Assembly: GCA_024277875.1 (NCBI GenBank)
Contig: JAJRUI010000086.1
Span: 1-39,654 of the forward strand
Reading direction: 5' to 3'
Origin: Deferrisomatales bacterium
GTDB taxonomy: Bacteria; Desulfobacterota; Deferrisomatia; Deferrisomatales; Deferrisomataceae
DNA: 39,654 nt
Both the position numbers and the translations under genes were made by a program. The notes under the pieces are model-generated. The model had not been told where the DNA came from. It did no database searches and worked only from the letters and a program-made list of their open reading frames with translations. This document shows, piece after piece, positions 1-39,654 of the stretch. Numbering within the stretch: the first letter of the stretch is position 1; each line of letters starts with the position of its first letter.

Positions 1-39
1 CCAGCGTTCGTTCTGAGCCAGGATCAAACTCTCCAGTTC
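1..39 (-). rRNA. rrs: 16S ribosomal RNA, 5' end only (partial)
   Basis: The reverse complement of bases 21-32 is AGAGTTTGATCC, the universally conserved start of bacterial 16S rRNA (E. coli position 8 onward, the 27F primer site). It is followed by CTGGCTCAG and GAACGCTGG up to the window edge. Counting back from E. coli position 8 puts the mature 5' end near base 39. The rest of the gene lies outside the window to the left. Two strong promoters sit upstream on the same strand. Confidence 0.95.
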
Positions 40-111
40 ATCCCTCTAACCAGAGTACGCCCGATCCCGCTACGGTCGCTCGCCTTGCTTGCCTAGACCC
101 ATTCGCTATTT

Positions 112-127
112 GGTTTTCAAAGATCAA
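112..127 (-). promoter_or_regulatory. rRNA leader boxA-like antitermination element
   Basis: On the minus strand this reads TTGATCTTTGAAAACC, between the second promoter and the mature 16S 5' end. The GATCTTTGAAAAC core resembles the conserved leader/boxA region found upstream of 16S genes in many bacteria, where NusB-S10 binds nascent RNA for antitermination. The match is by eye only. The leader (about 40-160) is otherwise without genes. Confidence 0.45.
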
Positions 128-163
128 CCCGCCCCCGCGGCTTTCTTCGCGAGGCAAGCGGTG

Positions 164-192
164 ACTATACCGCCCAGAAATGGGCGTGTCAA
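164..192 (-). promoter_or_regulatory. rrn promoter P2 (proximal)
   Basis: On the minus strand: -35 TTGACA (bases 187-192), a 17-bp spacer and -10 TATAGT (164-169). This is a near-perfect sigma70 promoter directed at the 16S gene. The spacer is almost entirely a perfect inverted repeat, CGCCCA-GAAA-TGGGCG on the plus strand (171-186). That is unusual and could be a protein-binding site or a chance event. Confidence 0.85.
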
Positions 193-228
193 CCAGATTT
201 TTTTCGCCCCCCTGAAAAACGGAGCGCC

Positions 229-257
229 TTTATACGCCCGCGCAGGCCGCCTGTCAA
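229..257 (-). promoter_or_regulatory. rrn promoter P1 (distal)
   Basis: On the minus strand: -35 TTGACA (252-257), a 17-bp spacer and -10 TATAAA (229-234), 65 bp upstream of the second promoter. Tandem consensus-like promoters ahead of a leader are the standard arrangement for rRNA operons. The stretch 258-346 between this promoter and the livF stop shows no further gene. A short GGCGC/GCGCC stem right after the livF stop (334-347) lacks a T-run, so it is not a convincing terminator. Confidence 0.85.
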
Positions 258-346
258 CGGCCGAAAGCGTGCCGGGCGACACCGGGGACCAAAAGATATT
301 CAGCAATGATATCCGCATGTTGCAGGCCACTCCGGCGCTGCGGCGC

Positions 347-1054
347 CTAGGTCTCCCCCAGGTACGCCCGCCGCACGGCCTCGTCCCGGGCGAGGTCCCG
401 GGACGGCCCCTGCAGGGTCACGCTCCCCGACTCGAGCACGTACGCCCGGTCGGACACGCCCAGCGCCAGGTTGGCGTTCTGCTCCACCAGCAAGATCGTG
501 GTGCCGCCCCGGCTGATCTGGTCGATGATCTCGAAGATCTTCTCCACAATGATCGGCGCGAGCCCCAGGGACGGCTCGTCCAGCAGGAGCAGCCTGGGCC
601 GGGCCATCAGGGCCCGGCCGATCGCGAGCATCTGCTGCTCGCCTCCCGACAGGGTACCGCCCAGCTGTTTCCGGCGCTCGGCCAGCACCGGGAAGTACCC
701 GTACACCCGCTCCAGATCCTCCCGGATCCCGGCCCGGTCCCGCCGGAGGAACGCCCCCATGTCCAGGTTGTCGGCCACGGTCAGCCGCGGCAGGATCCGT
801 CGCCCCTCGGGTACCTGGCTGATCCCCAGGGCCACGATCCGGTCCGGCTCCATCCGGCTGATGTCCCGCCCTTCGAACAGCACCCTGCCGTCCCTGGGGT
901 GGAGAACCCCGCTGATCGTCATCAGGGTGGTGGACTTTCCCGCCCCGTTCGAACCGATCAGGCACACCACCTCACCGGGCCGGACCTCCAGGGAGACCCC
1001 TTTGAGGGCGTGGATGTGGTCGTAGTAGGAGTGGATCCCGTCCACCTCAAGCAC
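347..1054 (-). CDS. livF: Branched-chain amino-acid ABC transporter ATPase LivF (system 1)
   Basis: One of the two ATPases that energise LivHMGF-type import of leucine, isoleucine and valine, or related substrates, at the inner face of the cytoplasmic membrane. The 235-residue protein has a Walker A motif GSNGAGKST (34-42), the signature LSGGEQQ (135-141) and a Walker B LLLLDEPS. The PEGR and LLVEQN segments are typical of LivF as opposed to LivG. The start is GTG at 1054. It overlaps the livM stop by 8 bp, so translation is probably coupled. It is the last gene of the minus-strand liv operon and reads toward the 16S gene. Confidence 0.95.
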   Translation of the reverse strand: MLEVDGIHSYYDHIHALKGVSLEVRPGEVVCLIGSNGAGKSTTLMTISGVLHPRDGRVLFEGRDISRMEPDRIVALGISQVPEGRRILPRLTVADNLDMGAFLRRDRAGIREDLERVYGYFPVLAERRKQLGGTLSGGEQQMLAIGRALMARPRLLLLDEPSLGLAPIIVEKIFEIIDQISRGGTTILLVEQNANLALGVSDRAYVLESGSVTLQGPSRDLARDEAVRRAYLGET

Positions 1055-2276
1055 CGGCGTCCCCCTCGGCCGCGGCCTCGCCCCGCAGCTCCCGCTTGCG
1101 CCGGCCGGCCGGAATGAGGCCCTCGGGCCGGAACACCATCATCACGGTCATGGCGCCCCCGAACGCGAGCATCCGGTACAGTTCCAGGCCCCGGAACACC
1201 TCGGGCAGCACGATGATCGCGGCCGCCCCCAGGATGATGCCCGGGATCGACCCCATCCCCCCCAGCACCACGATGCACAGCACCAAGGCCGACTCGATGA
1301 ACACGAACGAACTGGGGTTCACGTACCGGACTTTGGCCGCGAAGAACGCTCCGGCCAGGCCGGCGAACACCGCCCCGAGCATGTAGGCGAGCAGCTTCAC
1401 CTTCAGGGTCGGGATGCCGGTCAGTTCGGCCGCGGTCTCGTCCTCCCGGATCGAGATCCACGCCCTCCCGACCCGGGACCGGTCGAGCCGGTGCACCCCG
1501 ACCACGGTGACCACCGCGATCGCCAGGGCCACGAAGTACAGCCACAGCAGGCTCTTCAGGTAGAAGTGGACGAAGGTCACGGCGCCCTCGCCGAACACCG
1601 GGTAGTAGATCCCCGGCGCCTTGATCCCCAGGATCCCGTTGGGCCCCTCGGTCACCGCGTCCCAGTTGTTGAGGACGAGCCGGATGATCTCCCCGAACCC
1701 CAGGGTCACGATCGCCAGGTAGTCCCCCCGCATCTTGAGGGTCGGGTACCCGATCACCGCGCCCGCGCCCGCGCTCACCACGCACCCGATCGGCAGGGCC
1801 AGCCAGAACGGGATCTGGAAGTGGGTGTTCAGGAGGGCGTAGGTGTACGCGCCCACCGCGTAAAACGCGATGTACCCGAGATCCAGGAGGCCGGCCAGGC
1901 CCACCACCACGTTGAGCCCCAGCCCCAGGGTGACGTAGACGAGCACGTTGATCGCCACGTCCCGGGCGTAGTTGTCCGCGAACCACGGGAACACCACGGC
2001 CACCACCCCGAGCGCGGCCCAGCCCCACGCGGCCGGCACGTGGACGCGGGAACGGTGCTGCGCGTGGGCCCGGTCGGGCCGGCGGGCCGACACGGCCCGC
2101 TGCGCCACCACCAGCAGCCCACCCACGGCCAGAACGCCCATCACCTTCCAGATCCGGGTCCATTCGAACGCGAACGTGTCGAACCCGAGGCGGGCGCCCA
2201 GCATCGGCACCAGCAGCACGAATCCCCACGCCAGCACAACGCCCAGTCGGATCAGGTCGGTCGCCATGGTCTTCAC
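1047..2276 (-). CDS. livM: Branched-chain amino-acid ABC transporter permease LivM (system 1)
   Basis: Integral membrane permease of the HAAT family, partner of LivH. The protein has about 409 residues. An extended N-terminal part carries extra hydrophobic segments before the conserved core. The core includes GLGLNVVVGLAGLLDLGY and the cytoplasmic-loop motif RGDYLAIVTLGFGEI that contacts the ATPases. It ends in a short charged, alanine-rich tail. The GTG start at 2276 overlaps the livH stop as GTGA. An in-frame ATG at 2267 is an alternative start. Upstream neighbour livH and downstream livF are both overlapped, so this is one transcription unit. Confidence 0.93.
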   Translation of the reverse strand: MKTMATDLIRLGVVLAWGFVLLVPMLGARLGFDTFAFEWTRIWKVMGVLAVGGLLVVAQRAVSARRPDRAHAQHRSRVHVPAAWGWAALGVVAVVFPWFADNYARDVAINVLVYVTLGLGLNVVVGLAGLLDLGYIAFYAVGAYTYALLNTHFQIPFWLALPIGCVVSAGAGAVIGYPTLKMRGDYLAIVTLGFGEIIRLVLNNWDAVTEGPNGILGIKAPGIYYPVFGEGAVTFVHFYLKSLLWLYFVALAIAVVTVVGVHRLDRSRVGRAWISIREDETAAELTGIPTLKVKLLAYMLGAVFAGLAGAFFAAKVRYVNPSSFVFIESALVLCIVVLGGMGSIPGIILGAAAIIVLPEVFRGLELYRMLAFGGAMTVMMVFRPEGLIPAGRRKRELRGEAAAEGDAGA

Positions 2277-3187
2277 ACCCGGGTGTCGTCCACCTGCTCA
2301 CCCATGATCCCGGTGGGGCGGAAGTAGAGCACGAGGATGAGGATGATGAACGCGAACACGTCTTTGTACTCGCTGGCCAGGTACCCGGCCGCGAAAACCT
2401 CCACGAGCCCGATGATCATGCCGCCGAGCACGGCGCCCGTGAGGTTGCCGATGCCGCCGAGCACGGCCGCTGCAAACGCCTTGATCCCCGGCACGAACCC
2501 CATGTCGAACCGCACCGACCCGTAATACAGCCCCACCATCACCCCGGCGGCCGCGGCCAGGATCGCGCCGATCACGAACGTGATCGTGATCGTCCGGTTG
2601 GCGTTGATCCCCAGCAGCGCGCTCATGGTCCGGTCCTGGGCCGTGGACCGCATCGCCTTGCCCAGGCGGGTGCGGTTGACGAACAGGTTCAGGGCCACCA
2701 TCAGCACCACCGCGCCGGCCACGATGTAGACCTGGATGTAGCTGACCACGGCACCGCCCACGGTGAACTGGCCGGTGGCGTACAACTGGGTGGGGTACGC
2801 CTTGTCGTACACCCCCTGGCACAGCATCATCCCGTTGGAGAAGAAGATCGACATCCCCAGGGCCGACAGCAACAGGGCCAGCCGGGACGCCTTGCGCAAC
2901 GGGCGGTACGCGACCCGCTCCAGGGCGACGGCAAGGAACGCGCAGTACGCCATGGCCAGCAGAAACGCCAGGGCCAGCCCGAGCACCGGGTGGCTCTCGA
3001 GCACCCCGCGGGAGTTGAGCAGCGACAGGGTGATCACCCCGATGTACCCCCCCGCTGCGAAGATCTCGCCGTGGGCGAAGTTGATCAGCTGGATGATCCC
3101 GTACACCATGGTGTAGCCCAGGGCGATCAGCGCGTACACCGAGCCCAGGGTCACCCCGTTGATCAGTTGCTGGATCAGCGTTTCCAT
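2273..3187 (-). CDS. livH: Branched-chain amino-acid ABC transporter permease LivH (system 1)
   Basis: Membrane permease of the HAAT family, 304 residues from ATG at 3187 (METLIQQLINGVTLGS). The reading frame is open further upstream, but the family begins at this point. Diagnostic motifs are ALGYTMVYGIIQLINFAHGE near the N-terminus and the C-terminal GGIGNLTGAVLGG glycine-rich segment. Hydrophobic segments are consistent with about eight membrane spans. It is separated from livK by a 268-bp gap holding a MITE-like element, and its stop overlaps the livM start. Confidence 0.94.
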   Translation of the reverse strand: METLIQQLINGVTLGSVYALIALGYTMVYGIIQLINFAHGEIFAAGGYIGVITLSLLNSRGVLESHPVLGLALAFLLAMAYCAFLAVALERVAYRPLRKASRLALLLSALGMSIFFSNGMMLCQGVYDKAYPTQLYATGQFTVGGAVVSYIQVYIVAGAVVLMVALNLFVNRTRLGKAMRSTAQDRTMSALLGINANRTITITFVIGAILAAAAGVMVGLYYGSVRFDMGFVPGIKAFAAAVLGGIGNLTGAVLGGMIIGLVEVFAAGYLASEYKDVFAFIILILVLYFRPTGIMGEQVDDTRV

Positions 3188-3247
3188 CGGCCGTCCCGGA
3201 AGACCCCCGGCCCGGGACGCCCCGGGCCGGGGAGAGGCTCGCGCTAA

Positions 3248-3396
3248 CAGACTGCTGAAAACCCCGTCCATGGGTTTTTCAGCCACGACCTCTCGGGGAC
3301 GGCCCCATCGAGGTCTTTCAAATCACTCGGGTTCCAACCCTCGTGAGTTGGCGTCCCCTCCGTGGGGCGCGCGCAGGCCGCTTTTTCAGCAGCCTG
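3248..3396. repeat. MITE-like element with terminal inverted repeats
   Basis: The ends are inverted repeats: CAGACTGCTGAAAA (3248-3261) and TTTTCAGCAGCCTG (3383-3396), 13 of 14 bases matching. The 149-bp body has no coding capacity but is a chain of smaller inverted repeats. These include GCTGAAAACCC/GGGTTTTTCAGC (3254-3283), GACCTC/GAGGTC (about 3287-3315) and CCAAC/GTTGG (about 3331-3348). This looks like a small non-autonomous mobile element. Its position between livK and livH means its hairpins lie in the liv transcript, where they could stop or stabilise part of the RNA. No second copy was seen in this window. Confidence 0.6.
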
Positions 3397-3402
3397 CCAA
3401 GC

Positions 3403-3421
3403 GGCTGCCCAGGAGGCAGCC
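3403..3421 (-). terminator. GC hairpin downstream of livK (possible attenuator)
   Basis: GGCTGCC (3403-3409) pairs with GGCAGCC (3415-3421) across a 5-nt loop, about 35 bp downstream of the livK stop on the minus strand. There is no T-tract, so intrinsic termination is doubtful. With the adjacent MITE-like hairpins it may lower expression of livHMF relative to livK, as is common for binding-protein operons. Confidence 0.35.
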
Positions 3422-3455
3422 CGCCGCACCCCGCGAGAGGGGCGCCCGCGTTCGA

Positions 3456-4589
3456 TCAGTACCGCTTGCCGGTCTCCGGGTCCCAGTACGGCACGAACTT
3501 GCCGTCCTTCACCACCAGCACCTTGTAGGTGGAGCCCGAGTCGCCCTTCTCGTCGAACTGGATGTACTTGGACGCGCCCTGCATCCGGGTCGCCCGGATC
3601 GCCTCGGCCAGCTTTCCGGGGTCGTCGGCCCCTACCCTGGCCACCGCGCCCAGGAGGATGTTGGCCGCGTCGTACGCGTAGGCCGAGTAGGAGCCGGGCT
3701 TGCCGTACTTGGCCGAGTACGCCTTGATGAACGCGGCCACCTCGGGGATGTCCTCGGACGGGGGCTGGCCGAACGTGAAGAACGTGCCCTCGCCGGCGTC
3801 TTTGGCGATGGTCAGGTAGTTGGGGTGGTACACCGCGTCCTCGGACATGAGAGCGGCCTTCAGGCCCAGGCGCCGGGCCTGGATCGCCATCAGGTTGCCC
3901 TCGGGGTTGTATAGGCTCATGTACAGCACGTCCGGCCGGGTGGCCTTGATCTTGGTGAGCACCCCGGAGAAGTCCTTGTCCCCCTGGTTCACGTGCTCGT
4001 GGGCCACGAACTCCAGCTTGCCCTTGCCGAACTTCTTGATGTTCTTGGCCAGCCCCGCGGTGTAGGTGGTCTTGTCGTCCACGATGGCCACCCGCTTGGC
4101 CTTGAGTTCCCGGGACAGAAACTCCACCACCACCTTGGCCTGGTCGTCGTCCCGGCCGCACGCCCGGAACATCAGCTTGTGGCCGCGCTCGGTCACCTTC
4201 TCGTTGGTGGACGCCGGGGTGATCATCACCACGTCGCCCTCCATCAGCACCTCGGAGGCCGGCAGGGTGGCCGACGAGCAATACGCCCCGATCACGCCCA
4301 CCACGCCCAGGTTCACGAGCTTGTTGGCCGCGGACACGGCCTGCTTGCCGTCACAGCCCGAGTCCTGGGGCAGGTACTCGATCTCGTCGTAGCCGGGCAC
4401 GCCGCCTTTGGCCTCCCACTGGGCGATCGCGATCTCCACGCCCTGTTTGATGTCGTTGCCGTCGGCCGCGTACTGGCCGGTCAGGGGGCTCAGAGAGCCG
4501 ATCTTCAGGGTCTTTGCAGCGGCCCACCCCGGCAGGGCGGCCAGCGCGGCCACCACGACCCACACCGTCCACTTCGCAAAACCTCTCAT
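3456..4589 (-). CDS. livK: Branched-chain amino-acid ABC transporter substrate-binding protein LivK (system 1)
   Basis: Periplasmic receptor delivering substrate to LivHMGF. The 377 residues start with a signal peptide (MRGFAKW, a hydrophobic stretch, cleavage near AAA-KT at about residue 25). The mature start KTLKIGSLSPLTGQYAADG is typical of the Leu/Ile/Val-binding family (periplasmic-binding fold type I). The start is ATG 4589 with an AAGGAG ribosome site (4594-4599 complement). Cysteines occur in SGCDGK, AYCSS and RACGRD and may form disulfides. The ligand cannot be told from sequence: this family also binds other amino acids, amides and aromatic acids. Confidence 0.93.
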   Translation of the reverse strand: MRGFAKWTVWVVVAALAALPGWAAAKTLKIGSLSPLTGQYAADGNDIKQGVEIAIAQWEAKGGVPGYDEIEYLPQDSGCDGKQAVSAANKLVNLGVVGVIGAYCSSATLPASEVLMEGDVVMITPASTNEKVTERGHKLMFRACGRDDDQAKVVVEFLSRELKAKRVAIVDDKTTYTAGLAKNIKKFGKGKLEFVAHEHVNQGDKDFSGVLTKIKATRPDVLYMSLYNPEGNLMAIQARRLGLKAALMSEDAVYHPNYLTIAKDAGEGTFFTFGQPPSEDIPEVAAFIKAYSAKYGKPGSYSAYAYDAANILLGAVARVGADDPGKLAEAIRATRMQGASKYIQFDEKGDSGSTYKVLVVKDGKFVPYWDPETGKRY

Positions 4590-4701
4590 GTCCGCTCCTT
4601 TCCCCTCGACGCGGAGGGTTTCCCACGACCGCGGTCCCCGGTCGGGCAGCCGGCGGTCTTCGAAAGCCGCTGGCAGCGGCGAAACGCGACGGGCCCGGCG
4701 G

Positions 4702-5493
4702 TCACGGCCCGGCGACCTGCGTCCGGGCTCCCCTCCCGCCGGTTCCCAGGTACGCCCGGATCACCTCGGGGTGGCGCTGGATCTCGGCGGGTTCTCCCTC
4801 GGCGATCTTGCGTCCCGACTCGAGCACCACCACCCGGTGGCACAGCCCCATGACCACCTTCATGTCGTGCTCCACCAGGAGCACGTTGATCCCCCGGTCC
4901 AGGATCGACCGGATCAGGTCCATCAGCTCCCGGCTCTCCTGGGGGTTCATCCCCGCGGCAGGCTCGTCCAGGAGCAACGTCCGGGGTTCCGTGGCCAGGG
5001 CCCGGGCGATCTCGAGCCGGCGCTGGAGCCCGTAGGGAAGGTTGCCGGCGATCTCGTCCCGCTTGTGGTACAGGCCCAGGAACGAGAGCACCTCCCCGGC
5101 GCGTTCCGCCGACTCCCGCTCCTCCCGGCGCTGGGCCGCGGTGCGCAGCAGCGCGCCCACCACCCCCACCCGGGTCCGGCAGTGGCGGCCGGCCAGCACG
5201 TTTTCCAGCACGGTCATGGCCTTGAACAGCCGGATGTTCTGGAACGTCCGCACCACCCCGGCGGCCACGATCTGGTGGGGCAGCAGCCGGTGCAGGGCCC
5301 GGCCGTCGTAGGTGATCGCGCCGCCGTGGGGCCGGTACACCCCGGTGATCAGGTTGAACACCGTGGTCTTGCCCGCGCCGTTGGGTCCGATCAGGCCGAG
5401 GATCTCCCCGGGCTCGAGCGCGAAGCTCAGGCCGTCCACGGCGCGCAGGCCGCCGAAACGGATGCCGATGTCGGTCAGGTTCAGTTCGGGCAA
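4702..5493 (-). CDS. livG: Branched-chain amino-acid ABC transporter ATPase LivG (system 1)
   Basis: Second ATPase of the liv importer. It has Walker [10 protein letters not shown], the conserved [11 protein letters not shown] segment, a signature region reading [15 protein letters not shown] (the usual LivG variant), Walker [13 protein letters not shown] and the LLVEHDM switch region. The start is uncertain. The frame stays open to 5613, but family similarity begins at about [12 protein letters not shown]. The TTG at 5493 gives 263 residues, the normal LivG length. TTG 5613 and GTG about 5592 are alternatives, and none has a convincing ribosome site. Unusually, livG comes first in the operon, 112 bp ahead of livK. 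Confidence 0.88.
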
Positions 5494-5638
5494 ACGAGTC
5501 CGGTCCGTTTTCGTGACAGATGGGTCGGTCCAGGCGCGAACGGGACCAGGGAACTCCCGTCCAGGGCGCTGGAGCAGGCGGCTGCCCCCCACCCGCCCGT
5601 TTCGGGGCGCCAAACATACCGGCGCGACGGTGCAGGCG

Positions 5639-6589
5639 TCAACCGCGCCCCTGCCCCCCTGCTCCTTCCCGGAGCGCGGCCGGGGCCAGCCGGTCGTGCT
5701 CCCGCTGCCGCTGCAGCCACACCACCGCGGCCAGCACCAGCGCCCCGCCCACGAGTTGCCACCCCTCCAGTTGCTCCCCCAGCCACAGGTACGCGAACAC
5801 CGCGGCCAGCACCGGTTCGGCCGTGGCCACGATCGTGGCCCGGGTGGCCCGCAGGTGCTCTACCCCGTACGCGAACAGGCCGAACGGGACCAGGGTCCCG
5901 AAACTGGCCGAGTACGCCACCAGCGTCCAGGACCGGGTGTCCCAGCCCAGGCTGAGCAGGCGGGCCGGCCCCAGGGCCGCGGTCCAGGTCGCCGCAGCCC
6001 CCACCAGGGCGTAGCACAGCACGGTCCACGGCGGGTAGGACCGCAGGCCGTACTCCGAGTACACGCAGTAGAACGCGAACGACACCGCAGCGGCCAACCC
6101 CCACGCGACCCCCCAGCGGTTGAGGCCGGCCAGCTCCACGTTGTAGCCTCCCACCACCAGGTAGCTCCCGGCCACGGCAAGGGCCAGGGCGCCCACCTTG
6201 GCCGCGCCCAGGCGCTCGCCCATGAACCGCCACGCGTACACCGCGATGAAGACGGGTGCCAGGTACTGGAGCAGGATCGCGGCGGCCGTGGGGATCCGCG
6301 CGATCGCGCCCAGGTAGCACGCGTTGACCGCGGCCAGCCCCACCGAACCGAGCACCCCGAACCGGGCCAGGTCCCGGATCCGGATGCGCAGGGCCTCCGG
6401 CCTGCGCGCCGCGAGCCACGCCACCGCCAGGAGCGCGCCGAACGTGACCCGCCCCTGGGCCAGGGCGAACGGCGACACCCCGGCGTTCATCAGGTACTTG
6501 GACACGACCCCGTTGGACGCCCACAGCGCGGCGGCCGCGAGGCACGCGATCGTACCGCGCACCGGAGAGGTCGGAGGAGCAGCGGACAT
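5639..6589 (-). CDS. EamA/DMT-family transporter
   Basis: Drug/metabolite transporter superfamily protein with two EamA repeats and about ten hydrophobic segments. The 316 residues begin at ATG 6589 ([12 protein letters not shown]). Motifs include [17 protein letters not shown] in the first repeat and [19 protein letters not shown] in the second, the latter a typical EamA signature. Such proteins usually export amino acids or other metabolites, and the substrate cannot be assigned. It lies between livG and a divergently transcribed second EamA gene. A longer in-frame start at 6619 exists but lacks family support. Confidence 0.88.
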
Positions 6590-6694
6590 GGGACCCCGGG
6601 AAAGGCGCGCCCCTGGCACGGGGCGGGCGAGGTGGACGGACGACAGGCGCCCCGTTGTAGCGGCCCGGGGCCCGGCGGGTCAAGGGAGGCCGCG

Positions 6695-7570
6695 ATGAGC
6701 CGGAGGCGGCTGCCTGGCCCGGCGCTGGTGCTCGGGGTCGGCGTCGCGGCCCTGTCCACGGCGTCCCTGTGGGTCCGGTTGTGCGACGCGCCGAGCCTGG
6801 TGATCGCGGCCTACCGGCTGGCCCTGGCCTCGGCCGTGCTCGTGCCCGTGGAACTGGCCCGGTCCAGGGGAAACGCGCCCCAGCTTCGGGACCTTGGCTG
6901 GTGCGCCCTGTCCGGCGCGTTCCTGGCCGTGCACTTCGCCACCTGGATCTCGAGCCTCGCGTACACCTCGGTCGCGGTCTCGTCGGTGCTGGTAAACACG
7001 ACCCCCCTGTTCGTGGCCGCCCTGTCCTGGGCCGTGCTGGGTGAGCGTCCGGAGCGGCGCACGGCGTGGGGCGCGGCCGTGGCCACGGCCGGGGCCGGGG
7101 TGATCGGCTGGGGGAGCGGGACCCCGGCCAGCGGCTCCCTGGCCGGTGCCGCGCTGGCCCTGGCCGGAGCAGCCGCCATGTCGGCCTACCTGGTCCTCGG
7201 CCGCCGGGTCGGCCCGGGGCTGGGCACCCGCACCTATGTCACCTGGACATACGGGTCGGCCGCGGTCCTGCTGGTGGCCGCTGCGACCGTGGCAGGCCTC
7301 CCCCCGGGCCCGTACCCGCGCGCCACCTACGGGTACCTGCTGCTCCTGGCCCTGGTGCCCCAACTGGTGGGCCACACCGCGATCAACTGGGCCCTGGGCC
7401 GGATGGGTGCGGCCACCGTGGCCGTGGTGGTCCTGGGCGAGCCGGTGGGGGCCACCGCCCTGGCCGCCTTGTTCCTGGGGGAGACCCCTTCTACGGCGGT
7501 CGTGGCCGGCGGGGGGCTCGTGCTGGCGGGCATCTGGCTGGCCGCCGGTCGCCGGCCCGGCCGGCCGTGA
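6695..7570 (+). CDS. EamA/DMT-family transporter (divergent partner)
   Basis: Second EamA-type permease, 291 residues. It starts at ATG 6695 after a good AGGGAGG ribosome site (spacing about 5). It is hydrophobic throughout. The repeats are recognisable by [23 protein letters not shown] in repeat one (about residues 90-115) and [20 protein letters not shown] in repeat two. The reading frame continues far upstream, but that part is a high-GC artefact. It is divergent from the other EamA gene (105-bp gap), and its stop is 13 bp from the convergent pilD stop. The two may be export partners or unrelated paralogues. Confidence 0.88.
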
Positions 7571-7583
7571 TCCGGGACAGCGG

Positions 7584-8369
7584 CTAGGGCAGGAGCCCGA
7601 AGTACCACCGGACCAATTCGGGCCCGAAGAACAGGTACACCACGGCGCCCAGCGCGAGGAACGGGCCGAACGGCACCTCGAACCGCAGGTCCCTGCCCCC
7701 CATGGCGATGGCGGCCAGGCCCACGACCGAACCGGTCACCGACGACACGAACACCGTGAACAGCACGGCCTGCCACCCCAGGAACGCGCCGATCGCGGCC
7801 AGCAACTTCACGTCCCCGAACCCCATCCCCTCCCGGCCGGTCACCGCCTCGTACCCGTAGGCCACCGCGGCCAGGATGCCGCCGCCGGCCGCGGCGCCCA
7901 CCAGGCTGTCCTTCCACCCCAGCGGCAGCAGAAACGACGCGGCCATGCCCAGGACCACCCCGCCCAGGCTCAGGGAGTCGGGGATGATCTTGTGGTCCAG
8001 GTCGATGAACGTGACCGCGACCAGGCCGGCCAGGAACACGAAGTACACGCCGAACGCGAGGGCCGACTCGGCCCGGGCCCACCACCCGGCGGCCAGCACG
8101 GCGGTGAGGGCCTCCACCAGCGGGTACCGGGGGGAGATCGGCTCCCGGCAGTCCCGGCACCGGCCGCCCAGCAGCAGCCACCCGATCACCGGCAGGTTGT
8201 GGTGGGGCCGCACCCGGGCGCCGCACCGGGGGCAGTGGCTCGGGGGGTGGACCAGGGACTGGCCCAGGGGCAGGCGGTGGATCACCACGTTCAGGAAGCT
8301 GCCCACCACCGCGCCCAGGGCCCCGGCCCCGGAGATCCCGATCCATTCCGGCACACCCTGCACCGTCAT
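7584..8369 (-). CDS. pilD: Prepilin peptidase / N-methyltransferase PilD (GspO)
   Basis: Bifunctional membrane aspartyl protease that cleaves type IV pilin and type II secretion pseudopilin leaders and methylates the new N-terminus. The 261 residues start at ATG 8369 behind a GGAGGAAG ribosome site. The frame is open to 8420 but the family starts here. Seen features: two zinc-finger-like CxxC pairs (C46/C49 and C71/C74), the first catalytic Asp region FIDLDHKIIPD, and the second in GMGFGDVK (the GxGD motif). About eight hydrophobic segments follow. No pilin, pilB/pilC or gsp gene is nearby, so it acts on substrates encoded elsewhere. Confidence 0.95.
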   Translation of the reverse strand: MTVQGVPEWIGISGAGALGAVVGSFLNVVIHRLPLGQSLVHPPSHCPRCGARVRPHHNLPVIGWLLLGGRCRDCREPISPRYPLVEALTAVLAAGWWARAESALAFGVYFVFLAGLVAVTFIDLDHKIIPDSLSLGGVVLGMAASFLLPLGWKDSLVGAAAGGGILAAVAYGYEAVTGREGMGFGDVKLLAAIGAFLGWQAVLFTVFVSSVTGSVVGLAAIAMGGRDLRFEVPFGPFLALGAVVYLFFGPELVRWYFGLLP

Positions 8370-8466
8370 CTGTCGCTTCCTCCCCTCCCGGTCCGCTGCA
8401 CCGGGCCGGTTCGTCTCCATACCACACGCCCGGGGGCACCGCGCAACCCGCCGGGCCGGAAGGGCA

Positions 8467-8496
8467 TTGACACCCTGTCGGCCGCCCCACTATCTT
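8467..8496 (+). promoter_or_regulatory. Promoter of the tolQ operon
   Basis: TTGACA (8467-8472), an 18-bp spacer and TATCTT (8491-8496), 51 bp before the tolQ GTG. It is a good sigma70-type match in a very GC-rich background. The remaining divergent space 8370-8547 shows no gene. A possible minus-strand promoter for pilD (GCGCAA complement near 8441 and TCCATA near 8416) is too weak to call. Confidence 0.65.
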
Positions 8497-8547
8497 CGAC
8501 CCCGCTGGTCCGTTGCGGTTTCACCCCCTCCGCGGAGAACCCATCCC

Positions 8548-9276
8548 GTGAACGCGTTCACCGGCCCCACCTCGATCCTCGCCATGGCCTTCGGCTCCGG
8601 CCCGGTGGTCGGGGGTGTTCTCGCGGTGCTCGTCCTGTGCTCGGTGCTGTGCTGGGCGATCATCCTGTACAAGTACCGGGAGATCCGCCGGGCCGGCCGC
8701 CAGAGCCGGGAGTTCCTGGAGATGTTCTGGGACACCAAGGGGCTCCAGACCGTGTTTGCCGCGAGCCGGGACCTGACCGACAGCCCCCTGGCCGAACTGT
8801 TCCGGGAGGGCTACCGGGAGTGGAACCGGGTTCGCGCCCGGTTCGAGACCCCGGCCGCCGTGGACGAGGACGACCTGTCCACCGAGGTGGGCCGGATCGA
8901 GACGGTCCAGCGCACCCTGCGGCTGGTGACCGAAGCCGAGATCACCCGGCTCGAGCGCATGCTCGTGTTCCTGGCAACCGTGGCCGGCGCCGCCCCGTTC
9001 GTCGGCCTGTTCGGCACGGTGTGGGGCATCATGGACTCGTTCCGGGAGATCGGGCTCACCGGCTCGGCCAACCTGGCCGTGGTGGCGCCCGGGATCTCCG
9101 AGGCCCTGATCGCCACGGCCACCGGCCTGGCCGCCGCGATCCCGGCCGTGGTGGCCTACAACTACTTCAACAATGCGATCAAGATCATGGCCACCGAGAT
9201 GGACGCCTTTTCGGCCGAGTTCCTCAACATCGTGAGCCACAACGTGGCCAGAATCGAGGGGGGAGGGCGCAGGTGA
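8548..9276 (+). CDS. tolQ: TolQ/ExbB-type proton channel subunit
   Basis: Inner-membrane subunit of the Tol or Ton energy-transducing motor, MotA/TolQ/ExbB family. The 242 residues start at GTG 8548 with a GGAG ribosome site. One membrane span lies at about residues 17-40, and two more in the conserved C-terminal half: LATVAGAAPFVGLFGTVWG and ALIATATGLAAAIPAVVAYN. FVGLFGTVWGIMDSF is diagnostic for the family. The stop overlaps the tolR start. Followed by tolR and a TonB/TolA-like gene, it forms a complete motor. Confidence 0.94.
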   Translation: MNAFTGPTSILAMAFGSGPVVGGVLAVLVLCSVLCWAIILYKYREIRRAGRQSREFLEMFWDTKGLQTVFAASRDLTDSPLAELFREGYREWNRVRARFETPAAVDEDDLSTEVGRIETVQRTLRLVTEAEITRLERMLVFLATVAGAAPFVGLFGTVWGIMDSFREIGLTGSANLAVVAPGISEALIATATGLAAAIPAVVAYNYFNNAIKIMATEMDAFSAEFLNIVSHNVARIEGGGRR

Positions 9277-9692
9277 ACGCCCCCACCGGAGGCCGGGGCG
9301 ACCGCCGTCCGCTGGCCGAGATCAACGTCACCCCCCTGGTGGACGTGATGCTGGTGCTGCTGATCATCTTCATGGTGGCCGCGCCCATGATCCAGCAGGG
9401 GGTGGACGTGAGCCTGCCCAAGGTCGTGGCCACCGAACTCCCCGCCCAGACCGACCTGCTGGTGCTCTCGGTGGACCGGTCCGGACGGGTGTTCGTGGGC
9501 CGCACGCCCGTGGACATGGACACCCTGGGGGACAAGCTCCGGGCGATCCTCGCCCGAAAGGGGGACAAGGAGGCGTTCCTGCGGGCCGACAAGGACGTGC
9601 CCTACGGGGTGGTCGTCCGGGTGATGGCCGAGGCCCGCAAGGCCGGCATCGAGCGCCTCGGCATGGTCACCGAACCACCGGACCGGACGTGA
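9273..9692 (+). CDS. tolR: TolR/ExbD-type motor subunit
   Basis: Stator partner of TolQ, 139 residues. A short cytoplasmic N-terminus reads LAEINVTPLVDVMLVLLIIF. It contains the functionally essential membrane aspartate (VDVML), followed by a periplasmic domain ending at ...GMVTEPPDRT. The GTG start at 9273 overlaps the tolQ stop, and the tolR stop overlaps the next gene's start, so the three genes are translationally coupled. Confidence 0.94.
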   Translation: MNAPTGGRGDRRPLAEINVTPLVDVMLVLLIIFMVAAPMIQQGVDVSLPKVVATELPAQTDLLVLSVDRSGRVFVGRTPVDMDTLGDKLRAILARKGDKEAFLRADKDVPYGVVVRVMAEARKAGIERLGMVTEPPDRT

Positions 9693-10582
9693 TCCGCCGA
9701 CACCGCCACTCCGGACTGTTCGAGGATCCCCGCAACCGCGGCCTGACCCTTGCCGTGATCGTGTCGCTGGTGCTCCACGCCGGCCTGATGCTCTCGTTCG
9801 GCCGGTTCCACATCCGCCCGGTGGAGCGCACGTTCTACGCGCCGATGCACATGGTGGACCTGGTACAGCGGTTTCCCGGGGCGGGCAACGGGGCCGGCCG
9901 GCCCAAGGCGCCCCCGGCTGCCAGGCCCAAGCCAAAGCCCACACCGGAACCCCGGGCCAAGCCCGCACCGAAGCCAAAGCCGGCACCCGAGGCCAAACCA
10001 CGCCCGGAGCCCCGGGCCGTGGCCGTCCCGGCCCAGACGGGCCGCAGCGAGGCGGTGCCGGCCGAACCGGCGGCGGCGCCGGAGAACCCGGAACTCCTGG
10101 AGCAGCGGGTGGCCCAGCGGATCGCTCGGCTCCGCAGCAGGATCGGCGACCACACCCCGGCCCCGGCCAAACCCGACACCGGCGGCGAAGAGCGGGTCAG
10201 CCGCAAGATCGCGGCCCTGCGCGAACGGCTCACCGCCCAGACCGGGGGGGCCGAGGCGTCCGGTGCGGCCGGGATCAACGCCGGGGCCAACGTGCTCCAG
10301 CAGGTCCGGCTGCGGGCGTACTACAACCGCCTGTGGGACCACGTCAAGGAGCACTGGGCCGTGCCCCCGGGGGTCCAGGGCCGGGGCCTGACGGTGATCG
10401 TGTCGGTGGTCATGGATCGTTCCGGACGCCTCCTGGACACCACCGTGGAGGAGTCCTCGGGCAGCGAGGCGTTCGACCGGTCGGCCCTCCAGGCCCTGGA
10501 GCGGGCCCAGCCCCTGCCACCCGTTCCGGAGGCGGTGCCCGGCGAGACCCTCGACATCGGGTTCCGGTTCCACGGTGAGTAG
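9689..10582 (+). CDS. tolA: TolA/TonB-family energy transducer
   Basis: Protein of 297 residues linking the TolQR motor to the outer membrane. It has a short basic N-terminus, one membrane span (about residues 20-35) and a Pro/Lys/Ala/Glu-rich extended region (about 70-135, rich in KP and PE). A linker with Arg-rich pseudo-repeats (RVAQRIARLRSRI, RVSRKIAALRERL) follows. The C-terminal TolA/TonB domain contains HWAVPPGVQGRGLTVIVSV and SSGSEAFDRSALQAL. tolA is preferred over tonB because of the TolQR partners. The usual tolB and pal do not follow; rlpA does. Confidence 0.88.
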   Translation: MIRRHRHSGLFEDPRNRGLTLAVIVSLVLHAGLMLSFGRFHIRPVERTFYAPMHMVDLVQRFPGAGNGAGRPKAPPAARPKPKPTPEPRAKPAPKPKPAPEAKPRPEPRAVAVPAQTGRSEAVPAEPAAAPENPELLEQRVAQRIARLRSRIGDHTPAPAKPDTGGEERVSRKIAALRERLTAQTGGAEASGAAGINAGANVLQQVRLRAYYNRLWDHVKEHWAVPPGVQGRGLTVIVSVVMDRSGRLLDTTVEESSGSEAFDRSALQALERAQPLPPVPEAVPGETLDIGFRFHGE

Positions 10583-11264
10583 GCGCGCGGCGCTCCTCGG
10601 GGCCGCGCTGGCGGCCGGCGTCCTTCTGGCCGGTTGCGGGGGACCGCCCCCGCCGGGCTCGTACCGGGTGCGGGGCCAGGTGTACACCCCGGTGAAGACC
10701 GCCGAGGGCTACACCGAGACCGGGTACGCCTCGTGGTACGGCCCGGGCTTCCACGGCCGCAAGACGGCGAGCGGCGAGACCTACGACATGTACGCGCGCA
10801 CCGCGGCCCACAAGCTCCTGCCCCTGGGCACCGTGGTGGAGGTGACCAATCTCGAAAACGGCCGGACGGTGACGGCCCGGATCAACGACCGGGGCCCGTT
10901 CGTGCGGGGCCGCGTCATCGACCTGTCCTACACCCTGGCCCGGGACCTGGGCATAGTGGACCGGGGCGTCGCCCGGGTCCGCGTCCGGGCGGTGGCCGGA
11001 GCCGGGGGCGCCCCGCCGCCCGTCCGGGCCGAGGGGCCGTTCGCGTGGCAGGTGGGCGCGTTCACCGCCGAGGCCAACGCCAGGCGCCTGGCCGCCCGGC
11101 TCGCGTCCCGGTTCGGGCCCGTGCGAATCCAGCGGTTCGACCGGGGGGACGCGGTGTTCCACCGGGTCCGGGTGGGCCGGTACGCCCGGCCCGAGGACGC
11201 GGAGTCCGCCCGGGCGGCGCTGGCGCGGCTCGGGTTCACCCCGTTCCTGGTCCACCTGGACTGA
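10575..11264 (+). CDS. rlpA: RlpA septal-ring lipoprotein (DPBB and SPOR domains)
   Basis: Outer-membrane lipoprotein of 229 residues. RlpA proteins bind denuded septal peptidoglycan, and in Pseudomonas one is a lytic transglycosylase. It has a signal peptide with lipobox LLAGC (Cys21). The double-psi beta-barrel domain holds ASWYGPGFHGRKTASGE and RINDRGPFVRGRVIDLS (catalytic-type His and Asp present). The C-terminal SPOR domain is at about 155-229 (WQVGAFTAEANARRLAARL). GTG 10575 overlaps the tolA end by 8 bp. Association with tol genes fits a role in outer-membrane constriction and daughter-cell separation. Confidence 0.93.
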   Translation: MSRRAALLGAALAAGVLLAGCGGPPPPGSYRVRGQVYTPVKTAEGYTETGYASWYGPGFHGRKTASGETYDMYARTAAHKLLPLGTVVEVTNLENGRTVTARINDRGPFVRGRVIDLSYTLARDLGIVDRGVARVRVRAVAGAGGAPPPVRAEGPFAWQVGAFTAEANARRLAARLASRFGPVRIQRFDRGDAVFHRVRVGRYARPEDAESARAALARLGFTPFLVHLD

Positions 11265-11287
11265 ACCCCGCCCGAGGGAGACGACCC

Positions 11288-13162
11288 GTGACCGACCCGT
11301 TGCGCGTGCTGCTGGTGGACGACGAGCCCGACCACCGGCTCGTCCTGTCCCGGGGGCTGGTCGAGGCAGACCCGGCCCTGGAGGTCGTCGAGTCCGAAGG
11401 CCTCACCTCGGCCCTCGCGTGGCTCGGCGGCAACCGGGCCGACGTGGTCCTGTCCGACCACCAACTCGGCGACGGGGACGGCCTGGAGCTCCTGCGCCGC
11501 CTGCGGGCAAGCGAGCAGGACGTGCCGGTGATCGTGGTGACCAGCCACGGCAGCGAGGCCCTGGCCCGCCGCGCGTTCCTGGAAGGCGCGGCCGACTATC
11601 TCACCAAGGACCGGGCCCTGCGCGACCCGGGCTACCTGGTGCGCAAGCTCCGGGCCGCCGCGGAAAAGTCCCGGCTGGTGCGCGAACGCGAGCGGGCCGA
11701 GGCCCTGTTCCACGAGTTCCTGGACAACAACCCGTTCGCCACCGTGATCTTCAGCGCGGACGGCCGCATCGCCCGGTACAACCGGGCCGCCCGGCAGCTC
11801 GAGACCAAGCCCGGAAACCTCGAGCAGCTCGTGGACCGGTTCAACGCGTTCGAGGATCCCCAGTTCCGGAAGACCGGGTTGACCGACCTGTGGAAAAAGG
11901 CGCTGGAGGGCCAGTGGGTCCAGGTGCCTCCGTTCCCGTGGAGCCCGGAACCGCTGGGGGTGGCCGGTCCGACCCGGATCCTGAGCGGAGTCGTGTTCCC
12001 CCTGGCCGTGGGCGGGGACGCCGAACCCCACGTGTGCGCCATGTTCCAGGACGTCACCCGGCAGGAGACCGCCCACCGGGAGCGGGACGAGTACGCGGCC
12101 ATCCTCGCCAGCCTGCTCAACGCGTCCCGGTCCGCGATCGTGTTCGTGGACAACAAAAACACGGTGCGCTTCGCCAACCGGTGGGTCGAGCGGTTCTTCG
12201 GGGTGGACCCGTCACGCCACGTGGGCCGGCCCCGGGACGGGCTCGTCCGGGCGATCGCCGCTGCCACGGCCGACCCGTCCGGGTTCGAAGCGCGGGTCCG
12301 CCACCTGTACGACCACCCGGAGGTGGAGGCGGACGACGGGATCGAGGTGGTGCGCCCCGTCTCCCGCCACCTTCGCCGCCACAGCGGCCCGGTGCGGGGC
12401 CCCGGGGGCGCGATCCTGGGCCGGATCGAGCGGTACGTGGACGAGACCGAAGCGGTGCGCCGCCAGCACCGGCTGGCTGACCGCAACCAGGACCTGGACG
12501 TGTTCGCGGCGCGCCTGGCCCACGACCTCAAGACCCCCCTGGTCAGCCTCCGGGGGTTCGCAGACCTGCTCGAACGCCAGTCCGGCGCCAGGCTGGACGA
12601 CCAGGCCCGCCTGTACCTGGACAAGGTGCGCACCTCGGCCGCCCTGCTCAGCGAGATGGTGGACGGCCTGCGGGAACTGGCCCAGGCCGGGGACCAGCCG
12701 GCCGACATGGTGAGCATCGAGCCGCTGCCCGTGCTCCGCCTCGTGCGCGACACCCTGGCCCCGGACGCCCGGGAGCAGGACGTCGCCGTGTACCTGCCCG
12801 AAGCCGCGCCGCCGGTGCGGTGCGAGCGCGCCAAGCTGTTCCAGGTGTTCCAGAACCTGCTGGCCAACGCGATCCGGTACGCCGACCCGGCCAAGCCCGA
12901 ACGCTGGGTCCGGATCGAGGTGCTGGAGGACGAAGATGGAGTCCGGTTCCAGGTCGAAGACAACGGCGTGGGCATGGTCCCGGAAGACCTGGAGGAGGCG
13001 TTCCTCCCGTTCCGCCGGGGCCGCAACGCCCGGGGCACCAGCGGCATGGGACTCGGCCTGGCCATCGTCGAGCGCCTCGTGCAGAGCTGCGGCGGCCGGA
13101 TCCGCGTCCACGCCGAACCGGCCGCCGGAAGCCGGTTCACCGTGACCCTCCCGGCCGGGTGA
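11288..13162 (+). CDS. Receiver-PAS-PAS sensor histidine kinase
   Basis: Cytoplasmic two-component protein of 624 residues from GTG 11288, with a GGGAG ribosome site. An N-terminal receiver domain (1-125) has acidic pair D11/D12, phosphoacceptor D57 (VVLSDHQLG), a TSHG threonine and the LTKD lysine. Two PAS-like sensory domains follow (about 135-260, ending at MFQDVTRQE, and about 275-395). The dimerisation/phosphoacceptor helix carries H412 (RLAHDLKTPLVSLRGF). An HATPase domain ends the protein: N-box NLLANAIRYADP, DNGVGM and GMGLGLAIV. No membrane segment is evident. No DNA-binding partner lies alongside. Output may pass through the own receiver or the two unknown genes downstream. Confidence 0.92.
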   Translation: MTDPLRVLLVDDEPDHRLVLSRGLVEADPALEVVESEGLTSALAWLGGNRADVVLSDHQLGDGDGLELLRRLRASEQDVPVIVVTSHGSEALARRAFLEGAADYLTKDRALRDPGYLVRKLRAAAEKSRLVRERERAEALFHEFLDNNPFATVIFSADGRIARYNRAARQLETKPGNLEQLVDRFNAFEDPQFRKTGLTDLWKKALEGQWVQVPPFPWSPEPLGVAGPTRILSGVVFPLAVGGDAEPHVCAMFQDVTRQETAHRERDEYAAILASLLNASRSAIVFVDNKNTVRFANRWVERFFGVDPSRHVGRPRDGLVRAIAAATADPSGFEARVRHLYDHPEVEADDGIEVVRPVSRHLRRHSGPVRGPGGAILGRIERYVDETEAVRRQHRLADRNQDLDVFAARLAHDLKTPLVSLRGFADLLERQSGARLDDQARLYLDKVRTSAALLSEMVDGLRELAQAGDQPADMVSIEPLPVLRLVRDTLAPDAREQDVAVYLPEAAPPVRCERAKLFQVFQNLLANAIRYADPAKPERWVRIEVLEDEDGVRFQVEDNGVGMVPEDLEEAFLPFRRGRNARGTSGMGLGLAIVERLVQSCGGRIRVHAEPAAGSRFTVTLPAG

Positions 13163-13175
13163 GGCGGACCCGCCC

Positions 13176-13964
13176 GTGGCCGTCGCCAGCATCCGGGCCC
13201 TCCTGGACGCGCCCCGGGACCAACGGGACGCCCTCCTGGACCACCTCGTGCCCGCCCGCCTGCTGGAGCGGTTCTCCCTACCCCGGCCCCGCGGCCGGTG
13301 GGAGCAGGGCAGCGGCGTGTTCCGGGAGATCGCCCTGCCGGGCGGCGCGTCGCTCCGGATCGAGGTGTGGCCCGACCCGGCCGGGGAGGACCCGGCCCTG
13401 GTGCTCGAGCTGGCCGACACCTACTACGGCCAGCTCGAAGCGGCGTGGATCGTCCTGAACGACGTCCGCGGGCCCCGGTACGACGTGGACCGCGCGCCGG
13501 ACGGCCGCCCGCTGCCCCCCGGCTCCCCCGAGCGGAACCTGAAAGAGGAGATCCGGGCCTTGCAGGCGGGCCTCGTGCCCAACCAGGTCCGGCCGGGCCT
13601 GCGCATGTTCCGGCCGCTGATCGAGGGGGTGCAGGCGCTGGCGTCGGCCCTGGGCACCGGTATCCTGTACGTGGCTCCCCTGGCCTACCACAACGCGATC
13701 AAGTACGAGCAGTACGGGTTCACCTACGCCAGCGGGCAGGAGGAGCTGGAGTGGATCCACCGGGAGTTCCAGCCCGGGGGCGTGCTCCGCCAGCGCATGG
13801 ACGGCAGCCGGCCGTTTCGGATGCCGTGGATGGCCGACACGATCCGCGGCCGGTCCTGGGCGATCCACGACGGCGTGCTGGAGCGCCGGTGGATGGCGCC
13901 CCAGATGTACAAGTTCGTCGGCAGGGACTTCTCGACCCGCACGTGCCCCGACGTGCCCTGGTGA
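13176..13964 (+). CDS. Conserved-looking protein of unknown function
   Basis: A 262-residue soluble protein from GTG 13176, 13 bp after the kinase stop. I do not recognise the family. It has no signal peptide or membrane span and is rich in aromatic residues. A segment VAPLAYHNAIKYEQYGFTY followed by an FQPGG stretch is faintly like the C-terminal part of acetyltransferase folds, but this is a guess. Pairs of charged and aromatic residues (LADTYYGQLEAAW, RRWMAPQMYKF) suggest a compact globular domain. It is followed after 3 bp by another unknown gene, so it is probably co-transcribed with the tol-rlpA-kinase run. Confidence 0.7.
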   Translation: MAVASIRALLDAPRDQRDALLDHLVPARLLERFSLPRPRGRWEQGSGVFREIALPGGASLRIEVWPDPAGEDPALVLELADTYYGQLEAAWIVLNDVRGPRYDVDRAPDGRPLPPGSPERNLKEEIRALQAGLVPNQVRPGLRMFRPLIEGVQALASALGTGILYVAPLAYHNAIKYEQYGFTYASGQEELEWIHREFQPGGVLRQRMDGSRPFRMPWMADTIRGRSWAIHDGVLERRWMAPQMYKFVGRDFSTRTCPDVPW

Positions 13965-13967
13965 GCC

Positions 13968-14348
13968 ATGCCCGACTACCCGTACGTGTACGGAGCGCCT
14001 GCCTCCCCGCCGGTGGACCCCGGGGGGGCCCGGTACCGGCTGGGCCGCAGGCGTCCCCGCCGGGACGGCCGGCCGGACGAAGACGCCGAAGGCCGGACCG
14101 GCGACGACCAGCGCCACGAGGCGTGGCGCAGCCTGCTCGGCGGGGCGGTGGACGCCCTGAACCGCTCGATGGAGGCGTCGGGACGGCCCCACCGGTTCGC
14201 CCTCGAGGAGGACGCGGGGGAGTTCTGGCTCCGGGTGGTCCTGCCCGAGGGGAGCGGCGTGCAGGAGCGGCTGGATCCGGCCGAACTCGACCGCTGGCTC
14301 GCCCGGTTGCGGGCCCAGATCGGGGTGGTGCTCGACCAGGAGGCCTGA
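13968..14348 (+). CDS. Small protein of unknown function (FlaG-like C-terminus?)
   Basis: A 126-residue protein starting ATG 13968, 3 bp after the previous stop. The N-terminal 50 residues are Pro/Gly/Arg-rich and likely disordered. The C-terminal 70 residues look folded: RFALEEDAGEFWLRVVLPEG, then LDPAELDRWLARLRAQIG and VVLD. That layout (strand-rich section, then a helix ending G-x-x-x-D) recalls the FlaG domain, but no flagellar gene is nearby and the match is weak. It is the last gene of the tol run, convergent with the next gene (12-bp gap, no terminator visible). Confidence 0.65.
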   Translation: MPDYPYVYGAPASPPVDPGGARYRLGRRRPRRDGRPDEDAEGRTGDDQRHEAWRSLLGGAVDALNRSMEASGRPHRFALEEDAGEFWLRVVLPEGSGVQERLDPAELDRWLARLRAQIGVVLDQEA

Positions 14349-14360
14349 GCCCCGCCCGGC

Positions 14361-15575
14361 CTACCCGCCGTTGTCCGCGTCCACCGCCGCCCGGAGCTGG
14401 TCGTGGATCCCGGGCACGGCCGCGGCCACCCGGTTCCACCCGGGGATCGGGGCCGTGCCGGTGGGCCGCTCCCGGAACGCGTCGGCCGCCGCCTCCAGGG
14501 CCCGGCCGAACGACTCGGCCAGCACCAGTTCCCCGTGCCGGTCGTACGCGAGCCCGTTGATCGCGGCCACGGCCGCGTACCGGTCTGCCGCGTCCTCGGC
14601 CCGGGCCAGGAACGCCGGTCCCAGCCCCCGGAAGAACCCGTCCGACAGGGCAGCGCCCTCTGCTGCCAGGGCCTGCAGCACGGCCCCCGCGATCTCCCGG
14701 GCCATCCGCACCAGCCCCTGGGGCCGGGACGCGCCGACCCCGGTCTCCTGGTGTTTGTGCTCGTACGCCAGGTCCAGGTCCACCTGGCACACCCGCCCCG
14801 GCCCCTGGCTCCGGAACACGTCGGCCAGGGTCCCCACCTCGAGCCCCCAGTCGGCCGGGGTGCGCACCGTCCGGGCCACGTCCGCGGCCATGCTGAACTC
14901 CCCGGCCAGGGGGTACCGGAAGCTGCCCAGGTAGCGGATCAGGGGCAGCGGCCCGAGGAGCGTCTCGAGGGCCGCGAGCAGGGGGCTCACGAACATCCGG
15001 GTGACCCGGCCGTGGAGCCGGTCGGTGACCCGGGCGTAGTAGCCCTTGCAGAACGCGTACCCCAGGGACGGGTGGACCACCGGGTACACCAGCCGGTCCA
15101 GCAGCCCCCGATCGTAGGTCACGATGTCGCAGTCGTGGAGCGCCACGGCCGCGACCCGTTCGTCCCCCAGCAGGTACCCGTACGCCAGCCACGCGGCCAG
15201 CCCCTTGCCCGGCTCGCCCAGGGGCAGGCGGGCGGCACGGATCCGAGCCTTGACCTCCCCGACCCGCGGCCCGTCGTTCCACAGCACCCGCACCGGCTGG
15301 GGCAGGCGTGCGAAGTACTCCCGGGCGTGGGCGAACTCGTCCGGCCCGGCCACCCCCAGGGTCACCACCACCTCGTGCAGGTACGGCACCCGGGCCAGGT
15401 GCTCCAGGATGCCGGCCAGCGCCGGCCCCTGGAGCTCGGAGTACAGGCACGGCAGCACCAGGGCCACCGGCCGGCGGCGCGCGTAGGCCACCAGCTCGGC
15501 CTCCCGCCGGTCCGCACCGTCCGGCCCCAGGGCGTGCAGGGTCGTGATCTCGCCGTTCTGGTAGAAGTCGGCCAT
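14361..15575 (-). CDS. gpgS: Glucosyl-/mannosyl-3-phosphoglycerate synthase-type glycosyltransferase
   Basis: GT-A fold glycosyltransferase of 404 residues resembling the GT81 glucosyl-3-phosphoglycerate synthase family. It would transfer a sugar from a nucleotide sugar to 3-phosphoglycerate. Seen: ALVLPCLYSELQG at about 38-50, GKGLAAWLAYGYLLG at 133-147 (GKG loop of the family), metal-binding DCD (D148/D150 in ALHDCDIV), and EFSMAADVAR plus AYEHKHQ further on. The adjacent gene on the same strand is an MPGP-type phosphatase. Together they would make glucosylglycerate or mannosylglycerate, compatible solutes. Which sugar is used cannot be read from sequence. Confidence 0.8.
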   Translation of the reverse strand: MADFYQNGEITTLHALGPDGADRREAELVAYARRRPVALVLPCLYSELQGPALAGILEHLARVPYLHEVVVTLGVAGPDEFAHAREYFARLPQPVRVLWNDGPRVGEVKARIRAARLPLGEPGKGLAAWLAYGYLLGDERVAAVALHDCDIVTYDRGLLDRLVYPVVHPSLGYAFCKGYYARVTDRLHGRVTRMFVSPLLAALETLLGPLPLIRYLGSFRYPLAGEFSMAADVARTVRTPADWGLEVGTLADVFRSQGPGRVCQVDLDLAYEHKHQETGVGASRPQGLVRMAREIAGAVLQALAAEGAALSDGFFRGLGPAFLARAEDAADRYAAVAAINGLAYDRHGELVLAESFGRALEAAADAFRERPTGTAPIPGWNRVAAAVPGIHDQLRAAVDADNGG

Positions 15576-15586
15576 GGGAACGACCT

Positions 15587-15648
15587 TTCAGGTTCCAGGT
15601 TAAAGGTTCGAGGTTAAAGGTTCGAGGTTTCCGGTCACCGGTCACTGT
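15587..15648. repeat. Heptanucleotide array R1 (gpgP-gpgS junction)
   Basis: Period-7 array: AGGTTCC, AGGTTAA, AGGTTCG, AGGTTAA, AGGTTCG in series (about 15590-15628), then CGGTCAC twice (15632-15645). It starts 11 bp before the gpgS start (plus-strand sense) and extends over the gpgP stop, so the final codons of gpgP (NSDR-stop) are made of array units. Confidence 0.85.
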
Positions 15649-16477
15649 TCTTGCATCTTGGACCTTGCACCTCCCCCAACCACCGCTCCACCGCCCGGCG
15701 CCAGCCCTCGGGGCCGATGCCCGGCTCGAGGACCACGCCCGCCGGGGCCCCGGGCAGGTGGGTGCCGTCGGGCCGGGCCACCAGCACGCCGGTGTCCGCG
15801 ACAGCGAGCAGGGGCAGGTCGTTGGCGCCGTCCCCCAGGGCCAGGGTGCGGGGCCGTGCGCCGGTGGCGGACGCCACCGCGTCCGCCAGCCACAGCGCGG
15901 CCCGGCCCTTGTCGTTGTCCCCGGTGAGGTGCCAGAACCGCCCCCCCCGGGTCAGCCGGAGGCCCCGGGCCGCCAGCCACGCCTCGGCCCGGGCCACCGC
16001 CACGGGCGACGGTTCGGGCTCCCACAGGAACGGCTCGTCGAACTCCCGGGCTGCCGCGGCAGCGGCAGCGGCCGGGTCGAGCCCGGTCCACCGGGCGATC
16101 TCGTCCGGGCCGGCATCGCCGAACCCCCGGAGCCGGGCGCCGGCAACGTGCCTGAGCCCGTCCAGGGCGTCCCGGAGCCGCGGGTACGGTGTGCCGAACA
16201 CCCGGGCGGGCAGCTCACCGAGGCGGTCCGGGAACGCACCGGCCAGAGGACCGCCGTCCGGCAGTACCACGGCGCCCCCGTTTTCCACGATCAACGGCCC
16301 CCCGAGCCCGAGCCGCTCCTGGAGGCCCATCATCTCGGCCCGGGTCTTGGACGAGCACAGCACCACGGGCACCCCGGCCCGGGCCAGGCGCTCCAGGGCC
16401 GGCCGGGCCGCGTCCCACCGGTAGGTGTGGTGGTCCAGCAGGGTGCCGTCCAGGTCGGTGAATACGAGTCCGGTCAC
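15635..16477 (-). CDS. gpgP: Mannosyl-/glucosyl-3-phosphoglycerate phosphatase (HAD family)
   Basis: HAD-superfamily Cof/MPGP-type phosphatase, 280 residues, predicted to dephosphorylate the product of the neighbouring synthase. Motif I FTDLDGTLLD has nucleophile D8 and acid D10. Motif II is LCSSKTR. The cap domain follows. Motif III is the lysine in GDNDKGRA and motif IV is GDGANDLPLL. The start is GTG 16477 behind GGAGGG. It precedes gpgS on the minus strand with a 59-bp gap. The C-terminal end KNSDR and the TGA stop fall within a heptamer array, so the last few residues are probably acquired sequence. Confidence 0.88.
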   Translation of the reverse strand: MTGLVFTDLDGTLLDHHTYRWDAARPALERLARAGVPVVLCSSKTRAEMMGLQERLGLGGPLIVENGGAVVLPDGGPLAGAFPDRLGELPARVFGTPYPRLRDALDGLRHVAGARLRGFGDAGPDEIARWTGLDPAAAAAAAAREFDEPFLWEPEPSPVAVARAEAWLAARGLRLTRGGRFWHLTGDNDKGRAALWLADAVASATGARPRTLALGDGANDLPLLAVADTGVLVARPDGTHLPGAPAGVVLEPGIGPEGWRRAVERWLGEVQGPRCKNSDR

Positions 16478-16524
16478 GGGGCCCTCCGGCCGGGGCGACG
16501 GGGATGCGGGAACCGCCCCCCGGT

Positions 16525-16605
16525 TATACTACGAACCGCGCCGGGAGTTCGACGGCAACGACTGCCTTTTCCCCGGGAGCCGGCCGTCGTATCCTGCCGG
16601 CTCCC
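16525..16605 (+). promoter_or_regulatory. alr leader: -10-like box and a 10-bp stem-loop
   Basis: TATACT (16525-16530) is a good -10 box, but no clear -35 lies 17 bp upstream. Forty-four bases further on is a perfect inverted repeat GGGAGCCGGC (16575-16584) / GCCGGCTCCC (16596-16605) with an 11-nt loop CGTCGTATCCT, just ahead of the alr ribosome site at about 16619. With no T-run it is not a terminator. It could be an operator or an RNA structure controlling translation. The whole divergent gap 16478-16629 contains no other feature. Confidence 0.45.
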
Positions 16606-16629
16606 GTCCCCCCCGAACAGGAGGCTGCC

Positions 16630-17739
16630 GTGCGCACCCGGGCCGTCGTCGATCTCGCCGTCGTCCGTCACAACGCCCGCACCCTGGCAGCCCGCGCGAC
16701 CCACGGCGCGCGGCAGATGGCCGTGGTCAAGGCCGACGGGTACGGCCACGGCGCCGCAGCCGTGGCCCGGGCAGCCCTGGACGCGGGCGCGGCGTGGCTG
16801 GGGGTGGCCACCGTGGCCGAGGGCGCCCAGCTCCGGGACGCGGGCGTCGCCGCCCCGATCCTCGTGCTGGGGCCGGTGGCCCCCGGGGACGCGGACACCG
16901 CCGTGGCCCGGGACCTGGCCGTAACCGTGTTCGCCCGGGACGACCTGCCCGAGGCCCTGGACCGCCGGGCCGCTGCCCACGGCCGCGCGGCCCGGGTCCA
17001 TCTGAAGGTGGACACCGGCATGGGCCGGGTCGGCGTGCACCCCCGGGACGCCCCGGACCTGGCCGACCGGCTCCGCTCCCTGCCCAACCTGGACCTGGAA
17101 GGCGTGTTCACCCACTTTGCCACGGCGGACGAAGAGGACCTGTCGTTTGCCCGGCGCCAGCTGGCCCGGTTCCGGGAGGTGCTCGCCGCCCTGGCAGCCC
17201 GGGGCGTGCGGCCGGCGCTGCGCCACGCGGCCAACACCGCGGCCACCCTGGCCCTGCCCGACAGCCACCTGGACCTGGTGCGCAACGGCATCGGGATCTA
17301 CGGCCTGTGGCCGTCCCCGGTGCTCCGGGGCGCGGCAGACCTCAGGCCGGCCCTCCGGTGGGAGGTCCGGGTGGCCCAGGTCAAGGAGGTGGCCAGCGGC
17401 ACGCCCCTGTCCTACGGCGCCACCCACGTCACCCGGGGCCGGCGGCGGATCGCGACCCTGCCGGTGGGCTACGGCGACGGCTACCCCCGGGCCCTGTCCA
17501 ACCGGGGCGAGGTGGTGGTGGCCGGCCGGCGCGCGCCGATCGTGGGCCGGGTGTGCATGGACATGACCCTGGTGGACGTGACCGGGGCCCCCCGGGTGCG
17601 CGCCGGGGACGAGGCCGTGCTGATCGGCAGCCAGGGCGCTGCCGAGGTCTCGGCCGACGCGATCGCGGCGTGGACCGGCACCATCAACTACGAGGTCACC
17701 TGCGCGATCGGCCGCCGGGTGCCCCGGGTGTACCGGTGA
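16630..17739 (+). CDS. alr: Alanine racemase
   Basis: PLP enzyme interconverting L- and D-alanine for peptidoglycan, 369 residues. GTG 16630 sits 6 bp after a strong AGGAGG site. The PLP lysine is K34 in VVKADGYGHG. The substrate tyrosine region is LSYGATHV, followed by LPVGYGDGYPR and GRVCMDMTLVDVT near the C-terminus. The N-terminal TIM barrel and C-terminal beta domain are of usual length. It is a single-gene unit between the phosphatase (divergent) and the second liv operon, which has its own promoter. Confidence 0.96.
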   Translation: MRTRAVVDLAVVRHNARTLAARATHGARQMAVVKADGYGHGAAAVARAALDAGAAWLGVATVAEGAQLRDAGVAAPILVLGPVAPGDADTAVARDLAVTVFARDDLPEALDRRAAAHGRAARVHLKVDTGMGRVGVHPRDAPDLADRLRSLPNLDLEGVFTHFATADEEDLSFARRQLARFREVLAALAARGVRPALRHAANTAATLALPDSHLDLVRNGIGIYGLWPSPVLRGAADLRPALRWEVRVAQVKEVASGTPLSYGATHVTRGRRRIATLPVGYGDGYPRALSNRGEVVVAGRRAPIVGRVCMDMTLVDVTGAPRVRAGDEAVLIGSQGAAEVSADAIAAWTGTINYEVTCAIGRRVPRVYR

Positions 17740-17773
17740 TCGACCCCCAAGTGTGACCGAAACAAAACCTATT

Positions 17774-17802
17774 TGCTCCCGCGTTCGATTTCTCCTATGA
17801 TG
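17774..17802 (+). promoter_or_regulatory. Promoter of the second liv operon
   Basis: TTGCTC (17774-17779), a 17-bp spacer and TATGAT (17797-17802), in a locally AT-rich patch between alr and livK. The roughly 80-nt leader contains a small hairpin CGCCCG-GTC-CGGGCG (17822-17836) and ends with an AAGGAG ribosome site 8 bp before the livK ATG. Confidence 0.7.
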
Positions 17803-17888
17803 CTGCGTCATTCTCGTCGGCCGCCCGGTCCGGGCGCCTCCCTGCACTGCGGAGTCCCGCGTGGACGCCCGAAAAAAAGGAGACAGGC

Positions 17889-19058
17889 ATGAGGAAAGTC
17901 GCGTGGACCACCCTGTCGTTCCTCCTGGCCGTGGCACTGGCGTGTCCCGCCATGGCCGGCAAGAAGACGATCAAGATCGGCCTGAACGTCCCGATCACCG
18001 GCGACATCCCCAAGGTTGGCGAGGGTTCCAAGTACGCGGCCGAGATGTGGCTCGAGGACATCGAGAAGGCCGGCGGGCTCGAGGTGGGCGGCAAGAAGTA
18101 CCCGGTCGAGATCGTGATCGAGGACAACGAGTCCAAGGCCGAGTCCGCGGTCAAGGTGGCCACCAAGCTGATCACCGACGACGAGGTGCTGGTGATCGTG
18201 GGGCCCCAGTCGTCCAAGCAGGCCGTGCCGGCCGGCGAGGTGGCCAACAACTACGAGACCCCGATGATCAGCCCGTGGTCCACCAATCCCGACACCACCA
18301 AGGACCGGCCGTACGTGTTCCGCGGCTGCTTCCTCGATCCGTTCCAGGGCCCGGTGCTCGCGAACTTCATCACCGACGAGTTCGGGTTCACCAAGGCCGC
18401 CGTGCTCTACGACGTGGCCAGCGACTACCCAAAGGGCCTGGCCGAGTTTTTCAAGGAGGCGTGGGAGGCCAAGCACAGCAAGGGCTCGGTGGTCGCGTTC
18501 GAGAGCTTCACCACCAAGGACACGGACTTCAGCTCCCAGCTGACCAAGATCATCAAGTCCGGCGCCCAGGTGCTGTTCACCCCCCAGTACTACAACGAGG
18601 TCGCCCTGATCGTGCAGCAGGCCCACCAGCTGGGCTGGGACAAGCCGATCGTGGGCAGTGACAGCTGGGGTTCGGCCGAGACCGTGGAACTGTGCGGCAA
18701 GGACTGCTACGGCGCGTTCTTCAGCACCCACTACGCCGCGGCCGGCGCCACCGGCGCCACCAAGGCGTTCATCGACCGGTACAAGGCCGAGTACGGGTAC
18801 GTCCCCGACGACGTGGGCGCCCTCACCTGGGACTCCCTGCGACTCGTGGAGACCGCGATCCAGTCGTGCGGCAAGATCACCGGCCGGATCGAGAAGGACC
18901 GCAAGTGCGTGCGGGACGCCCTGGCCAGGATCAAGGAGTTCGACGGCATCACCGGCAAGATGACGTTCACCGAGGAGGGCGACCCGATCAAGTGCGCGGT
19001 GATCGTCCGGATCAGCGACAGCGGCGAGTACGAGTTCTACAAGTCCGTCTGCCCGTAG
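17889..19058 (+). CDS. livK: Branched-chain amino-acid ABC transporter substrate-binding protein LivK (system 2)
   Basis: Periplasmic binding protein of 389 residues. The signal peptide MRKVAWTTLSFLLAVALA ends near PAMAG (about residue 24). The mature start KKTIKIGLNVPITGDIPKVG is typical of the type I binding fold. It differs strongly from the first LivK (few long shared blocks) and carries a cysteine set: RGCF, ELCGKDCYG, QSCGK, RKCVRD, IKCAV, SVCP. Several disulfides in the periplasm are therefore likely. A strong AAGGAG site precedes ATG 17889. The ligand is unknown, and the divergence suggests a different substrate from system 1. Confidence 0.94.
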   Translation: MRKVAWTTLSFLLAVALACPAMAGKKTIKIGLNVPITGDIPKVGEGSKYAAEMWLEDIEKAGGLEVGGKKYPVEIVIEDNESKAESAVKVATKLITDDEVLVIVGPQSSKQAVPAGEVANNYETPMISPWSTNPDTTKDRPYVFRGCFLDPFQGPVLANFITDEFGFTKAAVLYDVASDYPKGLAEFFKEAWEAKHSKGSVVAFESFTTKDTDFSSQLTKIIKSGAQVLFTPQYYNEVALIVQQAHQLGWDKPIVGSDSWGSAETVELCGKDCYGAFFSTHYAAAGATGATKAFIDRYKAEYGYVPDDVGALTWDSLRLVETAIQSCGKITGRIEKDRKCVRDALARIKEFDGITGKMTFTEEGDPIKCAVIVRISDSGEYEFYKSVCP

Positions 19059-19083
19059 CCGCTGCGCGGCGCCACCCGAGTCC

Positions 19084-19206
19084 CGGGCGGGCCGGGGATC
19101 GCTTCCCCGCGCCCGCCCGGCCGTTTGGCCTGCAAGCCGGCCGGGCGGCCCGTCCCGCACACAGGCAACGGCCCTTCATCGACCGCCCGAGCCGGCCGCC
19201 GGCTCG
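19084..19206 (+). terminator. Strong GC stem-loops between livK2 and livH2 (attenuator-like)
   Basis: The 178-bp gap after livK2 holds two strong inverted repeats. The first is CGGGCGGGC+CGGGG (19084-19097) pairing with CCCCG+GCCCGCCCG (19105-19119) around a 7-nt loop, with a one-base bulge. The second is CGAGCCGG/CCGGCTCG (19188-19206) with a 3-nt loop. Neither has a T-tract. Stem-loops between a binding-protein gene and its membrane genes commonly protect or terminate the RNA so that the binding protein is made in excess. Confidence 0.5.
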
Positions 19207-19236
19207 GCCCCGACTTCACGACCCCTGGATCTCCCC

Positions 19237-20160
19237 ATGGTCTTCTTCCTGCAAAACGTGGTCAACGCGCTCCAGTGGGGCAGCTTCTACGCGCTGATCG
19301 CCCTGGGCTACTCGATGGTGTACGGCATCCTGATGCTGTTCAACTTCGCCCACGGCGACATCTTCATGGTGGGCGCCTACATCGGGTTCGGCGTGGCCAC
19401 CGGCCTGCTGGCCCTGTCGTCCGCCGCGGGCGTGGCCCTGCCCGGCTGGTTCGTGCTCGTGCTGACGATCCTCCTGTCCATGGTGCTCACCGCCCTGGTG
19501 GGCGTGACCGTGGAACGCGTCGGGTACCGGCCCCTGCGCGGAGCGCCCCGGGCGTCGGCCGCGATCACCGGCCTGATGATCGGTATCATCCTCGAGACCG
19601 GCAACCTGGCCCTGCTGGGCGCCCGGCGGATCAGTTTCCCGTCCCTGATCGAGACCGCCACCTACAACGTGGGCGGCGTGTACGTCACCAACAAGAAGAT
19701 CATGATCGTGGTGGTGTCGGTGCTCCTGATGATCGCCCTGCACCAGTTCATCCACCGAACCCGGTGGGGCATGGCCATGCGGGCCATGGCGTTCGACTAC
19801 GTGGTGGTGCCCCTGATGGGGGTGCCCATCAACACGATCGCGGCCATGACGTTCGCGATCGGCTCGGCCCTGGCCGCTGCGGCCGGCATCCTGTTCGGCG
19901 TGGCCTACCCGGTGCTCGACCCGTACATGGGCATCGTGTTCGGGTGGAAGGCGTTCGTGGCCGCGATCCTCGGGGGGCGGGGCTCGATCCTGGGCGCCAC
20001 CCTGGCCGGGTTCCTGCTCGGGTTCATCGAGATCTTCGTGGCCATGGTGTTCCCGTCCACCCTGCGGGACCTGATCGCGTACTCGATCATCCTGGTCATC
20101 CTGACCTTCCGGCCCCACGGGTTCTTCGGCGAACCCCACAGCGCGCGGCTGCGCCTGTAG
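19237..20160 (+). CDS. livH: Branched-chain amino-acid ABC transporter permease LivH (system 2)
   Basis: HAAT-family permease, 307 residues from ATG 19237 (MVFFLQNVVNALQWGS). Family motifs are IALGYSMVYGILMLFNFAHG, EVGYRPLRG-type RVGYRPLRGAPRASA, and the glycine-rich AAILGGRGSILGATLAG. About eight membrane spans. The ribosome site is weak, so expression may depend on the upstream stem-loops and coupling. Next gene livM2 follows after 25 bp. Confidence 0.94.
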   Translation: MVFFLQNVVNALQWGSFYALIALGYSMVYGILMLFNFAHGDIFMVGAYIGFGVATGLLALSSAAGVALPGWFVLVLTILLSMVLTALVGVTVERVGYRPLRGAPRASAAITGLMIGIILETGNLALLGARRISFPSLIETATYNVGGVYVTNKKIMIVVVSVLLMIALHQFIHRTRWGMAMRAMAFDYVVVPLMGVPINTIAAMTFAIGSALAAAAGILFGVAYPVLDPYMGIVFGWKAFVAAILGGRGSILGATLAGFLLGFIEIFVAMVFPSTLRDLIAYSIILVILTFRPHGFFGEPHSARLRL

Positions 20161-20185
20161 CCGGGCTGTTCTTCCGGAGGAATCG

Positions 20186-21499
20186 ATGCAAGGCACGGTC
20201 AACCAACGGACGGATGCCGGCACGCAGCGCGGCCTGCGCGGCTGGCTGGGCCGGCAGTTCGGGCGTACCCCGATGATCGGGTGGCTCGCGGGCGCGCTGG
20301 TCGCGGTGGTCCTGGAGCAGCAGGTGGGCGACCCCCTGTCCGAACTGCTGGGCCTGCCCAAGATCCCGGTCCTGTTCGGGTTCAACGTGGCCCTCAAGAA
20401 GCCCCTGCTGATCCCCAGCGCCCTGGCGTTCGAACTGCTGATCTACGCGCTCCCGATCTGGCTGGTTGCCCGGGTGGCGAGCCCGGTGATGAACCGGGTG
20501 TCCGGGATCCTGTACCGCCTGCCCCGGTGGGTGTCACCGGCGGTGCACCTGGCGGTGCTCTACGCCGCCCTGCACATCTGGGCCGACCTGAGCGCGTACC
20601 GGGGCATCACCCTGCGGCTGATGCTGATCGCGGTGATGCTCACCCTGAGCCTGAACCTGATCAACGGGTACATGGGCGAGTTCTCGTGCTCCCACCCCGG
20701 GTTCATGGCCCTGGGCGCGTACACCACCTCGGTGTTCACCGTGGGGCTGTTCATGAACGACAAGCTGTTCGGCCCGGCCCTGCTGCCCGCGGCGGCCGGG
20801 CCGTGGCTGTTCCCGGCGGCCCTCCTGCTCGGGGGCGCCGTGGCCGCCGTCGGCGCCCTGGTGGTGGCGATCCCGTCGTTCCGGACCCGGGGCGACTACC
20901 TGGCCATCATCTCCCTGGCGTTCCTGTTCATCGTGAAGAGCCTGATCGAGAACCTGGAGTTCGTGGGGGGCCCGCGGGGCATGAGCAAGCAGCCCAACTG
21001 GGCCACCCTGCCCGTGGTGTTCCTGTGGACCGTGGCGTGCCTGTGGACGATCAACAACTTCGTGCGGTCCACCATGGGCAAGGCGCTCAACGCGGTGCGC
21101 GACGACGAACTCGCGGCCAACGCGATGACCGTGAACACCCGGAAGACCAAGATGATGGGGTTCCTGTTCGCCGCGTTCTGGGCCGGGGTGGCCGGCGGCC
21201 TGTTCGCCCACGTGCTGCGCTACGTCAACCCGGGCACGTTCGGGCTCCAGAAACTGGCCGAGGTGCTGGCCATGGTGTACTTCGGCGGGCTCAACTCGGT
21301 GTACGGCTCGATCGTGGGCGCGGTGAGCATCAGCCTGCTCGGCGAGGCGCTCCGGGCCCTCGAGATCCTCAAGTGGATCATCATCCCCCTGCTGCTGATC
21401 CTGGTCATGATCTTCCGGCCCACCGGCCTGATCGCGTTCACCGAGTTCAACGTGCGCGACGTGCTGCGGCCGAAGACCGGCCCCGACGGGGAGGTGTGA
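20186..21499 (+). CDS. livM: Branched-chain amino-acid ABC transporter permease LivM (system 2)
   Basis: HAAT-family permease, 437 residues, ATG 20186 with a GGAGGAA site 5 bp upstream. The first about 110 residues form an extended N-terminus with additional hydrophobic segments. The core starts near LRLMLIAVMLTLSLNLINGY. The ATPase-contact loop is RTRGDYLAIISLAF, and the C-terminal part reads LAMVYFGGLNSVYGSIVGA. It is longer than many LivM proteins, as is its system 1 counterpart. It is followed after 1 bp by livG2. Confidence 0.93.
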   Translation: MQGTVNQRTDAGTQRGLRGWLGRQFGRTPMIGWLAGALVAVVLEQQVGDPLSELLGLPKIPVLFGFNVALKKPLLIPSALAFELLIYALPIWLVARVASPVMNRVSGILYRLPRWVSPAVHLAVLYAALHIWADLSAYRGITLRLMLIAVMLTLSLNLINGYMGEFSCSHPGFMALGAYTTSVFTVGLFMNDKLFGPALLPAAAGPWLFPAALLLGGAVAAVGALVVAIPSFRTRGDYLAIISLAFLFIVKSLIENLEFVGGPRGMSKQPNWATLPVVFLWTVACLWTINNFVRSTMGKALNAVRDDELAANAMTVNTRKTKMMGFLFAAFWAGVAGGLFAHVLRYVNPGTFGLQKLAEVLAMVYFGGLNSVYGSIVGAVSISLLGEALRALEILKWIIIPLLLILVMIFRPTGLIAFTEFNVRDVLRPKTGPDGEV

Positions 21500-21500
21500 G

Positions 21501-22271
21501 ATGGCGCTCCTCGAGGTGCGCGGCCTGGGCCACACGTTCGGCGGCCTTCGCGCGGTCAACGCGTACGACCTGGACATCGAGCCCGGCCAGATCCGGGGCC
21601 TGATCGGCCCCAACGGTGCGGGCAAGTCAACGATCTTCAACCTGATCACGGGCGTGTACCGGCCCACCGACGGCACCGTCCGGCTCGACGGCGAGGATCT
21701 CGTGGGCCTGCAACCCTACGAGATCGCGGCCCGGGGCCTGGGCCGCACGTTCCAGAACCTGGCCCTGTGGCGCCACATGACCGTGCTCGAGCACGTGAAG
21801 ATGTCCCAGTACTCCCGCATCACGTACGGCCTGGTGGGCGCCCTGTTCGACACCCCCCGCCGCCGCCGCGAGGAGGCCGAGATCGAAGAGCGGGCCCACC
21901 GGATGCTCCAGCTCCTCGAGGTGGACCGGTTCTCGGACCAGCTGGTGGTCAACCTGCCCTACGGGGTGCAGCGCCGGGTCGAGATGGCCCGGGCCCTGGC
22001 CACCGAACCCAAGATCCTGTTCCTGGACGAGCCCACGGCCGGGATGAACCCGGAGGAGCTGATCCAGATCATGCAGATCATCCGCCACGTCCACGCGGAG
22101 CTGGGCCTGGCGATCTTCCTGATCGAGCACCGGCTCAAGTTCGTGATGGAGCTGTGCGAGCGGATCCAGTGTCTCGTGTTCGGCGAGGTGATCGCCGAGG
22201 GCGACCCGGACGAGATCCAGAACAACCCCAAGGTGATCGAGGCCTACCTCGGGGACGAGAGGGTGGACTGA
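21501..22271 (+). CDS. livG: Branched-chain amino-acid ABC transporter ATPase LivG (system 2)
   Basis: ATPase of 256 residues, ATG 21501 with a GGGAGG site. It has Walker A GPNGAGKST (about residues 37-45), the LGRTFQNLALW segment, signature-region LPYGVQRRVEMARAL, Walker B LFLDEPTAGMNP and the FLIEHRL switch. The C-terminal YLGDERVD end is typical. The last base of the stop is shared with the livF2 start (TGATG). Confidence 0.95.
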   Translation: MALLEVRGLGHTFGGLRAVNAYDLDIEPGQIRGLIGPNGAGKSTIFNLITGVYRPTDGTVRLDGEDLVGLQPYEIAARGLGRTFQNLALWRHMTVLEHVKMSQYSRITYGLVGALFDTPRRRREEAEIEERAHRMLQLLEVDRFSDQLVVNLPYGVQRRVEMARALATEPKILFLDEPTAGMNPEELIQIMQIIRHVHAELGLAIFLIEHRLKFVMELCERIQCLVFGEVIAEGDPDEIQNNPKVIEAYLGDERVD

Positions 22272-22984
22272 TGCAGCTTTCGGTGGAGAACCTGCACGTG
22301 TCCTACGGAAACATCCGGGCGCTGCAGGGGGTGAGCTTCGAGGTGGACGAGGGCGAGATCGTGTGCATCATCGGCGCCAACGGCGCCGGCAAGAGCACCA
22401 CCCTGCGGGCGATCTCCCGGATGGTGGATCCCGAGCCCGGGTCCAGGATCACGTTCCAGGGCGAGAACCTGCTCGATTCCCCCCCCGACCGGGTGGTGAG
22501 CCGGCTGGGCATCTCCCACGTGCCCGAGGGCCGGCGTCTGTTCGGCAACCTCACCGTGCTCGAGAACCTCAAGCTGGCCACCTTCGCCCGCAAGGACCGG
22601 GACGCCATCGCCCGGGACCTGGAGCGGGTGTTCGCGATCTTCCCGCGCCTGGCCGAGCGCAAGGAGCAGAAGTCCGGCACCATGAGCGGCGGCGAGCAGC
22701 AGATGCTCGCGATCGGCCGGGCGTTCATGAGCGGCCGCAAGGTCATGCTCCTGGACGAGCCGTCCATGGGGCTCGCGCCCCTGCTCATGCGCACCGTGTT
22801 CGACTCCCTCCGGGAGATCAACCAGGAGGGCACCACGATCCTGCTGGTGGAGCAGAACGCCCGCATGGCCCTCCAGTTCAGCCAGCGGGGCTACGTGCTC
22901 GAGCACGGCCACCTGGTGCTCCAAGGCCCGTCCAGAGACCTGCTGGACGACCCCGAGGTGAAGAAGACGTATCTGGGGGGGTGA
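22271..22984 (+). CDS. livF: Branched-chain amino-acid ABC transporter ATPase LivF (system 2)
   Basis: ATPase of 237 residues, ATG 22271 overlapping the livG2 stop. It has Walker A GANGAGKST, SHVPEGRRLFGNLTV, signature MSGGEQQMLAIGRA, Walker B MLLDEPSMGLAP and LLVEQNARMAL. It ends with KTYLGG and a TGA that opens directly into a heptamer array (GGTGAGGTTCGAGG). It is the last gene of the second liv operon, and no T-rich terminator was seen after it. Confidence 0.95.
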   Translation: MQLSVENLHVSYGNIRALQGVSFEVDEGEIVCIIGANGAGKSTTLRAISRMVDPEPGSRITFQGENLLDSPPDRVVSRLGISHVPEGRRLFGNLTVLENLKLATFARKDRDAIARDLERVFAIFPRLAERKEQKSGTMSGGEQQMLAIGRAFMSGRKVMLLDEPSMGLAPLLMRTVFDSLREINQEGTTILLVEQNARMALQFSQRGYVLEHGHLVLQGPSRDLLDDPEVKKTYLGG

Positions 22985-23055
22985 GGTTCGAGGTTCGGGG
23001 TGACGCACAAACCATAACTCGTGACTCGTGAGCTGACCGCTGAACGCTGAACGCT
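22984..23055. repeat. Heptanucleotide array R2 (after livF2)
   Basis: Starts on the livF2 stop. GAGGTTC twice, then a diverged stretch, then ACTCGTG twice (23017-23030) and CGCTGAA/ACGCTGA units (about 23037-23053), all on a roughly 7-nt period. Three unit types lie side by side. It is followed by the promoter of the toxin-antitoxin pair. Confidence 0.75.
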
Positions 23056-23068
23056 TCCTCCCCCCCCA

Positions 23069-23097
23069 TTGACGCCCGCTGCCTCCCTTGCCTTACT
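23069..23097 (+). promoter_or_regulatory. Probable promoter/operator of the AbrB-PIN pair
   Basis: TTGACG (23069-23074), a 17-bp spacer and CTTACT (23092-23097). A short inverted repeat TTAC-TGCAGG-GTAA (about 23093-23106) overlaps the -10 and may be the antitoxin's operator for autoregulation, which is usual in such modules. A strong AAAGGAGG ribosome site follows at about 23110-23117. Confidence 0.5.
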
Positions 23098-23122
23098 GCA
23101 GGGTAAAGCAAAGGAGGTTCCC

Positions 23123-23353
23123 ATGCCCCTGGCCAGGTTGAGCCGGAAGTCCCAGTTCGTCATCCCCGCCCGGATCCGGCGCAGCCTCGGGATCCAGCCC
23201 GGCGACCTGCTGGAGATCGTCGAGCAGGAAGACCACGTCGTAATCCGCAAGGCGCCGGCCTCGTTCGTCGACGCCCTCGACCGTTGCGCGTCGTCCGCGT
23301 GGGAGGGGTACGCAACGCGGTTGCACGAGGAACGGGACGCGTGGGCGGGCTGA
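23123..23353 (+). CDS. AbrB/MazE-type (SpoVT-AbrB) antitoxin
   Basis: A 76-residue DNA-binding antitoxin. The swapped-hairpin AbrB fold spans residues 1-48: LARLSRKSQFVIPARIRRSL followed by GIQPGDLLEIVEQEDHVVI. The C-terminal tail (about 49-76) is charged and aromatic, the part expected to wrap the toxin. ATG 23123 follows AAAGGAGG. The end overlaps the toxin start by 13 bp. It represses its own promoter in typical systems and neutralises the PIN toxin. Confidence 0.9.
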   Translation: MPLARLSRKSQFVIPARIRRSLGIQPGDLLEIVEQEDHVVIRKAPASFVDALDRCASSAWEGYATRLHEERDAWAG

Positions 23354-23784
23354 ACCCGGCGACCGTGGCCCCGGGCGCCAAGGTCGCCGTGGACACGGTC
23401 GCCTGGATCTACTTCCTCGAACGCCACCCCGACCACTACGCGACCGCCCGGGAACTGTTCTCCCGGGTGGAGGCCGGGGAGATCTCGGCGGTCATGTCCA
23501 GCCTGGTATTCTCGGAACTCCTCGTCCCAGCCTACCGCGCCGGCGACGGCAAGCGGGCCCAGACCGTACTGCGGCTCCTTATCGACTTCCCGAACCTCCG
23601 GACCGTCGAACTCTCTCCCCCCATCGCCGCCCGGGCGGCACGGCTGCGCGCCCGCTACGGACTGCGCACGCCCGACACCATCCACTGCGCCACGGCCCTG
23701 GAATCCCGGTGCGACGCCATCGTGACCACCGACAAGCGGTTCCAGCGGATCGAGCCAGAACTCCCCGTCTGGCTGTTTCGGTGA
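23341..23784 (+). CDS. vapC: PIN-domain ribonuclease toxin (VapC-like)
   Basis: A PIN-fold metal-dependent RNase, 147 residues from GTG 23341, overlapping the antitoxin gene. The acidic active site is complete: D18 in KVAVDTVAWIYFLE, Glu in SSLVFSELL, Asp in DTIHCATAL and Asp in IVTTDKRF. VapC-type toxins cleave tRNA or rRNA when the antitoxin is degraded. The TGA stop sits at the start of array R3. The pair is bracketed by heptamer arrays on both sides. Confidence 0.92.
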   Translation: MGGLNPATVAPGAKVAVDTVAWIYFLERHPDHYATARELFSRVEAGEISAVMSSLVFSELLVPAYRAGDGKRAQTVLRLLIDFPNLRTVELSPPIAARAARLRARYGLRTPDTIHCATALESRCDAIVTTDKRFQRIEPELPVWLFR

Positions 23785-23821
23785 TCGGTTCAATGTTCAC
23801 AGATCACGAGTCGCGAGTTTT
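23785..23821. repeat. Heptanucleotide array R3 (PIN toxin-lysA, convergent)
   Basis: CGGTTCA, ATGTTCA, CAGATCA, CGAGTCG, CGAGTTT on a 7-nt period. It fills the whole 12-bp gap between two convergent genes and runs into the lysA end: the last lysA residues (LATRDL) and its stop are encoded by array units. Confidence 0.75.
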
Positions 23822-25062
23822 TTCGGCTCGAACTCCAGCGTGGCGAAGTGGTCGGCGAGGGTCTCGGCCCGGCGGATCCGCTCCACCGTGCCGTCCTCCC
23901 GGAGCAACAACTCCTGGGGCCGGAGCCGGCCGTTGTAGGTGAACCCCATGGCGTGGCCGTGGGCGCCGGTGTCGTGGATCACCACCAGGTCCCCCTCGTC
24001 GATCCGGGGCAGGGGCCGCTGCACCGCGAACTTGTCGTTGTTCTCGCACAGGGCGCCCACCACGTCCACCACGGTGTCGGCGGGCGCGTCCTCCTTGCCG
24101 TGCACGGTGACGTGGTGGTACGCGCCGTAGATCCCGGGCCGCATCAGGGCCGACATGCACGCGTCCACCCCCACGTACTCCCGGTAGATGTGCTTGTGGT
24201 TGATGCACCGGGTCACCAGCACGCCGTGGGGTCCGGTCACGAACCGGCCGCTCTCCATCAGGAGCCGGGGCGCGTACCCGCGCTCGGCCGCGAACCCGGC
24301 GAGCAGGCGGGCCGCGTCCCGGCCCACCCGCTCCAGGTCCAGCCCGGCCTGGCCGGGCTCGTACGGGATGCCGAGGCCGCCGCCCATGTTCACGAACGCG
24401 AACCGGATCCCCAGGGCGTCCGACACCTCCCGCACCACCTCCAGGAGCATGCGCACGGTCTCCACGAAGTAGCCCGCCTCGAGTTCGTTGGAGCAGATCA
24501 TGGTGTGCAGCCCGAACCGGGTCGCGCCCCGGTCCCGGGCGGCCCGGTACGCGTCCACCACCTGGTCGTGGGACACGCCGTACTTGGCCTCCACCGGGTT
24601 GCCGATAATCGCGTTGCCCGTGCGGCGGGGACCCGGATTGTACCGGAAGCACACCAGGTCCGGCATCCGGGGCACCTTGGGCACCAGGGTCACGTCGTCC
24701 AGGTTCAGAATACCGCCCACGGCCAGGCACGCGGCCATCTCTTCCCGGGTGGTGTTGTTCGAGGTGAACAGCACGTCCTCCCCGGACGCGCCCACCCGGC
24801 GGGCCAGCTCGATCTCGGGGATCGAGCTGCAGTCGAACCCGAACCCCAGGTCGGCCATGAGCCCGAGGATCCGGGGGTTGGGCAGGGCCTTCACCGCGTA
24901 GTACTCCCGGAAGTCGGGCACGCCTGCGAACGCGGCCTGGAGCCGCCGGCCCGTGTCCCGGATGCCGGCCTCGTCGTACAGGTGGAACGGCGTGCCGAAC
25001 GCCTCGGCCACCTCGGCCAGGATCGGGGACAGCCGCTGATGGAACTCGGAAGACATCGGCAT
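23797..25062 (-). CDS. lysA: Diaminopimelate decarboxylase-family PLP enzyme
   Basis: Group IV (alanine-racemase-fold) decarboxylase, 421 residues from ATG 25062. A second ATG at 25056 is possible; neither has a clear ribosome site because a heptamer array lies upstream. PLP lysine K58 is in YYAVKALPNP. Others are HTMICSNELEAGYF, the glycine-rich VNMGGGLGIPYE, the ESGR phosphate-binding Arg region (MESGRFV), CENNDKFAV (the conserved CESxD-like cysteine loop) and HDTGAHGHAMGFTYN. The family makes lysine from meso-diaminopimelate. Related carboxynorspermidine decarboxylases are less likely given the CENNDK and GAHGHAMG motifs. The C-terminal LATRDL is array-derived. Confidence 0.88.
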   Translation of the reverse strand: MPMSSEFHQRLSPILAEVAEAFGTPFHLYDEAGIRDTGRRLQAAFAGVPDFREYYAVKALPNPRILGLMADLGFGFDCSSIPEIELARRVGASGEDVLFTSNNTTREEMAACLAVGGILNLDDVTLVPKVPRMPDLVCFRYNPGPRRTGNAIIGNPVEAKYGVSHDQVVDAYRAARDRGATRFGLHTMICSNELEAGYFVETVRMLLEVVREVSDALGIRFAFVNMGGGLGIPYEPGQAGLDLERVGRDAARLLAGFAAERGYAPRLLMESGRFVTGPHGVLVTRCINHKHIYREYVGVDACMSALMRPGIYGAYHHVTVHGKEDAPADTVVDVVGALCENNDKFAVQRPLPRIDEGDLVVIHDTGAHGHAMGFTYNGRLRPQELLLREDGTVERIRRAETLADHFATLEFEPKKLATRDL

Positions 25063-25079
25063 GGGATCGTCCGTTGTTT

Positions 25080-25163
25080 CGGGTCGGTGATCGGTTGAAC
25101 TGCCGTGGTTGGCAACTCGTGATTCGTGATTGGTGAACCCCGAACCTGGAACCTGGAACCTCA
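25080..25163. repeat. Heptanucleotide array R4 (fprA-lysA junction)
   Basis: On the minus strand (sense of both genes): the fprA stop TGA, then AGGTTCC twice and AGGTTCG, then TTCACCA, ATCACGA, ATCACGA, followed by diverged units including CCACGGCAGTT and CGATCACCGACC up to about 18 bp before the lysA ATG. The order is AGGTTCS-type first, RTCACSA-type second. Confidence 0.85.
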
Positions 25164-26366
25164 CCGTTCCAGCCGGGCCGCCAGGTTCGCGGCCAGCTCC
25201 TCCACCTGGCGGAAATGCCCGGCCTTGGGGGTGAACCGGGCCTCCACCACGGGCTCCACCACCTCCCAGCCCGGGCAACGCTCGCCGAACGCGCGCACCC
25301 CCTTCACGCCCCCGCCGCTCCACCCGTAGGTGCCGGTGATCCCCAGCAACCTGCGCTCCAGGCGCTTGTCCTCGAGCAGCCGCAGCAACGCGTCCACGGC
25401 CGGGAACACCCCCAGGTTGTAGGTGGGCGTACCCACCACCAGGGCCCGGTACCGCCACACGTCCCTCAGCACGTAGGACGCGTGGGACCGGGCCAGATTG
25501 TGCACCCGCACCGTGGCCACCCCGGCCTCCCGCAGGGCCCGGGACAGCCGCTCGGCCAGGCGCTCCCCGCCACCGTACATCGAGCCGTACGCGATCGTCA
25601 CCCCCGGGTCGGTCTCGTGGCGGCTCCACCGGTCGTACAGCCCGATCACGTGGTCGATCGCGCCCCGCCACACCACGCCGTGGCTGGGCGCCAGCATCCG
25701 GGGCTCCAGGGCCCGCACCTTGGGCAGGGCCTTCTGCACCATCGGGCTGTACTTGCCCACGATGTTGGCGAAGTACCGGAGCATCTCGCCCTCGACCCGG
25801 GCGGGCACGTGGGTCTCGTCGTCGAACAGGGCGCCCTCCAGGGCCCGGTACCCGCCGAACACGTCGCCGGTGAACAGCACCCCCGAACCGGTGTCCAGGG
25901 TGACCATGGTCTCGGGCCAGTGCACCATCGGCACCAGACCGAACCGGAGCGCCCGGCCGCCCAGGTCCAGGGTGTCCCCGTCCCCCACCACCAGCACGTC
26001 GTCGCCACCCACGCCGTGGAGGTGCTCCAGGAACTCGGCGGTCTTGCGGTTGCCCACCACCCGGAGCCCGGGGAACCGCGCGCGCACCGCGCCCAGGGCG
26101 CCCGAGTGGTCCGGCTCCAGGTGGTTCACCACCAGGTAGTCCGGCTGCCGGCCCGGCCCCAGCAGCCGCTCCAGGGCGTCCAGGTAGTCGGGCACGAACA
26201 GGCCCTTGACCGCGTCGATCAGCGCGATCCGGTCGGCGCCCTCCACCACGTACGCGTTGTACGAGATGCCGTGGGGCAGCGGCCACAGGTTCTCGAACAG
26301 CTCGGTGGTCCGGTCGTTCACGCCGACCCAGTGGACCCCTTCGGACAGACGGACGGGTGCGAGCAT
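25161..26366 (-). CDS. fprA: Flavodiiron protein (A-type flavoprotein FprA)
   Basis: Cytoplasmic O2 and/or NO reductase of anaerobes and facultative anaerobes, 401 residues. The N-terminal metallo-beta-lactamase-like domain has diiron ligands H82/E84/D86 (NHLEPDHSG), His in MVHWPETM, Asp in TGDVFG and His in APSHGVVW. The C-terminal flavodoxin domain (about 255-400) has IAYGSMYGGGERLA, TPTYNLGVFP and TGTYGWSGGG for FMN. There is no fused rubredoxin. The start is ATG 26366 without a clear ribosome site, since array R5 lies upstream. It is a single gene between arrays R4 and R5. Confidence 0.95.
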   Translation of the reverse strand: MLAPVRLSEGVHWVGVNDRTTELFENLWPLPHGISYNAYVVEGADRIALIDAVKGLFVPDYLDALERLLGPGRQPDYLVVNHLEPDHSGALGAVRARFPGLRVVGNRKTAEFLEHLHGVGGDDVLVVGDGDTLDLGGRALRFGLVPMVHWPETMVTLDTGSGVLFTGDVFGGYRALEGALFDDETHVPARVEGEMLRYFANIVGKYSPMVQKALPKVRALEPRMLAPSHGVVWRGAIDHVIGLYDRWSRHETDPGVTIAYGSMYGGGERLAERLSRALREAGVATVRVHNLARSHASYVLRDVWRYRALVVGTPTYNLGVFPAVDALLRLLEDKRLERRLLGITGTYGWSGGGVKGVRAFGERCPGWEVVEPVVEARFTPKAGHFRQVEELAANLAARLER

Positions 26367-26374
26367 GGTCTACC

Positions 26375-26462
26375 CAGGTTCGAGGTTCAATGTTCGAGGT
26401 TCCAAGTTCCAGGTTCACGAATCACGGCAGTCCACACCGACCACCGATCACTGGTCACCGCC
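26375..26462. repeat. Heptanucleotide array R5 (tyrA-fprA junction)
   Basis: Plus-strand reading: AGGTTCG, AGGTTCA, ATGTTCG, AGGTTCC, AAGTTCC, AGGTTCA, CGAATCA, CGGCAGT, then diverged CCACACC/GACCACC/GATCACT/GGTCACC units. It fills the space from the tyrA stop to 9 bp before the fprA start. Relative to the genes, the AGGTTCS and RTCACSA parts are in the opposite order and orientation from R4. Confidence 0.85.
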
Positions 26463-27605
26463 TCAACCAAACCGCTCCACCAGCTTCTCGATCAGGTACG
26501 AACTCTCCCGGATCGCCTGGCCTCCAAAGTCGCCGAACCAGTCGGCCACCCGGCGGAACTCCCGGCAGAACGCGTCCCGGTCCCCCTGCTCCAGCAGGTC
26601 CAGGTTCCCGGCGGCGGTCTCCAGGTACCGGCGCAGCAGGTCCCGCCGTTCCGGGGTGGCGAAGATGATCTCGGCGTACAGCTCCGGGTCCTGGGCGAAC
26701 AGCCGGCCCACCATGCCCAGCTCCAGGCGGTAGATCGGGCCCGAGAACTCCAGGGTCCGGCGCAGGTCCATCCCCACCCGGCTCACGAACTGGCCGAACA
26801 CGAACGTGGCGAAGTGCCGCAGGGCCTGGACCACGGCCATGATCTCGTCGTGCTCGGCCGCGGTGGCCGACACCACCACCGCGCCCCAGGCCGTGAACTG
26901 CTCCAGCACCCACGCGCACGCGTCCGGATCCCGGCCGGGCACGGCCACCACGATCTGCCGGTCCAGCACCCGGGTGGTCGGGCCGAACATCGGGTGAAGC
27001 CCCACCACCGGGCCGGGGTGGGCGTCCAGCATCGCGGCCACCGGCGCCTGCTTGACGCTGGTGATGTCCGCGAGCACGCACGACCGGGGCAGCACGGGCG
27101 CCAGGCTGCGCGCGGCGCCGGCCGTGGCCCCGATGGGTACGGCCAGCACGGCCAGGTCCGCGCCGCCCGCGAGCGCCGGGGCCCGGTGCCAGTCGTCCCG
27201 CTCCAGCACCGCCACCCGGTACCCCGACCCCTCGAACCACCCCCGCAGCCGCCGGCCCATGGCGCCGGCCCCGCCCACCACCACCACCCGGGCGCCCGGG
27301 CGCACGCCCCGGGCGGTCACCGCGGCCGACTGGCTCACCCGGGACGACCGCATCACCCGGCGGAACAGGTCCTCCACCAGGTCCGGGTCCAGGCCGGCCT
27401 CCCGGGCCCTGCGGCGCCGGTCCGACAGCAGGTCCTCCTCCCGGGCCGGGTGGTGCACCGGCAGGCCGGCCCGGCGCTTGGCCTCGGCCACCCGGGCCAC
27501 CACGTCCCGCCGTCGGGCCAGCAAGGCCACCAGTTCCCGGTCCACGGCGTCGATCTCGTCCCGGAGTTCCTTCAGGCCGTCCCCGGCCGCGTCCCGTCTG
27601 GTCAA
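26463..27605 (-). CDS. tyrA: Chorismate mutase/prephenate dehydrogenase (T-protein)
   Basis: Bifunctional tyrosine-pathway enzyme, 380 residues. It isomerises chorismate to prephenate, then oxidises prephenate to 4-hydroxyphenylpyruvate with NAD. The N-terminal chorismate mutase helices (1-about 95) include LRDEIDAVDRELVALLARR and RVMRSSR. The dehydrogenase part has VVVVGGAGAMGRRL (NAD), GLHPMFGP, QALRHFATF and SPIYRLELGMVGRLFAQDP, closely matching enterobacterial TyrA in order and length. TTG 27605 is chosen because GAGGAGG lies 5 bp upstream; ATG 27635 lacks a site. The stop lies at the edge of array R5. Confidence 0.94.
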   Translation of the reverse strand: MTRRDAAGDGLKELRDEIDAVDRELVALLARRRDVVARVAEAKRRAGLPVHHPAREEDLLSDRRRRAREAGLDPDLVEDLFRRVMRSSRVSQSAAVTARGVRPGARVVVVGGAGAMGRRLRGWFEGSGYRVAVLERDDWHRAPALAGGADLAVLAVPIGATAGAARSLAPVLPRSCVLADITSVKQAPVAAMLDAHPGPVVGLHPMFGPTTRVLDRQIVVAVPGRDPDACAWVLEQFTAWGAVVVSATAAEHDEIMAVVQALRHFATFVFGQFVSRVGMDLRRTLEFSGPIYRLELGMVGRLFAQDPELYAEIIFATPERRDLLRRYLETAAGNLDLLEQGDRDAFCREFRRVADWFGDFGGQAIRESSYLIEKLVERFG

Positions 27606-27644
27606 CCCGCCCTCCTCGCCCGGTCCGGCCGGCATGGTAGCACA

Positions 27645-27660
27645 CGGACCGGCCGGTCCG
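27645..27660. promoter_or_regulatory. 16-bp perfect palindrome in the tyrA-wzi divergent gap
   Basis: CGGACCGGCCGGTCCG is a perfect palindrome 40 bp upstream of the tyrA start and 97 bp upstream of the next plus-strand gene. It could be an operator serving one or both genes. In such GC-rich DNA a chance origin is possible. A TATACA box at 27709-27714 may be the -10 of the wzi-like gene, but no good -35 accompanies it. Confidence 0.3.
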
Positions 27661-27756
27661 GCACTCCTTCCGGCTTCCAGGACCTTCCTCCGGGCGACAG
27701 CGGTGTGGTATACAACGCCGATCCGTCCCGCCCTGCTCCCAGAAGACCTGCCGGCC

Positions 27757-29319
27757 ATGCGAAAAACCGTCCGAACCCTCGTCGCGCTCGCCGCGGCCGT
27801 GGCGCTCACGGCGACCGGTCCGGCCGCCCGAGCCGCGTCCCTCACCGACGTGCCGGCCACGGACCGGCGCGCCGTGGAGATCGCAGACCTGGCGTCGTCG
27901 TCCGGGGTCGCCCGGCCGGTGGACCTGTACGCCCTGCCCGTGGGCGACGAGGCCCTGGCCGACGCGTACCGGGCGCTCCGCAGGCGGGGCCTCCGGGACT
28001 TCCGGGGAGAGCGGGTCCTGGGCGCGGCAGAGGCCCGCCGGGGAGGCGGGCTCCACCTGGAAACGCTGGTGCCCGAACTGGAGCTGCGCACCTACTGGGC
28101 CAGCGACGGCGCGGACGGCCGGGTGCTGTACCACAGCGCGGGCGACCGCCTGTCCCCCGGGCTGAACGCGTTCCTGTCCGGGGCGGGCACGGCGTCCTGG
28201 GGCGAACACCTGGGGGCCGGGTACCGGGTGCAGGCCGGCCGGGCCGGCGGCGACCTCGACGGCAAGGTCAAGCGGCTGTACCTCAAGGGCGTGTGGGGCA
28301 AGTGGTCGCTCAAGGTCGGTCGCGACTCCGAACGGCTCGGGGTGGGCTACCACGGCACCCTGCTCCTGGACGACAACGCCCCGCCCCTGGACCTGTGGCG
28401 GGTGCGCACCGAAGAGCCCCTGTTCCTGCCCGGCCGCTGGTCCAGGCTCGGGGGGCTGCGGTTCACGCTGTTCAACGGGTGGCTCGACGACGACACCCCC
28501 GAGCCCACGGACCGCCGGTTCGGAACCGGCGAAGACCCGATTCCGAACCCGCGGCTTCTCGGGATGCGACTGTCGTACCACCCCACGTCATGGCTCGACC
28601 TGGGCGCGACCCGCACCATCCTGTACAGCGGTGACGGCCGGCACCAGTACACCAGCCCCAAGGACTGGTGGAAGCTGCTGACCGCGGTGGACGAAAACGT
28701 GACGGACGGCGACCACACCTACGACAACGACCAGTACATGACCCTGGACGTGACCGTGCGCCTGCCGATCCTCAACGGCGTGGGCCCCCTGAAGGGCGGC
28801 AAGCTCTACTGGGAGCACGGCGGCACCGACCTGAACGCGCCGTGGCAGGGGGACGGGTGGGGCCTGATGATCGTGGACCTGGTGCGCACCTCGGACCTGG
28901 TCGGGGGCTACCTGACCACCGGGGTAACCGACCTGCGGGTCGAGTACGCCCGCACCCACAAGGGGTGGTACCGGCACGGCCAGTACCCCCAGGGGTACAC
29001 CTACCGGGGCGTGCCCCTGGGCCACCACCTGGGGCCGGGGGGGGAGGACTGGTTCGCCGAGGTCGCCCGCCACTTCGGCCCGGGCTGGCGCGCGTCCGTG
29101 GCCGTGGACCTGGAGGAGCGGGCCCGGGACCTGGACACCCAGGAGGACCGCACCGAGCTGCAGGTCGCCGTGGAGGCCCTGGACCTGGCCGTGCTCGGCG
29201 TGCCGCTCCGGGCCCGGGTCGAGGCGCTCACTGCCCGGGTGGAGAACGCCCTGGACACCGACGACCGGGAAGACCGCACCGAAACCTACGTGGGCCTCAC
29301 GCTCACCGGAGAGATCTGA
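27757..29319 (+). CDS. wzi: Wzi-like capsule assembly outer-membrane protein
   Basis: A secreted protein of 520 residues with a signal peptide (MRKTVRTLVALAAAVALTATG, cleavage near ARA-AS at about 27). A short N-terminal segment (LTDVPATDRRAVEIADLASS) precedes a long stretch of alternating hydrophobic strands and Tyr/Trp/Gly/Asp turns. Examples are WGKWSLKVGRDSERLGVGYH, MRLSYHPTSWLDLGATRTI and YLTTGVTDLRVEYA, and the protein ends in a terminal strand TYVGLTLTGEI. This is the pattern of the capsule-assembly Wzi family, whose E. coli member anchors capsule to the cell surface. The next gene, after 4 bp, is a Wza-type exporter, which supports the call. Confidence 0.75.
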   Translation: MRKTVRTLVALAAAVALTATGPAARAASLTDVPATDRRAVEIADLASSSGVARPVDLYALPVGDEALADAYRALRRRGLRDFRGERVLGAAEARRGGGLHLETLVPELELRTYWASDGADGRVLYHSAGDRLSPGLNAFLSGAGTASWGEHLGAGYRVQAGRAGGDLDGKVKRLYLKGVWGKWSLKVGRDSERLGVGYHGTLLLDDNAPPLDLWRVRTEEPLFLPGRWSRLGGLRFTLFNGWLDDDTPEPTDRRFGTGEDPIPNPRLLGMRLSYHPTSWLDLGATRTILYSGDGRHQYTSPKDWWKLLTAVDENVTDGDHTYDNDQYMTLDVTVRLPILNGVGPLKGGKLYWEHGGTDLNAPWQGDGWGLMIVDLVRTSDLVGGYLTTGVTDLRVEYARTHKGWYRHGQYPQGYTYRGVPLGHHLGPGGEDWFAEVARHFGPGWRASVAVDLEERARDLDTQEDRTELQVAVEALDLAVLGVPLRARVEALTARVENALDTDDREDRTETYVGLTLTGEI

Positions 29320-29323
29320 ACCC

Positions 29324-32300
29324 ATGAACGCGACCCGCCGCCTGCTGTCCGCACCCGCCGTCGCCCTGCTCGTCCTCGCCGGTCTCGCCGTGGCCGCCGG
29401 CCCGGCCCTGGCCGCGTCCCCCCCCCTGCCCCCGGGGGTCAAGCTGCCGGCCGGGGTGGACGTGAACCAGTTCCTGCAACAGATGTCCGGGGGCAAGACG
29501 CCGCCGACCGCCCAGAACGTCCAGGACGGAAACGGTCGGGGCCAGCCTTCCCAGACCAGTGCCCCGGCCTTCGAACCCCAAGTGGATCCGAAAACCCGCA
29601 TCCTCCGGCTTGCCCAGGATCTCTTGTGGGACGGCCGGCTCACCGACGAACGCGAGAAGCGCCTGGACCAGGAGGCCGAGTCCCTCGGCCTCACCCGGGC
29701 CGAGGCCAGGGAGATCTACAGCCCGGTCCTGGAAGAACGCGCTGCCCTGGTCCGAAGCGTGCTCGTCCAGGCCCAGGCCCTCGCTGACAAAGGAGATCTG
29801 GCTGCGACAGATCGGTCCTATCTCGAGCGCCGGCTCCAAGACAGGGGAGTGGAAAAATCCGACGCAGAACGGGTGGTGGCCCACGTGGCCGACCGCCTGC
29901 GCAACGAGGCCCTGTACGGCTCCTACGTGCGCGCGTTCCTCGAAGACGGCCTCATCGACCGGACGGAACAGGGAATGCTGGCCAAGAAACGCGCCGCCCT
30001 CGGCCTGACCAAGGCCGAGCACGACGAGGTGGTGGCCGCGGTCCGGGAGAAACTGCGCGAACCGGCCCAGGACGTGCTCGGTGACATCCGCGACCGGGAC
30101 CGGGACCTGGAACAGGAGCAGCCCGACCTCGAGCTGTACGGCCGGGGCCTGTTCGGCAGGAAGCCGGACCAGGCGTTCGAGCCCCCGGCCAACCTGCCCC
30201 CGCCCGACGATTACCGGATCGGCCCGGGCGACCGGTTCCGGGTGGCCCTGTGGGGCCGGCTGGAGGCCGAGTACACCCTGGAGGTGGACCCCGAGGGCCG
30301 GGTGCTGTTCCCAAAGATCGGGCCGGTGCGGGTCGGCGGGCTCACCTATGCCGAGGCCCGGGACCTGCTGACCCGCCGGGCCGAGTCCATCACCGGGGTG
30401 ACCGCGGCGGTCACCCTGGACGGCACCCGGTCCGTGCGCGTGTTCGTGGTGGGCGAGCTGATGAAGCCGGGCTCGGTCACCCTGTCGCCCCTGTCCACGG
30501 TGGTCCACGCGGTAATGGCGGCCGAGGGGCCCACGCCCCTGGGCTCCCTGCGCCACGTGGTGCTCCGCCGGGCCGGGGCGCAGCTCGCGGTGTTCGACCT
30601 GTACGGGTTCCTGCTGCGGGGCGAGATGGCCGGCAGCCGGCCCCTGCAGGACGGGGACGTGGTGGTGGTGCCCCGGGCCGAGCGCACCGTGGCGGTGTGG
30701 GGCAAGGTCAAGCGGCCGGCCGTGTACGAACTCGTCCCCGGCGAGGGGCTCCGGGCCGCCCTGGCCTACGCCGGCGGCCTTGCGGCCGACGCGTTCGGCG
30801 GCCGGGTCCAGGTGGTGCGCACCGTGGGCCACGAGCGCCGGGTCGCCCTGGACGTGTCCCTGCCCGACCTGGACGGCGACTTCCCCCTGGAGGACGGCGA
30901 CCGGGTCCGAGTGTACCCCCTGCCCCCCGAGGTGGACAACCGGGTGTCCCTGTTCGGCCACGTGTACCAGACCGGCACGTTCGCGTGGACCGACGGGATG
31001 CGGGTGTCCGACCTGGTGGGCGGCGCCGACAACCTCAAGCCCGAGGTGGACCTGGCCTACGCCGTGATCCTGCGGGAGACCGGCCCCGACCGGTCCAAGA
31101 AGGTGGTCGCGTTCCACCTGGGCAAGGCCCTGGACGGGTCCGGGCCGGGCGAGGACCCGGCGCTCCGGCCCCGGGACGAGGTGTACGTGTTCAGCCGCGA
31201 CCAGTTCCGGCCGCCCCTCAGGGCCGAGGCGGCCGGGGAGGTGCGCAACCCGGGCCTGTACCGGTTCGAGCCGGGCGCCCGGGTGGCGGATCTCGTGCGG
31301 CTGGCCGGGGGGCTCGCGCCCGACGCCCTCCTGGCCCGGGCCGAGTTGCTGCGCTACCAGGACGACCGCACCCGGGAGACCCTGTACGTGGACCTCGGAC
31401 GGGCCCTCGACGGCGACCCGGCCGAGAACCTGGAACTCGCCGACCAGGACCGGCTGGTGGTCCACCCCGTCTGGGACACATCGTTCCGGGAGACCGTGAC
31501 CGTGGACGGCGAGGTCCAGCGCCCCGGCGAGATCGAGCTCACCCGGGGCATGACCGTGCGGGACCTGGTGTTCAAGGCCGGCGGGGTCACCAGGGACGCG
31601 TACGCAGGCGTGGCCCACCTGTACCGCACCGACCGGGCCACCAAGGAAGTCACGATCCACACCTTCGACCTGGGCAAGGCCCTGGCCGGCGACCCGGCCG
31701 AGAACCTCGCGCTCCAGGACCTGGACCGGGTCACGATCCACTCGGCCTACGAGTTCGCGTTCCGCCAGAAGGTGTACGCGGGCGGGTTCGTCAACAGCCC
31801 GGGCGAGTTCCCGTACGCCACCAACATGCGGGTGCGGGACCTGGTGCTGGCCGCCCGGGGGCTCAAGGAGGAGGCGTACCTGGGCCAGGCCGAACTCGTG
31901 CGCCGGGTCGTGCCCGGCGGCGAGGAGGCCCGCACCTTCACCCTGACCTTCGACCTGGGCAAGGCCCTGGCCGGGGACCCCTCGGACAACCTGCCCCTCG
32001 AGCCCTACGACCGGCTGTTCGTCAAGCGGATCCCGGAGTGGCGCGAGACCTGGAAGATCGAACTCAAGGGCGAGGTGCGGTTCCCCGGGGTCTACTACGT
32101 GACCAAGGGCGAGCGCCTGTCCAGCGTGATCCAGCGGGCCGGCGGGTACACCGCCGAGGCGTACCTGCGGGGCGCGGTGTTCACCCGACTGAGCGCCCAG
32201 GAACTCCAGCAGCGCCGGCTCGACGCCCTGCGGGACCGGGTGCAGGAGAACATGCTCCGGCTGTCGTCGTTCCAGGCCCAGGCCGCCCTGAGCCCCGAGG

Positions 32301-32821
32301 ACGCCGTGGCCCAGCAGCAGTACCTGGCGGCCCAGAAACAGCTGTTCGAGAAGCTGTCCAAGGTGCGGGCCACTGGCCGGGTGGTGATCCAGCTCGCGCC
32401 CCTGGAGGCGTTCGCCGGCAGCGAGGCCGACCTGGCCGTGGAGGACGGCGACGCGCTGTTCGTGCCTCCCACCCCCCAGACCGTCAGCGTGGTGGGCCAG
32501 GTGTACAACCCAACGAGCCTCGTGTGGGAGCCGTCCAACAAGGAGGCGGGCTACTACCTGGACCGCACGGGCGGCCCCACCCCGGCCGCCGAGGCCGGCG
32601 AGATCTACGTGGTCCGGGCCGACGGCACCGTGGTCAGCCCGGAGAGCGCGTCGGGCGGATGGTGGAGCCAGGGAGTGCTCGGCCTCGACCTGTACCCGGG
32701 CGACGCCATCCTGGTGCCGGACAAGGTGGTCCAGGTGAGCGCCCTCAAGCTCACCAAGGACGTGTCCCAGATCCTGTTCCAGATCGCGGTCACCGCCGGC
32801 GTGGCCATCGCGTTGTTTTAG
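29324..32821 (+). CDS. Polysaccharide export protein with multiple SLBB domains (Wza-type, very long)
   Basis: A 1165-residue exported protein. Signal peptide (cleavage near ALA-AS, about 31). Next come three helical repeats at about 90, 150 and 200 ([45 protein letters not shown]). The polysaccharide export (PES) domain follows at about 295-385 ([26 protein letters not shown]). Eight SLBB-type units come after it (for example [59 protein letters not shown]). Several are separated by a recurring [15 protein letters not shown]-type block. It ends with a hydrophobic segment ([10 protein letters not shown]). Such proteins form the outer-membrane channel for capsule or exopolysaccharide. Wza itself is about 380 residues, so this is an extended variant. 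Confidence 0.85.
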
Positions 32822-32871
32822 CAGGTTCCAGGATCACGAATCACCAATCACCAATCACGAGTCACCAGCCG
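32821..32871. repeat. Heptanucleotide array R6 (exporter-cysQ)
   Basis: Begins at the TAG stop (TTTTAGCAGG at 32816-32825), one AGGTTCC, then ATCACGA, ATCACCA, ATCACCA, ATCACGA, GTCACCA, GCC, ending 1 bp before the cysQ ATG. There is no Shine-Dalgarno sequence. The 3' part is the same unit series as in R9 with two fewer units. Confidence 0.9.
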
Positions 32872-33639
32872 ATGCAATCCTTACTCGACCCGCTGTGCGA
32901 CCTGGCCGTGGAGGCCGGCCGCGCGATCCTCGCCGTGTACGCCGGCCCGATCGCGGTGGACACCAAGGACGACCGGTCCCCCCTGACCGAGGCGGACCGG
33001 GCCGCCCACCGGGTGATCGCCGGCGGCCTGGCCCGCCTCGCCCCGGACGTCCCGATCCTGTCCGAAGAAGGCCGCCACGTGCCGTTCGACGAGCGGCGGC
33101 GATGGCGCCGGCTGTGGGTGGTAGACCCCCTGGACGGCACCAAGGAGTTCATCAAGCGAAACGGCGAGTTCACCGTGAACATCGCCCTGGTGGAGCACGG
33201 CGACCCGGTGCTGGGGGTGGTGTACGCGCCGGTGCCCGACCTCCTGTACTTCGCCGTTCACGGCGGGGGCGCGTGGCGCCGGCAAGGGCACGGCCCGGCC
33301 GAGCCGATCCGGGCCCGGGCCCCGGACCCGGCCCGGGGCCTGACCGTGGTCCAGAGCCGGTCCCACCCGTCTCCGGACCTGGAGGCGTACCTGGCCGGGT
33401 TGCCCGTGGCCGAGACCCTGGCCCGGGGCAGCTCCCTCAAGCTGTGCGCCGTTGCCGAGGGCTCGGCCGACCTGTATCCTCGGCTCGGGCCGACCATGGA
33501 GTGGGACACGGCCGCGGGCCACGCCGTGGTGGAGGCCGCGGGCGGCGCGGTGCGCACCCCGGCCGGCCAGCCCCTGCGCTACAACAAACCCGACCTCCTG
33601 AACCCCCACTTCATCGTGACGGGGGGAGCGACGACATGA
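32872..33639 (+). CDS. cysQ: 3'(2'),5'-bisphosphate nucleotidase CysQ
   Basis: Inositol-monophosphatase-fold Mg-dependent phosphatase, 255 residues. It hydrolyses PAP (and PAPS), the by-product of PAPS use. Metal-binding Glu is in LSEEG, motif [13 protein letters not shown] carries the two aspartates, and the C-terminal [15 protein letters not shown] motif is complete. ATG 32872 directly follows array R6 without a ribosome site. Its end overlaps cysD (ATGA), so the two are coupled. Placement with cysD/cysNC/cysC indicates recycling in sulfate activation. Confidence 0.95.
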
Positions 33640-34577
33640 CCGCGACCGACGACCGAACGGCCGGGCGGGTCCCCGCCCGGACCCTGACCCACCTCAAGCA
33701 ACTCGAGGCCGAGAGCATCCACATCATCCGCGAGGTGGCTGCCGAGTTCGACAACCCGGTGATGCTGTACTCGGTGGGCAAGGACTCCACGGTGATGCTC
33801 CACCTGGCCCTCAAGGCGTTCCACCCGGGCAAGCCGCCGTTTCCCCTGATGCACGTGGACACCACCTGGAAGTTCCGGGACATGTACACCTACCGGGACC
33901 AGGTGGTGGAGCGATTCGGCCTGGACCTGATCGTGTACGTCAACGAGGAGGGCGTGCGCCAGGGCATCGGGCCGTTCACCCACGGCTCCAAGAAGCACAC
34001 CGACGTCATGAAGACCGAGGCCCTCAAGAAGGCCCTGGACCAGTACGGGTTCGACGCGGCATTTGGCGGCGCCCGCCGGGACGAGGAGAAGAGCCGGGCC
34101 AAGGAGCGGGTGTACTCGTTCCGGGACCGCCACCACCGGTGGGACCCGAAGAACCAGCGCCCCGAGCTGTGGAACCTGTACAACGGCGAGGTGAACAAGG
34201 GCGAGTCGATCCGGGTGTTCCCCCTGAGCAACTGGACCGAGCTGGACGTGTGGCAGTACATCTACCTCGAGGACCTGCCGATCGTGCCCCTGTACCTCGC
34301 GGCCGAGCGGCCCGTGGTGGAGCGCGACGGCGTCCTGATCCTGGTGGACGACGACCGCCTGCCCCTCGAGCCCGGGGAGGAGCCGGTGCGCAAGATGGTC
34401 CGGTTCCGCACCCTGGGTTGCTACCCCCTGTCCGGCGCGGTGGAGTCCACCGCCACCACCCTGCCCGAGATCATCCAGGAGATGCTCCTGGCCACCACCT
34501 CCGAGCGCCAGGGCCGCGTCATCGACTTCGACCAGGCCGGCTCCATGGAGGAGAAGAAGAAGGAAGGGTATTTTTAG
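33636..34577 (+). CDS. cysD: Sulfate adenylyltransferase subunit 2 (CysD)
   Basis: Small catalytic subunit of the GTP-dependent ATP sulfurylase (ATP + sulfate to APS), 313 residues. PP-loop motif SVGKDS is at 46-51. Family segments are [33 protein letters not shown] and [14 protein letters not shown], with C-terminal KKKEGYF. It works as a heterodimer with CysN. Here CysN is the CysNC fusion 380 bp downstream, separated by heptamer arrays and a decayed four-helix-bundle gene. The TAG stop lies in TTTTAGCAGG, the same sequence as at the start of R6. Confidence 0.97.
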
Positions 34578-34658
34578 CAGGATGCTAGTGATTCGTGCCA
34601 GTGACCAATCACCAGTCACGAATCACAACAACTCACACCGGGCACGGTAGCTACGCTG
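34578..34658. repeat. Heptanucleotide array R7 (after cysD), with hairpin
   Basis: Degenerate period-7 units in both orientations after the cysD stop. A perfect 10-bp inverted repeat GTGATTCGTG (34588-34597) / CACGAATCAC (34617-34626) encloses further units (CCAGTGACCAATCACCAGT). The RNA could form a strong hairpin just past cysD. From about 34635 the array fades into non-repetitive sequence before the four-helix-bundle remnant. Confidence 0.8.
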
Positions 34659-34844
34659 ATGCGCACCCACAAGGATCTCGATGTCTGGCACGCGTCCGTG
34701 GCACTGGCCGGCAGAGTTGAGATCTCCCTCCTGACGGAACAGGGGGACGCAGACACATTGCAGATCGTTCAGGAAGAGCTGGATCGTATCGCCCGTATGC
34801 TCCAGGGCCTGATCCGCGCCGTCCGATCGAAATCGACACAGTAG
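34659..34844 (+). pseudogene. Internally deleted four-helix-bundle (S23/IVP-type) protein remnant
   Basis: A 61-residue frame whose first 18 residues (MRTHKDLDVWHASVALAG) match the start of the 23S rRNA intervening-sequence/four-helix-bundle family. Its last about 20 ([20 protein letters not shown]) match that family's end. The central helices (the usual IPSNIAEG section, about 60 residues) are missing, which suggests an internal deletion leaving a decayed gene. It has weak translation signals, is bracketed by heptamer arrays R7 and R8, and interrupts the cysD-cysNC operon. A functional micro-protein cannot be ruled out. Confidence 0.65.
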
Positions 34845-34956
34845 CCACGAGATTCCGTGTCTGGTGACTGGTTACAATCACGAGTCACCAGTCACGGCAG
34901 TTACCAATCACGAATCACGGCATTCACCAGTCACCGATCACCGGTCACGGACTCCC
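34845..34956. repeat. Heptanucleotide array R8 (upstream of cysNC)
   Basis: About 100 bp of degenerate ATCACGA/GTCACCA/GTCACGG units, preceded by an inverted part. GGTGACTGGT (34863-34872) is the exact complement of ACCAGTCACC (34926-34935), so a long imperfect hairpin is possible. It ends 7 bp before the cysNC ATG, with no ribosome site. The array is open in the cysNC frame back to 34864, but nothing supports a start there. Confidence 0.85.
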
Positions 34957-36906
34957 ATGAGCCACCAAAGCGACCTCATCGAGACCGACATCCTCGCCTA
35001 TCTCGGGCAGCACGAGCGCAAGGAACTGCTGCGGTTCCTCACGTGCGGCAGCGTGGACGACGGCAAGAGCACCCTGATCGGGCGGCTCCTGTACGACTCC
35101 AAGATGGTGTACGAGGACCAGCTCGCCGCGGTGCGGGCCGACACGGCCCGGCACGGCACCGTGGGCGACCGGGACTTCGACCCGGCGCTCCTGACCGACG
35201 GTCTCAAGGCCGAGCGCGAGCAGGGCATCACCATCGACGTGGCGTACCGGTACTTCTCCACGGCCAAGCGCAAGTTCATCATCGCCGACACCCCAGGCCA
35301 CGAACAGTACACCCGCAACATGGCCACGGGCGCGTCCACCTGCGACCTGGCGATCATCCTGATCGACGCCCGCAACGGCGTGATGACCCAGACCCGCCGC
35401 CACAGCTTCATCGCGTCCCTGCTGGGCATCCGGCACATCGTGGTGGCCGTGAACAAGATGGACCTGGTGGGCTACGACGAGGCGGTGTACGACCGGATCG
35501 TGGCCGACTACCGCGCGTTCGCCGCCAAGCTCGAGGCGGCCGACGTGCAGTTCGTGCCGATCTCGGCGTTGGACGGCGACAACGTTGTCCACCCCAGCGA
35601 CCGGATGCCGTGGTATGCCGGCAGCACCCTGATGCACATCCTCGAGAACGTGCACATCGCCAGCGACCGCAACCTGATCGACTTCCGGTTTCCGGTGCAG
35701 TACGTGATCCGGCCCCACCTGGACTTCCGGGGGTTCGCCGGCACCATCGCGTCCGGCGTGGTCCGGGTCGGAGACGAGGTCGTGGTCCTGCCGTCGGGCA
35801 AGCGCAGCCGGGTCCGGTCCATCGAGACCCGGGACGGCAACCTGGCCGAGGCGTTCGCCCCCCAGGCGCCGGTGCTCACCCTGGAGGACGAGATCGACGT
35901 GAGCCGGGGCGACCTGCTGTGCCCGGTGAACAACGTCCCGCGGGTCGACACCGTGTTCGAGGCCATGATCGTGTGGATGGCCGAGGAGCCCCTGGTCCCC
36001 AACCGGCCGTACCTGGTCAAGCACACCACCCGCAAGGTGCCGGGCTCGGTCGCCCGGATCCGGTACCGGATCGACGTGAACACCATGCACCGGCACCCGG
36101 CCGAGGCCCTGGCCCTGAACGAGATCGGCCGGTGCGTGGTGGAACTGTCCGCTCCGATCGCGTTCGACCCGTACGGCAAAAACCGGTCCACCGGCGCGTT
36201 CATCCTGATCGACCGGCTCACCAACAACACGGTGGCCGCGGGCATGATCCTGGACACCCGGGGCGCCGACCTGGCCACCCAGCGCCGGACGTTCCACCAG
36301 AGGCTGGAATCGGGCGCCCGGTGCCACGAGAGCCTGGTCACCCCGGCCGAGCGGGCCCGGCGCCTGGGGCACCGGCCGGCCACGGTGTGGCTCACCGGCC
36401 GGGCCGGGGCGGGCAAGACCACCATCGCGTACGCCCTGGAGCGCAAGCTGTTCGACGAGGGCCGCCTGGCCCAGGTGCTCGACGGCCGCAACCTGCGCCT
36501 CGGCCTCAGCCGGGACCTGGCGTTCACCGGCGCGGACCGGGCCGAGAACCTGCGGCGGGCCGGCGAGGTGGCCCGGCTCCTGAACGACGCCGGCGTGATC
36601 GCGGTGTGCGCGTTCCTGTCCCCCCGGGCGGCCGACCGGGAAGCGGTGCGCCGGATCGTGGGCGACGACCGGTTCCTGGAGGTGTACCTGGACACCCCGG
36701 CCGACGTGTGCCGCCGGCGGGCCGCCGAACACCCGGACCCGGGCAGCCTGCGGCCGTACGGCGACCCGGACGCGCCTTTCGAGGGCCACGAAGGCGCCGG
36801 CGGCGCCGACCTGGTGCTCCCCACCCACGAGTGGGCCGTGGACGCGTGCGTGCAGAAGATCCTGGATACCCTGGCCGAGCAGGGCGTGCTGGCCGGGGAC
36901 CGGTGA
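34957..36906 (+). CDS. cysN: CysN-CysC fusion: sulfate adenylyltransferase GTPase with a degenerate APS-kinase domain
   Basis: A protein of 649 residues. Residues 1-about 455 are the CysN GTPase regulating ATP sulfurylase: P-loop [20 protein letters not shown], switch [30 protein letters not shown] and NKMDLVGY. Residues about 470-649 are an APS-kinase-like domain with Walker [10 protein letters not shown] (481-489). Where kinases have DGDN this has DGRN (D509-N512), and the RDPKGLYxKAR lid segment is absent (replaced by a Pro/Asp-rich stretch). The kinase half may therefore be weak or inactive. A second, intact CysC lies 1.9 kb downstream. Confidence 0.93.
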
Positions 36907-36938
36907 CCGGCCGCTGGCCGGGCTAGGGGGCCGACGCC

Positions 36939-38336
36939 GTGCGCTGGCTCGTCCACCGGTACCGCCGCCGCTACCTGTGGCTCGGCGCCGCGGCAGCGTT
37001 CCCGGTCGCGGCGGGGGCGGCCCCGCCCCTACCCGGCCTGTCCGAGCCGGGCCAGGCCGCCCTCGGGGTGTTCGGCATGGCCGCGGTGCTGTGGGTGTCC
37101 GGGGCCGTTCCGCTGGGCGTGACCGGCCTGGCCGTGCTCGGCGCCCTGCCGGCGTTCGGCGTGCTGCCCGCCCCGGAGGCGTTCGCCCTGTTCGGCAACC
37201 CGGCCGTGTTCTTCATCCTGGGCGCTTTCGTGCTGGCCGCGGCCCTGATGGAGACCGGCCTCAGCCGCCGCCTGTCCCTCGTGTTCCTGGTCCGGTTCGG
37301 CCGCAGTCCCGGACGGCTGGCCACCGGGGTCCTGGTGTCCAGCGCGATCCTGTCGTGCGTGATGCCGATGCACGCAGTGGCCGCGATCCTGTTCCCCACC
37401 CTGGCCACCATCGCCGACGCGCTGGAACTCACGCCGCGCAGGAGCCGGTTCGCCCTGCTCCTGTTCCTGTCCATGGCGTGGGGCTGCTCGATCGGCGGCG
37501 TTGCCACCCTGCTGGGCGGCGCCCGCGGCCCCCTGGCCCTCGGCATCCTGTCGGAGTTCGACGGCACCCGGTTCGGGTTCCTGGCGTGGTCGGCGGCCGC
37601 AGCGCCGGTGGCCGCGGTGCTCCTGGCCGCGGGCGGACTGTTGCTCCACGCCCTGTTCCGGCCGGAACTGGCCGACGTGGAGCCGGCCCGGCAGCGCCTC
37701 GTGCGGGAGGTGGCGGCCGCGGGCCCCCTGGGCCGCCGGGAGAAGAAGGTGGCCGCGGTCGCCGTCCTCACCGTTGCGGCGTGGATCGGCTCTGGCGGCG
37801 CCGCGGGCATGGCCGTGGTCTCCCTGGGCAGCGCGACCCTGCTGTTCGCCCTCGGCGCGGTGTCGTGGGACGAGGTGGAGGACAGCGTCAACTGGGGGGT
37901 GCTGCTCATGTACGGCGGCGCGATCGCCCTGGGCAACGCGCTCACCCACACCGGCGCGGCCGAGTGGCTCGCCCGGGGCGCCCTGGGGGCCCTGCCCGCC
38001 CACCCGACCCTGTTCCTCGCCGCCACGGTGGCCGCCACCCTCGTGCTGACCGAATGCATCAGCAACGCGGCCGCGGTGGCCGTGCTGTTGCCGGTGGCCC
38101 TGTCCGCGTGCCGCGGGTTCGGCCTGGACCCGGTGCTGGTCATGCTGGCCGTGGCCGTGCCGTCGGGGTTCGCGTTCACCCTGCCCGTGGGCTCCCCCCC
38201 CAACGCGATCGCCTTCTCCGCCGGGTACTACCGGGTGCGCGACGTCATCGGCGCGGGCGCCGCCATGGCCGCGCTGTCGTTCGTCGCGTGCGTCGTGGCA
38301 GCCGTGGTACTCTGGCCCGCCGTGGCCACCCCGTAA
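36939..38336 (+). CDS. SLC13/DASS-family anion transporter (probable sulfate permease)
   Basis: Polytopic membrane protein, 465 residues from GTG 36939, 32 bp after cysNC. Family features: PLGVTGLAVLGALPAFGVL, FGNPAVFFILGAFVLAAALM, a hydrophilic central loop at about 250-270, and the C-terminal TECISNAAAVAVLLPVAL and PVGSPPNAIAFSAGYYRVRD. The last is the typical DASS signature. About 11 to 12 hydrophobic segments. Members carry sulfate or dicarboxylates with sodium. Being embedded in a sulfate-activation cluster argues for sulfate. Confidence 0.88.
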   Translation: MRWLVHRYRRRYLWLGAAAAFPVAAGAAPPLPGLSEPGQAALGVFGMAAVLWVSGAVPLGVTGLAVLGALPAFGVLPAPEAFALFGNPAVFFILGAFVLAAALMETGLSRRLSLVFLVRFGRSPGRLATGVLVSSAILSCVMPMHAVAAILFPTLATIADALELTPRRSRFALLLFLSMAWGCSIGGVATLLGGARGPLALGILSEFDGTRFGFLAWSAAAAPVAAVLLAAGGLLLHALFRPELADVEPARQRLVREVAAAGPLGRREKKVAAVAVLTVAAWIGSGGAAGMAVVSLGSATLLFALGAVSWDEVEDSVNWGVLLMYGGAIALGNALTHTGAAEWLARGALGALPAHPTLFLAATVAATLVLTECISNAAAVAVLLPVALSACRGFGLDPVLVMLAVAVPSGFAFTLPVGSPPNAIAFSAGYYRVRDVIGAGAAMAALSFVACVVAAVVLWPAVATP

Positions 38337-38346
38337 CGGAGGCCCC

Positions 38347-38775
38347 ATGTCCCACGCTGTAGCTGTAATGGTCGTGTTCTCCGGCACGGAAGTGGGCGAA
38401 CGCCTGTTCCGGGCGGCCCTGGACCGGGCCCGGGCCACTGGCGCCCGCCTCGTGCTGCTCGACGTACGCCACCTGCGCCAGGCCGAACGCCTGGGCGACT
38501 ACCTCACGTCCGAGTCCGTTCTGGGCCGCGGCGCGGTGGCGGCCGTGCGCGCCGCGGTCAAGGACCAGCGCGACCGGGCGATCCGGCGCGCCCTCGAGGA
38601 ACTGGAGCGGGAGGCCCGGCGCCACGGCGTGGAGATCGAGCGGTGCCAGGTCAAGGGAACGTACGCGGACGCGGTCGCGGCAGCGGCAAGGGACCACGGC
38701 GCGTCCGTCGTCGTGGTTGAGGCCGGCCCCGAGAGCGCCCGCCTGTCCGGCCCGTTCGAAGTCGTCCAGGTCTGA
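38347..38775 (+). CDS. UspA-like small protein in the sulfate cluster
   Basis: A 142-residue soluble protein, ATG 38347 with a GGAGG site 5 bp upstream. It has a Rossmann-like alpha/beta arrangement. Strand VAVMVVFSGTEVGERLFRAA begins, then ARLVLLDVRHL, a long charged helix (RAAVKDQRDRAIRRALEELE), VEIERCQVKG, YADAVAAAARDHGASVVVVE. This order is that of universal stress proteins, but the ATP-binding GxxGxxS signature near the end is not evident (SARLSGPF instead). It may be a non-nucleotide-binding UspA relative linked to the adjacent SLC13 transporter, since Usp domains often accompany transporters. Confidence 0.7.
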   Translation: MSHAVAVMVVFSGTEVGERLFRAALDRARATGARLVLLDVRHLRQAERLGDYLTSESVLGRGAVAAVRAAVKDQRDRAIRRALEELEREARRHGVEIERCQVKGTYADAVAAAARDHGASVVVVEAGPESARLSGPFEVVQV

Positions 38776-38799
38776 ACCCGCGACCGGGGAGCGAGAACC

Positions 38800-39402
38800 A
38801 TGACACCAGCGGACCGCAACCTCGTGTGGCACCACCGCCGGATCGGGCGGGCCGACTACCGCCGGCGCAACGGCCACCCCGGTGCGGTGTTGTGGTTCAC
38901 GGGCCTGTCCGGATCGGGCAAGTCCACCCTGGCCAACGCGGTGGAGGAGGCGCTGTTCGCCCAGGGGGTGTACACCTACCTGCTGGACGGCGACAACGTG
39001 CGCCACGGCCTGAACCGGGACCTGGGGTTCGGCGCCGGGGACCGGGTCGAGAACATCCGCCGGATCGGCGAGGTGGCCCGGCTGTTCGTGGACGCGGGCC
39101 TGGTGGTGCTCACCGCGTTCATCTCGCCGTTCCGGGCCGACCGCGACCGGGTGCGGGCGCTCCTCGGGCCCGGGGAGTTCGCCGAGATCCACGTGGCGTG
39201 CGACCTGGCCACCTGCGAGGCCCGGGACCCCAAGGGCCTGTACCGCAAGGCCCGGGCCGGCGAGATCCCCGAGTTCACCGGCCTCACCAGCCCGTACGAA
39301 CCCCCCCTCGCCCCGGAACTGGTGGTGGACACCGCAACCACCCCCCTGGACCAGTGCGTGCGCCAGGTGCTGGGGCTGTGGGAAAGAATCCGTGACTCGT
39401 GA
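38800..39402 (+). CDS. cysC: Adenylylsulfate (APS) kinase CysC, stand-alone
   Basis: Phosphorylates APS to PAPS, 200 residues from ATG 38800. Walker [10 protein letters not shown] at 35-43, catalytic-type DGDN at 63-66 ([17 protein letters not shown]), [26 protein letters not shown], and the lid [20 protein letters not shown] with SPYEPP are all complete. This contrasts with the fused domain in cysNC. The last codons and the TGA stop (ERIRDS-stop) run into array R9, so the C-terminal residues are array-derived. Confidence 0.97.
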
Positions 39403-39510
39403 TTCGTGATTCGTGACAGGTCAAGACAAAGAGCAAAGTCACCGATAACGAGCAACGAGCCACCAATCACCAATCACCAATCACCAATCACGAGTCACGA
39501 GTCACCAGCC
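39391..39510. repeat. Heptanucleotide array R9 (cysC-wecB), inverted halves
   Basis: The left half reads CGTGACT, CGTGATT, CGTGATT, CGTGAC. The middle is about 50 bp less regular (AAGACAAAGAGCAAAG region). The right half reads ATCACCA three times, ATCACGA, GTCACGA, GTCACCA, GCC, ending directly at the wecB ATG. CGTGACTCGTGATT (39391-39404) is the exact reverse complement of 39486-39499, a perfect 14-bp stem. Confidence 0.9.
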
Positions 39511-39654
39511 ATGAAAATCCTGCGCGTCGTGGGCGCGCGGCCCAACTTCATGAAGATCGCGCCGATCGTGTCGGCCATCGACCGCTGGAACGCGGCCCAC
39601 CCGGACCGGCCGGTGGAACGGCGGCTGGTCCACACGGGCCAGCACTACGACGCC
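39511..39654 (+). CDS. wecB: UDP-N-acetylglucosamine 2-epimerase (partial, N-terminus)
   Basis: The first 48 residues only. MKILRVVGARPNFMKIAPIV and VHTGQHYDA are diagnostic for non-hydrolysing UDP-GlcNAc 2-epimerase, which makes UDP-ManNAc for surface polysaccharides. The start ATG follows array R9 without a Shine-Dalgarno sequence. The gene continues past the right edge. It is probably linked in function to the Wzi/SLBB export genes upstream. Confidence 0.92.
   Translation, partial: MKILRVVGARPNFMKIAPIVSAIDRWNAAHPDRPVERRLVHTGQHYDA

Follow-up and report, generated by a model that had tools for sequence, protein, structure and literature searches.

A decayed S23 gene between two heptamer arrays at the cysD-cysNC junction of a Deferrisomatales bacterium, and its likely relation to a family of mobile cassettes

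The 379 bp that separate cysD from cysNC in this genome are quite probably a decayed mobile 'S23 cassette', in which an S23 protein was paired with its own terminal arrays. This reading is drawn from sequence comparison, and we favor it because the same anatomy recurs in other genomes, the repeat unit is coupled to the protein, copies are found in unrelated surroundings, presence and absence alternate at corresponding sites, and slots that lack the gene keep an array. A broader proposal, on which we are finely balanced, is that such cassettes form a widespread class of mobile elements in bacteria. Their sole gene would code for a four-helix-bundle ring protein able to read a tandem repeat of short units, and inverted arrays of that repeat would form their ends, the unit and its period (7, 8 or 9 bp) being specific to each protein clade; the intervening sequences (IVS) of rRNA would then be a special landing place, and many unexplained intergenic heptamer arrays would be gene-less remains.

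The cysD-cysNC spacer and its gene remnant

The window (the whole stretch of DNA analysed, 39,654 nucleotides) carries cysD and cysNC in the same direction, the latter, judging by its sequence, presumably a fusion of the sulfate adenylyltransferase large subunit with APS kinase. The cysD gene terminates with a TAG at 34577 and cysNC starts with an ATG at 34957, leaving a gap of 379 bp (34578-34956; Table 1). The initial annotation described this spacer as holding array R7, a 61-residue S23/IVP remnant without its centre, and array R8, and we confirm that description. Tandem Repeats Finder places the two arrays at 34598-34626 (R7) and 34871-34948 (R8). The gap does not lie in a 23S rRNA gene, and the window has no Rfam match at gathering thresholds.

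Table 1. Features of the spacer, its neighbours and the related arrays in the window.
Feature	Coordinates	Strand	Basis or remark
Gene-less array, same heptamer family as R7 and R8	32833..32867	+	
cysD, sulfate adenylyltransferase small subunit, upstream neighbour	33636..34577	+	Same direction; orthologs 75-78% identical in G056, G035 and G019
Cassette outer stem, left arm	34580..34597	+	17 predicted pairs with 34909-34925
Upstream heptamer array R7, reverse-strand units followed by CACCAGT/CACGAAT units	~34584..34626	+	Limits by eye
S23 / 23S_rRNA_IVP four-helix-bundle gene remnant, 61 aa, centre deleted	34659..34844	+	ORF translation and profile matches
Downstream heptamer array R8	~34857..34951	+	Limits by eye
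Cassette outer stem, right arm	34909..34925	+	Predicted pairing with 34580-34597
cysNC, downstream neighbour	34957..36906	+	Same direction
Gene-less inverted pair, same heptamer family as R7 and R8	39388..39507	.	Predicted hairpin

A search for cysD in 59 genomes (E 1e-60 or better) gave matches in seven, the genome of the window included, and in none of the three genomes of the same family. In five of the six relatives with a match, the end of cysD and the beginning of cysN share a TAATG or TGATG in which stop and start codons overlap, the five being the three with the orthologs listed in Table 1, G004 (cysD 54% identical) and G006 (49% over part of the gene); in the sixth, G007 (49%), the two genes are separated by a gap estimated at ~150 bp. 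Because cysD and cysN overlap in five of the six, the 379 bp segment looks as if it had been inserted at their junction. This agrees with the inserted-cassette layout of the initial annotation, which had proposed a check for an uninterrupted cysD-cysN in relatives, G007 being the exception. The end of cysD in the window reads TATTTTTAG, similar to the TATTTTTAATG of L204.

The 61-aa ORF has no Pfam match and does not reach the curated cut-off of the S23 family (TIGR02436, PF05635). Two NCBIfam models align to different parts of it, with scores well short of their cut-offs: residues 1-20 align to positions 1-20 of a 118-position profile (E 0.0085) and residues 34-59 to positions 90-115 of a 117-position profile (E 0.019); both models also match 13 of 13 aligned S23 proteins. 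When a profile of these 13 sequences was searched against the genome of the window with E values up to 10, the ORF was the sole place returned, again in two pieces (profile 3-22, E 1.45; profile 92-121, E 0.31), which are individually insignificant, yet ordered, adjacent and the only returns. With phmmer the remnant scores 24.5 bits against a set of 90 S23 sequences (16 of them with internal stops), and none of 500 shuffles reaches that score, the best giving 13.8. Its best match is L038, although narrowly so (24.5 versus 21.7 bits for L040), and the arrays of L040 are unlike those of the window. The central RRA..SIPSNIAEG region is absent from the remnant, and the NIAEG motif that is invariant in S23 proteins falls in this missing centre. 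Since the two profile ends occur in order and the phmmer score stands clear of all the shuffles, the ORF is, as judged from its sequence, a decaying S23 relative that has lost its centre and not a functional member of the family. No other four-helix-bundle gene was returned in this genome (92% complete, 150 contigs).

The arrays point to the same relative as the protein. Among the 76 array-bearing S23 loci of the first set described below, L038 is the best match of both R7 (0.63, next 0.54) and R8 (0.87, next 0.70), and its arrays rank first of the 76 for five window arrays (R7, R8, 32833, 39391 and 39461); a mixed array at 25115-25161 puts L038 third. The window's unit, searched as the CACYARTCACYARTCAC pattern with up to one mismatch, is frequent only in the genome of L038, around the L038 S23 gene and in a few other places: there were 23 matches in G048 against 7 for the control, compared with 2 against 2 in G001, 1 against 0 in G002, 1 against 2 in G003, 0 against 4 in G049, and 0 against 0 in each of G020 and G028. 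Within the genome of the window a three-heptamer pattern, also allowing one mismatch, gave 46 overlapping matches at ~15 sites, and the reversed control gave none. The segment 34570-34960 is predicted to fold as RNA better than its shuffles (z -3.7, 0/100), with the outer stem of Table 1 enclosing the remnant ORF, and the gene-less pair further downstream is predicted to form a hairpin with 20 consecutive outer pairs (39392-39411 with 39486-39505, z -7.8).

Arrays of other units are also present in the window. Heptamer arrays of the AGGTTC type lie at 15590-15629, 22983-23001 and 26374-26417, with further arrays of GCTGAAC at 23032-23055 and of GAACCTG at 25142-25161, and the best matches of these are arrays of other S23 clades (L083 and L095), which suggests that this genome has at some time hosted several families of cassettes.

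S23 genes and their flanking arrays in other genomes

PF05635 matches occur in 35 of the 59 relatives, 144 in all. The best 90 of these by E-value, from 32 genomes, make up a first set, which leaves out three partial matches and those at about E 2.7e-15 and weaker. Arrays were detected at 13/16 (15/18 in the initial period scans), with a low-complexity filter of 0.70 for the flank and protein-repeat counts of the first set and of 0.65 for the second set and for the intergenic-gap and orientation counts. In the first set (best 90 of 144), the 250 bp next to the S23 gene were scored for arrays with a period of 7, 8 or 9: the upstream side has one in 59 of 84 loci, the downstream side in 66 of 90, and 49 of 84 loci have one on each side, compared with 43 of 507 more distant windows of the same loci. 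At this threshold 14 of the 90 loci show no array. Periods 5, 6 and 10-13 are found at 0-2 loci per side near first-set genes, and taken together periods 4-6 and 10-13 are almost missing near S23 genes. A stricter control, using other intergenic gaps at the loci of both sets, found an array in 33 of 144. Upstream and downstream arrays, scored in the first set only, are inverted relative to each other in 42 of 51 loci and direct in 8, with one tie. Among the 76 array-bearing loci the period is 7 in 56, 8 in 17 and 9 in 3.

These counts bear on several suppositions of the initial annotation. The outcome that it had named as refuting, four-helix-bundle genes elsewhere in the genome that lack flanking arrays, did not arise, the arrays of the relatives being far above background and mostly inverted. 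The search for further four-helix-bundle genes that it proposed drew a blank in the genome of the window and succeeded in the relatives, where arrays flank them. Its picture of a cassette bounded by heptamers holds in that arrays flank S23 genes, and needs amending in that a period of 7 is merely the commonest of three.

A second set, the best 80 of 587 loci, is biased towards relatives of L038, the L038 protein having been used for confirmation. Here arrays were found upstream in 48 of 78, downstream in 44 of 74 and on both sides in 28 of 72 loci, against 59 of 977 distant windows. The array-bearing records come from Bacteroidetes, Clostridia and Bacillota, Patescibacteria, Planctomycetota, Anaerolineae and others, and are often one-sided. 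Of three further records, taken from a plasmid collection, one each from Riemerella anatipestifer and Calothrix has inverted heptamer arrays flanking the S23 gene, and the other Riemerella record, which starts 21 bases upstream of the gene, shows just the downstream array. Across both sets, 109 of 136 scored loci have the S23 gene in the sense of both neighbours, as in the window, and five have it opposed to both, the scored loci being those of 170 with predicted neighbours (simple ORF calls) on both sides within 600 bp.

Several individual loci are worth describing. In the R. anatipestifer plasmid records L229 and L228, in which heptamer arrays surround the S23 gene, it comes after an iron-sulfur assembly accessory gene in one and before sufB in the other, apparently another operon split by this gene family. 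In the conjugative plasmid of Calothrix brevissima NIES-22 (L230) the S23 gene is downstream of a phage-integrase-family gene and has GGGTGTA-type inverted arrays on both sides. In L062, L066 and L037 the shared unit runs ~40 bp past the 8-mer arrays into more small hairpins, and these outer hairpins may belong to the element or mark a favored target.

A relationship between repeat unit and protein is seen among the array-bearing loci (76 of 90 in the first set, 66 of 80 in the second). In the first set, array similarity rises with protein similarity for pairs from different genomes (r 0.25, 0/2000 permutations) and also for pairs from different taxonomic families (r 0.21, 0/2000). Different-family pairs with a protein similarity above 0.6 share the period in 20 of 20 cases, with a mean array similarity of 0.63 against ~0.25 for unlike proteins; these 20 pairs are not independent, 11 coming from two 8-mer clades and the nine others having period 7, which is common anyway, and array similarity is 0.45 or less in six of them. 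Dissimilar S23 paralogs of one genome have a mean array similarity of 0.27 (64 pairs), and since such paralogs differ in their unit, the genome as a whole does not set it. In 63 of 76 first-set loci the period is the same as at the locus of the closest protein from another genome, where 45 would be expected by chance. The second set (best 80 of 587) gives a weaker correlation (r 0.18, 0/2000) and period sharing of nearest proteins at the chance level (41 of 66, 41.3 expected). From these comparisons we infer that an S23 protein may recognize its own repeat; the coupling can also arise by linkage without recognition, if gene and arrays simply travel together.

Copies, corresponding sites and the origin of the spacer

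Evidence bearing on mobility comes from comparison of cassettes within and between genomes. Two cassettes of G049 share 504 bp at 94% identity in different surroundings, and a pair in G021 shares 441 bp at 86%; the homology common to such copies spans gene and arrays together. G085 has a second copy elsewhere, 71% identical, in which the homology (query 970-1408) ends at the arrays.

A more complex situation is seen at two orthologous sites. At the L085 site G003 carries an S23 cassette of 500 bp, and G001, G002 and the genome of the window (contig C23) have 61-82 bp with array-like hairpins of other kinds, the one in the window's genome resembling by eye its CACC-type unit. The slot at C23:38737-38797 and its counterparts in G001-G003 are thus a single intergenic position with different array-like elements, as if it had been reused or overwritten. 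At the L039 site a cassette of ~485 bp in G001 corresponds to 143-150 bp with 8-mer arrays in G002 and G003. An interpretation of the L085 and L039 sites as bare empty sites was rejected, the gene-less genomes carrying other arrays there, and no target-site duplication was identified by eye at either.

One slot was followed through the genus of Chryseobacterium aahli. Of 40 genomes, nine have an insert of cassette size there that matches the cassette region without a break, and the other 31 are without the gene; the locus could be read in 30 of the 40. Among the slots without the gene, 21 were read, and 10 of these have no gene body but keep sequence from the end of the S23 gene, or from just past it, together with a downstream array that is sometimes altered, a state close to that of the cassette in the window; other gene-less slots hold different hairpins. 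Loss or replacement fits several of the gene-less slots, here and at the two sites above, as well as gain does.

Copies at unrelated sites and presence/absence variation, the features expected of a mobile element, are thus both found for the relatives of the cassette, and for these the sequences argue that it is probably mobile. In these comparisons, the near-identical copies in unrelated surroundings and the differences at orthologous sites fit the link to a mobile cassette that the initial annotation had put forward. For the window's own copy the evidence of mobility consists of the overlapping junction in five of six relatives.

How far the data favor a decayed mobile cassette can be judged against three other readings. 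It is quite unlikely that the arrays are hairpin elements of a general intergenic kind, arising and spreading alone, with S23 genes as passengers in array-rich gaps. Gene-less arrays are indeed common, as the 33 of 144 other gaps attest, the genome of the window has ~15 array sites for the single S23 remnant returned, and one slot may carry different arrays across genomes; set against this, unit and period track the S23 protein across families and differ between dissimilar paralogs, the homology between copies takes in gene and arrays, and the arrays are mostly inverted about the gene. That the 61-aa ORF is a chance ORF in a mere run of repeats is scarcely credible, even though it failed every curated family cut-off and neither half is significant by itself in the genome search, given that none of the 500 shuffles approaches its score, that the two ends of the S23 profile are matched in the right order as the sole return in the genome, and that the ORF sits between the arrays at distances usual for the family.

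A host regulatory module is an unlikely alternative. Here the S23 protein would adjust the expression or processing of the neighbouring genes by binding the arrays, as DNA or within the operon message; this would account for the strong sense orientation within gene runs (109 of 136) and the stable predicted hairpins, and it would agree with the excision of the Coxiella S23p IVS from 23S rRNA by RNase III (PMC4990558). The patchy distribution in the slot of a single genus (9 of 40), together with the loss of the gene body and retention of an array in the window and in 10 of 21 gene-less slots, argues instead for a dispensable element. Of the readings considered, the decayed mobile cassette is the one we prefer.

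A sequence of events consistent with a mobile cassette can be outlined. The element would consist of a small S23/IVP gene with an array of a 7-9 bp repeat on each side, the two arrays being inverted relative to each other, and would have entered an overlapping cysD-cysN junction in the sense direction; later the gene would have lost its centre, the arrays staying in place. The S23 protein would be translated from the message of the host operon and may bind its own repeat as DNA, single-stranded DNA or an RNA hairpin, and could thereby help the cassette to be copied into, or kept at, new positions between genes, using an enzyme that acts in trans. On this view the changes at orthologous sites would include gains. 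Cassettes of ~440-500 bp have no room for a second large gene, and no recombinase is present within those read.

Two candidate helpers were considered. A reverse transcriptase as required trans helper was rejected, RVT_1 being found in 13 of 35 S23-positive and 7 of 24 S23-negative genomes (p 0.59), with no match at E 1e-5 in the genome of the window (G000, 92% complete). The Y1 transposase (Y1_Tnp) is present in 26 of 35 S23-positive and 8 of 24 S23-negative genomes (p 0.003, phylogeny uncorrected); it was rejected as a general requirement, being absent at E 1e-5 from 9 of the 35 S23 genomes, and remains a lead. The genome of the window has two Y1_Tnp matches, on contigs C107 and C86, and none on the window's contig C66. 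The number of S23 genes is not significantly correlated with genome size (Spearman 0.21, p 0.11).

An S23 protein paired with its own repeat would join two puzzles, the function of S23p and the IVS and the origin of heptamer arrays, and an S23 cassette would explain how operons such as cysDN acquire spacers. The cassettes offer a large natural series of protein-repeat pairs, in which binding of each S23 protein to its own repeat is testable, and solved structures are available among the S23 relatives (2gsc, 2rld).

Comparison with known systems

The closest known relatives are the IVS of rRNA in Coxiella, Leptospira and others, with which the cassettes have the protein family in common. The Coxiella account calls the 428-nt S23p IVS element selfish, discusses inverted repeats at the IVS ends, and describes two to three GACAGAT heptamers before the S23p ORF and one strain with a 176-bp deletion inside it; in the same account S23p is without known function, the role of the IVS is little understood, and the Xanthomonas S23p is a homopentamer of four-helix bundles (PMC4990558). 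Insertions in the rRNA of CPR bacteria also encode an S23 protein, termed functionally uncharacterised (PMC11270868). The cassette in the window shares with the IVS ends that pair into a predicted stem around the S23 ORF, whereas the cassettes differ in lying between protein-coding genes, in often having arrays on both sides, and in a repeat that varies with the protein.

REPIN/RAYT systems are similar in their hairpin-forming inverted short repeats, which are extragenic and tied to a specific protein family (PMC3116915); inverted doublets of this general form are seen as inverted arrays in the relatives and as predicted hairpins in the window. The cassette units are, however, tandem 7-9-mers and not REP palindromes, and the protein is a four-helix bundle, whereas RAYT is a tyrosine transposase. 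A further likeness is to Avd of diversity-generating retroelements, the NCBIfam Avd model matching 13 of 13 S23 proteins at E 0.001 or better, with a first S23 match of 26.9 bits that is below the cut-off of 80. Avd is essential to retrohoming, and its resemblance to PF05635 has been noted (PMC10053308); these retroelements differ in that S23 presence is not associated with RVT_1. The TAACTGA heptamers of Beggiatoaceae, also found in Microcystis, are likewise intergenic tandem heptamers, and the paper on them makes no link to S23, the terms 'four helix', 's23' and 'intervening' being absent from it (PMC4679880).

The literature searched offered no agreed source for intergenic heptamer arrays. 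Among the papers listed from open-access PubMed Central, preprints excluded, none connects intergenic S23 genes to inverted arrays and protein-specific units, a weak indication of novelty. By this comparison the S23p IVS in rRNA is the known part and the intergenic S23 cassette with protein-paired inverted arrays the apparently new one, of which the copy in the window would be one decayed example.
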